Source of the DNA: Chitinophagaceae bacterium
GTDB lineage: Bacteria > Bacteroidota > Bacteroidia > Chitinophagales > Chitinophagaceae
Length of the DNA stretch: 40,473 bases
Assembly (NCBI GenBank): GCA_947381435.1
Contig: CANCVE010000030.1
Coordinates: 1-40,473 of the forward strand
Direction of reading: 5' to 3'
The position numbers and the translations under genes are program-made. Shown here in pieces: positions 1 through 40,473 of the stretch. The notes under the pieces are model-generated. The model was not told where the DNA came from. It did not search any database and saw only the letters and a program-made list of their open reading frames with translations. Every line of letters begins with the position of its first letter. The first letter of the stretch is position 1.

Positions 1-408
1 TTCCTTATGCACGTTTGCCTTTACAGTACCGATACCAAATCTGGTTGGTCTTATTATGGCACTAGTAGCATTTGAATTAAATTTGGTTACTTCAACTATA
101 ATTGGGGAAGAAAATGAAAGGATTGAAAAATTAAAAGTCCTTCGTGTATTTGCATCCAATCTGATTCTATTTTTATCAGCATTGTCTGGGCTAAAATAAG
201 TATAGCTCAATTTACCAGCTTTATCCTTTCCATTTTTATAAACCTTTATTCTATAAAACGGTGATATTTTAGAGAAATTCTTATCAGGTTCTGGATATAC
301 ACTTAATGAACTTGTGTTTTTTCTTTGTCCAAAAGAGTAATTATTTGCAACTAACAATTGGAAGATAGTTGTTGATACAAAAAAAGTGAGTATTATATTA
401 ATTTTCAA
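1..408 (-). CDS. Exported protein, N-terminal part, runs off the window (possible GH28/GH49-like N-terminal domain)
   Basis: The minus strand is open from a TTG at 406-408 to the window edge (136 residues, no stop; I translated each codon). No in-frame ATG lies upstream before a stop near 473, so the start is TTG at 408 or another TTG about nine codons upstream. Residues 1-20 form a hydrophobic Sec-type signal (KINIILTFFVSTTIFQLLVA). The mature part is Ser/Asn/Lys-rich and includes FYRIKVYKNGK and IIVEVTKFNSNATSAIIRP. A pattern of VEVTK, then about ten residues, then RPTRFGI resembles the beta-sandwich that precedes the beta-helix in some GH28/GH49 polysaccharide hydrolases. That is a resemblance recalled from memory only; the catalytic part would lie outside the window. 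Confidence 0.6.
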   Translation of the reverse strand, partial: MKINIILTFFVSTTIFQLLVANNYSFGQRKNTSSLSVYPEPDKNFSKISPFYRIKVYKNGKDKAGKLSYTYFSPDNADKNRIRLDANTRRTFNFSILSFSSPIIVEVTKFNSNATSAIIRPTRFGIGTVKANVHKE

Positions 409-566
409 AACGGGAACATATTTTTTATATATCAAAAATAAGCATCTTTTATTACTTGCCGCCTCCTAATATTCTTAGGTTACAATAAAAACATCTCCAA
501 AAAAGGCTAGATTAGTGTATTTGAAATTATGAGACTTAAAAAGGCATTGTTTACGTGTAAATCTTG

Positions 567-602
567 AAAAAAAAAGGGTCACTCTGTAGAAACAGACTGA
601 CC
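567..602 (-). terminator. Intrinsic terminator, minus strand
   Basis: Read on the minus strand, GGTCA and TCTGT pair with ACAGA and TGACC across one C-C mismatch, around a four-base loop. Nine T follow (plus-strand A run 567-575). No protein gene precedes it on this strand within 700 bp, so it probably ends the candidate small RNA at about 750-567. Confidence 0.75.
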
Positions 603-750
603 TCTAACGATTGCTTGCCATATGAAAATTCTTCTTAGTAATTTGAGCCTTTTAAAGTAGCTTAACTTGCTTCGAACTTGGCCTCTCACGATATAAACTT
701 GCTTCTCTAACGATTGCTGCCTTATTTTTTCTACCTTTATTTCTTAATTC
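567..750 (-). ncRNA. Candidate small RNA of about 180 nt
   Basis: A perfect Bacteroidota -7 box, TACTTTTG on the minus strand (756-763), lies about 185 nt upstream of the terminator at 567-602, and the interval has no convincing reading frame. It contains a 14-bp direct repeat, plus-strand CTCTAACGATTGCT at 602-615 and 705-718, with a weaker third relative at 683-692. A short GAGGCC/GGCTC pairing is possible in the middle. The -33 element is not clear. I do not recognise it as 6S RNA, tmRNA or a known riboswitch. The transcript is an inference from promoter plus terminator. Confidence 0.4.
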
Positions 751-776
751 TTACACAAAAGTAACGTCATACTTGC

Positions 777-800
777 ACCATTAAGAACTAACTTAATGGT
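777..800. promoter_or_regulatory. Perfect 9-bp inverted repeat at the small-RNA promoter
   Basis: ACCATTAAG (777-785) and CTTAATGGT (792-800) are perfect inverted repeats with a 6-bp spacer. They lie about 14-37 bp upstream of the TACTTTTG box at 756-763, overlapping where its -33 element should be. This is a geometry expected of a repressor operator. No regulator gene is adjacent. Confidence 0.4.
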
Positions 801-1101
801 ATTTTTATGATAGCAAACCAACATCTGAGCGCCCAAACCCTTATCAATACTAGGTTTCACAAAATGTAGCTTATGATGTCCAACTATCAATTGACAATTA
901 AAAAACTTATTATTGTTCAAGAAAAATACCTACTCAAGCAGCATTATCCTAACATAAACGAAAGTGCAACCGTATGTTCCGTTCTACCAGGTTTTAATTG
1001 AATGCCTCAAGGGGCGCAACGAAAACCTAGATATTAGCTGTAGTGTTTTTTCTTTAGTTCAATTATTGTTTTTCCTATAATTTTCATTTCGTCAAAAGTG
1101 A

Positions 1102-1320
1102 AGTTATTTCCCCAAACAGTGTTCTTCTTATAAAATAAAAGAAAAGAAAAAAAGGTATGATTTTGACCTAAATATTGAGTTGTTAATAGAAAATATTTTA
1201 TTTAAAAATTGTTTTTATTGTGAAACAAAAGAATTTGTGGGATGCGACCGTATTGACAATAACAAAGGACACACAAAAGATAATGTTGTTCCATGCTGTG
1301 TGACTTGTAACACATTTTAG
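1102..1320 (+). pseudogene. HNH endonuclease remnant (zinc-binding core)
   Basis: A frame without a start codon is open from 1102, just after a TGA, to a TAG ending at 1320. It encodes an HNH/treble-clef core with CFYC, then GCDRIDNNKGHTKDNVV, then CCVTC. In HNH nucleases the CxxC pair and the later CxxC bind zinc, and the RIDN-GHTxDNVVPCC stretch holds the catalytic His/Asn region. The helix that normally follows the last CxxCN is missing because a stop comes two codons later. The piece is short, has no ATG and lacks its C-terminal helix, so I call it a decayed remnant. It faces a second HNH-related remnant on the other strand. Confidence 0.65.
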
Positions 1321-1353
1321 AAGCTTTGTCTCTAAGCTTTTGTTTTTTCTAAG

Positions 1354-1794
1354 TCAGTGGCAGAAAGTAATGAACGTTTTGATTTTTTTTCTACCAAAAA
1401 GAATTTCTTCACTTGAATACTCTTTTTGTAGGTAGTAGCGTAGTTTTATTCCATTCACGCTCAGTCTAAATTGAATTGCCCATTCTTTTAATGTTTTTAT
1501 TTCTCCTTTGTATTCAAGTCTAATTGTATTGTCTTTAATATTTGCTGCCACATCTTTGTCAAGCCAAATAAAATTATTTCTCGAAAATGGCTTTGACTTG
1601 TCAATTCTTGAAAAAACTAGATTCTCTTCGCATGTGTCGATTACGTCTTTATAAAATGTTCTATAATCTCTCCATTCTTCATTACAACCAATTTTTATTC
1701 CCTTTAGTGTAAACATAAAACTTCTCCAGCAGTTGTAAACTTTCGGATTTTTTATATCACCAATATAGTCTTTACGATTCTTCCAGATTTTTTA
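1354..1794 (-). pseudogene. Decayed phage-type HNH/AP2-like homing nuclease fragment
   Basis: An ATG-started frame runs 1716-1354 (120 codons), but protein similarity continues upstream in frame to a stop at 1792-1794 (NPKVYNCWRSF precedes the ATG). Phage HNH proteins of this class read Y..W..M, G-I-x-V/I-C-x-x-W-x-D-F/Y, R-I-D, N-F/C-x-W, then a Y-x-G-x-x-x-T/L-x-x-W-A helix module. Here I see GIKIGCNEEWRDYRTFYKDV, FSRIDKSKPFSRNNFIWLD and LKEWAIQFRLSVNGI. Farther upstream, other frames carry pieces typical of the N-terminus (MRKNKGQFEKGK near 1871), which suggests one or two frameshifts. It is probably non-functional, although the 120-codon piece could be expressed. Confidence 0.55.
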
Positions 1795-2218
1795 CAAGAG
1801 ATTTAATTCTTACTTCCTTTTCTTCAGTAGTTTCTTTTTGCCTTTCTCGAATTGTCCTTTGTTTTTTCGCATTTAGATTATTGTCTCATTACATTATGAC
1901 TAGTGTACACTTTTAAGGTTAAAAATCATTTGTATTTTTCTTTCTAAAACCATAAAGTTAGCTAAAAAACTCACCCCTTTTTATGGCTACCAACTCTTTA
2001 ATTCACACATATTTGTTATTAATTTAAAGTTTCTAAATTATCCCGAAACCCTTTACCTGCATCACTATAAAAGCGAAAATAGGATTTTATATTAGTGAGT
2101 AAATTATGGATTGTAACTCGTGCGTATATAATGAATTGTTAGAGCACATACATATTGTATTGTTTTGGGAAGTACTCATTTTAACGCTTTAAACCATCAT
2201 TTCCATAATTACATTTTG
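1795..2218. other. AT-rich intergenic stretch
   Basis: Apart from possible frameshifted N-terminal HNH codons at 1800-1871 on the minus strand, I see no convincing gene, RNA or repeat here. Confidence 0.5.
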
Positions 2219-2884
2219 TTACCATATCATAATAGCCAATACCCTACTAACCGGCCCCCTTTTGCCAGTATTGTTCTCATAGCTACACCTGTAATAACTT
2301 GTTTTACCCACTTCTTTTATATCAAAATGGGTGGAATGGAATGCCTTTGATACATTCTTTCCATTGCCAAAAACAATATCTGCCTCTTTCATATCCGCCT
2401 CCCCAATAAAATTTTCTAGGTACACCCAGTGTCCATGTGGCATCTCCATGCTATTAGGTGTTTTAGGGCTTTGCAGTTTCAATGTCTGGTATAAATGCTC
2501 GTTTTCATCCCCAAGCATCCTTGGCGCAAAGTCTACAATCAATATATCAGTGGTACTATCGTTGCCATGCCCCTTTATATTAAGCACAAGCTTATCATTT
2601 GTTGTCAATACAGAAACAGGCAGATCGAGGTATATGCGCCTAAAACAAATCTCTATTTGACTACGTAATGAAACCTTTTCTTTTTGAGAAAATTTGTTGC
2701 TCAGGTTTTCATCAGCATACACTTTCCAGTTATTATTCCATTTAATAACAAGCCCTAAAGCTTCCTCTAGGTCATCATCCGTTATCCTAAGATGCAATTG
2801 CCAATCAATAATATAAGTAATCACTGTTTGTACATAATTGTTAAAGTCACCATCCTTTGATGGAAATATATGTCTATCGCTCAT
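2219..2884 (-). CDS. Conserved hypothetical protein
   Basis: A 221-residue soluble protein with no signal peptide or membrane segment. The N-terminal half is helical and rich in Trp and acidic residues (W28, W49, W53). A Lys/Arg-rich segment at about 63-85 follows, then a beta-rich half with KGHGNDSTTDILIVDFAPR and EMPHGHWVYLENF. It ends in a basic, aromatic stretch, CSYENNTGKRGPVSRVLAIMIW. I recognise no catalytic motif. The architecture recalls Bacteroidota proteins of about 220 residues of unknown function that often lie next to short-repeat arrays, and this gene too starts 84 bp downstream of a 21-bp palindrome array. Overlapping open frames on the other strand lack any protein-like features. 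Confidence 0.6.
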   Translation of the reverse strand: MSDRHIFPSKDGDFNNYVQTVITYIIDWQLHLRITDDDLEEALGLVIKWNNNWKVYADENLSNKFSQKEKVSLRSQIEICFRRIYLDLPVSVLTTNDKLVLNIKGHGNDSTTDILIVDFAPRMLGDENEHLYQTLKLQSPKTPNSMEMPHGHWVYLENFIGEADMKEADIVFGNGKNVSKAFHSTHFDIKEVGKTSYYRCSYENNTGKRGPVSRVLAIMIW

Positions 2885-2967
2885 TGTGCTTTGTTTTAGG
2901 TATAACCTGAGAGTATAATGTGTTAGCTAGTGGTAATACTTTTGTATTAAAACGATACGAGACAAAA

Positions 2968-3170
2968 CTCACTAGTGAGACAACCAATTCCACTTGTGGG
3001 CAGAACCACGCCACTAGTGAGCATACCAATTCCACTTGTGGGATCGTACGCCCCATATATGGGATTGGTGGCTTCACTAGTGAGATTAGTGTGCTCAACA
3101 GTGAAAAAGACCGGCTCACTAGTGAGCGGTAGCATTCCACAAGTGAGGGTAATGAGTTCACAAGCGAGAT
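2968..3170. repeat. Array of ten palindromes at exact 21-bp spacing
   Basis: Ten palindromic cores, mostly CACTAGTG, CACTTGTG or CACAAGTG flanked by C/G pairs, are centred at 2973.5, 2994.5, 3015.5, 3036.5, 3057.5, 3078.5, 3099.5, 3120.5, 3141.5 and 3162.5, an invariant 21 bp. CTCACTAGTGAG and CCCATATATGGG are perfect 12-bp palindromes. The sequence between the cores is not conserved. Several frames on both strands stay open across the array because 21 is a multiple of three; those frames (up to 149 codons, 3323-2874) are artefacts. The array lies upstream of the 2219-2884 gene. Confidence 0.9.
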
Positions 3171-3550
3171 GATGTTAAATAGCTGTTTTGCTTTATGTAC
3201 TCCTTGCAGTAACTTCATTACTGCAAATACCAACATTATTGCTAAAGCGAGGCAAGGGATTAATTGAAGACAAATATGTGACCAATATGCTATGGGCGCA
3301 ATCATTATGTAAATATACCTCATTATAATGATGGACGGACTTTTATAACTAAAGGCTGATACTGCTTTTCAATACCATGCTTAAAAAAAAGGGTTAAAAT
3401 GAAGTTCATAAAGCTTTATAAAACTTTTAATGAAATTTCACTGATTGATAACAGACAAATAATATTAGCAAAAGCCATCCTCTTCCAATCTAGGAAATAA
3501 AGGCAATACACTTACAACAAGGAATAACTACTGTATGGCAGCGTATCTAC
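3171..3550. other. Intergenic region with no recognised gene
   Basis: AT-rich sequence between the palindrome array and the hairpin at 3551. I see no coding, RNA or repeat signal that I can support. Confidence 0.5.
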
Positions 3551-3624
3551 TTATTAAAATATAAAAGGGTCAAAAGCAATAGGTGATAACCCCCATTGCT
3601 TTTGACCCTTTTATATTTTAATAA
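3551..3624 (-). terminator. Hairpin with perfect 30-bp arms, terminator of the trp-his unit
   Basis: Bases 3551-3580 and 3595-3624 are perfect inverted repeats around a 14-base loop. The GC core is GGGTCAAAAGC/GCTTTTGACCC, flanked by A-rich and T-rich ends, so it can act as an intrinsic terminator in either direction. It starts 8 bp after the stop of the TlpA-like gene (3633), and no plus-strand gene reads into it from the left. Confidence 0.8.
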
Positions 3625-3632
3625 GAAAGCTA

Positions 3633-4700
3633 TTATTTTAGAATGGCTTTCAATTTATCTTGTAACTCCTCGCCTCTTAAGTTCTTTCCTATAATCTTTC
3701 CGGCAGGATCTATCAACATGTTAGCAGGAATACTTTCTATCTTGTACAACTTTCCAGCAGCATTACTCCATTGCTGCAAATCGCTTATTTGTGTCCAAGG
3801 AAGTTTATCATCATTAATGGCTTTAACCCAACTGTCTTTGTCCTTATCAAAAGATACGCCTAATACGGTGAAGTTTTTATCCTTAAACTTGTTGTAAGCG
3901 GCTAATACATTGGGGTTTTCCATGCGACATGGTCTGCACCAACTAGCCCAAAAATCTACCAATACATACTTTCCACGGAAAGAAGAAAGGCTTACAGGCT
4001 TATTTGCTGTGTCATTTTGGGTAAAATCAGTTGCAATACTACCTATCTGACCAATTTTGGCTGCTGAAATCATTCTTTCAATCTCACTAGCAAAAACTAT
4101 TTTTTTAGCAGATGGTTGTAGCACATTGAACTTGGCTTCTAATGCATCGCCTTCGTACAATTTTGCAAACTGATAGAGAATAAAAGTACTTACAGGAGAA
4201 GTAGCATTAGTCTTGATAAAATTATCGGTGAAAGACTTTAAAGCGTTTTTATTTGTCGTAAATACAGCAATCAAACTATCGCGTTTCTTACTAGGTTTTT
4301 CGGCATTAATAGTTGTGATTAGTTTCCCCAACTTATCATTGAGTGGCAAAAATCCTTTTACAAAAGTTTTATACTCCCCTTGAGGCACAGATCCTGTAAA
4401 AACTGCACTCTTCATAGCACCCAATTGTCCAGTAACAGTTACATTTTCGTTACCCAAAAAAAGTTCAGTAGATTCCTGAGTACCTATAAAACTCAATTGG
4501 AAGAAACTTATATCACTCACCTTTCCGCTAATGGTAAACTTGCCGCCCTTGGCATAATCCTGCGCAACCGTATTGCCCTGAATATCTTGCAAAAATACTA
4601 GGGTACTATCTTTTAACCCCTTAACATTTCCTTTTAAAGTATATCCATTTTGGGCTATTGAAACAATTGGCAATAACAGTACTATCAGTAACTTTTTCAT
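3633..4700 (-). CDS. DUF4369/TlpA-like thiol-disulfide oxidoreductase
   Basis: A 355-residue exported thioredoxin-fold protein. Residues 1-16 (MKKLLIVLLLPIVSIA) are a signal peptide. Residues about 20-110 are a beta-rich domain of the DUF4369 type (TLKGNVKGLKDSTLVFLQD). Residues about 225-355 are a TlpA/AhpC-like thioredoxin domain with VLVDFWASWCRPCRMENPN; the redox pair is C255/C258, and GVSFDKDKDSW and SIPANMLIDPAGKI follow. Such proteins reduce or shuffle disulfides in the periplasm, for example in cytochrome maturation. The gene starts 15 bp after hisIE and is followed by the 30-bp-arm terminator, so it looks like the last gene of the trp-his unit. It has no obvious pathway link to histidine. 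Confidence 0.9.
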   Translation of the reverse strand: MKKLLIVLLLPIVSIAQNGYTLKGNVKGLKDSTLVFLQDIQGNTVAQDYAKGGKFTISGKVSDISFFQLSFIGTQESTELFLGNENVTVTGQLGAMKSAVFTGSVPQGEYKTFVKGFLPLNDKLGKLITTINAEKPSKKRDSLIAVFTTNKNALKSFTDNFIKTNATSPVSTFILYQFAKLYEGDALEAKFNVLQPSAKKIVFASEIERMISAAKIGQIGSIATDFTQNDTANKPVSLSSFRGKYVLVDFWASWCRPCRMENPNVLAAYNKFKDKNFTVLGVSFDKDKDSWVKAINDDKLPWTQISDLQQWSNAAGKLYKIESIPANMLIDPAGKIIGKNLRGEELQDKLKAILK

Positions 4701-4715
4701 TCGCTTTTTTTATAT

Positions 4716-5324
4716 TTATTTTTTATGTCTGCTTTGTAATACGTCCAAAACCTCGTGCAATTTATAATCTTTGGCTTTAAGTAACAATAAATAATGAAAT
4801 AATAAGTCTGCGGCTTCTCCTAAAAACAAGTCTTTATCGTTATCTTTTGCTTCAATAACCAATTCTACTGCCTCCTCTCCCACTTTTTGAGCCACTTTAT
4901 TGATGCCTTTTGCCAACATTTTAGCAGTGTACGAAGTTTCTGGAGCGGCTTTACTTCGTTGTTCTATTATTTCTTCCAAGTAAAATAAAAAGTCACTCGA
5001 TTCATTCTTTTCATTCCAACAAGTATCTGCACCGGTATGGCAAACTGGTCCAACGGGATTTGCCTTAATCAATAAAGTATCATTATCGCAATCAATAACA
5101 ATGGATTCTAACAATAAAAAGTTACCACTCTCCTCCCCTTTTGTCCAAAGGCGTTGTTTACTACGGCTATAAAATGTGACTTTACCAATAGATTTAGTTT
5201 CGGCAAGAGCAGCCTCGTTCATAAACCCAAGCATCAACACTTTACTTGTTTTGGCGTCTTGAATAACCGCAGGAACCAATCCATCGGCATACTTTTCGAA
5301 ATCAACTTTTATATCTATACTCAT
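4716..5324 (-). CDS. hisI: Bifunctional phosphoribosyl-AMP cyclohydrolase / phosphoribosyl-ATP pyrophosphatase
   Basis: A 202-residue HisIE fusion catalysing steps 2 and 3 of histidine biosynthesis in the cytoplasm. The cyclohydrolase part covers about residues 5-105: FYSRSKQRLWTKGEESGN, the metal-binding IDCDND (C79, D80, D82), and the zinc cysteines C95 and C102 in CHTGADTC. The pyrophosphohydrolase part covers about residues 112-202, a helical MazG-like fold with KVGEEAVELVIEAK and GEAADLLFHYLLLL. The length matches the bifunctional family. It lies 54 bp downstream of hisF and 15 bp upstream of the thioredoxin gene, so it is co-transcribed with both. HisG, HisD, HisC and HisB are not in this window. 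Confidence 0.95.
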   Translation of the reverse strand: MSIDIKVDFEKYADGLVPAVIQDAKTSKVLMLGFMNEAALAETKSIGKVTFYSRSKQRLWTKGEESGNFLLLESIVIDCDNDTLLIKANPVGPVCHTGADTCWNEKNESSDFLFYLEEIIEQRSKAAPETSYTAKMLAKGINKVAQKVGEEAVELVIEAKDNDKDLFLGEAADLLFHYLLLLKAKDYKLHEVLDVLQSRHKK

Positions 5325-5378
5325 TATTTGCTTTGAAAACCATTAATTAATTGCGCAGACGAAAATATGGTTATGTCT

Positions 5379-6191
5379 TTATATACGCATAAGAATATTT
5401 TGTTCTTTAAGATAACTTTTCAAATCGGGGATACTTATTTCCTTAAAATGAAAGATACTTGCCGCCAAAGCAGCATCTGCTTTGCCTTTCGTAAACACAT
5501 CAACAAAGTGCGGCATTGTTCCACCGCCACCACTTGCAATGATTGGCACGGGCAACAAATCGCTCAAAACACTGGTAATATCCAACGCAAAACCCTGCTT
5601 TGTACCATCATGATTCATGGAAGTAAGTAGTATTTCGCCAGCGCCTAAGTTTACCGCTTGCTTTGCCCAATCAATTGTTTTAGCTTGTGTTTTTATGCGT
5701 CCACCATTAAGGTAAACATACCATTCGCCATCATCCTCCAAACGGGTATCAATAGCCAAAACAACAAATTGGCTACCAAATTCCTTTGCTAATTCATTAA
5801 TTAATTGAGGGTTTCTAAAGGCTGCCGAGTTTATACTTACCTTATCAGCCCCATTTTTCAATAACACAGAAGCATCATCAATAGAACTGACACCACCACC
5901 CACCGTAAACGGAATATTGATGTAACGGGCAATTCTGTTTACTAGTTCGCTCAACGTTTTACGCTTTTCTACGGTTGCTGTAATATCCAAAAATACCAGT
6001 TCATCAGCACCTTGTTCAGCATAAAAAGCACCCAATTCAACCGGGTCGCCAGCATCACGGATGTTCTCAAAGTTCACCCCTTTAACTGTTCTTCCATCAC
6101 GAATATCCAAACAAGGGATGATGCGTTTTGCGAACCCCTCCGCCCCTAAAGGGGAACTTGAAACACCCGAACTATTGATATTTTGTTCCAT
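5379..6191 (-). CDS. hisF: Imidazole glycerol phosphate synthase cyclase subunit HisF
   Basis: A (beta/alpha)8 barrel that uses HisH-derived ammonia to convert PRFAR to imidazole glycerol phosphate and AICAR. Conserved parts are [19 protein letters not shown] (catalytic Asp at D29 in this numbering), [35 protein letters not shown] and IIASGGGGT. At 270 residues it is about 19 longer than usual because the protein begins [19 protein letters not shown] before the normal start region. That stretch is encoded by a CCCCTTTAGGGGCGGAGG element found again in the upstream spacer. No internal ATG, GTG or TTG lies at the canonical start, so the extension is probably translated. The start region is duplicated twice upstream (mini-ORFs at 6234-6272 and 6345-6383). 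Confidence 0.95.
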
Positions 6192-6233
6192 TTTAAATTA
6201 TTAAATTTATGCAACTTCAATTCTGTAAACGAC

Positions 6234-6272
6234 TCAGTTTCCTTTTAGGGACGGAAGGGTATTATCTTCCAT
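6234..6272 (-). other. Mini-ORF in first upstream copy of the hisF start region
   Basis: A 12-codon frame, MEDNTLPSLKGN, starts at an ATG (6272) in the same context as the hisF ATG (AATT-AAAATGGAA). About 40 bp of similar sequence precedes it (GGTCGTTTAC...GAAAGACGTTTAA). It ends in TGA after a TCCCTAAAAGGAAA variant of the element that codes residues 12-17 of HisF. Translation is unproven. Confidence 0.45.
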
Positions 6273-6427
6273 TTTCAATTGTTAAAATTAAACGTCTTTC
6301 ACCCAGTAAACGACCTAGTACCCCTTTAGGGGCGGAGGGGTTACTTAGTTTCCCTTTAGGGACGGAAGGATAATATCTTCCATTTTAAATTCTTTAATTT
6401 AGACATCTTTCACCTAATGAACGACCT
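6238..6427. repeat. Tandem ~80-110-bp duplication with CCTTTAGGG elements
   Basis: 6238-6316 and 6349-6427 are direct repeats (TTTCCYTTTAGGGACGGAAGG, then WATATCTTCCATTTT, then CACC-ARTRAACGACCT). A third, more diverged copy is the hisF 5' end itself, where the CCTTTAGGGG palindrome is read as Pro-Leu-Gly. Another element stands at 6320-6341. Confidence 0.85.
6345..6383 (-). other. Mini-ORF in second upstream copy of the hisF start region
   Basis: A 12-codon frame, MEDIILPSLKGN, starts at an ATG (6383) 111 bp upstream of the first copy's ATG. The surrounding 80 bp (6349-6427) is clearly a duplicate of 6238-6316. An extra 30 bp between the copies carries another CCCCTTTAGGGGCGGAGGGG element (6320-6341). 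Translation is unproven. Confidence 0.45.
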
Positions 6428-6482
6428 ATTTTTTCTTTAAATACGAACGGGTATAAGAAAAAAGAAAATTTTATTCATCAAT

Positions 6483-6650
6483 AAAATGATTTAGTTGATG
6501 AAGTTTTTCATTTACTTAATGAAGTTTTACATTTAGTTGATGAAGTTTTTCATTTACTTAATGAAGTTTTTCATCTACTTAATGAAGTTTTTCAATTACT
6601 TAATGAAGTTTTTCGTTTACTTGATGAAGTTTTTCATTTACTTCATCAAG
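6483..6650. repeat. 21-bp tandem repeat array, eight copies
   Basis: The unit is TTTTTCATTTACTTAATGAAG. Its last base falls at 6503, 6524, 6545, 6566, 6587, 6608, 6629 and 6650, so the period is exactly 21 bp. Each unit carries an interrupted dyad, TTCATT/AATGAA. Variants are GTTGATGAAG and a terminal CTTCATCAAG. It lies between hisA and hisF and would be transcribed. Confidence 0.9.
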
Positions 6651-6667
6651 AAAACAAGCCAATTTTA

Positions 6668-7396
6668 TCAATTAACCGCTATCAATTCCTCCAAAGAAAT
6701 CCTATTTTCATAGATGGCCTTACCAATAATGACTCCTTTGCAGCCAGCCTTTTGCAGCTCATAAACATCATCAATATTTGATACGCCCCCGCTTGCTATT
6801 AGGTGCAACTGAGGAAAGCGCGCTATAATATTTTTATATAAATAAATAGAAGGCCCTTCCAGCTTTCCATCCTTGCTAACATCGGTACAAAATATTTGCT
6901 GCACCCCAAGTTGTAGATAATCTTCGATAAAGTCATAAATATTGATGCCCGTAGTCTCCAACCAACCACCAATGGCAATCATCTCGTCTTTTACATCAGC
7001 TCCCAATAAAAATTTATCAGCACCATAAGCCTGCAACCAACTAACAAAAGTGGGTTTATCCTTTACGGCAATGCTGCCCACTGTGGCATAAGCGGCACCA
7101 GAACTGAACACAATATCCACATCCTCCTGCTTTTTAATGCCCCCGCCAAAATCTATAACCATCTTAGTTTGCGATGCGATGGCTTCCAAAACTTTCCAAT
7201 TCTTAACCGAACCAGCCTTTGCCCCATCTAAATCTACCAGATGCAAACGATGCAATCCTGCATCTTCAAACATTTGGGCAACCTCCAAAGGGTTTTCGTT
7301 ATAAATGGTTTTCTGGGCATAATCACCTTGTGTAAGGCGAACACATTTACCATCTATAATATCTATTGCGGGGATAATCTCTATATGTGAATCCAT
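6668..7396 (-). CDS. hisA: ProFAR isomerase HisA
   Basis: 1-(5-phosphoribosyl)-5-[(5-phosphoribosylamino)methylideneamino]imidazole-4-carboxamide isomerase, the Amadori step that feeds HisF-HisH. The 242-residue (beta/alpha)8 barrel shows IIPAIDIIDGKCVRLTQGDY (catalytic general base D12), HLVDLDGAKAG, MVIDFGGGIKKQEDV, the second catalytic Asp in IFCTDVSKDGKLEGPS, and the phosphate loops LIASGGVSNIDDV and GVIIGKAIYE. TrpF is encoded separately in the same unit, so this is a dedicated HisA rather than a dual PriA. It begins 57 bp after hisH; that gap contains one arm of a CACAAAG-type element. Confidence 0.95.
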   Translation of the reverse strand: MDSHIEIIPAIDIIDGKCVRLTQGDYAQKTIYNENPLEVAQMFEDAGLHRLHLVDLDGAKAGSVKNWKVLEAIASQTKMVIDFGGGIKKQEDVDIVFSSGAAYATVGSIAVKDKPTFVSWLQAYGADKFLLGADVKDEMIAIGGWLETTGINIYDFIEDYLQLGVQQIFCTDVSKDGKLEGPSIYLYKNIIARFPQLHLIASGGVSNIDDVYELQKAGCKGVIIGKAIYENRISLEELIAVN

Positions 7397-7402
7397 ACTG
7401 TT

Positions 7403-7450
7403 TTATTACTTGTGTTCTTGGTGAAACCCTTGTGTACCTTGTGGTTAGCT
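7403..7450. repeat. Single arm of a CACAAAG-type dispersed element (hisH-hisA spacer)
   Basis: TTGTGTTCTTGGTG followed by CTTGTGTACCTTGTGGTTAG matches one arm of the inverted elements at 12261-12347 and 16761-16902, with the same 10-11-bp rhythm of CTTTGTG-like words. Confidence 0.55.
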
Positions 7451-7453
7451 TTT

Positions 7454-8080
7454 TTATAATTCAATAAAATTCTTCAAAATCCTCTCTCCTACCACCGATG
7501 ATTTTTCTGTATGGAACTGAACACCATAGAAATTATCCTTGTGAAATGCGGCACTATAAGGCTGCACATAATTGGTGGTGGCGATGGTATATTCATTTAA
7601 AGGAACAAAATAACTATGCACAAAATAGCAGTAACTATTCTCGTCCAAGCCTACCATCAAGGGAGATTTTAAATTGTAAAGCGTGTTCCATCCAATTTGA
7701 GGGACTTTTATATTGCTATCTTTTTCTGGACGAAAGAGTTTTACCGGCTGATGCAGAATATCCAAGCAAGGAGTATTATTCTCCTCAGAGAAAGTACAAA
7801 GCAATTGCATCCCCACACAAATGCCCAAAACAGGTTGCTTTAATTCTTTGATAACCGCATCAAGGTTATTCTCTTTTAGGCTATTCATGGCACTACTTGC
7901 TTCACCAACACCTGGGAATATTACCTTATCAGCCGCCATTATCTCTTCGTGATTATCGGTGACAATAGCTGAAACCCCAATCCTTTCCAAAGCATATAAC
8001 ACACTTTGAATGTTGCCTGCATTGTATTTTACAATAACAATATTGCCTCCTTCAGAAGTATTATTTATTTCAGTCTGCAT
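7454..8080 (-). CDS. hisH: Imidazole glycerol phosphate synthase glutaminase subunit HisH
   Basis: A class I glutamine amidotransferase that supplies ammonia to HisF. The 208-residue protein shows IVKYNAGNIQSV at the N-terminus, the oxyanion segment FPGVGEASSAM, the nucleophile elbow VLGICVGMQLLC (C88), and GVQFHTEKSS with the catalytic His near residue 191. About 13 extra residues, MQTEINNTSEGGN, precede the usual IVIVKY start. The ATG lies only 4 nt after the trpA stop, which implies translational coupling and physically joins the trp and his blocks. Confidence 0.95.
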   Translation of the reverse strand: MQTEINNTSEGGNIVIVKYNAGNIQSVLYALERIGVSAIVTDNHEEIMAADKVIFPGVGEASSAMNSLKENNLDAVIKELKQPVLGICVGMQLLCTFSEENNTPCLDILHQPVKLFRPEKDSNIKVPQIGWNTLYNLKSPLMVGLDENSYCYFVHSYFVPLNEYTIATTNYVQPYSAAFHKDNFYGVQFHTEKSSVVGERILKNFIEL

Positions 8081-8084
8081 TAAT

Positions 8085-8852
8085 TTATTTTAAGATACCC
8101 TCCAAAAAAGTCTTTGTTGTTTGTTCCACATTGGTAGAACCTTCCAAAGCCTTGATGTAAGCCGTGCCGATAATTGCCCCATTGGCATATTTGCAAGCAG
8201 CTGAGAACGTGGTTTTATCTTTAATACCAAAGCCAACCAATATTGGATTCTTCAATTTCATAGATTGTAAACGCTCCAAATACTTTTCTACTGCATTAAA
8301 GTCTTTTTCATTACCCGTTGTAGAAGAGGAGGATACAGCATACAAGAAGCCACTGCTCAAGGCATCAAGCTTTCTCACACGCTCTTCACTAGTTTCTGGT
8401 GTTACCAAAAAGATAAAGTCTAAACCGTACTTCTTAATTATTGCCCCATATTCAGTTTCATATTCATATTCGGGCAAATCGGGCAATATCAATCCATCAA
8501 CACCAACAGCGGCAGCATCAGCACAAAACTTTTCAAAGCCATATTGCAACACAGGATTCATGTAGCCCATTAAGATGATTGCAGCTTTTTTCTCTTTTAA
8601 CTCTCGTAACTGTTTAAATAAAGTTGCAATAGTCATTCCATTAGCCAAAGCAACAGAACTGCTAGCCTGAATTACAGGACCATCAGCCAAAGGATCGCTA
8701 TAAGGCATCCCAAGTTCTATAATATCAGCACCATTGGCTTGAAGTGTATTGATAATTGCAAGCGTACTATCCAATTGAGGATACCCCGCCGTACAATAAA
8801 CATTTAAAACATTGTTGGATTTATTCTTAAAAACTTCACTTAACTTACTCAT
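8085..8852 (-). CDS. trpA: Tryptophan synthase alpha subunit
   Basis: Cleaves indole-3-glycerol phosphate to indole and glyceraldehyde 3-phosphate and channels indole to TrpB. The 255-residue TIM barrel has the catalytic pair E46 and D57 in IIELGMPYSDPLADGPVIQ, then ILMGYMNPVLQYG, DGLILPDLPEYE, FLVTPETSEERV and the phosphate loop VGFGIKDKTT. The length is normal. It follows trpB after an 80-bp spacer of inverted 7-bp repeats and abuts hisH with 4 nt. Confidence 0.96.
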   Translation of the reverse strand: MSKLSEVFKNKSNNVLNVYCTAGYPQLDSTLAIINTLQANGADIIELGMPYSDPLADGPVIQASSSVALANGMTIATLFKQLRELKEKKAAIILMGYMNPVLQYGFEKFCADAAAVGVDGLILPDLPEYEYETEYGAIIKKYGLDFIFLVTPETSEERVRKLDALSSGFLYAVSSSSTTGNEKDFNAVEKYLERLQSMKLKNPILVGFGIKDKTTFSAACKYANGAIIGTAYIKALEGSTNVEQTTKTFLEGILK

Positions 8853-8858
8853 CTTTTT

Positions 8859-8940
8859 AATTAATAATTGATAATTTATAATTGATAACCTTTACCAGTG
8901 GATAATACAATTATCCATTGTCAATTATCAATTTATAATC
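8859..8940. repeat. Inverted 7-bp repeat arrays in the trpB-trpA spacer
   Basis: TTAATAA/TTGATAA/TTTATAA/TTGATAA-type heptamers on the left face TTATCCA/TTGTCAA/TTATCAA/TTTATAA on the right. The arms share AATTGATAATT and can pair in the mRNA. The last codons of trpB (Gly-Leu-stop) lie in the right array. Confidence 0.7.
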
Positions 8941-10150
8941 CCATCGCTTTCATGTAGGTAGCTAAATCTTTATCCCCACGTCCACTTAAACAAACTACTA
9001 CCACATCATTTGGTGTAAGGTTCAACCTTGACAAAGCCGCAAAAGCATGAGCTGTTTCCAACGCTGGGATGATGCCTTCAATTTTAGATATATGAAAGGC
9101 CGCTTCCAATGCTTCCTCATCGGTTGCAGAAAGAAAAGTGCCACGACCACTTTTAAATAAGTTAGCATGCAATGGACCGATACCAGGATAATCTAATCCG
9201 GCAGAAATGCTATGGGGTTCCACTACCTGACCATCTTCGGTTTGCATTACTAAACTTTTACTACCATGCAATACACCCGACTTGCCCAACTGCGTAGTTG
9301 CAGCACTCATGCCCGAAGTAATACCATGACCAGCAGCTTCTACAGCCACTAGTTGAACTGATAATTCATCCAAATAATGATAAAAAGCACCAGCGGCATT
9401 ACTACCTCCACCCACACAAGCCACAACGTGCGTAGGATTTTCGCTACCTGTTTTCTCCAAAAGCTGTGTTCTAATCTCCTCACTAATCACACTCTGAAAA
9501 CGTGCTACCATATCTGGATAAGGGTGCGGACCAACCACACTTCCAATTATATAATGTGTATCAACAGGGTTATTAATCCAATCTCTAATAGCTTCGTTGG
9601 TTGCATCTTTCAATGTCTTGCTACCACTAACCGCAGGAATTACTGTTGCACCAAGCAATTTCATACGGGCTACATTTGGTGCTTGACGCTCAATATCCTT
9701 TTCGCCCATATATACGATGCACTCCATTCCTTTCAATGCACAAACTGTAGCAGTGGCAACACCATGTTGGCCAGCACCGGTTTCGGCAATAATCCTTGTT
9801 TTGCCAAGTCTCCTTGCCAACAATATCTGCCCGATGGTATTATTTATCTTATGGGCTCCTGTATGACACAAGTCTTCGCGCTTTAGATAAATGTTCGAAT
9901 TAAGTTCCGCACTCAATCTTTCAGCATAAAATAAAGGCGTTGGTCTGCCCACATAATCTTTCAATAATTGCCTGAACTCTTCCTGAAAAGAAGGCTCAGC
10001 CATTATCTTCAAATAGCCTTCTTTCAATTCTGCCACATTCCTTTGCAACATTTCGGGAATGTACGCCCCGCCAAAACTTCCATAGTAACCATGTTCATTA
10101 GGATTTTGAAATCCTATTTCTTGCACCGGCTCTAACACATTTGTTCCCAT
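8933..10150 (-). CDS. trpB: Tryptophan synthase beta subunit
   Basis: The PLP enzyme that condenses indole with serine. The 405-residue TrpB1-type protein has [41 protein letters not shown] with the PLP lysine K101, [13 protein letters not shown], the phosphate-binding [10 protein letters not shown] and the C-terminal [12 protein letters not shown]. The length is normal. It follows the repeat-rich exported protein by 21 bp, so that gene is probably co-transcribed. Confidence 0.97.
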
Positions 10151-10171
10151 ATCCTTATTTATTAAATCTTC

Positions 10172-11488
10172 TTAATTTGTTTTAATCGAAATAGCTGGAT
10201 TATTATTACTGGTGCCACTTACATTATTATTTGCATCGTACAACACTTTTGTATTTCCAATCTTGTCAATTGTTCCATTATAATTATAACTTAGAGGTGT
10301 GCCTCCAATTGATTCAATATTACCATTATAATTATATCCTAACAGTGTATTTCCTACCGATTGTAACCTTCCCTCATAAGTATATTGTAAGGGAAGTGTA
10401 CCCACACTTTGCAACATCCCCCTGTAATCATACTGCGATGTAGTATTATTAGAAGTTGGCGAGGTTACACCCGAAATCCTTCCAAATTGAGTAACGTTTA
10501 TACTACTACCATTGTTGAAAAAACTAACCGTGTATTTACCATCCGTCGTCAAATTTATTTTATAATCAGCCGGAGGGTTATACGTTGTTGTTGTAGTTTG
10601 CTGCGGTTGACTAACCGTTGTGGGATTAGATGTTATAACAGGATTATTTGGCCTTGATTTTACCTTAATTGTTGGCGTTAATCCTCCCTGCGATGGCGCA
10701 GAAACTACAGGCGCAGTGTACGTAGTTTGCCTTTGAACTTGTGCAACACCATTCTTTTGTTGAGGATTTGCCCACTTATTATAAACTGTCTTATTCACAA
10801 CAGCTGTTGTATTTGCAGCTGGTTTAGTCCATGTTTTTGTTTTGGGCGCCCATTTATTGTACGTCTTTTTTACGGGTGCATTACCATAATTTTCAGTTGC
10901 TGCCAATTCAGTTGGATCCGTAACCATATCTGTTGTAGCCAAATTGCCCGATTGCTTCGAAGCAGCAGACTGACCATTTACTTTCTTTGTTCTTATTGGA
11001 TAATGTACTGTTTTCTTTACACCATAATCCACCAATGGTTGTGCATTGGGTGTCTTATATTGATAAGTATCTTCTGTAGAAGTAGTATTAACTTGTCCAG
11101 CAGAATTGTTATAAGACGGAGTCGCAGTTTTTTTATTATTAAAATTAATGGAAGGCGTCAATGTATTACCTCTTTCGAGAACTGGCTGCGAATTTTGAGT
11201 TTTATATTGATAAACCGTCTCTGAACTCTGATTCTGACCAGCATTATAATTTGTGTTTCCCACATTATAAGCGCTACTATCTACAGGCGGCGGTGGAACA
11301 TATCGAGGATTAAATAAGGCAGAATCATCCTTTTGTATTTCTGGTGTTTTAGTTTGAACATTGTTGGGAAGGATTGTCATAGAGCTATTCGGCTTTGAAG
11401 AAAGCGTACCAGTGAGTATCCTCGATTGGCCTGTAGCTGTAAGCTTCAAAGTGAACAATAAAAATAATATCCCTACAATTTGCTTCAT
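10172..11488 (-). CDS. Exported repeat-rich protein embedded in the trp operon
   Basis: A 438-residue protein of unknown function. Residues 1-20 (MKQIVGILFLLFTLKLTATG) form a signal peptide. The middle is low-complexity and rich in Thr, Asn, Gln and Pro, with paired motifs: TVYQYKTQNSQPVLERG and DTYQYKTPNAQPLVDYG, then KKTYNKWAPK and KTVYNKWANP. From about residue 330 to 420 come five tandem units of about 18 residues with consensus Y-x-Y-x-G-x-L/I-x-S-I/V-G-x-T-P-L, for example YTYEGRLQSVGNTLLGYNY. This is reminiscent of YD-type beta repeats. It sits between trpF and trpB with 21 bp to trpB. Nothing in it suggests an enzymatic role in tryptophan synthesis. Cell-envelope location is inferred from the signal peptide only. 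Confidence 0.8.
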   Translation of the reverse strand: MKQIVGILFLLFTLKLTATGQSRILTGTLSSKPNSSMTILPNNVQTKTPEIQKDDSALFNPRYVPPPPVDSSAYNVGNTNYNAGQNQSSETVYQYKTQNSQPVLERGNTLTPSINFNNKKTATPSYNNSAGQVNTTSTEDTYQYKTPNAQPLVDYGVKKTVHYPIRTKKVNGQSAASKQSGNLATTDMVTDPTELAATENYGNAPVKKTYNKWAPKTKTWTKPAANTTAVVNKTVYNKWANPQQKNGVAQVQRQTTYTAPVVSAPSQGGLTPTIKVKSRPNNPVITSNPTTVSQPQQTTTTTYNPPADYKINLTTDGKYTVSFFNNGSSINVTQFGRISGVTSPTSNNTTSQYDYRGMLQSVGTLPLQYTYEGRLQSVGNTLLGYNYNGNIESIGGTPLSYNYNGTIDKIGNTKVLYDANNNVSGTSNNNPAISIKTN

Positions 11489-11520
11489 TAATATAATTAA
11501 AATAAATAGAACCGAGAAAC

Positions 11521-11578
11521 GTTAGGAACGATAATCGCAAGTTTGAGTCGCTCTTAACTCGCGATTTTCGTTCCTAAC
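11521..11578. repeat. Long hairpin after trpF, related to an insertion in trpG
   Basis: GTTAGGAACGATAATCGC (11521-11538) and GCGATTTTCGTTCCTAAC (11561-11578) are inverted repeats with one mismatch and a 22-base loop. It lies 12 bp after the trpF stop. No T run follows on the minus strand, so it need not terminate. One minus-strand arm matches the sequence coding TrpG residues 124-131 (CGT-AGGAACG-AAATCGC-AGTT). Confidence 0.8.
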
Positions 11579-11590
11579 AATCCACGCCTC

Positions 11591-12223
11591 CTACCTCAAT
11601 CCAGTTACAAAGTTCCTAACTTTTTCCATGTCTTTCACACCTGGTGATATTTCAAACCGACTATTTACATCTACAGCAAATAAATCTTTTGCTACAGACG
11701 TCTTGCTAAAAGCCTGCAAAGCCGGAATATCTTCTGGCTGAATGCCTCCACTTATAAAAAATGGCTTTTCAATATTCAAATCCAACAAGGCATCCCAGTT
11801 AAACTTTTTGCCCGTACCACCGTAGCCAGCCCCCTCGGTATCGAACAAAAACATATCTGCCACCTCCTTATAATCTTTTATTTTCCAGAGTATATTATCA
11901 TCATCTGCCAGTCTGAAAGCCTTGATAACAGATATATAATCAGAAACTTTTTCGCAAGCTTTCGGGCTTTCATCACCATGAAGTTGCACCAAATACAAAC
12001 CACAACTGTCTACAGTTTGTAAAATTTCGTCGGATGGGGCATTTACAAATACCCCCACCTTATTTATTTTACCCTTGAGCTTTTTAATATTTATTGCCGG
12101 CGTATGTTTGAAAATATAGCGCGGACTTTTTGGATAGAAGATAAAGCCACAGAACTCTACCCCCATTTCATCAAGTTGTTTTACTTGATCCATATCCGTC
12201 ATTCCGCAAACTTTTATTCTCAT
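11591..12223 (-). CDS. trpF: Phosphoribosylanthranilate isomerase
   Basis: Amadori isomerisation of N-(5'-phosphoribosyl)anthranilate to CdRP. The 210-residue barrel has the catalytic cysteine C6 in IKVCGMTD and a GFIFYPKSPRYI segment. The catalytic Asp lies in LFDTEGAGYGGTGKKFNW, with FFISGGIQPEDI and a C-terminal VDVNSRFEISPGVKD. The length is typical. It follows trpC after a 129-bp gap that holds an inverted CACAAAG-type element. Confidence 0.96.
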   Translation of the reverse strand: MRIKVCGMTDMDQVKQLDEMGVEFCGFIFYPKSPRYIFKHTPAINIKKLKGKINKVGVFVNAPSDEILQTVDSCGLYLVQLHGDESPKACEKVSDYISVIKAFRLADDDNILWKIKDYKEVADMFLFDTEGAGYGGTGKKFNWDALLDLNIEKPFFISGGIQPEDIPALQAFSKTSVAKDLFAVDVNSRFEISPGVKDMEKVRNFVTGLR

Positions 12224-12260
12224 CTGCTTTTATTTATTTTTTAACACTAAGAACTATTTT

Positions 12261-12347
12261 ACCACAATGAACACTAAGGTTTTCCCAAAGAAACACAAAG
12301 ATTTTTCATAGTGTCCCTTGTGTTTTTTACCTTGTTTACTTTGTGGT
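12261..12347. repeat. CACAAAG-type inverted element in the trpC-trpF spacer
   Basis: ACCACAATGAACACTAAGG with CAAAGAAACACAAAG on the left faces CTTGTG...ACCTTGTTTACTTTGTGGT on the right, giving an imperfect hairpin of about 36-bp arms. It belongs to the same family as 16761-16902. Confidence 0.65.
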
Positions 12348-12352
12348 TAGAA

Positions 12353-13138
12353 CTACTTCGCTCTTAATTCCGTTACAAAATCAGCAAATGCAATCGTCGG
12401 GTCAGCCTGTTTCATAAAATGTTCCCCTATCAAAAATCCTTTGAAACCTGCTTTGCGTAAAAATACAATAGTATCAGTATTGTTTATACCACTTTCTGCA
12501 ACGGCTACTTTATTTGTTGGTATAGCCTTAATAAGTTGCGCCGAAGCCTCCACATTCACCACAAAATCCTTCAAATTCCTATTATTTACTCCAACCAAAT
12601 CTACTTCATCACAAATATGCCCCAACTCTTCGTCGTTATGTATTTCTAGCAACACTTCCAATCCCAAATTCTTTGCCGCAATAGCCAATTCCTTTGTCCT
12701 TTCAGCCGATAAACAAGCGGCTATCAACAATATCACCGATGCCCCATAAGCCTTCGCCTCTACCAATTGGTATTCATCAATCATAAAATCCTTTCTTAAA
12801 AGAGGGATTTGATTGATGGTTGCAGCCTCCAAATCTAACAATGTACCTCCAAAGAAATGACTATCCGTTAATACTGAGATGCCTGATGCCCCGTTTTGTG
12901 TATAAGCTTTTGTAACCTCTTCTACAGTTGACGTGTTGTTAATAACCCCTTTTGATGGCGATTGACGTTTATATTCTGCTATAATTCCTGTTTTGGTTTC
13001 ATCCAATAAGAATTTTTTAAGCGACAGACAAGGCTTTGCAAACAAAGGCATCGCCTCTAGTTGTGCAACACTTTTCAAGGCCTTTGCCTCTGCCACTTCT
13101 ATTTGTTTATGTGCAATTATTCTATCTAAAATATTCAT
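12353..13138 (-). CDS. trpC: Indole-3-glycerol phosphate synthase
   Basis: Closes the indole ring from CdRP. The 261-residue barrel has IIAEYKRQSPSKGVIN (catalytic Lys and phosphate contacts), ISVLTDSHFFGG, LLRKDFMIDEYQ, ASVILLIAACLS, EVLLEIHNDEEL, GVNNRNLKDFVV, VAESGIN and FLIGEHFM. The length is normal for a monofunctional TrpC. It follows trpD after a spacer filled by a 21-bp repeat array. Confidence 0.97.
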   Translation of the reverse strand: MNILDRIIAHKQIEVAEAKALKSVAQLEAMPLFAKPCLSLKKFLLDETKTGIIAEYKRQSPSKGVINNTSTVEEVTKAYTQNGASGISVLTDSHFFGGTLLDLEAATINQIPLLRKDFMIDEYQLVEAKAYGASVILLIAACLSAERTKELAIAAKNLGLEVLLEIHNDEELGHICDEVDLVGVNNRNLKDFVVNVEASAQLIKAIPTNKVAVAESGINNTDTIVFLRKAGFKGFLIGEHFMKQADPTIAFADFVTELRAK

Positions 13139-13204
13139 TTATAAAAAGAGTTATTTGTTTTTGAATGATTAAAAGCTGTTTATTGGCTCTCAATTATGTT
13201 CATC

Positions 13205-13430
13205 TAATGCCGCATTTGCTTGAACTTATGCCGCATTTGGTTAACCTTATGTCGCATTTGGTTAACCTTATGTCGCATTTGGTTAACACTTTGTTGCATT
13301 TGGTTAACACTTTGTCGCATTTGGTTAACACTTTGTCACATTTGGTTAACACTTTGTCGCATTTGGTTAACACTTTGTCGAATTTGGTTAACCTTATGTC
13401 GCATTTGGTTAACACTTTGCCGCAATTATT
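13205..13430. repeat. 21-bp tandem repeat array filling the trpD-trpC spacer
   Basis: About eleven copies of GTCGCATTTGGTTAACACTTT, or the variant with CCTTATG in place of CACTTTG, at a 21-bp period. Each is centred on the palindrome GTTAAC. The last, degenerate unit (CCGCAATTATTGC) overlaps the trpD stop codon at 13426-13428. Open frames of 79-95 codons across it on both strands are artefacts of the period being a multiple of three. Confidence 0.92.
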
Positions 13431-14418
13431 GCAAGGCAATCAGCTTTTGTAAAGCCCCTAAAGCCGCCCTACTTTCCAAACTAACCACTGCCGCCTGATA
13501 GGCATCTTCATAAGTTTTATAACTGCCCGTACAGTTCAATGCCATCGCCGAATTTGCCAAAACAACCGCATTCTGAGCGTAAGTGCCATTGCCTTCAATG
13601 ATATTTCTAAACATCTTGGCAGATTCCTCCACCGTATTTCCGCCATAAATATCCTCAGGCATCACCATTCTTTTGCCCAGTTGCTGCGGCGTTTTAATGC
13701 TTTCGCCTTTGTTGGTAATCACCTTAGTATCGTTGGTAAGTGATATTTCATCGTACCCATCCAAGCTATGGATAATGGTAAAAGCCCGCTCAGTCTGTTG
13801 TAAAAGATAGTTATAAATTCTCGCCATCTCCAAGTTATAAACCCCCACCAATTGATAAGTTGGTGAAGCAGGGTTAACCATTGGTCCCAGCATATTGAAG
13901 AAAGTACGTACGCCCAAATTCTTACGTATTGCCCCAACCGCCTTCAATGCAGGATGAAACAAAGGTGCATGCAAAAAGCAAATATTGGCTTCCTCAACTT
14001 CTTGTTTTAGTTTGGCAGTATCATTTTTGAATTTATACCCCAACTGCTCCATCACATTACTAGCCCCACTAATGCTCGATGCGCCATAGTTGCCGTGCTT
14101 TGCCACTTTTTGCCCAGCACCAGCCACAATAAAACAACTAAGGGTAGATATATTGAACGAATTTTTGCCATCGCCACCCGTTCCCACGATGTCTAAAAGC
14201 TGATGGTTGCCCAAATCAACCTTTACACAAAGTTGTAAAAGTGCATCCCTAAACCCCTGCAATTCCTCTATTGTAACGCTGCGCATGAGGTAAACCGTCA
14301 TAAATGAGGTAATCTCATGTTCGTTATAAGCACCACTTCCTATGCCCACAAGCGTATCCTTTGCCTGCTGATAAGAGAGTGTTTTATGCTCGAATAAATA
14401 TTGTAGTATCTTTTTCAA
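13426..14418 (-). CDS. trpD: Anthranilate phosphoribosyltransferase
   Basis: Transfers phosphoribose from PRPP to anthranilate. The 330-residue protein has the glycine loop DIVGTGGDGKNSFNIST (G79-G84), KHGNYGASSISGASNVMEQLG, the anthranilate-site FLHAPLFHPALKAVGAIRKNLGVRT, FNMLGPMVNPA and the DEISL motif near residue 225. The length is normal for a stand-alone TrpD. It follows trpG by 110 bp, and that gap carries a 22-bp perfect inverted repeat and an ATCATTYAA-rich stretch just before the ATG. Confidence 0.96.
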   Translation of the reverse strand: MKKILQYLFEHKTLSYQQAKDTLVGIGSGAYNEHEITSFMTVYLMRSVTIEELQGFRDALLQLCVKVDLGNHQLLDIVGTGGDGKNSFNISTLSCFIVAGAGQKVAKHGNYGASSISGASNVMEQLGYKFKNDTAKLKQEVEEANICFLHAPLFHPALKAVGAIRKNLGVRTFFNMLGPMVNPASPTYQLVGVYNLEMARIYNYLLQQTERAFTIIHSLDGYDEISLTNDTKVITNKGESIKTPQQLGKRMVMPEDIYGGNTVEESAKMFRNIIEGNGTYAQNAVVLANSAMALNCTGSYKTYEDAYQAAVVSLESRAALGALQKLIALQ

Positions 14419-14452
14419 TTGTGATTTGAATGATTTAAATGATTGAATGATT
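14419..14452 (-). promoter_or_regulatory. ATCATTYAA motif cluster upstream of trpD
   Basis: On the minus strand the 34 bp before the trpD ATG read as four copies of AATCATT/AATCA words separated by CA or TA. The same TTCAAATCATTTAA core stands before trpG (about 15228-15241) and trpE (about 16729-16742). It could be a dispersed repeat or a shared post-transcriptional signal. Confidence 0.35.
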
Positions 14453-14457
14453 TTAGA

Positions 14458-14541
14458 AAGTTATAAGTAATAGGTATTAGGTATTATGTAATAAGTAAAC
14501 CCATACTAGTTAAGGAACTTAATACCTATTACTTATAACTT
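14458..14541. repeat. 22-bp perfect inverted repeat built of heptamers, overlapping the trpG stop
   Basis: 14458-14479 and 14520-14541 are exact inverted repeats (AAGTTATAAGTAATAGGTATTA), each made of 7-bp words such as TTATAAG, TAATAGG and TATTAGG. The last codons of trpG (Val-Ile-Ser-Tyr-Lys-stop) are encoded inside the right arm. No T run follows, so it is more likely an mRNA hairpin than a terminator. Confidence 0.85.
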
Positions 14542-15212
14542 ATTACTTCCTGCTCCAGCCAGTTCCTCATTATCACTTCTCCACTTGGTGTAAGTACACT
14601 TTCAGGATGAAACTGTACCCCTTGCACATCATACGTTTTATGCTGTAATGCCATAATAAAGTTTTCTTTATCTCGAGCGGTCACTTCCAGTTCGGCAGGA
14701 AATCCTTCATCGCTAACCACCCAACTATGGTAACGACCTACAATGAATTCATCGCCTAGACCATTGAAAAGTTGACCTCCTATCGGGAATCGGAAGTCGG
14801 AAGTCGCAAATTCTGAAACTGGCGATTTACGTTCCTCACGATTAATGAATATTGGCGTTGCTATCCCATGATAAACCGAAGTAAGGTTGGTAAGCTTACC
14901 ACCAAAAGCCTGACCAATAGCCTGATGTCCCAAACAAACACCCAATATTGATTTAGTTGAGGCATATTGTTTTATGAGGGGCAACAATAAACCAGCTTCT
15001 TCAGGAATACCCGGACCTGGCGACAAAATAATCTTATTATATCTTTTAACGTCTTCAAGAGGAATTTCATCATTACGATAAACATCCACCTTTTGATGTG
15101 TAATCTTCTCAACCAAATGAACCAGATTGTAGGTAAATGAATCGTAGTTATCAAAAACCAGAATCTTCAATCCATCAAATCCTCCCTGTACCGATGCGTT
15201 TATATTTTCCAT
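14529..15212 (-). CDS. trpG: Anthranilate synthase glutaminase component
   Basis: A class I glutamine amidotransferase that supplies ammonia to TrpE. The 227-residue protein has ILVFDNYDSFTYNLVH, ILSPGPGIPEEAG, the nucleophile elbow ILGVCLGHQAIGQAFGG (C93), RYHSWVV and VQGVQFHPESVLTPSG with the catalytic His-Glu pair. It is about 35 residues longer than usual for three reasons. There is a 14-residue N-terminal extension (MENINASVQGGFDG). There is an insertion at about residues 124-145 (NREERKSPVSEFATSDFRFP) built of 7-bp repeats (minus-strand TTGCGAC, TTCCGAC, TTCCGAT, TCCCGAT). The C-terminal VISYK is encoded by the inverted heptamer repeat. The catalytic core looks intact. It lies 71 bp after trpE. 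Confidence 0.95.
   Translation of the reverse strand: MENINASVQGGFDGLKILVFDNYDSFTYNLVHLVEKITHQKVDVYRNDEIPLEDVKRYNKIILSPGPGIPEEAGLLLPLIKQYASTKSILGVCLGHQAIGQAFGGKLTNLTSVYHGIATPIFINREERKSPVSEFATSDFRFPIGGQLFNGLGDEFIVGRYHSWVVSDEGFPAELEVTARDKENFIMALQHKTYDVQGVQFHPESVLTPSGEVIMRNWLEQEVISYK
14782..14845. repeat. Heptamer repeat element inserted in frame in trpG
   Basis: Minus-strand heptamers AACGTAA, ATCGCCA, GTTTCAG, AATTTGC, GACTTCC, GACTTCC, GATTCCC. The first 25 bp match one arm of the hairpin at 11521-11578. TrpG homologues normally pass from an HG-x-ATP strand almost directly to LFNGL. Confidence 0.6.
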
Positions 15213-15249
15213 TGTTTAATTTTGATTAAATGATTTGAATGAAAAAAAT

Positions 15250-15290
15250 GATTCTTATTCACTCATAATTCATAGTTCATAACTCATATC
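15250..15290. repeat. Heptamer array at the trpE-trpG junction
   Basis: ACTCATA, ATTCATA, GTTCATA, ACTCATA on the plus strand. The TGA stop of trpE (15284-15286) lies in the last unit. Confidence 0.65.
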
Positions 15291-16720
15291 TCTTTTGCCG
15301 CTTCTATTGCTTTCTTCAGTGCATTTAGTTTATTATTCACTTCCTGCAATTCACTTTCGGGGTTGCTTGCTGCAACAACTCCTGCTCCTGCCTGATAGAA
15401 CAATGTATTGTTCTTACTTAGGAAAGAACGAATCATAATGGCATGATTGCAACTGCCATCAAAGCCCATAAACCCAATACCACCACCATAATAACTGCGG
15501 CTTGTAGTCTCGTAGCTGTCTATCAGTTGCATTGCTTTTATTTTTGGCGCTCCGCTTAATGTACCAGCAGGGAAAGTCTTTGCCAACAACTCAAAAGGAT
15601 TTGCATTGGGGCGAACAGTGCCATTTACCTCACTCACCAAATGAATTACGTGGCTATAATATTGCACCTGACGATAACTTTTTACACGTACATCATCGCA
15701 AACCCTGCTCAAATCATTGCGGGCAAGATCTACCAGCATCACATGTTCAGCATTTTCTTTTGGATCCAATAAGAGTTTCTCAGCCGCTTCAGCATCCAAA
15801 GTATCATTACCTGTACGTTTAAAAGTTCCTGCAATTGGATGCACCACTGCAGTTCCATCTTTTATAATCAACTGACTCTCTGGCGAAGAACCCATCAGTT
15901 TATAATCGCCATAATCAAAGAAGAATAGATAAGGCGATGGATTAATGTTCCGCAATGCACGATACACATTCAACTCATCCCCAGTAAAACTTTGTTGAAA
16001 CCTACGACTCAATACTATCTGAAACACATCGCCCCTAAAGCAACTCTGTATTCCCTTATTCACCATTTCTATGTAAGCCTCATTGGTAATGTTAGATGTT
16101 TCAACGCCCTTTACGGCAAAAGGATAAACGGGTACATCCTTGCTTCTTATCAGGCTTTCAACTACTTCTACCCCACTTTCAATGCCTGCCATCTTATTCT
16201 CGCACAAGTATAATTCATCCTTAAAATGATTGATGGCTATCACATATTGATACAAACGGTAGCGCATCAAAGGTATAGCCGGAAGTGGTGAGTCGTGAGT
16301 CGTGAGTGTTACCGTATCAAAAAACTGAACTGCATCATAAGTAGTATAACCATAAAGTCCTTGCGCAAACTTAGCTGCGGCATCTTCCAAACTATTGCCA
16401 GTACTCGTTGCATTAACAATGCTAAAGTTCTTCATAAACTTCCAAACTTCATCAGGCACTGCCTTAGTATTTGTAATTGGCACACGTTCTGGTTGCTCTC
16501 CCGGAAACTTGTATTCAATGCTTCCAGTATCGGTTATTTCAATACCTGCAATGGCATTGATACCGATAAAACTATAGCTATTTTCGGCTACATGGTTATC
16601 TGTACTCTCCAAAAGAATGGTATCCCTAAACCTGTCCCTCACTCGCAAATAAATACCCACTGGCGTGTAAACATCAGCAAGCATTTTCTTAATGGTCGTT
16701 GTTATTTCAATCTGTTTCAT
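15284..16720 (-). CDS. trpE: Anthranilate synthase component I
   Basis: Makes anthranilate from chorismate with ammonia from TrpG. I place the start at the ATG 16718-16720 (MKQIEITTTIKKMLADVYTPVGIYLRV, 478 residues). The frame continues 15 codons upstream to 16765, but MAKKSLHRSNHLTII is not family-like and comes from ATCATT-rich spacer sequence. The Trp feedback-site motif LLES is present (DTILLESTDNHVAENSYSF). The chorismate domain has GDVFQIVLSRRF, LMGSSPESQL, HPIAGTFKRT, HVMLVDLARNDLSRV and TFPAGTLSGAPKIKAMQLI. A short insert, THDSPLP, comes from GTCGTGA heptamers at 16286-16309. It is the first structural gene after the trp attenuator. Confidence 0.96.
   Translation of the reverse strand: MKQIEITTTIKKMLADVYTPVGIYLRVRDRFRDTILLESTDNHVAENSYSFIGINAIAGIEITDTGSIEYKFPGEQPERVPITNTKAVPDEVWKFMKNFSIVNATSTGNSLEDAAAKFAQGLYGYTTYDAVQFFDTVTLTTHDSPLPAIPLMRYRLYQYVIAINHFKDELYLCENKMAGIESGVEVVESLIRSKDVPVYPFAVKGVETSNITNEAYIEMVNKGIQSCFRGDVFQIVLSRRFQQSFTGDELNVYRALRNINPSPYLFFFDYGDYKLMGSSPESQLIIKDGTAVVHPIAGTFKRTGNDTLDAEAAEKLLLDPKENAEHVMLVDLARNDLSRVCDDVRVKSYRQVQYYSHVIHLVSEVNGTVRPNANPFELLAKTFPAGTLSGAPKIKAMQLIDSYETTSRSYYGGGIGFMGFDGSCNHAIMIRSFLSKNNTLFYQAGAGVVAASNPESELQEVNNKLNALKKAIEAAKEI
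16286..16309. repeat. Heptamer repeat inside trpE
   Basis: GTGGTGA, GTCGTGA, GTCGTGA, GTGTTAC on the plus strand, read as Leu-Thr-Thr-His-Asp-Ser-Pro. It lies between the variable VQFFDTV region and IPLMRYRLYQ. Confidence 0.5.
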
Positions 16721-16760
16721 AATTATGGTTAAATGATTTGAACGATGTAATGATTTTTTC

Positions 16761-16902
16761 GCCACAAAGACTCAAAGGTTCGAAGTATCACAAAGAAAAA
16801 AAGAATGAGTCAATACATAAATATCTTCTATAATTTCTATTACTTTCATATTCTTTTCTTCTTATTCCTTTGTACCTCTTTGCACCTTAGAGCCTTTGTG
16901 GC
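16761..16902. repeat. CACAAAG-type inverted element between attenuator and trpE
   Basis: 16761-16795 (GCCACAAAGACTCAAAGG...) and 16868-16902 (...CTTAGAGCCTTTGTGGC) are 35-bp imperfect inverted repeats, 72 bp apart. They lie in the trpE 5' leader downstream of the attenuator terminator. Confidence 0.75.
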
Positions 16903-16914
16903 ATCTTAAAACTT

Positions 16915-16944
16915 AAAAAAAAAGCCCCGACAATCTGTCGAGGC
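16915..16944 (-). terminator. trp attenuator terminator (segments 3:4)
   Basis: On the minus strand GCCTCGACA (16944-16936) pairs with TGTCGGGGC (16932-16924) over all nine positions, allowing one U-G wobble, around a GAT loop. Nine T follow (16923-16915). Segment 3 can pair instead with GAGGCT inside the leader-peptide coding region (about 16990-16985), which would prevent the hairpin. Confidence 0.9.
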
Positions 16945-16979
16945 TAATTCAATTTTATGAATATGTACTGGCAATGCCA

Positions 16980-17042
16980 CTACAAGCCTCTAACAAGGTT
17001 TGTATGCCACCACCAATTAATATTTTGTGAAATTTGTTTCAT
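16980..17042 (-). CDS. trpL: trp leader peptide with Trp-Trp-Trp
   Basis: A 20-codon open frame, MKQISQNINWWW then HTNLVRGL, ends in TAG at 16980-16982. Codons 10-12 (17015-17007) are three consecutive TGG. Tryptophan is rare, so three in a row directly upstream of trpE and of an intrinsic terminator is a strong signature of an attenuation peptide. The product itself need have no function; its translation rate is the sensor. The ATG lies about 8 nt after a promoter-like -7 box. Confidence 0.88.
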   Translation of the reverse strand: MKQISQNINWWWHTNLVRGL

Positions 17043-17049
17043 TGCGATG

Positions 17050-17081
17050 CAAATATGCAGTTGAAATTTATTTATACCAAA
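17050..17081 (-). promoter_or_regulatory. Probable promoter of the trp-his unit
   Basis: Minus-strand TTTG (17081-17078), a 20-bp spacer and CATATTTG (17057-17050) fit the Bacteroidota consensus TTTG/N19-20/TAnnTTTG with one mismatch. The predicted start is about 17043-17045, at or within a few bases of the leader-peptide ATG. Confidence 0.6.
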
Positions 17082-17101
17082 TTTTTTATTAAAACAATTA
17101 A

Positions 17102-17716
17102 TTATTTTGTTTGAGTAAAAATATCCGTCTGTAGAAAATCATGATCTTTTACTATTCTTGGATCAGAAACATACACTTCCCAAGGATTTCCAACTGCTGT
17201 TTGATGGTTTTCTTTCAACCAAGTATTTAAAGAATCGTAAGCTCTAGGCAATAAAGACCGTTTACCAAAAAAGTGAGCTACAGCTCCTTTACACCTTTGC
17301 GTTTCCTTATAAAATGTGCCATCTTCTTTTTTGGCTAACTTTTTCGCTAATGGAATACCAGCTTCTACTACAAACAAATTTGCTTTATTATAGTGCCAAG
17401 CAACTGGAGATCCAACAGGTTGAAGATTATTTTTTTTCAGAATGTAATCCAAGTTACTGTAAATTACTTTTTGCTTTTCGTGAGAAGCTTTTATATCTTC
17501 TGCAACATCTTGCATCATTAAAAACAATTGAGGACGTACCAAAGTAGGCTCTACATTTATTACTGTCTGATCAGCTTCTGCTTTAGTTTCAACATGCTTA
17601 GATTCATTAGTTTCCAAAAGACTTGGGGTATCTTTAGTAAATTTCTCCGCTTGACTTGTAATATTACCACAGCTAGCCAGAAGGGATAGGGCAAATATTG
17701 TAACAATAGTTTTCAT
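17102..17716 (-). CDS. Lipoprotein with GyrI-like effector-binding domain
   Basis: A 204-residue protein beginning MKTIVTIFALSLLASCGN, a lipoprotein signal with the lipidated cysteine at C16. After a polar linker, residues about 60-204 resemble the GyrI/AraC-type small-molecule-binding fold: VVEAGIPLAKK, RCKGAVAHFFGKRSLLPRAYDSLNTWLKE and the C-terminal signature GNPWEVYVSDPRIVKDHDFLQTDIFTQ. Soluble relatives bind hydrophobic ligands or gyrase; a membrane-anchored version probably binds a small molecule in the periplasm. No DNA-binding domain is attached. It lies upstream of the trp leader on the same strand with no clear terminator between, but the trp promoter lies in the 60-bp gap. Confidence 0.75.
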   Translation of the reverse strand: MKTIVTIFALSLLASCGNITSQAEKFTKDTPSLLETNESKHVETKAEADQTVINVEPTLVRPQLFLMMQDVAEDIKASHEKQKVIYSNLDYILKKNNLQPVGSPVAWHYNKANLFVVEAGIPLAKKLAKKEDGTFYKETQRCKGAVAHFFGKRSLLPRAYDSLNTWLKENHQTAVGNPWEVYVSDPRIVKDHDFLQTDIFTQTK

Positions 17717-17876
17717 TTCTACAAAGCAATTTAATTTTTCTTACTAGATATTTATTATGATGAATTTGAAAATAGAATCAGGTGTTTACCTAGCTATTAT
17801 ATTGTAAAGAAAAGTAAAAGATTTGCATTAAGCAATATATTTTTTATCCACAGATGTGGTTAATGGGAAAATTATC

Positions 17877-17911
17877 AAAAAAAAAGTCAAGGGAAAAATT
17901 TCTCCCTTGAC
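17877..17911 (-). terminator. Terminator of pfkA-pyk
   Basis: Minus-strand GTCAAGGGA pairs with TCCCTTGAC around an eight-base loop, followed by nine T (plus 17877-17885). It starts 31 bp after the pyk stop. Confidence 0.9.
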
Positions 17912-17941
17912 CTATGCTAATTTACAAATTCAATAATTCAA

Positions 17942-19429
17942 TTATTCTACTTTAGTCAATTTTATAACATTCGTAGGAAGGTGTAAATGTACAGGCGTAC
18001 TACCTGTATTTACAACCACATCACCAGCTTTTACAACACCATGTTCTTTCAAAATAGAAATCTGATCATCAATCATACTATCTAAAGATGTTTCTTGATC
18101 ATAATAGAAAGCCCTAACACCCCAACTCAAACTTAATTGATTTACCAATGTTCTTTCTTTAGTAAAAACAAACAATGGCGATGCAGGCCTATAGCTACTT
18201 AGCATAAAGGCAGTTTTACCACTTTGTGTCATCCCAATTAGTCCCTTTGCGTTGATATCTGCTGCAAGTTTACAAGCATTATAACAAATAGCATCACTTA
18301 AAAAAGAAGGTGAATGTTGCTGAGGTTTCAAATCATCTTCACGATTATACTTATATTCTTTTTGTTCTACTTCTCCTATAATTTTACGCATTGTTTGAAC
18401 AACTAATGCTGGATGTTGCCCAGCAGCAGTTTCACCACTCAACATCACTGCATCAGCACCTTCCAATACGGCGTTTGCCACATCGGTAATTTCACTACGA
18501 TTAGGTTTTACTCTGTCAATCATGCTTTCCATCATCTGTGTAGCTACAATAACTGGCTTCGCACGGTGGATACACTTCCGAATTAAATCACGCTGAATTA
18601 AAGGAATTCTTTCTACAGGCAATTCAACCCCCAAGTCTCCACGAGCTACCATTATCGCATCGCTTTCTACAATAATATCTCGGATATTAACTAATGCTTC
18701 TGGCTTTTCTATCTTAGCAATAATCTTGGTTTTACTTTTCTTTTCATCCAATTTACTTCTAAGTATTACAATATCCTTTACACTTCTTACAAAACTTAGT
18801 GCCACCCAGTCGCACTTTTGCTCAATAATAAACTCAAGATCAACTAAATCCTTTTCTGTTAATGCAGGTAATGAAATCTTAGTATCAGGAAGGTTTAGTC
18901 CTTTTTTTGAGGAAAGTATGCCGCCCAAAGTAACTTCAACTTTTACATCGTTTTCTTTAGTAATATTAATAACTTTCACTTCAATTTTGCCATCATCAAT
19001 CATAATAATGTTCCCAACGCGAACATCGCCTGCCAAATTAGGATACGAAACATAAATCTTTTCTAATGTGCCAACACATTTTTCGTTCGTAAACGTAAGT
19101 ATGTCACCTACTTTAAGTTCTAAGGCATTATTTTCAATTTCTCCTACACGAAGTTTAGGCCCTTGCAAATCTGCAAGAATAGAAATATTGTGTCCTTCAG
19201 CTGCATTGATTGCACGGATATGATTGATAATTTGAGCTTTATCTTCATGGGAACCATGAGAAAAATTCAATCTAAAAACATTAACCCCAGCATTCACCAA
19301 AGCTAATAATTGATCGTACGAATCGCAAGCTGGACCAACTGTAGCCACTATCTTAGTTCGTTGCATTGCCACATTGGGTGGAATTGTTTCTTTTACTGTT
19401 GTAACTGGAACTGAAACACTTTTAGCCAT
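17942..19429 (-). CDS. pyk: Pyruvate kinase
   Basis: The final ATP-forming step of glycolysis. The 495-residue protein has KIVATVGPACDS, the substrate-binding VFRLNFSHGSHED, ILADLQGPKLRVG, the B domain at about residues 90-190, ALTEKDLVDLEF, IAKIEKPEAL, the active-site MVARGDLGVELP, VIVATQMMESM and LSGETAAGQHP, and a C-terminal allosteric domain. Start: the ATG gives a 20-residue lead-in (MAKSVSVPVTTVKETIPPNV) before the conserved part; a later start is possible. It follows pfkA by 56 bp, so the two irreversible glycolytic steps are probably co-expressed. Confidence 0.96.
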   Translation of the reverse strand: MAKSVSVPVTTVKETIPPNVAMQRTKIVATVGPACDSYDQLLALVNAGVNVFRLNFSHGSHEDKAQIINHIRAINAAEGHNISILADLQGPKLRVGEIENNALELKVGDILTFTNEKCVGTLEKIYVSYPNLAGDVRVGNIIMIDDGKIEVKVINITKENDVKVEVTLGGILSSKKGLNLPDTKISLPALTEKDLVDLEFIIEQKCDWVALSFVRSVKDIVILRSKLDEKKSKTKIIAKIEKPEALVNIRDIIVESDAIMVARGDLGVELPVERIPLIQRDLIRKCIHRAKPVIVATQMMESMIDRVKPNRSEITDVANAVLEGADAVMLSGETAAGQHPALVVQTMRKIIGEVEQKEYKYNREDDLKPQQHSPSFLSDAICYNACKLAADINAKGLIGMTQSGKTAFMLSSYRPASPLFVFTKERTLVNQLSLSWGVRAFYYDQETSLDSMIDDQISILKEHGVVKAGDVVVNTGSTPVHLHLPTNVIKLTKVE

Positions 19430-19485
19430 AATAATTTTGTAGTTTATTCGTTATTTTTTAAAATGAAAAAGCCAACTAAAGCTAG

Positions 19486-20472
19486 TTAGCTGGCCAATAT
19501 TTTTACTATTTTCATCCATTCATGCCCAATTCTTTGCTTTTCTTTTACTGCTTTATCCAATGGTGTATAGTGTATTTTGTTGTTTATTACGCCAACCATC
19601 ACATTATTTCTTCCCATCATTAAGCTTTCTACTGCATAATAACCCATATGACTAGCTATTAATCGGTCACTACAAGAAGGTGAACCTCCTCTTTGAATGT
19701 GCCCCAAAATACAAACACGTGTATCAGCAGCTGGAATACGCTGTTTGATAATCTTTGCAATTTCTTCAGCCCCTCCAAACTTATCCCCTTCTGCTACAAC
19801 TACCAAATTTACAAGCTTTTTTCTTTTCTCTTTTTCGTTCAAAGATTCTATCAAAGCCTCTATATCTGTATCATTTTCAGGAATTAGAATATTTTCTGCA
19901 CCGGTAGCAATTCCACTGTGTAAGGCAATATAACCTGCATCGCGCCCCATTACTTCCACTAAAAACAAACGATCATGTGCATCCATTGTATCTCTAATCT
20001 TGTCAATTGCTTCAACAGCAGTATTAACAGCAGTATCGAAACCAATCGTAACATCACTACCCGCAATGTCTTTATCAATTGTACCTGGCAAACCAATACA
20101 AGGGATATCAAATTCTGAACTAAACTTTTGTGCACCTCTAAAACTACCGTCCCCACCAATAATTACTAGTCCATCTATCCCGTGCTTTTGTAAATTTCTA
20201 TATGCCTTCTCCCTACCTTCAGGTTCCATAAATTCCATACAACGAGCAGTTTTAAGAATGGTACCGCCTCGCTGAATAATATTTGCAACACTTCTATTGG
20301 TCATGTGAATAATATCATCCTCTACCATCCCCGCATATCCCCGCATGATTCCAAATACAGATAGCCCATAGTAATTTCCTGTTCTAACTACCGCCCTAAT
20401 GGCAGCATTCATCCCTGGTGAATCTCCTCCAGAGGTAAGTACTCCAATTTTCGTAACTTTTCTCTTGTCCAT
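19486..20472 (-). CDS. pfkA: ATP-dependent 6-phosphofructokinase
   Basis: Phosphorylates fructose 6-phosphate. The 328-residue bacterial-type protein has IGVLTSGGDSPGMNAAIRAVVR, the ATP-binding GLVIIGGDGSFRGAQ, the catalytic PGTIDKDIAGSDVTIGFDTAVNT (general base Asp in TIDKD), VEVMGRDAGYIAL and ILGHIQRGGSPSCSDR. The GGDGS loop points to ATP rather than pyrophosphate as donor. It is preceded by a well-matched promoter at 20521-20550 and followed by pyk. Confidence 0.96.
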   Translation of the reverse strand: MDKRKVTKIGVLTSGGDSPGMNAAIRAVVRTGNYYGLSVFGIMRGYAGMVEDDIIHMTNRSVANIIQRGGTILKTARCMEFMEPEGREKAYRNLQKHGIDGLVIIGGDGSFRGAQKFSSEFDIPCIGLPGTIDKDIAGSDVTIGFDTAVNTAVEAIDKIRDTMDAHDRLFLVEVMGRDAGYIALHSGIATGAENILIPENDTDIEALIESLNEKEKRKKLVNLVVVAEGDKFGGAEEIAKIIKQRIPAADTRVCILGHIQRGGSPSCSDRLIASHMGYYAVESLMMGRNNVMVGVINNKIHYTPLDKAVKEKQRIGHEWMKIVKILAS

Positions 20473-20520
20473 TGTTATTAAAATATATTATTGCAGTATT
20501 CTTGTAGCGTTTTCAAGTTC

Positions 20521-20550
20521 CAAATGTAGGTATTTGATACTAAGTAACAA
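20521..20550 (-). promoter_or_regulatory. Promoter of pfkA-pyk
   Basis: Minus-strand TTG (20550-20548), exactly 19 bp, then TACATTTG (20528-20521): a full match to the Bacteroidota primary-sigma -7 consensus TAnnTTTG with a good -33. The predicted start is near 20514, about 40 nt before the pfkA ATG. Confidence 0.7.
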
Positions 20551-20663
20551 TATATGAATTATATGATAATATTTAAACGACCTACATATTTAACGGTCAG
20601 ACCATTATCTATTTTTTATATAAAAGTCAATGTAGGTATGCATTACGACAACGTTTTCTTTCA

Positions 20664-20671
20664 TAAATTTG
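20664..20671 (+). promoter_or_regulatory. Possible -7 box for the SDR gene
   Basis: TAAATTTG matches TAnnTTTG and ends 20 bp before the ATG at 20692. No clear TTG stands 19-20 bp upstream, so this is weak. Confidence 0.35.
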
Positions 20672-20691
20672 ATTAAATATTTTTAACTAAA

Positions 20692-21573
20692 ATGAACATA
20701 TTAATAACAGGTAGCAATGGCTTTTTAGGGCAGCATCTTTCAGACTTTTTAACTGAGAAGGGTTTCTCAATTTATGCATTAAGCAGAGGAGAAAATCAAA
20801 ATATGCTAAACAAAGAACTAAAATATCATAGTGTTAATCTAACAGACGAACAAGATGTTAGGGCAGCAATTGCGCAAATAATGCCAGCTGTTATTATTCA
20901 TAATGCAGCGATGAGCAAACCTGATGTTTGCCATAACAACAAAGAGGAATGTAAACTGCAAAATGTAGATGCAACCGAGTTTTTACTAAAGGCATCTGCC
21001 CCTTTCAATCCCTATTTTCTCTATATTTCCACAGACTTTATATTTGGAGAAAATGGTCCTCATCATGAAGATGAAACCCCTGCACCTCTTAATTACTATG
21101 GACAAACAAAGCTAATGGCCGAACAATTAGTAAAACAAAGTGGGTTAGATTATGGCATTATGCGTCCAGTATTTATTTATGGCCCCGCATTTGAAAACAT
21201 GCGGCCTACTTTCTTACATTGGGTTAGGAACTCTTTAATTCAAAACAAAGCTATTAAGGTGGTAAATGACCAACATAGAACCCCAACTTTTGTTTATGAT
21301 ATATGCAAAGGTATTTTAGCAATGATAGAGAAAAGGGTGATTGGTGAGTTCCATTTGGCTGGCAAAGACATTTTATCTCCATATCAAATGGCTATTGCTG
21401 TTGCTGAATCACTTAATTTGGAAACGAATTTAATAGAACCAGTAACCTCCGACACTTTCCCTGAACCTGTAATAAGGGCCAAACAGTCTGGATTAAAAAT
21501 AGACAAGGCAAGAGAAATATTGGGTTATGAACCAATTAGTTTTGAGGAGGGCATTAGGCTTACGTTTAGTTAA
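20692..21573 (+). CDS. SDR-family dTDP-4-dehydrorhamnose reductase-like protein
   Basis: A 293-residue extended short-chain dehydrogenase of the RfbD/RmlD type. Seen in the sequence: the NAD(P) loop ITGSNGFLGQHL at the N-terminus, IIHNAAMSKPDVC, the Ser/Thr region YISTDFIFGENGPHHED, the catalytic YYGQTK (Y-x-x-x-K), MRPVFIYGP and a C-terminal substrate-binding part. RmlD reduces dTDP-4-keto-rhamnose, but no other rml or polysaccharide genes are adjacent and this family also includes other sugar-nucleotide and MAT2B-like members, so the substrate is uncertain. It stands alone, divergent from pfkA. Confidence 0.85.
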   Translation: MNILITGSNGFLGQHLSDFLTEKGFSIYALSRGENQNMLNKELKYHSVNLTDEQDVRAAIAQIMPAVIIHNAAMSKPDVCHNNKEECKLQNVDATEFLLKASAPFNPYFLYISTDFIFGENGPHHEDETPAPLNYYGQTKLMAEQLVKQSGLDYGIMRPVFIYGPAFENMRPTFLHWVRNSLIQNKAIKVVNDQHRTPTFVYDICKGILAMIEKRVIGEFHLAGKDILSPYQMAIAVAESLNLETNLIEPVTSDTFPEPVIRAKQSGLKIDKAREILGYEPISFEEGIRLTFS

Positions 21574-21612
21574 TTTTATAGGCCGCCAAATGTCTCCAAA
21601 TCTTTACTCAAA

Positions 21613-22860
21613 CTAGGTTAATTCTATTACCGTTATCTCGGGCATGATACCAACTCTACCGGGATAACCTATAAACCCAAAACCTCTATTTACATACAAC
21701 TTTTGTTTACCTTCCTCATATAAGCCTGCCCATTGTTTGTACATCCATTGCACAGGACTCCATTTAAAGTAAGGATTCTCTAATCCAAACTGCATTCCAT
21801 GAGTATGCCCACTAAGCATTAAATCAATGTCTTTATAGTCTTTTGTCACCTGATAATCCCAATGGCTAGGGTCGTGACTCATCAATATTTTAAAAGGTAT
21901 TTGCTCTGTTCCAGGATAGGCGTCTTGCATTCTGCCATACTTAGGAAACCTACCCTTAGCGCCAAAGTTTTCAATACCTAATAGGGCAATCTTCTCCCCT
22001 CCCCTTTCAAAAACAACATGTTCGTTCATTAGCAAACGCCATCCCATACCTTTTTGTAATTGTTTAAGGCTTTCTAGATTTTGCTTCTTTGCTGCATCAC
22101 TTGGCCAACTTGCATAATCGCCATAATCATGATTTCCCAAGGTACTAAACACTCCCATCGGAGCATTTAATCTGCTAAAAATATCTTTATATTCCAGCAT
22201 TTCATCATGCCGATCATTTACCAAATCGCCTGTAAACAGAATCAAGTCTGCCTTTTCTTTTAATATCAAATCTATCCCAAGATTCACCGCTGCCTTATCA
22301 TTAAAACTACCACTGTGTATATCGCTAATATGTACAATCTTTAGTCCTTTAAATGCCTTTGGAAAATTAGAAAAGGCAAGTGGAATCCTCTTGATTTTGT
22401 AATTGTATTTATTACTAAACCCATATAATAATGTTCCAAACAAAGTACCCCCAACACCAATTCCCATCCAGCTTAAAAAAGCCGAACGTGATATTACATC
22501 AGTAGTTGCAGTTTCTATTACTTCTTTTTGGGGCATTACTTTTACTATTGCCCAAGTAATAATCCGTCTAATATCATCTATTAAAAAGAAAACTGAACCA
22601 ATCAATTTGGTAAAGAAAAGACCAACAAAAATGGCAAACACATAATTACGGAAAAACTTGTTAGTTTGTAATGCCTTTACATAAGGCAAAGACAATAAAC
22701 TAATTAAGGCTGCAATGGTAATACCCCAATAAACAAGCTGAATAATCGTTTTAGTAAGTGGCGAATAGTTTTGACTTATCGTTTTTACAGCTTGATAAAC
22801 ATACAAGTCTAACAACAACATTATGGCAGCTATTATCCACCATGTAAATCCATTTCTCAT
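21613..22860 (-). CDS. Membrane-anchored calcineurin-like metallophosphoesterase
   Basis: A 415-residue protein. The first 160 residues hold about four hydrophobic segments (near 8-28, 38-58, 70-95 and 125-150), placing it in the inner membrane. Residues about 170-415 are a YkuE/YaeI-type phosphoesterase with the full metal-site set: VHISDIHSGS, FTGDLVNDRHDE, STLGNHDYGDYA, MSHDPSHWD and LSGHTHGMQFG. YaeI and YkuE relatives act on lipid-type phosphate esters; the substrate here is not deducible. It converges with the SDR gene, with 39 bp between the stops. Confidence 0.88.
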   Translation of the reverse strand: MRNGFTWWIIAAIMLLLDLYVYQAVKTISQNYSPLTKTIIQLVYWGITIAALISLLSLPYVKALQTNKFFRNYVFAIFVGLFFTKLIGSVFFLIDDIRRIITWAIVKVMPQKEVIETATTDVISRSAFLSWMGIGVGGTLFGTLLYGFSNKYNYKIKRIPLAFSNFPKAFKGLKIVHISDIHSGSFNDKAAVNLGIDLILKEKADLILFTGDLVNDRHDEMLEYKDIFSRLNAPMGVFSTLGNHDYGDYASWPSDAAKKQNLESLKQLQKGMGWRLLMNEHVVFERGGEKIALLGIENFGAKGRFPKYGRMQDAYPGTEQIPFKILMSHDPSHWDYQVTKDYKDIDLMLSGHTHGMQFGLENPYFKWSPVQWMYKQWAGLYEEGKQKLYVNRGFGFIGYPGRVGIMPEITVIELT

Positions 22861-23055
22861 TTTAAAGTTTTAATACCAAATAATAACTAACTACTAACAC
22901 ATATTTGTTTAAATGAAAGCGTAATTATTCTTTTTCTGTTTTTTAATTTATTTTTGATGAAATTTTAATAAAAGTATTAATGTGTGTTTATAACATTTCC
23001 ATTAATATTTTGTTGATGCAACAATACATCTCATAACCCAATTAAAATAATACAA

Positions 23056-23736
23056 ATGAATTTTACTTATTACGGTCATGCTACATTTAACATAGACGTT
23101 CAGGGAAAGAAAATATTGTTTGACCCATTTATTACTGGCAATCCTGCTGCTGTAGGCATAAATGCAAACGATATTGAAGCTGACTTTATCTTCATTTCGC
23201 ATGGACATGGAGATCATATTGGCGATGCGGTAAGCATTGCAAAACGTACGGGTGCAACCTGCGTATGTTCGCCAGAAGTTGCAGCTTGGTTAAATAACCA
23301 AGGAGTAGAAAATTGTTTGATGATGAATCATGGAGGCTATATAAACTTTCCTTTTGGGAAGGCTCGCGGGGTAAATGCCATACATTCATCGTCTTTTCCT
23401 GATGGCACTTATGCGGGAAATCCAATGGGATTTGTGTTTTCTACGCCCGAAGGTGATTTCTATTACGCTGGCGATACTGCCCTTACTATGGATATGCAAT
23501 TGATTCCTTTATGGGCAAAACTTTCTTTTGCTATCTTGCCAATAGGCGGACACTTTACGATGGATTCCGCCGATGCAATCCATGCAAGTGACTTTATAAA
23601 ATGTTCTAAAATTGTAGGAATTCATTATGATACTTTTGGCTATATAAAGATTGACAAGGACGCTGCGGTAAAATCTTTTGCCGATGCTAGCAAAACCTTG
23701 CTTTTACCAACTGTAGGAGAAACAATAGAACTATAG
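23056..23736 (+). CDS. UPF0173 metal-dependent hydrolase
   Basis: A 226-residue metallo-beta-lactamase-fold protein. It begins MNFTYYGHATFNIDVQGKKILFDPFITGNP, typical of UPF0173/YtkL proteins, followed by the metal motif FISHGHGDHIGDA (H-x-H-x-D-H). YYAGDTALTMDM supplies the bridging Asp, and IPIGGHFTMDSADA and GIHYDTF supply later ligands. The length is normal. The cellular substrate of the family is not established. It is a single gene, divergent from the metallophosphoesterase. Confidence 0.92.
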   Translation: MNFTYYGHATFNIDVQGKKILFDPFITGNPAAVGINANDIEADFIFISHGHGDHIGDAVSIAKRTGATCVCSPEVAAWLNNQGVENCLMMNHGGYINFPFGKARGVNAIHSSSFPDGTYAGNPMGFVFSTPEGDFYYAGDTALTMDMQLIPLWAKLSFAILPIGGHFTMDSADAIHASDFIKCSKIVGIHYDTFGYIKIDKDAAVKSFADASKTLLLPTVGETIEL

Positions 23737-23747
23737 ATTTTACTTTA

Positions 23748-23800
23748 AGAGGTCTCCATCATTGTTTAATTGGATTTAAAGATGGTGGGGACTCTTTATT
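23748..23800 (+). terminator. Probable terminator after the UPF0173 gene
   Basis: AGAGGTCTCCATCATT pairs with AAGATGGTGGGGACTCT with small bulges, followed by TTATTTT. It starts 12 bp after the stop. Confidence 0.5.
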
Positions 23801-23845
23801 TTGGCGCAAATAATTACAAGTTACTCATTTGTTTAGCCATATTTT

Positions 23846-25609
23846 CTATAACCCATCCAACAAACTACCCTTACTTAACGCTGTTATTTCATTATCAAAC
23901 TCAATTACAAATTCAGTCCCCTCATTTGGCTCACTTTGTACACTAATAATCCCGCCCATAACCTCTAATTGGGTTTTTACCATAAACAATCCAAAACCTT
24001 TTCCTTCAATGTTTAGGTGAAAGCGTTTATAAAGTCCAAAAACTTTATCGCCGTGTAGTTTTAGATCTATTCCCAAGCCATTGTCATTAAAATGCAACTG
24101 CAATTTTCCATTGTTTGTTACACTTTTTATTTCAATTAGCAAAGGCACATTTGGTTGTTTATACTTTATGCTGTTATTGATTAAGTTATAAAAAATACTA
24201 TAGAGATAACTTTTAATTGTAATCATAGAATCTGAAGTTGTAAAATCAGTTTTAATCCCTATCAAGTCATTTTCAATAATCCCAGATAAGCTTCCCTTTA
24301 CATCTTGAACAATTTCGGAAAACAGAACATATTGCTTTCGCTCCATCACATCAGATTTTACTACAAGAATGCTATTTAAGTCTTTTACTACACCATCAAG
24401 TTTATCTATACAAATAAACAAATGGCGTTGCAATTCTTCTCTTTTCTTTGTTATCAAGGTTACATTTAATGCATTTCCTATCCCCATTATATTAGCTATA
24501 GGCGCTCGAAGATTATGAGAGATAATGTAGGCAAACTGTTGCAAAGCTGCATTCCTGAGCATTAGATCCTTACTTACCTGTACTAGTTCCTTTTCTGCCA
24601 ATTTTCTATTGGTAACTTCTACAGCAAAACATGACAAACCAATTACCGTGTTATTTTCTATGATTGGATTGATAGAAAATTCAACAAAAGAAACTTGTCC
24701 TGACAAGTTAAATTCCTTCTCAAAATACATAGACCTTCCTTGCAAAGCCTCGGTATAGTTATTTATCCATTCTTGTTCCTCGGAATCATCCCTGCTACCA
24801 AGAAACTTTACTGCATTATCTCCTACCTTAATTTCCACATTAAAGGTGGCTTTTAAATTATTTTTCAATAATTGATTGAAGGTAACGTACCTAAAATTCC
24901 TATCTAATGAATAAATATTGGCCCTCGAATTTTCGATAACAGCAGATAGATTGGCTTGTATAGTATTCTTTTCGTCAATACTCTTTTCAATGCCAGCAAT
25001 AAGGTGATTTAAACATCCGGCACATATAAAACTTAGCGCAACCAAATTTGAGGAGATAGTAACCCATGCAATGTCTGAACTATTACCATAGGTGGCATAA
25101 GGCACTTTGAAATCAAAAATGATCATTAAACTAAACAATACACAAACCAATAAATTTGTAAACGCAGACCAATAAGCAGCTTTTGGCGAATAAATAAGAG
25201 AGGTAATAGCAGTTAGAAAAAGCAAGTACAACATGCCTGGATTGGAATTGTCAATATAAAATAGTAACACAACAGACAAGCAATACATGAAAGTAAGAAA
25301 AATGACCTTTCGCACTTTTATTTTCATTTTACTATTAAATGCTACTACCAACATCATAATGAATGATATGATATCGGCTACGCCTACTATGGGCATTCCT
25401 ACTTTAAAGGAAAGATATATGCCAGGCACTAATGGAATTATACTAATTGGTAAAATATAGGTAATAATCTTGCAAAAAAGTTCATCCCTGAGATAGAGTA
25501 TACCTTTTAAATTGTTTTCATTTTCGGCAAGAATAACATCACACACATATTTCTTGTAATCATTCCAAGCTGTAACTAAATGGAGTGCGAATGATTTTAA
25601 ATTAGCCAT
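23846..25609 (-). CDS. Membrane PAS-domain sensor histidine kinase
   Basis: I choose the ATG at 25607-25609 (MANLKSFALHLVTAW, 587 residues); the frame extends 18 codons further to 25663. About five or six hydrophobic segments lie between residues 45 and 210, then a short coiled linker and a PAS domain (about 225-345: VIENSRANIYSLDRNFRYVTFN, GLSCFAVEVTNRKLAEKEL). The dimerisation/phosphoacceptor helix has ISHNLRAPIANI (His near 372). The ATPase domain has the N box FYNLINNSIKYKQ, G1 DNGLGIDL and G2 EGKGFGLFM. It probably autophosphorylates in response to a membrane or PAS-sensed cue. No response regulator is adjacent, so it is an orphan kinase. Confidence 0.9.
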   Translation of the reverse strand: MANLKSFALHLVTAWNDYKKYVCDVILAENENNLKGILYLRDELFCKIITYILPISIIPLVPGIYLSFKVGMPIVGVADIISFIMMLVVAFNSKMKIKVRKVIFLTFMYCLSVVLLFYIDNSNPGMLYLLFLTAITSLIYSPKAAYWSAFTNLLVCVLFSLMIIFDFKVPYATYGNSSDIAWVTISSNLVALSFICAGCLNHLIAGIEKSIDEKNTIQANLSAVIENSRANIYSLDRNFRYVTFNQLLKNNLKATFNVEIKVGDNAVKFLGSRDDSEEQEWINNYTEALQGRSMYFEKEFNLSGQVSFVEFSINPIIENNTVIGLSCFAVEVTNRKLAEKELVQVSKDLMLRNAALQQFAYIISHNLRAPIANIMGIGNALNVTLITKKREELQRHLFICIDKLDGVVKDLNSILVVKSDVMERKQYVLFSEIVQDVKGSLSGIIENDLIGIKTDFTTSDSMITIKSYLYSIFYNLINNSIKYKQPNVPLLIEIKSVTNNGKLQLHFNDNGLGIDLKLHGDKVFGLYKRFHLNIEGKGFGLFMVKTQLEVMGGIISVQSEPNEGTEFVIEFDNEITALSKGSLLDGL

Positions 25610-25663
25610 AGTGTAAGTTTTAAGGAAAATTAAATATGGCGAGTAAACATTACAAGCATTCAA

Positions 25664-26014
25664 TAGAGAACTAGGAGCAAACTTCTTTGAAAATATACTT
25701 CTCTTTTTTAATTTTTACAAAGGTGAGTGGTAAGCAAATCTTGGCTGTTACACTATTTGTTTTAATATTTATACTTAAACTTGTTTAGAAACAATTATAA
25801 GGTAATTAAACCCAGATTACGCAATAAACTAGTTACAATCCTAAATAGCAGATTTTAAGACAGACCTGAGCTAAATGAGGAGCTCAATGAGAATATCCTG
25901 TCCGATACCAATTTATTAATTATTACGCATTCCTTATAGTAAGGACTGTCCGAAAATCGGACAGACATGCGCTCGATGAAAAACATTATCAAATTCTTTT
26001 ATCCTTCATCCTTT
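25664..26014. other. Intergenic region with a CTGTCCGA palindrome
   Basis: No gene seen. It contains a half site at 25898-25907 (CTGTCCGATA) and the full palindrome at 25945-25963. Confidence 0.6.
25945..25963. promoter_or_regulatory. CTGTCCGA-AAA-TCGGACAG palindrome
   Basis: Perfect 8-bp inverted repeats with a 3-bp centre; a lone half site stands 47 bp upstream. It could be an operator or a target/end sequence of a mobile element: the IS ends at 39002 and 40473 contain related CCGA words (TTGTCCGACA at the right end). It lies just downstream of the 26015-27268 nuclease gene. Confidence 0.4.
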
Positions 26015-27268
26015 TTAACTCCAAAAAGTGAGAGTTTCAACTAAATGTTTTATGCGATTCTCAAAATGATTTATATGCATGATTTCATAACTTACATTAC
26101 CTGAAAACGGTTCAACTATATCAAAATGATATTCATTTTTAAGATATTCTTCATTGTCTATGATGTAAATCATTTTTATATTGTTTGCTAAACATTTTTT
26201 GAGTTTTCGGTCATCTCTTTTTTTAATTTGTTCAAACGATTGATTTGCCCATTTTTTTCCTTTTCCTGCAAAATCAATTGGTTTAAAATGCTGAATCCCC
26301 TGGCATTCAATTGCTATATTGTGCTCCGAAAGATAAAGATCCAATGATTGTCTTGCTAACCAATGAAACTTCTTAAATCTTTCATATTTTATATTTTGTT
26401 TATCCAAAATAGATGCAAGTTGTCTCTCTAGTTTAGATTCATTACAAATCGGGCAACCACTTTTTTTAGATAAATGATTATTTGGTGTAACCTCAAACTC
26501 GCCATGTATTGGACACACAAGACTAACATTCTTATGTCCGTTTATGTACTCAACTTTTGAATAGTCATACTTTTCACCAAACAATTCTTTTGCTTTATTA
26601 ATAAAAACTCCTTTACCCATTGATTTGTCTTTAGCCATTTGGTCAAAATGACATTTTGGGCAACCATGACCTTGTAAATGTTGGTTTGCGATTTGTTTGA
26701 ATTTTCCATGAATAGGGCAAATAATTTCTACCTTATCTGTAGCATTAAAACAATGAACTTTAGAATAGTCATATTCATCACCATGAATTTCTTTTGCCTT
26801 TCCAATAAAATAAAGTGTATTATACTTATTTGCTTTAGCTTTAGTTATTTCTCTACCACACTTTCTACACCCACATTTTACCCTAATGTGATTTTGGGGT
26901 ATTTGGATAAACTCTCCATGTATTGGGCAAATTATAGTAATTGGCTTGGAAGTGTTTTTCCATTCAACTTTTGAATAATCATACTTATTTCCATGTATTT
27001 CCTTAGCTTGGGATAGAAATGTTTCTAAAGTAGTTAGTCTATACTTTCCATGATTATATTCCCAAGCACATTTTCGGCATCCATATCCAGATAAGTGATT
27101 TGTTGGTGACTGATAAAACTCTCCATGTTCTGAACATATTATACAAACCTTTGTGTGGCTGCCAATGTATTCCACTTTGGAATAATTAAATTTATTACCA
27201 TGTACTTTTTCTGATTTTACTATAAATTTAAATGTGCTACTTTCAAGATTATTATTCTTCGATTCCAT
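26015..27268 (-). CDS. Four-repeat zinc-finger protein with C-terminal PD-(D/E)xK-like nuclease domain
   Basis: A 417-residue protein. Residues about 10-275 are four tandem modules of about 65 residues with consensus F-x-x-K-A-K-E-x-H-G-x-K-Y-D-Y-S-K-V, then I-x-C-P-x-H-G-E-F, a spaced N-H-L and G-C-x-x-C. Each has a likely zinc site (Cys, His, Cys, Cys), as in DUF723-type DNA-binding fingers. The last module runs into CNESKLERQLASILDK. After it, residues about 285-390 show a Vsr/restriction-like core, LDLYLSEHNIAIECQGIQHF (D...E-x-Q), followed by a basic helix and IKMIYIIDN. Such proteins are found in phages and as free-standing homing-type nucleases. It is isolated, flanked by repeats, and lacks any partner methylase, so mobile origin is likely. 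DNA target unknown. Confidence 0.8.
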   Translation of the reverse strand: MESKNNNLESSTFKFIVKSEKVHGNKFNYSKVEYIGSHTKVCIICSEHGEFYQSPTNHLSGYGCRKCAWEYNHGKYRLTTLETFLSQAKEIHGNKYDYSKVEWKNTSKPITIICPIHGEFIQIPQNHIRVKCGCRKCGREITKAKANKYNTLYFIGKAKEIHGDEYDYSKVHCFNATDKVEIICPIHGKFKQIANQHLQGHGCPKCHFDQMAKDKSMGKGVFINKAKELFGEKYDYSKVEYINGHKNVSLVCPIHGEFEVTPNNHLSKKSGCPICNESKLERQLASILDKQNIKYERFKKFHWLARQSLDLYLSEHNIAIECQGIQHFKPIDFAGKGKKWANQSFEQIKKRDDRKLKKCLANNIKMIYIIDNEEYLKNEYHFDIVEPFSGNVSYEIMHINHFENRIKHLVETLTFWS

Positions 27269-27605
27269 ATCGTATAGGAATTACTTATTAAGGGTTGATT
27301 CCCACAAAAAATTACCCGCATTCGTATACCTCTTTGCTGACACATGTTGGTTATCAAAGTCTAAAATCTCCCTCCCACTTCACCTGCATCATTTCAATAG
27401 CGAAAGTATGTTTTTTATTCTATTGAATACATTTGTATTTCTCCAACACTTTTCATTAATAAACCGTTCAAAATACCTAACCCATCCCCGAAACAGTCTC
27501 ACATCATCTTTAATAATACACTGGTACTATGTATCCTGCCCAAGAGGCATCCGCTCATCCACCATTATAATGCGTTTCTTTTTTTATTTCTTGTACGACT
27601 AGACT
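27269..27605. other. Intergenic region with no supported gene
   Basis: A 122-codon open frame here (27234-27602, plus) has no protein-like features. I see nothing else. Confidence 0.5.
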
Positions 27606-27835
27606 GTTTCAGAAAGTTTTCGCTTTATTTCTGAACTAAAGTGAAAACTTTCTGAATTAATCGACTTAGTACTGAACTAAAGTGAAAACTTTCTGAATTA
27701 ATCGACTTAGTTCTGAACTAAAGTGAAAACTTTCTGAAAGTTTCGACTTAGTACTGAACTAAAGTGAAAACTTTCTGAATTAATCGACTTAGTACTGAAC
27801 TAAAGTGAAAACTTTCTGAAAGTTTCTGGTTAGTC
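27606..27835. repeat. ~41-bp tandem repeat array with 20/21-bp half-units
   Basis: TCGACTTAG recurs at 27661, 27702, 27743 and 27784, a 41-bp period. Each unit contains two half-units starting CTGAACTAAAGTG and CTGAATTAATCG. AAAGT/ACTTT dyads (AAAGTGAAAACTTT) occur in each copy. It is flanked by degenerate copies at both ends. Confidence 0.9.
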
Positions 27836-28080
27836 ACGAAACTTTACTAAACATCAGTTTATCTGGTGAAGCGTAATACATTTTTCTACCTATCAAACAG
27901 CATAAATGGCTATTACACATCCAATTTATCATCATGAAAAAACTTAAAATTTGCCTTTTAAAATCCTTAAAACAAAAGTGGGAGACATTGCAGGCCTAAC
28001 AACGGTAATGACTCTAGCCATCTTTGAAAATACACTGGTAATAAAATAATACTTCTAAACTGCCTCTTTCCTTTTAACTA
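27836..28080. other. Intergenic region with no supported gene
   Basis: A 21-codon frame at 27935 (MKKLKICLLK) and a shifted hydrophobic frame after it could be a remnant of a small gene, but neither is convincing. Confidence 0.4.
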
Positions 28081-28180
28081 TCAACTCTTGACTTTCGACT
28101 TTCGACTCTTGACTTTCGACTCTTGACTTTCGACTCTTGACATTCCACTCTTGACTCTTGACTTTCGACTCTTGACTTTC
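28081..28180. repeat. Heptamer tandem array (TTGACTT/TCGACTC)
   Basis: About fourteen consecutive 7-bp words alternate TTGACTY and TCGACTY with few variants. It ends 94 bp before the ATG of the carboxylate-amine ligase gene. Confidence 0.92.
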
Positions 28181-28274
28181 AAAAAAATGAATCATTTTTT
28201 AAATATTTTAGTCAAATAATAAACTTTTTCTTGCTAATGACCTACATTTATAGCCGGCAATTGAAAACAAATTA

Positions 28275-29387
28275 ATGAGCAATTTAAACTTGAGCAGTTT
28301 CACGATAGGGATAGAGGAAGAATATATGGTGATAGATCCCCTAACCCGTGAACTGAAAAGCCACGAACAAAGGATTGTTCATGAAGGCCAGAAACTACTA
28401 AAAGACAAGGTTAAAGCCGAAATGCACCAAGCCGTTGTAGAAGTAGGCACCGACATTTGTAACAATATAGACGAAGCCTTTGCCGATGTGGTAAACCTCC
28501 GCAAAAGCATGGCCGAAATTGCTGGAAGCATGGGGCTAAGCCTTGGTGCTAGTGGCACACATCCATTTAGCCATTGGCATAGCCAACTAATTACGGATAA
28601 CATCAGATATCAGGAAATAGTAAACGAACTGCAAGAGGCCGCAAGAAGTAACCTGATATTTGGTTTGCACGTTCATATAGGCATCACCGACAGACGATTG
28701 GCGCTTGATATTGCCAACACTGCACGCTACTTTCTACCGCACGTTTATGCCCTAAGTACCAACTCTCCTTTTTGGGTAGGAAGGTCTACAGGCTATAAAT
28801 CGTATCGCTCTAAAGTTTTCGACAAGTTTCCTCGTACAGGTATTCCAGAATATTTTGAGAGTATTGAGGCTTATGATAAATACATTAACTTACTTATAAA
28901 AACCAATTGTATAGATAATGCCAAGAAAATTTGGTGGGATATGCGCGTGCATCCCTTTTATAATACCATCGAATTCAGGGTTTGTGATGTGCCAATGACA
29001 ATAAACGAAACGATGGCGATTGCGGCACTGTTTCAGGCTATATGTGCTAAACTATATAAACTGAGGAAGCAAAACCTGAATTTTATCATTTACCAAAGAG
29101 CTTTAATTAATGAAAATAAATGGCGTGCAAGCCGTTATGGCATCGATGAAAGCATGATAGACTTTGGTAAGGAAACAGAAGTGCCTACCAGAAGACTTAT
29201 TCTGGAACTATTGGATTTTGTAGATGATGTGGTGGACGAACTAGGGAGCCGACATATAATAAACTTTATAGAAAAAATATTGGAACGTGGCACCGGTGCT
29301 GACAGACAACTGAAAGTGTATGAAGAAACCAATAGCATGATTAGTGTGGTAGACTATATAAATAGTCAGTTTTTGACTAATGTGTAA
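28275..29387 (+). CDS. ybdK: YbdK-type carboxylate-amine ligase (GCS2 family)
   Basis: A 370-residue protein of the glutamate-cysteine ligase type 2 superfamily. FTIGIEEEYMVIDPLTREL (Glu-rich metal-binding strand) opens the domain. It is followed by HQAVVEVGTDIC, LGASGTHPFSHWHSQ, FGLHVHIGITDRRLALDIAN, STNSPFWVGRSTGYKSYRS, PRTGIPEYF, WWDMRVHPFYNTIEFRVCD and a C-terminal helical part with WRASRYGID. Family members ligate amines to carboxylates using ATP, and some have weak gamma-glutamylcysteine synthetase activity; the physiological substrate is unknown. Length matches the family. It is a single gene preceded by the heptamer array. Confidence 0.9.
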   Translation: MSNLNLSSFTIGIEEEYMVIDPLTRELKSHEQRIVHEGQKLLKDKVKAEMHQAVVEVGTDICNNIDEAFADVVNLRKSMAEIAGSMGLSLGASGTHPFSHWHSQLITDNIRYQEIVNELQEAARSNLIFGLHVHIGITDRRLALDIANTARYFLPHVYALSTNSPFWVGRSTGYKSYRSKVFDKFPRTGIPEYFESIEAYDKYINLLIKTNCIDNAKKIWWDMRVHPFYNTIEFRVCDVPMTINETMAIAALFQAICAKLYKLRKQNLNFIIYQRALINENKWRASRYGIDESMIDFGKETEVPTRRLILELLDFVDDVVDELGSRHIINFIEKILERGTGADRQLKVYEETNSMISVVDYINSQFLTNV

Positions 29388-29389
29388 GC

Positions 29390-29445
29390 TAGATATGAGA
29401 TATGAGATATGAGTTATGAGATATTAGTTATGAGATATTAGTTGT
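29390..29445. repeat. Heptamer array (AGATATG/AGTTATG)
   Basis: AGATATG, AGATATG, AGATATG, AGTTATG, AGATATT, AGTTATG, AGATATT, AGTTGTT follow the stop of the ligase gene directly. Confidence 0.8.
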
Positions 29446-29472
29446 TAAAGGATTCTTAGATTTTTAATTTAC

Positions 29473-29530
29473 CATAATTCCTTGTGTTCTTTGTTCTTTT
29501 CCTAGTGAACTTTGTGGTAAAATCTATTGC
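29473..29530. repeat. Single arm of a CACAAAG-type dispersed element
   Basis: CCTTGTGTTCTTTGTTC...AACTTTGTGGTAAAA matches the right arms of the elements at 12311-12347 and 16868-16902. Confidence 0.5.
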
Positions 29531-29604
29531 TTTTGGTTCTTTTTAAATTAAAATATTACTTTTATACCGAATTTAGCACAAACAGGCAGCACTAATAAAA
29601 GTGA

Positions 29605-30183
29605 TTGTATCAACTGTGCGTGAGCATTCTCAAATATCTATATCATTTGTCTGAGTACGAACTTATAAAAGGTTGCATTGAGCATAACCCTCAAACGCAG
29701 CGTATGCTTTTTGAGCAATATGCTGGCAAGTTTATGACGGTATGCCTACGATATGCAATAGACCAAATGGAAGCGGAAGACATGCTTCAGGAAGGCTTTG
29801 TACGCATCTTTAATAACTTACACCAATTTAAATTTGAAGGATCATTTGAGGGATGGATGAGGAGAATTGTAGTAAATGTTTGCCTTAAACACTTGCAAAA
29901 AAGGAAGATTCAGTTTAAAGAAATAGAAATAGAGGGTAATAATGAACCACAAATAAACCAATTTGCTTACAATAACCTTGGAGCAGAAGAAATAATGAAA
30001 TTGATAAATAGATTACCTGATGGCTACCGTGCTGTATTTAATTTGAGTGTTATAGAAGGTTATAGTCATGATGAGATTGCCGTTTTGTTGGGCATACAGG
30101 CAAGTACTAGCAGAAGCCAACTGGTGAAAGCAAGAAGATTACTGCAAGAACAAATTATTCAACTAGAAAAAATCGCAGTGTAA
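29605..30183 (+). CDS. ECF-type RNA polymerase sigma factor
   Basis: Up to 192 residues. There is no ATG at the N-terminus: the frame opens at TTG 29605, and GTG 29620 (VSILKYLYHLSEYELIKGC) is an equally plausible start. Region 2 is at about residues 22-85: LFEQYAGKFMTVCLRY, MEAEDMLQEGFVRIFNNLHQFKFEGSFEGWMRRIVVNVC. Region 4 is at about 128-180: LINRLPDGYRAVFNLSVIEGYSHDEIAVLLGIQASTSRSQLVKARRLL. This is the Bacteroidota sigma-70-like ECF pattern. The TAA overlaps the ATG of the next gene by one base (TAATG), so the sigma factor and the membrane protein are translationally coupled. The partner is a candidate regulator of this sigma. Confidence 0.92.
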   Translation: MYQLCVSILKYLYHLSEYELIKGCIEHNPQTQRMLFEQYAGKFMTVCLRYAIDQMEAEDMLQEGFVRIFNNLHQFKFEGSFEGWMRRIVVNVCLKHLQKRKIQFKEIEIEGNNEPQINQFAYNNLGAEEIMKLINRLPDGYRAVFNLSVIEGYSHDEIAVLLGIQASTSRSQLVKARRLLQEQIIQLEKIAV

Positions 30184-31727
30184 TGAGTGAAAATTTATTC
30201 GACAACTTTATTAATGATAAACTTCATGACCACAAAAGCCATGTGCCACAAGGATTGTGGGACAAGGTAATGGTGGATATGGAAAAGAAGAAAAAGCCCC
30301 TACCCTTTTGGACGAACGGTTATTTTCAGGGTGCCATCATTGGCATCGTAGCCATTGGTTTGTTTTCTGCTGGCTATATAACTTCTAAAAATAATAATAC
30401 CGTTACAAATAATATAAAAGAGTATGTAACTAGCTCTGCACTAACAAAATCATTAGTTAATGCAGTTAATACAACAAAAAACAATGAAATAAAAGATAAT
30501 AAAACGAATGCTTCACCATCTAAAACTATAAAACTTTCGAATGAAGAGAAAACGTTGGCACCAACTTATAAAAATGCAATAGTTAAGTTAGATAAGGTTA
30601 ATAAACCTAAAGTAGAAGCTGCAAGTGCCCTAGTAGAAAGCAGTATAGAAAAAGCAGTAACTGTTATTGCTGATAAATTTATTAAATTGATTCCTCAAAC
30701 AAACAATGGTGGTAAAATAAGTAAGGAAAATGTGGTAACGAATAAGAAAAATGTGGCTGCTACACCTGAAAAAATTATTAGCAATCCAGAAGTTGCAGAA
30801 ACTATCACGACAATGCCTGTTATTGTAGAAGCTTCAAAGGAGGATATACTCAACAATAGTATTTCAAACTACTTTGTAAAAGGAGATTTAGTTTCAACTG
30901 ATATAAACGTTTCAAATATTGGTATTATTAACCGCACTTTAGCTGCTAACTCAAATACAATTACCAAAATTCACTTACCTAATATTGAAAGAAAAGGATG
31001 GATTGTGGAGTTGTATGCATCGCCCGATTATGACATGAAAAAAGTAAGTTCTACCAGTAAGGATGCAGGCTATTTGCGTGTAATGGATAGTTCGAACAAA
31101 ACGACTGGAGGTTTTACGGCAGGCTTCAGAATTGGCAAATACATTGGCAATAACTTCTCTATAAAAAGTGGTATACAGTTTAAAGAGTCTACAGAACGCT
31201 TCAGATACCTTAAACAAACAGATATTAAAGACGTAACTATTTTAACTACTCGCTCTTACACAGATAATGCCGGCGCAACCGTTTACATTATTGATACGTC
31301 TGTAATACAACAAAAGGGATATGTGATTAGAACCGTGTTTAATACCTACAAAAGCATAGAAATACCCGTTATTGCATCATGGGAAAGAGGAATGGGCAAT
31401 TGGCATGTTGCTGTAAGTGGAGGTGCGATATTAAATTTGGCTACCTACTATGAAGGTCAAACTTTTGATAGGGCATATAACGTTGTTCCACTTAGTTCTA
31501 AGCAGCCCAATGGCTTTTTTAGTAGCAATGCAAGTGTTAGTGTTTATGGTAGTTTAAGCCTACTTTACAGTATAAAAAAGGATATGGACGCCTTTGCAGA
31601 ACCTTATTTCAGGAGTACACTTGGTAACAATTGCACATCAGTATCTGGAATTAGCCAAGGATTTAATTCGGCTGGCGTAAACTTTGGAATTCGTTACAAA
31701 ATCCCATCACTCAAAGGCAACAAATAA
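30183..31727 (+). CDS. Single-pass membrane protein with C-terminal beta-barrel-like domain, partner of the ECF sigma
   Basis: A 514-residue protein. Residues 1-40 are soluble and charged (NLFDNFINDKLHDHKSHVPQGLWDKVMVDMEKKKK), similar to the cytoplasmic start of proteins that follow ECF sigma genes in this phylum. A transmembrane helix follows at about 46-67 (GYFQGAIIGIVAIGLFSAGYI). About 200 residues are Lys/Asn/Thr-rich linker. From about residue 270 alternate amphipathic strands (GFTAGFRIGKYIGNNFSIKSGIQF, IPVIASWERGMGNWHVAVSGGAI, SVYGSLSLLYS, GVNFGIRYKI) look like an outer-membrane beta-barrel of the PorT/OmpW type. An anti-sigma role for the N-terminus is inferred from position. How one chain can span both membranes is unexplained. 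Confidence 0.8.
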   Translation: MSENLFDNFINDKLHDHKSHVPQGLWDKVMVDMEKKKKPLPFWTNGYFQGAIIGIVAIGLFSAGYITSKNNNTVTNNIKEYVTSSALTKSLVNAVNTTKNNEIKDNKTNASPSKTIKLSNEEKTLAPTYKNAIVKLDKVNKPKVEAASALVESSIEKAVTVIADKFIKLIPQTNNGGKISKENVVTNKKNVAATPEKIISNPEVAETITTMPVIVEASKEDILNNSISNYFVKGDLVSTDINVSNIGIINRTLAANSNTITKIHLPNIERKGWIVELYASPDYDMKKVSSTSKDAGYLRVMDSSNKTTGGFTAGFRIGKYIGNNFSIKSGIQFKESTERFRYLKQTDIKDVTILTTRSYTDNAGATVYIIDTSVIQQKGYVIRTVFNTYKSIEIPVIASWERGMGNWHVAVSGGAILNLATYYEGQTFDRAYNVVPLSSKQPNGFFSSNASVSVYGSLSLLYSIKKDMDAFAEPYFRSTLGNNCTSVSGISQGFNSAGVNFGIRYKIPSLKGNK

Positions 31728-31752
31728 TAAACATCAGGTATCTACGTTATAA

Positions 31753-32757
31753 ATGAAAAAAATATTCATCATATTATTCTTGAGCTTGAGTGCATTAATG
31801 CTGATGCAAAGCTGCACTAAATCTCCAACAGAAACGGCGGTTCAACCCGTACCTGTGGACGATACAACCTGGGCAACAGTGGACACTATCCAAAAGATTA
31901 CGGACAGTTTAGATAAACCAGTAGTGGTTGATAGTTTTAACTGTGCAACTAGCGATGACAATGCAAATACAATAAATATTGGAGATTCTGTAACCGTTAA
32001 CTTTCCTGTGGATGGTTGTATGTCTATAAATAATGACCCTAGTTCAATCATTAAGAAATCAATTAAAATTAAAGCAGAAGTTAGAATATTAGCTTCAAAA
32101 GGAGATTTAGTGAGGTTTCATGCCTCTACAGTTAGCAATAATAATATCATTGCGATAGGTGCATTTATTAATATAAAACTAACCTATAAAGGAAAAGAAA
32201 TATTCTGGAATCCTGCTGCACCACCTATTCAAGTAAGGATAAAAGCCCCAAATACCTCTCAGGCATTGAATTATTTCTCATTTCAACCATCTGCGCCAAA
32301 CGGCAAAGACTCTACATGGTCACCTAATTTAAGTTCTATTAATAATGGGCTTGTGGTGCCTTACAAAGACAATCAAAAAAGAAGCTGGTATCAAATTACA
32401 AGTAACAGAACAAGGCTATTTGGTTGCGCTTATTTTATAGACAAGAATAACCAGAAGCCTCTAACTCGTCTGAATGTTTTTTTACCACTAAAGTATACTA
32501 ATGCAAATACCTTAGTTTATGCAGTATTAGATAACTATAAATCGGTAATTAGACTAAAAGCTAATGCACAAGGTAAAAGTTATGGAGCAGTGGGTATACC
32601 TGTAAATGAAAAGGTAACCATTGTTTCTATCTCAAAAATAAAAGGTGTATATAACCTAGGCATTAAACCTGTTACTGCAGTTGACAGTAAGCCAATTGCA
32701 GTTTTACCAAATGAAACAACAAAAGGTGAGGTAAATACCTTTTTAAAGAACCTGTAA
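31753..32757 (+). CDS. Lipoprotein of unknown function, third gene of the sigma operon
   Basis: A 334-residue protein beginning MKKIFIILFLSLSALMLMQSCTKSP, with the lipidated Cys at 21. The mature part is beta-rich and contains INIGDSVTVNFPVDGCMSI, VRFHASTVSNNNIIAIGAFINIKL and a C-terminal FLPLKYTNANTLVYAVLD-containing domain. I recognise no catalytic motif. It starts 25 bp after the membrane/barrel gene and is probably co-transcribed with it. Its stop lies only 4 bp from the stop of the convergent gene at 32762, so the 3' ends must overlap or share a terminator. Confidence 0.75.
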   Translation: MKKIFIILFLSLSALMLMQSCTKSPTETAVQPVPVDDTTWATVDTIQKITDSLDKPVVVDSFNCATSDDNANTINIGDSVTVNFPVDGCMSINNDPSSIIKKSIKIKAEVRILASKGDLVRFHASTVSNNNIIAIGAFINIKLTYKGKEIFWNPAAPPIQVRIKAPNTSQALNYFSFQPSAPNGKDSTWSPNLSSINNGLVVPYKDNQKRSWYQITSNRTRLFGCAYFIDKNNQKPLTRLNVFLPLKYTNANTLVYAVLDNYKSVIRLKANAQGKSYGAVGIPVNEKVTIVSISKIKGVYNLGIKPVTAVDSKPIAVLPNETTKGEVNTFLKNL

Positions 32758-32761
32758 TTGA

Positions 32762-33691
32762 TTACTCTTTTGAGAAGTTAAATAAAGTAGCCGTAAACAC
32801 ACCGCGCTCCCGTTTTTTTAAAATAATATCCCAGTTCCCTTTATACCTAAGCACTTTAGGTACCAATATATTATTATAGTGTGTCATTTCTACTTCCATA
32901 CTTACATCAAAATCATAGAGCCCTGCCTTGTAACTCAAAGAATAATTGCGGCGTAAAACCTCTAAATTCCTCTCGTCAAACCAAGTAGACATACTATCTA
33001 CCACTACATCGTCGCGAAGGGGGCCTAAATCATCTTTTGGTGTAATAGAAAATACGTAGCAACTGATACCATTATACTCTTGCCGATCTAGACGATAATT
33101 ATACAATTCGTGTGCACGCCCATCATACAAATCAAGCTTATTACCGATAAACGGAATACCAGGAATTCTTTTTCCTGGATTGAAGAAAAGCATTTTTAAC
33201 TGTTGCTTGTGCTTGTCAATCCCAGATACTTTTTCGGTTTTCAGCGTTGTGCCCCCAACTATATTTGTTTCACCACAAATTTTTCCGTCAGTAAAGAAAA
33301 GGGATGCGTACAATTTTCCAGTAAAGTAATTGTAATCGTGTAGCGGGGTATAAAAGTCACCAGAGATTTCTTCTTGTAACACCTTCATAGAACGGCAACC
33401 ATTTGCCCGTACTTGTTGGGTTTTACTAAACAAGGATGCTTTTTTTACACCATGTTTATCTATCATCTGAATATCATTGTACGAACTATAATTCAGAATT
33501 CTAAGGCTCTTGAATGCCTTGTAAAATGTAGTGTCTTCCTTTATTTGCTTTATTAGCTTTTTGTAATCGAAGTTATTTCGAACAATAACTTCTGGTAAAG
33601 ACATTCTCTTATTTTCAATAATTATTGTAGTATCTTGCCCTAAAGCAAACTTGAAACTGATTGTAATGACAAATAAGAGGATGTATTTCAT
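32762..33691 (-). CDS. Exported protein of unknown function, coupled to def
   Basis: A 309-residue protein. Residues 1-18 (MKYILLFVITISFKFALG) are a signal peptide. The body has MSLPEVIVRNNFDYKKLIKQI, a YSSYNDIQMIDKHGVKK segment and a C-terminal stretch with YNYRLDRQEYNGISCYVFSI, DSMSTWFDERNLEVLRRNYSLSY and MEVEMTHYNNILVPKVLRYKGN. The last part resembles the repeated beta hairpins of outer-membrane-associated proteins, possibly a LolA-like half barrel, but I would not assign it. It starts directly after the def stop (no gap), so it is translated from the def mRNA. Confidence 0.7.
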   Translation of the reverse strand: MKYILLFVITISFKFALGQDTTIIIENKRMSLPEVIVRNNFDYKKLIKQIKEDTTFYKAFKSLRILNYSSYNDIQMIDKHGVKKASLFSKTQQVRANGCRSMKVLQEEISGDFYTPLHDYNYFTGKLYASLFFTDGKICGETNIVGGTTLKTEKVSGIDKHKQQLKMLFFNPGKRIPGIPFIGNKLDLYDGRAHELYNYRLDRQEYNGISCYVFSITPKDDLGPLRDDVVVDSMSTWFDERNLEVLRRNYSLSYKAGLYDFDVSMEVEMTHYNNILVPKVLRYKGNWDIILKKRERGVFTATLFNFSKE

Positions 33692-34270
33692 TTATTTAGA
33701 GAAGCTCATTTTATAATCAACTCTTACTTTTCCTTTACTAATATCATTCATCTTGCCTTGCAGCATCTTCTTCCGAAGAGGCTTTAGGTAATCAATAAAC
33801 AATTTCCCTTCCAGATGATCGTATTCATGTTGAATAATACGAGCCGTTAACCCGGTATAAAGCTCTTTTTTGGGCTGAAATGTAGAGTCTAAGTATTCTA
33901 TCAATACAGCTTCTGGTCTATATACGTCTTCACGAATTTTAGGTATCGATAAACAACCTTCATTGTAAGGCCATTCTTTACCGGAAAGCTCTATAATTCT
34001 TGGGTTTATAAAAACCTTTCTTATACCTGGCTCATCATCATATTTACCTTTGTCTTCATCGTCTTGGTTTTCAAATATTTGCTTGCTATCCATCACAAAT
34101 AATCTAATACCTCTATTTACTTGAGGTGCAGCTAGGCCAACGCCTTTACTACTGTACATAGTTTCCCACATATCATCTATAAACTTTTTTAAATCGGGGT
34201 ATTCGGGAGTAATATTTTCAGCAATTTTACGCAATACTGGGTTTCCGAAAGCAACAATAGGTAAAGTCAT
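33692..34270 (-). CDS. def: Peptide deformylase
   Basis: Removes the formyl group from nascent-chain methionine. All three motifs are present in a 192-residue protein: GVGLAAPQVN (motif 1), EGCLSIPKIRE (motif 2, Cys ligand) and IIQHEYDHLEGKLFIDYL (motif 3, HExxH metal ligands and catalytic Glu). The insert between motifs 1 and 2 is long and acidic (QIFENQDDEDKGKYDDE), as in Bacteroidota enzymes. A TATATTTG box (plus 34302-34309) lies 32 bp upstream. Formyltransferase is not adjacent. Confidence 0.96.
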   Translation of the reverse strand: MTLPIVAFGNPVLRKIAENITPEYPDLKKFIDDMWETMYSSKGVGLAAPQVNRGIRLFVMDSKQIFENQDDEDKGKYDDEPGIRKVFINPRIIELSGKEWPYNEGCLSIPKIREDVYRPEAVLIEYLDSTFQPKKELYTGLTARIIQHEYDHLEGKLFIDYLKPLRKKMLQGKMNDISKGKVRVDYKMSFSK

Positions 34271-34301
34271 ATTTGTAATTACAAATTTTTAATAAAGGCC
34301 G

Positions 34302-34309
34302 CAAATATA
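34302..34309 (-). promoter_or_regulatory. -7 box for def
   Basis: Minus-strand TATATTTG matches TAnnTTTG perfectly; the predicted start is about 26 nt before the def ATG. The -33 element is not clear. Confidence 0.4.
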
Positions 34310-34374
34310 AGATATGCACATGAATGAGTTTCAGGATAAAAAGAAGGCAGGAAGTAATTAGCCAAATTTAATAA

Positions 34375-35145
34375 CTACGACCGCATATTTGAAGAAAACA
34401 TTTTGTAGAATAATTCATATAGCTGCGGATGATGTTCCTTTAATTCTTTCGGACGCTCGAAGAAGTATTCAGTTACCACAGCAAAAAATTCCGCATCGTT
34501 TGTAGTGCCATAAAAATCAATATCACGGCTACCATTATGCTTCATCTCCTGAATAGTTTTGTGCATTATCTTTATCCAAGGCAACACATAAGGACGAGTG
34601 AGCAAGTATTCGGGGATTCCATCGGTTGCACCATCAGCTTTGTCGAGCAAATGAGCAAATTCATGCAAAACAGTATTATGCCCGTCGGTAGCTTTTTTAA
34701 AAGATGAGCGTACCGACATTTTAGACAGTATCATTTGTCTGTTTAGTGCACCATCTCCCACCATGCCTAATATATTTCTATCCTTACCTTCGGTGCCAAA
34801 GCCTTCATCAAAAGCATCTTTATATAATAGTACTTCCGAAATATTATTGTAACGCCAATCTTTAAATGGAAATATTAAGATAATAGCACCAGATGCAATC
34901 AAAATCTGATCGAGTGGTTCTACGGTTGTTCCAATACCTGTGATGGTTACATTTTGTAAGAAATCGGTAATACGATTTACAAATTCTAATTGTTGGTCTT
35001 CGTCAAGATTCTCATAAAAGGATACATTATCTTCTAATAACTTACGCGTATTGGCTGGCATTTCGAAGTTTTTAGTTTGCTCTTTGCCTTTATATTGGCT
35101 AAATACAAAGAGGGCAATCACTATAAATATGGCTAACACAATCAT
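34375..35145 (-). CDS. MtfA-family zinc peptidase (M90-like), membrane-anchored
   Basis: A 256-residue protein. Residues 1-15 (MIVLAIFIVIALFVF) form a hydrophobic N-terminal anchor, then LLEDNVSFYENLDEDQQLEFVNRITDFLQN as in MtfA. The gluzincin motif is VLHEFAHLLDKADG (H-E-x-x-H), and a downstream Glu lies in NDAEFFAVVTEYFFERP. E. coli MtfA is a cytosolic peptidase linked to the glucose PTS regulator Mlc; there is no evidence of Mlc here, so the role is open. It lies 61 bp downstream of tag. Confidence 0.88.
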   Translation of the reverse strand: MIVLAIFIVIALFVFSQYKGKEQTKNFEMPANTRKLLEDNVSFYENLDEDQQLEFVNRITDFLQNVTITGIGTTVEPLDQILIASGAIILIFPFKDWRYNNISEVLLYKDAFDEGFGTEGKDRNILGMVGDGALNRQMILSKMSVRSSFKKATDGHNTVLHEFAHLLDKADGATDGIPEYLLTRPYVLPWIKIMHKTIQEMKHNGSRDIDFYGTTNDAEFFAVVTEYFFERPKELKEHHPQLYELFYKMFSSNMRS

Positions 35146-35206
35146 GATATAGGCAAGGAAAGTAAAAACAATAAAATAAATATATCAAAGTCAAAATAAT
35201 TTGTTA

Positions 35207-35755
35207 TTACGTTTCCATCCATTTGGGATTAGTTTTTAAAATAACATCATGTATTTTACAGTCTGTAGTATGAGCACCTTGCAAGTAGCCAATGCTCATC
35301 AAAAACTCGTTCACAATCTCTCCCCCAGTAAACTTAAATGTTTTCTTAAACAGCTTCACCCATTCATCCTTTGTTTTTGGATGATGATTTGCCAACCATT
35401 TCTCAAACGATCCAAACTCCTTTTGCAACACTAAGATTGCTTTTGCGTTCTCTATGGCAGCATTTACTTTTAGACGATTACGAATAATGCCCGCATCCCC
35501 CAATAGTCTTTCTCTATCTATTTCAGTGTATGCTGCAACGGTTTCAATATTAAAATTGTGGTAGGCATTCCTGAAAGAAGCCTCCTTTTTTAGTACCGTC
35601 TCCCAACTTAATCCTGCTTGATTAATTTCTAATACCAATCTGCAAAACAGTTCATTGTCATCATGAATGGGGAATCCATACAATTTATCATGATAGGCTT
35701 TGTGCAATGCTTTTCTATCTTCTGGCATAAATTCTATTGCAGTACAGTATGACAT
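35207..35755 (-). CDS. tag: DNA-3-methyladenine glycosylase I
   Basis: Excises 3-methyladenine from alkylated DNA. The 182-residue helix-hairpin-helix glycosylase has YHDKLYGFPIHDDNELFCRLVLEINQAGLSWETVLKKE, FRNAYHNFNIETVAAY, GIIRNRLKVNAAIENAKAIL and a C-terminal IGYLQGAHTTDC. The zinc ligands of Tag appear conserved: C4, an early His, and the H-x-x-x-C near the end. The N-terminus MSYCTAIEFMPEDRK is shorter than in E. coli but keeps Cys4. It lies between nnrD and the MtfA-like gene. Confidence 0.92.
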   Translation of the reverse strand: MSYCTAIEFMPEDRKALHKAYHDKLYGFPIHDDNELFCRLVLEINQAGLSWETVLKKEASFRNAYHNFNIETVAAYTEIDRERLLGDAGIIRNRLKVNAAIENAKAILVLQKEFGSFEKWLANHHPKTKDEWVKLFKKTFKFTGGEIVNEFLMSIGYLQGAHTTDCKIHDVILKTNPKWMET

Positions 35756-35852
35756 TTTTCAGTTGTTTAATTTGTAAATTGGATTCAAAACTATTTCAAA
35801 TCTGTTAGAAGATATCCTTTTAGTTTTAAAATATCTCCTAGTAAATTGTAAA

Positions 35853-36683
35853 TTACCTAGATCTGTTAAAAGACTCCCCTAAACAGTCTATTACGTCTGT
35901 TATAAGCATACTCTCCATACTTTGTTTGGTTAGAGCAATGTCTGCTGCAAGGCCGTGGAGGTACACCCCCAATTTGGCTGCATCATAAGGTTTATACCCT
36001 TGTGCTAAGAATGCACAGATAATTCCAGAAAGTGCATCGCCCGAACCTCCTTTTGCTAGTCCCGCATTTCCAGTAGTGTTTATAAACACATCCCCGTTAT
36101 AAGTAACTATCGTTTTATGCCCCTTCAATACAATTACTATCTTGTATTTCTTCGCCATTTCTATGGCAGTCTTCTTCCGTTGTTCTGTGTCATCATGTTT
36201 ACCAAATAACCTATCAAATTCTAAGGGATGTGGCGTAAATACTGTACCTACTTTAATTGTTCCTAATAAAATTTTGTTTTCTGAGAGTATATTTAAGGCA
36301 TCGGCATCTATTAATAACGGTTTATCAAATCCTTCCAATAAGTTAGTCACAAGTTGTTTTGAATTAATATCAGTTCCAATGCCTGGCCCAATGCAAGCAG
36401 CCGAAAACCTATTAAAATCAATATAATCTCCTCGCATGACAAGCATTGCTTCTGGGACAGAAATTTGCAAAATATACCTTTCATCTGTGGGTACATTTAC
36501 AGTCAACAATCCGACTCCCGAACGTAAACAAGCTTTCGCAGCAATTACAGCTGCGCCCATCTTACCTATATTACCCGCAACAATCAATGCATGTCCATAA
36601 GCACCTTTATGAGAATCCTCATTCCGAGGTTTAATGAGTTTGAGAGTTTTAGAGCCCATAGTGAACATATTATTTAGTAACAA
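35853..36683 (-). CDS. nnrD: ADP/ATP-dependent NAD(P)H-hydrate dehydratase
   Basis: Repairs hydrated NAD(P)H. The 276-residue ribokinase-fold YjeF C-terminal-type protein has HKGAYGHALIVAGNIGKMGAAVIAAKACLRSGVGLLTV, CIGPGIGTD, LLIDADALNIL, FTPHPLEFDRLFG and the nucleotide/catalytic NTTGNAGLAKGGSGDALSGIICAFLAQG. The epimerase (NnrE) half found fused in many bacteria is absent. The start is uncertain among three closely spaced Met codons (1, 6, 9); the conserved part begins at about residue 15. Confidence 0.93.
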   Translation of the reverse strand: MLLNNMFTMGSKTLKLIKPRNEDSHKGAYGHALIVAGNIGKMGAAVIAAKACLRSGVGLLTVNVPTDERYILQISVPEAMLVMRGDYIDFNRFSAACIGPGIGTDINSKQLVTNLLEGFDKPLLIDADALNILSENKILLGTIKVGTVFTPHPLEFDRLFGKHDDTEQRKKTAIEMAKKYKIVIVLKGHKTIVTYNGDVFINTTGNAGLAKGGSGDALSGIICAFLAQGYKPYDAAKLGVYLHGLAADIALTKQSMESMLITDVIDCLGESFNRSR

Positions 36684-37061
36684 CCTGTATTACAGTTGAA
36701 AATAGGAAAATGCAGTAACTAAAAAAGGAATTTCTACGGAGAACCTGCAAAAAAGTTGAGAATCCGTTAAAAATAATTAATAATTACGTTTCCACAAGTC
36801 CTAACATAGCCAATTTGGTGGTCTCATTGGTTTTAGCGCAGCTGAAATTGAGTAAATCTTTAGGATATTTTCTAAAGTGAAAATATAGTTGAGTTGTAAG
36901 ATAGCAACCTGCTGACTTTGAGACAAATGAAAATATTAAGAAATTTATTCATCTCGAATATTAACCTTTAAAAAAAATTAATTATAAGCGTTTGCCCTAA
37001 TGGTTTCCTCTAAACAGTTAATCATATAAATCATTCTACTATATTTGAAAAAAAAACTATT
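36684..37061. other. Divergent intergenic region
   Basis: No gene or repeat seen. It contains the -7-like box at 37040-37047. Confidence 0.5.
37040..37047 (+). promoter_or_regulatory. -7 box for the 37062 gene
   Basis: TATATTTG matches TAnnTTTG and ends 14 bp before the ATG. No convincing -33 is seen. Confidence 0.4.
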
Positions 37062-37613
37062 ATGACTAAACTATTAACTATTACAATCTTTTGTTTTGTT
37101 GTTTGTATTGCGAAAGCCCAAGACACTGTATTCTTAAAAAAAGAAGCTAGACAGAGAACTTACACAGACCGTGAGCCACAAGTTTTCTTCGTAGAGTTAG
37201 GTGGACCGGGACAATTATCAGCCAATTATGACAGACGCTTTGCAAAACAAACCGACGGTTGGGGTTTTCGAGGAGGATTAGGCTATCTCAACTCATCAGA
37301 TTATAGTTTATATTCAGTACCCATCGGCTTAAACTATTTAGCAGGAAAGAAAGGGAAATACTTAGAGGTAGGATTAAATGAATCATTGATTGTAGTAAAT
37401 GTAACTAGCAAATATTATTACAACAATTACGTTCAGATATTTGACAAAAAGGTGACAGATCAGGCTACCATTCCTTTAACTTCACTTACTATTGGTTACC
37501 GTAGTCAGCCAGTTATAGGTGGCTTCTGTTTCCGCGGCGGCCTAATGCCTTATACCACATTTGAAGGAAGCAGTAGCTTGTCTATTTATTTAAGTTTCGG
37601 TTATAATTTTTAA
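37062..37613 (+). CDS. Small exported beta-barrel-like protein
   Basis: A 183-residue protein. Residues 1-19 (MTKLLTITIFCFVVCIAKA) are a signal peptide. The rest alternates amphipathic strands: VFFVELGGPGQLSANYDRRF, WGFRGGLGYLN, YSVPIGLNYLAGKKGKYLEVGLNESLIVV, TSLTIGYRSQPVIGGFCFRGGLMPYTTF and a terminal SLSIYLSFGYNF ending in Phe. This fits a small outer-membrane barrel of about eight strands. Function unknown. It stands 108 bp upstream of another exported gene on the same strand. Confidence 0.7.
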   Translation: MTKLLTITIFCFVVCIAKAQDTVFLKKEARQRTYTDREPQVFFVELGGPGQLSANYDRRFAKQTDGWGFRGGLGYLNSSDYSLYSVPIGLNYLAGKKGKYLEVGLNESLIVVNVTSKYYYNNYVQIFDKKVTDQATIPLTSLTIGYRSQPVIGGFCFRGGLMPYTTFEGSSSLSIYLSFGYNF

Positions 37614-37721
37614 AACCAAATTTCAGTAGTGCATCGTCATCACAGTGTAATTAGATAACTGGTAAAAGTCTAGACTAATGGCACTTTCGCATATTTTCAA
37701 CACACAATTTAAAGTTTTACT

Positions 37722-38753
37722 ATGGCTAAGTATTTATCATTCATTTGCTTTTCATTTTTATTAGGAACTTTATCAGCACAAAACCTTAAGAAAGAATTCG
37801 AATTAGATTTACCCAAACTAAAGGTGAAGAACAGTCTGTACAATTCAATTGAATTCATCGACTCTAGAAAAGATACTAGCAATTTTGGGGTAGTTCAAGT
37901 TGGGCTATTTAATAGAAAAGCAAAAATTATTGCCCAAAAACAATTTTTATTGCAGTTACAATCAGTAATGAATACAATTACAGATTCAACCGCTAGAGAG
38001 GGTAAATTATTGTTACAACTAAGACAGTTTAGTTTTGCTGAATTTACCACTGCCTACTCTGAAAAAGGCTATCTAAATTTCAGGGCAAAGTTGTATAAAC
38101 ATTCAGACACGCAATATGAGGAAGTTGCATCCATAGATACTGCCATCACCATAAGATCATTGGATGTAACAGAGGAGTTACTAAAAACTGGTGGCACTGC
38201 CCTTACCGGTTTTATAGCTAAAAGTCTTACTGCAAAAGCCTTAAATGGTAGTGTGTACAGCCTGAACGACATAAAAAATATTGACAATATTGAGAAGGGT
38301 AAACTTGCAGTTTATAACACAGATACACTTATAGACGGGTTGTATTACACCTACAGTTCGTTCAAGACACAAATGCCCGATAAAAAGGAAATATTTGTTG
38401 AAATAGACAAAGAAGACGGCACCATTTCATCATTGAAAGTATTAAATGCAAAAGGCAAGAAAAACAAGGTAAAAGCTAGCGAATTTTATGCTGTAATTTA
38501 TAATGGCATTATCTATATATCCACCGATTATGGGTTTTATCCAGTAATAAAGCGTTCTAGTGACTTTTATTTTACAGGCACAATAAAAGTTGCTCCCAAT
38601 CAGGGAGATTTAATGGTAGCTAGCGTATTATTTGGAATGATTGGTGGATTGGCAGCCTCTAATGCAACGGCAGTATATGAGGTTAAGATAGACCATGTAA
38701 ACGGCGGTTTTATCCCATTGAAAGAAATTGTTACCAATACTAAACCGTGGTAA
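37722..38753 (+). CDS. Exported protein of unknown function
   Basis: A 343-residue protein with a signal peptide at residues 1-19 (MAKYLSFICFSFLLGTLSA). The mature part has FELDLPKLKVKNSLYNSIEFIDSR, then a LRQFSFAEFTTAYSEKGYLNFRAKLYK strand pattern. Near the C-terminus a short Gly/Ala-rich hydrophobic stretch, LMVASVLFGMIGGLAASNA, could be a membrane-inserting segment. I recognise no enzyme motif. It probably acts in the envelope. Confidence 0.65.
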   Translation: MAKYLSFICFSFLLGTLSAQNLKKEFELDLPKLKVKNSLYNSIEFIDSRKDTSNFGVVQVGLFNRKAKIIAQKQFLLQLQSVMNTITDSTAREGKLLLQLRQFSFAEFTTAYSEKGYLNFRAKLYKHSDTQYEEVASIDTAITIRSLDVTEELLKTGGTALTGFIAKSLTAKALNGSVYSLNDIKNIDNIEKGKLAVYNTDTLIDGLYYTYSSFKTQMPDKKEIFVEIDKEDGTISSLKVLNAKGKKNKVKASEFYAVIYNGIIYISTDYGFYPVIKRSSDFYFTGTIKVAPNQGDLMVASVLFGMIGGLAASNATAVYEVKIDHVNGGFIPLKEIVTNTKPW

Positions 38754-39159
38754 AGACTGATTTAATGTAACCTTTTATTTAAATAAGTTCTTGGTATTTC
38801 AATTTGCTAAATTGTGCGTTAACTTCAGAGACTAAATAACTTTCAGAAAGTAAGCAACTGATATTTATAAGTTTTTTCTTAGCTAACCAAAATGATACTT
38901 TTTTTAATAAATTAAAATATAGCAATTGTTAACTTATTGAAACATATATTTATTTTTTTATTTGTTAGTCACATTTCAATATCGGGTCATTGATTTTAAA
39001 TCATTATTGACCGAGAAAAAATAGGCATTATTTTCCCTCTCCTCAATTTTTGCGAAATATTGAAGTTTAAGGCTACTAGAGTAAGGTAGTCCTTATTCTT
39101 TAAAATGGATTTCTGTTTATGCGATTCTAAAAGCTTTTGATAAAAGCAGGGGGGGGCTG

Positions 39160-40374
39160 TTATTGCGCTGATGAAAATAGATTATTTTCTACTACCTCCT
39201 TTTTGTGTCTCTTCCTTTTTTTGTTATGAAGAGCCAACAATGCCTTGATGCTGATATAGCCTGTCAAGTGAATGCGCAAAAGGGTTGTTACATTGCTAAA
39301 TGATATTTTAGCGTTGTTTTGTTCATGTATTATTGTTAGAAGCAACACTGCTATTAATGCGCACCATATCTGTATCTCAATTGCATTTTGATTGTCACCT
39401 ACAAAGTATTGTAAGGGGAAGTTTTGCTTCAGTTTTTTGAAAAAAAGTTCTATTCGCCATCTAAATTTGTAAATCGCTGCCACGGTTTCGGGAGCTAGCT
39501 CAAAATTGTTGGTAATGAATTCATATACCTTTTTGTTTATCGCATCCCACCAAGCTATGCGGCGTAGCTGAAGCGTCTGTTCCTTCCCCTTTTCATCTTT
39601 GTATGTTTGTTCAATTACTTCATCTTTTAGAACTGCATCTGGGGTATCTTTAGTAGGTATTGCCTCTGATATGGAGGTGTAGACAGCATTGTCCTTTTGG
39701 CGGGTAATGAAGAACACGCCATTTGCCGAGAACCGTGCAAATTGTTTATAGTTATTATAGCCTTTGTCGAAGGTGATGAAGGACCCTGTGGGTAAGTCAA
39801 TATACTTGAGAAATTGCTGATCGTTATCTGCGGCGGCATTAAAGATTACTAGTACTGGCATTAGTGAATTAGCTTCTAGCATCGTGTTCTTTTTGATGCC
39901 CCCTTTATGTTTGCCGTCCGTAGAACTACGCCCTGATGTCTTCAAGATAGCTTTGAAAAGAGAAAATACAGTGGAGTCGATGATATACAGCCTTGACAGT
40001 ATCACTTTAGGCAAGGTGCTGTCCGACAAATTCAAGGAATATCTACGGTTCAAATCATTATAGATTTCTGCAAAAACAGAGGATGGACGAGCTTTATTAG
40101 CATCCGCTAGTGTACTGCGTGCTGGTGCTTTTTCGAGATTCAAATGATTCAGCTTTCCCTCGAAACCCTCAAGTCCCATCACTATTTCACGTAAAGACGA
40201 ACAATTTGAAAATACACAAAACATCATGGAAACATAATGATCCCATCCCATAATAGACTTATACCATTTATTGGCTCCTGTTTTTTTAAAAACGGGAGAA
40301 AGGATGGATTTACTACTCAAAGAAAGTATTTGGGAAAAGATGTGCTGTCCGACAAAAGTGCTACTTTTATTCAT
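39160..40374 (-). CDS. IS4-family transposase (DUF4372 + DDE)
   Basis: I choose the ATG at 40372-40374 (MNKSSTFVGQHIFSQILSL, 404 residues) over the one 13 codons upstream because it matches the usual DUF4372 start. The N-terminal domain has WDHYVSMMFCVFSNCSSLREIVMGL and APARSTLADANKARPSSVF. The catalytic core has D1 in YIIDSTVFSLF, D2 in FITFDKGYNNYKQF, and the IS4 signature Y-x2-R-x3-E-x6-K in YKFRWRIELFFKKLK. The gene is intact, so the element could be active. The 158 bp between its stop and the left end hold no other gene. Confidence 0.93.
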   Translation of the reverse strand: MNKSSTFVGQHIFSQILSLSSKSILSPVFKKTGANKWYKSIMGWDHYVSMMFCVFSNCSSLREIVMGLEGFEGKLNHLNLEKAPARSTLADANKARPSSVFAEIYNDLNRRYSLNLSDSTLPKVILSRLYIIDSTVFSLFKAILKTSGRSSTDGKHKGGIKKNTMLEANSLMPVLVIFNAAADNDQQFLKYIDLPTGSFITFDKGYNNYKQFARFSANGVFFITRQKDNAVYTSISEAIPTKDTPDAVLKDEVIEQTYKDEKGKEQTLQLRRIAWWDAINKKVYEFITNNFELAPETVAAIYKFRWRIELFFKKLKQNFPLQYFVGDNQNAIEIQIWCALIAVLLLTIIHEQNNAKISFSNVTTLLRIHLTGYISIKALLALHNKKRKRHKKEVVENNLFSSAQ

Positions 40375-40412
40375 GTTGTTTAAAATTCTGTGGTAAGAAC
40401 AAATAAACAACA

Positions 40413-40434
40413 AAGGGAGCCTAATAGCTCCCTT
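40413..40434. terminator. Hairpin inside the IS right end
   Basis: AAGGGAGC (40413-40420), a 6-base loop and GCTCCCTT (40427-40434). It lies between the right terminal repeat and the transposase start, where many IS carry structures that stop impinging transcription. Confidence 0.5.
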
Positions 40435-40473
40435 AACTTTTTATAATCTTATATTTTTTGTCGGACAATAGTG

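Follow-up and report, generated by a model that had tools for sequence, protein, structure and literature searches.

Arrays of short sites repeated every 21 bp, many of them palindromic, lie on the 5' side of ordinary genes in the genus of this Chitinophagaceae bacterium, and the reading preferred here, to which we give a probability of about one half, is that they are amplified multi-site operators for putative dimeric DNA-binding proteins. What was established by computation is the ruler of 21 bp, the placement 5' of genes, an excess of dyads and a mirror-symmetric conservation. A length of 21 bp corresponds to two helical turns. According to the operator reading, a dimeric protein would bind each site, dimers next to each other would make cooperative contacts along one helix face, and together they would control the adjacent promoter. 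Different arrays would be read by different or diverging proteins, and it is proposed that the site sequence differs between loci for this reason. It is also proposed that duplication or conversion carries units from place to place within an array, by which a change of site could sweep the array without loss of phase, and that as the specificity of the binder drifts, the sites would change at its several loci.

The array of the window and its copies

The window, i.e., the whole stretch of 40,473 nucleotides that was analysed, contains a phased array at 2968..3168 (listed without a strand, as are the other arrays given below) which, as judged from the sequence and a chance test, consists of ten 12-bp dyad sites placed 21 bp from centre to centre and separated by 9-bp spacers. 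The sites start at 2968 + 21k (k = 0-9), namely at 2968-2979, 2989-3000, 3010-3021, 3031-3042, 3052-3063, 3073-3084, 3094-3105, 3115-3126, 3136-3147 and 3157-3168, the final one stopping at 3168. CAC-NN-GTG is exact in seven of the ten, and the others carry CATATATG (in 3052-3063), CAACAGTG (in 3094-3105) and CACAAGCG (in 3157-3168). When ten centres were scored at five pairs each, with the central pair excluded, 39 of 50 dyad pairs were matched; the maximum was 31 among 20 mononucleotide-shuffled windows, and in the real window the best of the remaining 15- to 30-bp periods (period 22) also reached 31. A chance origin of the array is unlikely. The ten palindromes at exactly 21 bp that the first-pass annotation had described are thus confirmed. 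Its further statement that dyad symmetry and phase are conserved, and not a unit sequence, was only partly right, because the CAC/GTG half-sites are themselves conserved.

A spacer of 83 bp (2885..2967, minus strand) separates the array from the start codon of a gene for a 221-aa protein (2219..2884, minus strand), and the TANNTTTG box was not found on the coding strand of this spacer. The protein belongs to a multicopy family in the genus; Pfam gave no match to it, and NCBIfam none that was significant. Structure prediction (mean pLDDT 84, pTM 0.48) gave a helical N-terminal part and a C-terminal sandwich of the fibronectin-III (FN3) type, and in Foldseek the model was matched to FN3 domains with a best E of 1.7e-5 and query TM-scores of about 0.3. 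The protein was considered as a possible binder of the array, which was judged unlikely because helices and an FN3-type sandwich are predicted and because arrays precede many unrelated genes. In a first set of 19 family loci, 18 of them with upstream DNA, upstream arrays of period 21 were found by Tandem Repeats Finder (TRF) at 16 of the 18, one with only 1.9 copies; in a second set, 20 loci were fetched, and 12 of the 17 with enough upstream DNA show a lag-21/42 match of at least 0.58. In several family genes, 7-bp repeats directly follow the stop codon.

A second copy of the window array, with the same unit order and 78% identity, is located on another contig (C90) of this genome (G000). Behind this copy (L002), the 221-aa gene is reduced to its first codons, i.e., to a truncated paralogue at which the array was kept. 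Within this genome, three occurrences of CACNNGTG at 21 bp are confined to this pair of loci; the strict pattern is present in eight of 13 genus genomes and in none of 46 others, and the same pattern read backwards as a control gave six hits in G001 and one in G010. The phase survives strong divergence: the window array differs from the C90 copy by 49 substitutions and from its G003 orthologue by 72, in both cases without any indel over 201 aligned bases, and its alignment with that of G002 has one 1-base gap.

Other arrays are also present in the window. A second 21-bp array (6489..6650, unit ATTTACTTAATGAAGTTTTTC) is flanked by two His_biosynth genes, which are read as hisA and hisF, and is located 298 bp upstream of the second gene of this pair, and a third (13199..13427) lies upstream of an IGPS gene read as trpC (12353-13138, minus strand); at the trpC position related species have arrays too, but of other sequence. 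An array with a period of 41 bp (about 2 x 20.5) occupies about 27620..27820, and 41-bp arrays are also found upstream of trpC in G012 and G004. Genes of his and trp biosynthesis are grouped at 4716-10150, among them the two His_biosynth genes by Pfam, and other genes there are, from their sequence, presumably hisIE, hisH, trpA and trpB. Rfam gave no match in the window at gathering score. Beyond the window array, an inverted repeat with perfect 31-bp arms around a 14-bp loop (3550-3580 and 3595-3625) precedes the 3' end of a thioredoxin-like gene (3633-4700, minus strand) and has the look of a terminator-type hairpin, and tandem repeats with 7-bp units stand beside genes at 28064-28182 and 29391-29443 (GACTTTC/GACTCTT, AGATATG).

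Extent and position of the array class

The array had initially been treated as a local feature, which did not hold, as several hundred such arrays are extrapolated. Across the sample, 51 distinct arrays were counted after six 7-bp-repeat arrays and pieces within 150 bp had been dropped or merged; 27 of these fall in 440 kb of this genome, from which about 300 arrays per genome are extrapolated. The 440 kb, or 9% of the genome, comprise the window and 20 stretches, which are the first 20 kb of contigs C1-C20 (largest first). TRF detected 33 arrays of at least 90 bp and a period of at most 110 bp in them, 29 of which have, by our reading, periods of 20-22, 41-44 or 63 bp. In a lag analysis of 855 kb from eight genus genomes, lag 21 was represented by 40 segments and lag 42 by 44, which mostly stem from the same arrays. 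Lags 10-13, 16-19 and 23-27 had none, lag 14 had ten, and each remaining lag between 10 and 59 had six at most. Because the method misses the window array, which is too divergent for it, these counts are low.

Arrays of the class have roughly 4-20 unit copies, one every 21 bp, and were found in seven of the eight sampled genus genomes, with none in the single 20-kb stretch of G008. The lag spectra vary between genomes; that of G012 is strongest at 83, 111 and 65 bp, and that of G011 also includes 20 bp and its multiples. Outside the genus, arrays were found in two of the 12 stretches taken from the family's other genera (G023 and G032), and repeats, with a period of 63 bp, in one of seven stretches from other families.

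Among the array-bearing intergenic gaps, 41 of 42 touch the 5' side of a gene, nine of the 51 arrays being unassignable in this count because of a stretch end or ORF overlap. The array gaps comprise 23 tandem, 18 divergent and one convergent, compared with 389, 79 and 82, respectively, among all gaps. About six convergent array gaps were expected (P 0.007-0.015 depending on the null), and divergent gaps are enriched for arrays (P 7e-6 to 0.02 by null). None of 64 arrays lies mostly inside a retained ORF, in a count from which array-overlapping ORFs shorter than 200 aa, four of which are listed, had been removed beforehand. A coding explanation was considered and rejected: as 21 is a multiple of 3, frames stay open in several phases, but arrays with periods of 20, 22 and 41 bp exist as well. 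By Pfam, the neighbours of the arrays are ordinary genes, e.g., those of histidine and tryptophan biosynthesis (read as hisF and trpC), a purL-type AIR synthase, a formyltransferase (read as fmt), a dUTPase, PEP carboxykinase (pckG), glycosidases, starch synthase and others. The TANNTTTG box, which we take to be the Bacteroidetes promoter box, was found upstream of eight of 38 genes by arrays, and none of them had it with a TTG box.

Dyad symmetry and conservation within the arrays

The possibility raised by the first-pass annotation against its own proposal, i.e., that such arrays are simple tandem duplications without an excess of dyads, was checked, and an excess was seen. When a central gap was allowed, 19 of 54 arrays had dyads at p<0.05, compared with one of 54 in a mirror-symmetry control (KS 2e-7 vs 0.68), the 54 still including six 7-bp-repeat arrays. 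Dyads were non-significant in the remaining 35, e.g., in the trpC array of G000 (p 0.72). An earlier test restricted to contiguous arms was weak (6 of 33 arrays at p<0.05) and is superseded by the test with a central gap.

Conservation per column is mirror-symmetric about the dyad, with a mean r of 0.23 (bootstrap 0.12-0.34), and the mean at the other 20 offsets is -0.066 (sd 0.049). The dyad centre was picked from the consensus letters only, and the column information was compared afterwards. The value of 0.23 comes from 51 of 63 arrays, with duplicates and 7-bp repeats removed, the rest being nearly uniform or without a dyad of 5/7 pairs. With one array per motif class the symmetry was 0.22 (42 of 54 arrays used), and a first run, in which two arrays were entered twice, had given 0.24 (53 of 69 arrays). 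In the 34 even-centred arrays, conservation is raised 2-6 bp from the axis, with low values in the spacer and at the central two bases; this is the footprint that would be expected of a dimer reading two half-sites of about 5 bp. The 17 odd-centred arrays showed the same correlation with a broader and less even profile.

An array of cruciforms or hairpins was also considered and is unsupported, because there is no excess of compensatory changes and conservation is relaxed at the central bases. Within the units of 61 genus arrays, 2438 complementary cells were observed and 2419.6 expected, of 4129; the window array alone had 43 observed and 38.9 expected, of 60, and single arrays deviate in either direction (L029 by +18.7, L152 by -14.9). 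The whole window array does fold well as a single strand (z -4.5), because it contains many mutually complementary sites. Between the two explanations offered in the first-pass annotation, the dimeric protein on one helix face is therefore the better supported, given the symmetric conservation, the kept phase and the 5' placement, whereas the chain of small cruciforms has not.

Turnover at fixed loci and competing explanations

The unit sequence varies between loci and between species, and the 21-bp phase is retained. Upstream of trpC, arrays were found at eight of 11 genus loci and at none of nine loci outside the genus; the units differ among most species, with G004 and G012 sharing one and those of G000, G005 and G006 being readable as a series. 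Among ten genus loci of pckG, a long array is present in G000 and G006 and a short one, at a contig edge, in G003. At fmt (13 genus loci), a long gene-adjacent array is found only in G000, whereas G002 has a 119-bp array far upstream and G005 a weak one of 53 bp. From these three comparisons, it follows that arrays are gained and lost and that their units are replaced as a block. That the trpC units differ in most species is odd for a fixed regulator and speaks against the operator reading.

Such replacement en bloc, and a presence that varies by species at trpC and fmt, could also be expected of selfish or neutral minisatellites, in which a quirk of replication or repair would duplicate 21-bp intergenic blocks and palindromes would be favoured as hairpins promote slippage, without any function. 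The outer units are also more divergent, as expected of internal duplication or conversion: identity to the consensus is 0.795 at the edge and 0.845-0.847 two to three units in (and 0.803 five units in, n = 15). However, this explanation is considered unlikely, as the period is fixed at 21 bp, the arrays prefer the 5' side and are deficient in convergent gaps, the conservation is symmetric about the dyad, and the phase is almost free of indels although the spacers diverge.

The site motifs at unlinked loci were compared between species. One array lies, by Pfam, between genes for NAD synthase and adenylosuccinate synthetase (purA); its sites are TCACRYGTGA in G005 and GGAAC-RY-GTGAC/GTTCC in its sister species G000, and at a gene of the 221-aa family, whose proteins are 92% identical between these two species, the array motif differs in the same way as at purA. 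GGAACRYGT at 21 bp occurs in only one of 13 genomes (G000), exactly at the purA and family-gene loci. Similarly, G001 has TCAC..GTGA and G006 has GTCAC..GTTAC both at the family gene and at the gene of a class I tRNA synthetase, which is read as ileS. The resulting split of motifs, {G001, G005} vs {G000, G006} at three unlinked loci, conflicts with the species tree, in which G000 and G005 are sisters with support 1.0, and it is taken as possible evidence for a putative binder acting in trans. For nine arrays of the CAC/GGAAC class from four species, half-site similarity at positions 3-7 was 0.72 within and 0.51 between species (18 of 7560 label permutations), and at positions 2-6 it was 0.84 and 0.66 (36 of 7560). 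The similarity within species is partly due to selection, because three of the arrays (ileS of G001, and purA and exbB of G005) were found via the CACNNGTG (CAC) pattern; purA of G000 and ileS of G006 were found by orthology. For the comparisons made without motif selection (purA/family in G000 and ileS/family in G006), the G000-G006 cross-comparisons of 0.61-0.66 are close to the within-species values of 0.68 and 0.75. The GGAAC half-site predicted at ileS of G000 was not found, the array there being a 22-bp one of other sequence. The comparison at exbB was left out, as for 11 of 13 loci its starting point was an ORF lying upstream of exbB.

Likeness of this kind could possibly be caused by a dispersed repeat family, in which ectopic recombination copies array DNA between promoters and arrays within a species are alike by shared descent and gene conversion. 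For example, the GACGTCATC-type class of G000, with four arrays and one partial match at unlinked loci, is alike over whole units at 71-83% identity, which spans most of the array, and the C90 copy consists of an array together with a truncated gene start. In the CAC/GGAAC class, spacer positions 7-10 are coherent within species (0.475 within vs 0.423 between, 12 of 7560 permutations), as copying of array DNA would give, but positions 8-10 are hardly so (0.50 vs 0.48, 294 of 7560) and not far from chance; the result varies with the cut point, and therefore a binder acting in trans and copying of arrays are not cleanly separated by it. Dispersal alone would leave the 21-bp ruler, the dyads and the 5' placement unexplained, and this explanation is regarded as improbable. 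Least probable of all are topological or architectural elements, i.e., bends in phase or a platform on which a single nucleoid-associated protein would read spacing and not sequence, close to promoters and within divergent gaps where the DNA is expected to be negatively supercoiled: the enrichment of divergent gaps, the AT-richness of columns some 8-10 bp away from the dyad (24 even-centred arrays) and a design free in sequence and strict in phase agree with them, whereas the half-sites are locus-specific and the species-coherent motifs at unlinked loci suggest that sequence is read or copied.

Multi-site operators, motif drift, iterons and minisatellites are known kinds. With minisatellites or VNTRs the arrays share head-to-tail units, internal homogenisation and more divergent edges, but they differ in the single fixed period, the 5'-side placement and the dyad-symmetric conservation. 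Plasmid iterons are direct repeats near 21 bp that lie on one helix face and bind an initiator cooperatively; the arrays resemble them in the repeat length and in having their sites on one face, but they occupy many chromosomal loci and their sites are often dyads. No replication-initiator family was among the Pfam matches of 33 proteins neighbouring or overlapping arrays. As reported in PMC8565304, LexA tends toward strong motif change, divergent palindromes are described in Bacteroidetes, and the two LexA motifs given are CTAA-N5-TTAG and GGA-N5-TCC. The present arrays are like such LexA-type multi-site operators and regulons in having pairs of palindromic half-sites upstream of genes at several loci per genome, with a motif that varies by lineage (PMC8565304). 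However, they have roughly 4-20 sites per locus in strict 21-bp phase, at about 300 arrays per genome by extrapolation, and stand before ordinary genes; moreover, CAC-NN-GTG and GGAAC-NN-GTTCC are set apart by their spacing from the two N5 motifs reported for LexA. REP and BIME elements (e.g., PMC3733652) are likewise high-copy intergenic palindromes, but here the units differ between most loci, the arrays are at gene starts and the window pattern is found at two loci of its genome. A genome-wide class of arrays with one 21-bp ruler and free unit sequence was not found described in the open-access literature searched by title and abstract, a search mostly outside subscription journals.

Beyond the operator reading itself, a broader claim is put forward tentatively and with clearly less confidence: the lineage may, as a rule, amplify regulatory sites into strict 21-bp dimer arrays of some ten copies before hundreds of ordinary genes, with sequences that may vary freely provided that symmetry and phase persist, and with unlinked loci that switch together as the binder changes its specificity. 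If this were true, the lineage would have a genome-wide cis-regulatory architecture that forms a kind by itself. Should the arrays be bound, the genus would hold hundreds of natural multi-site promoter inputs that evolve readably; operator change would be observable in sister species, and the co-evolution of binder and site, the enforcement of helical phase and genome-wide operator amplification would become open to study. If they are unbound, there would be a very strict 21-bp mutational ruler, for which a mechanism is needed.

Variation between the units of single arrays was also observed in this genome. L182 (contig C3) is an alternating 42-bp array of TTCCGTAAG..CTTACGGAA and TTCGGTAAG..CTTACCGAA units, which amounts to a symmetric exchange; a general excess of such exchanges was not found across the genus arrays. 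In L180 and L181 (contigs C70 and C86), the cores vary between units. The spacers of L180 resemble GAATTNNNAATTC, and in L181 several of the variants have kept a palindrome (ATGACGCGTCAT, GACGTC, GATATC and AGATCT).
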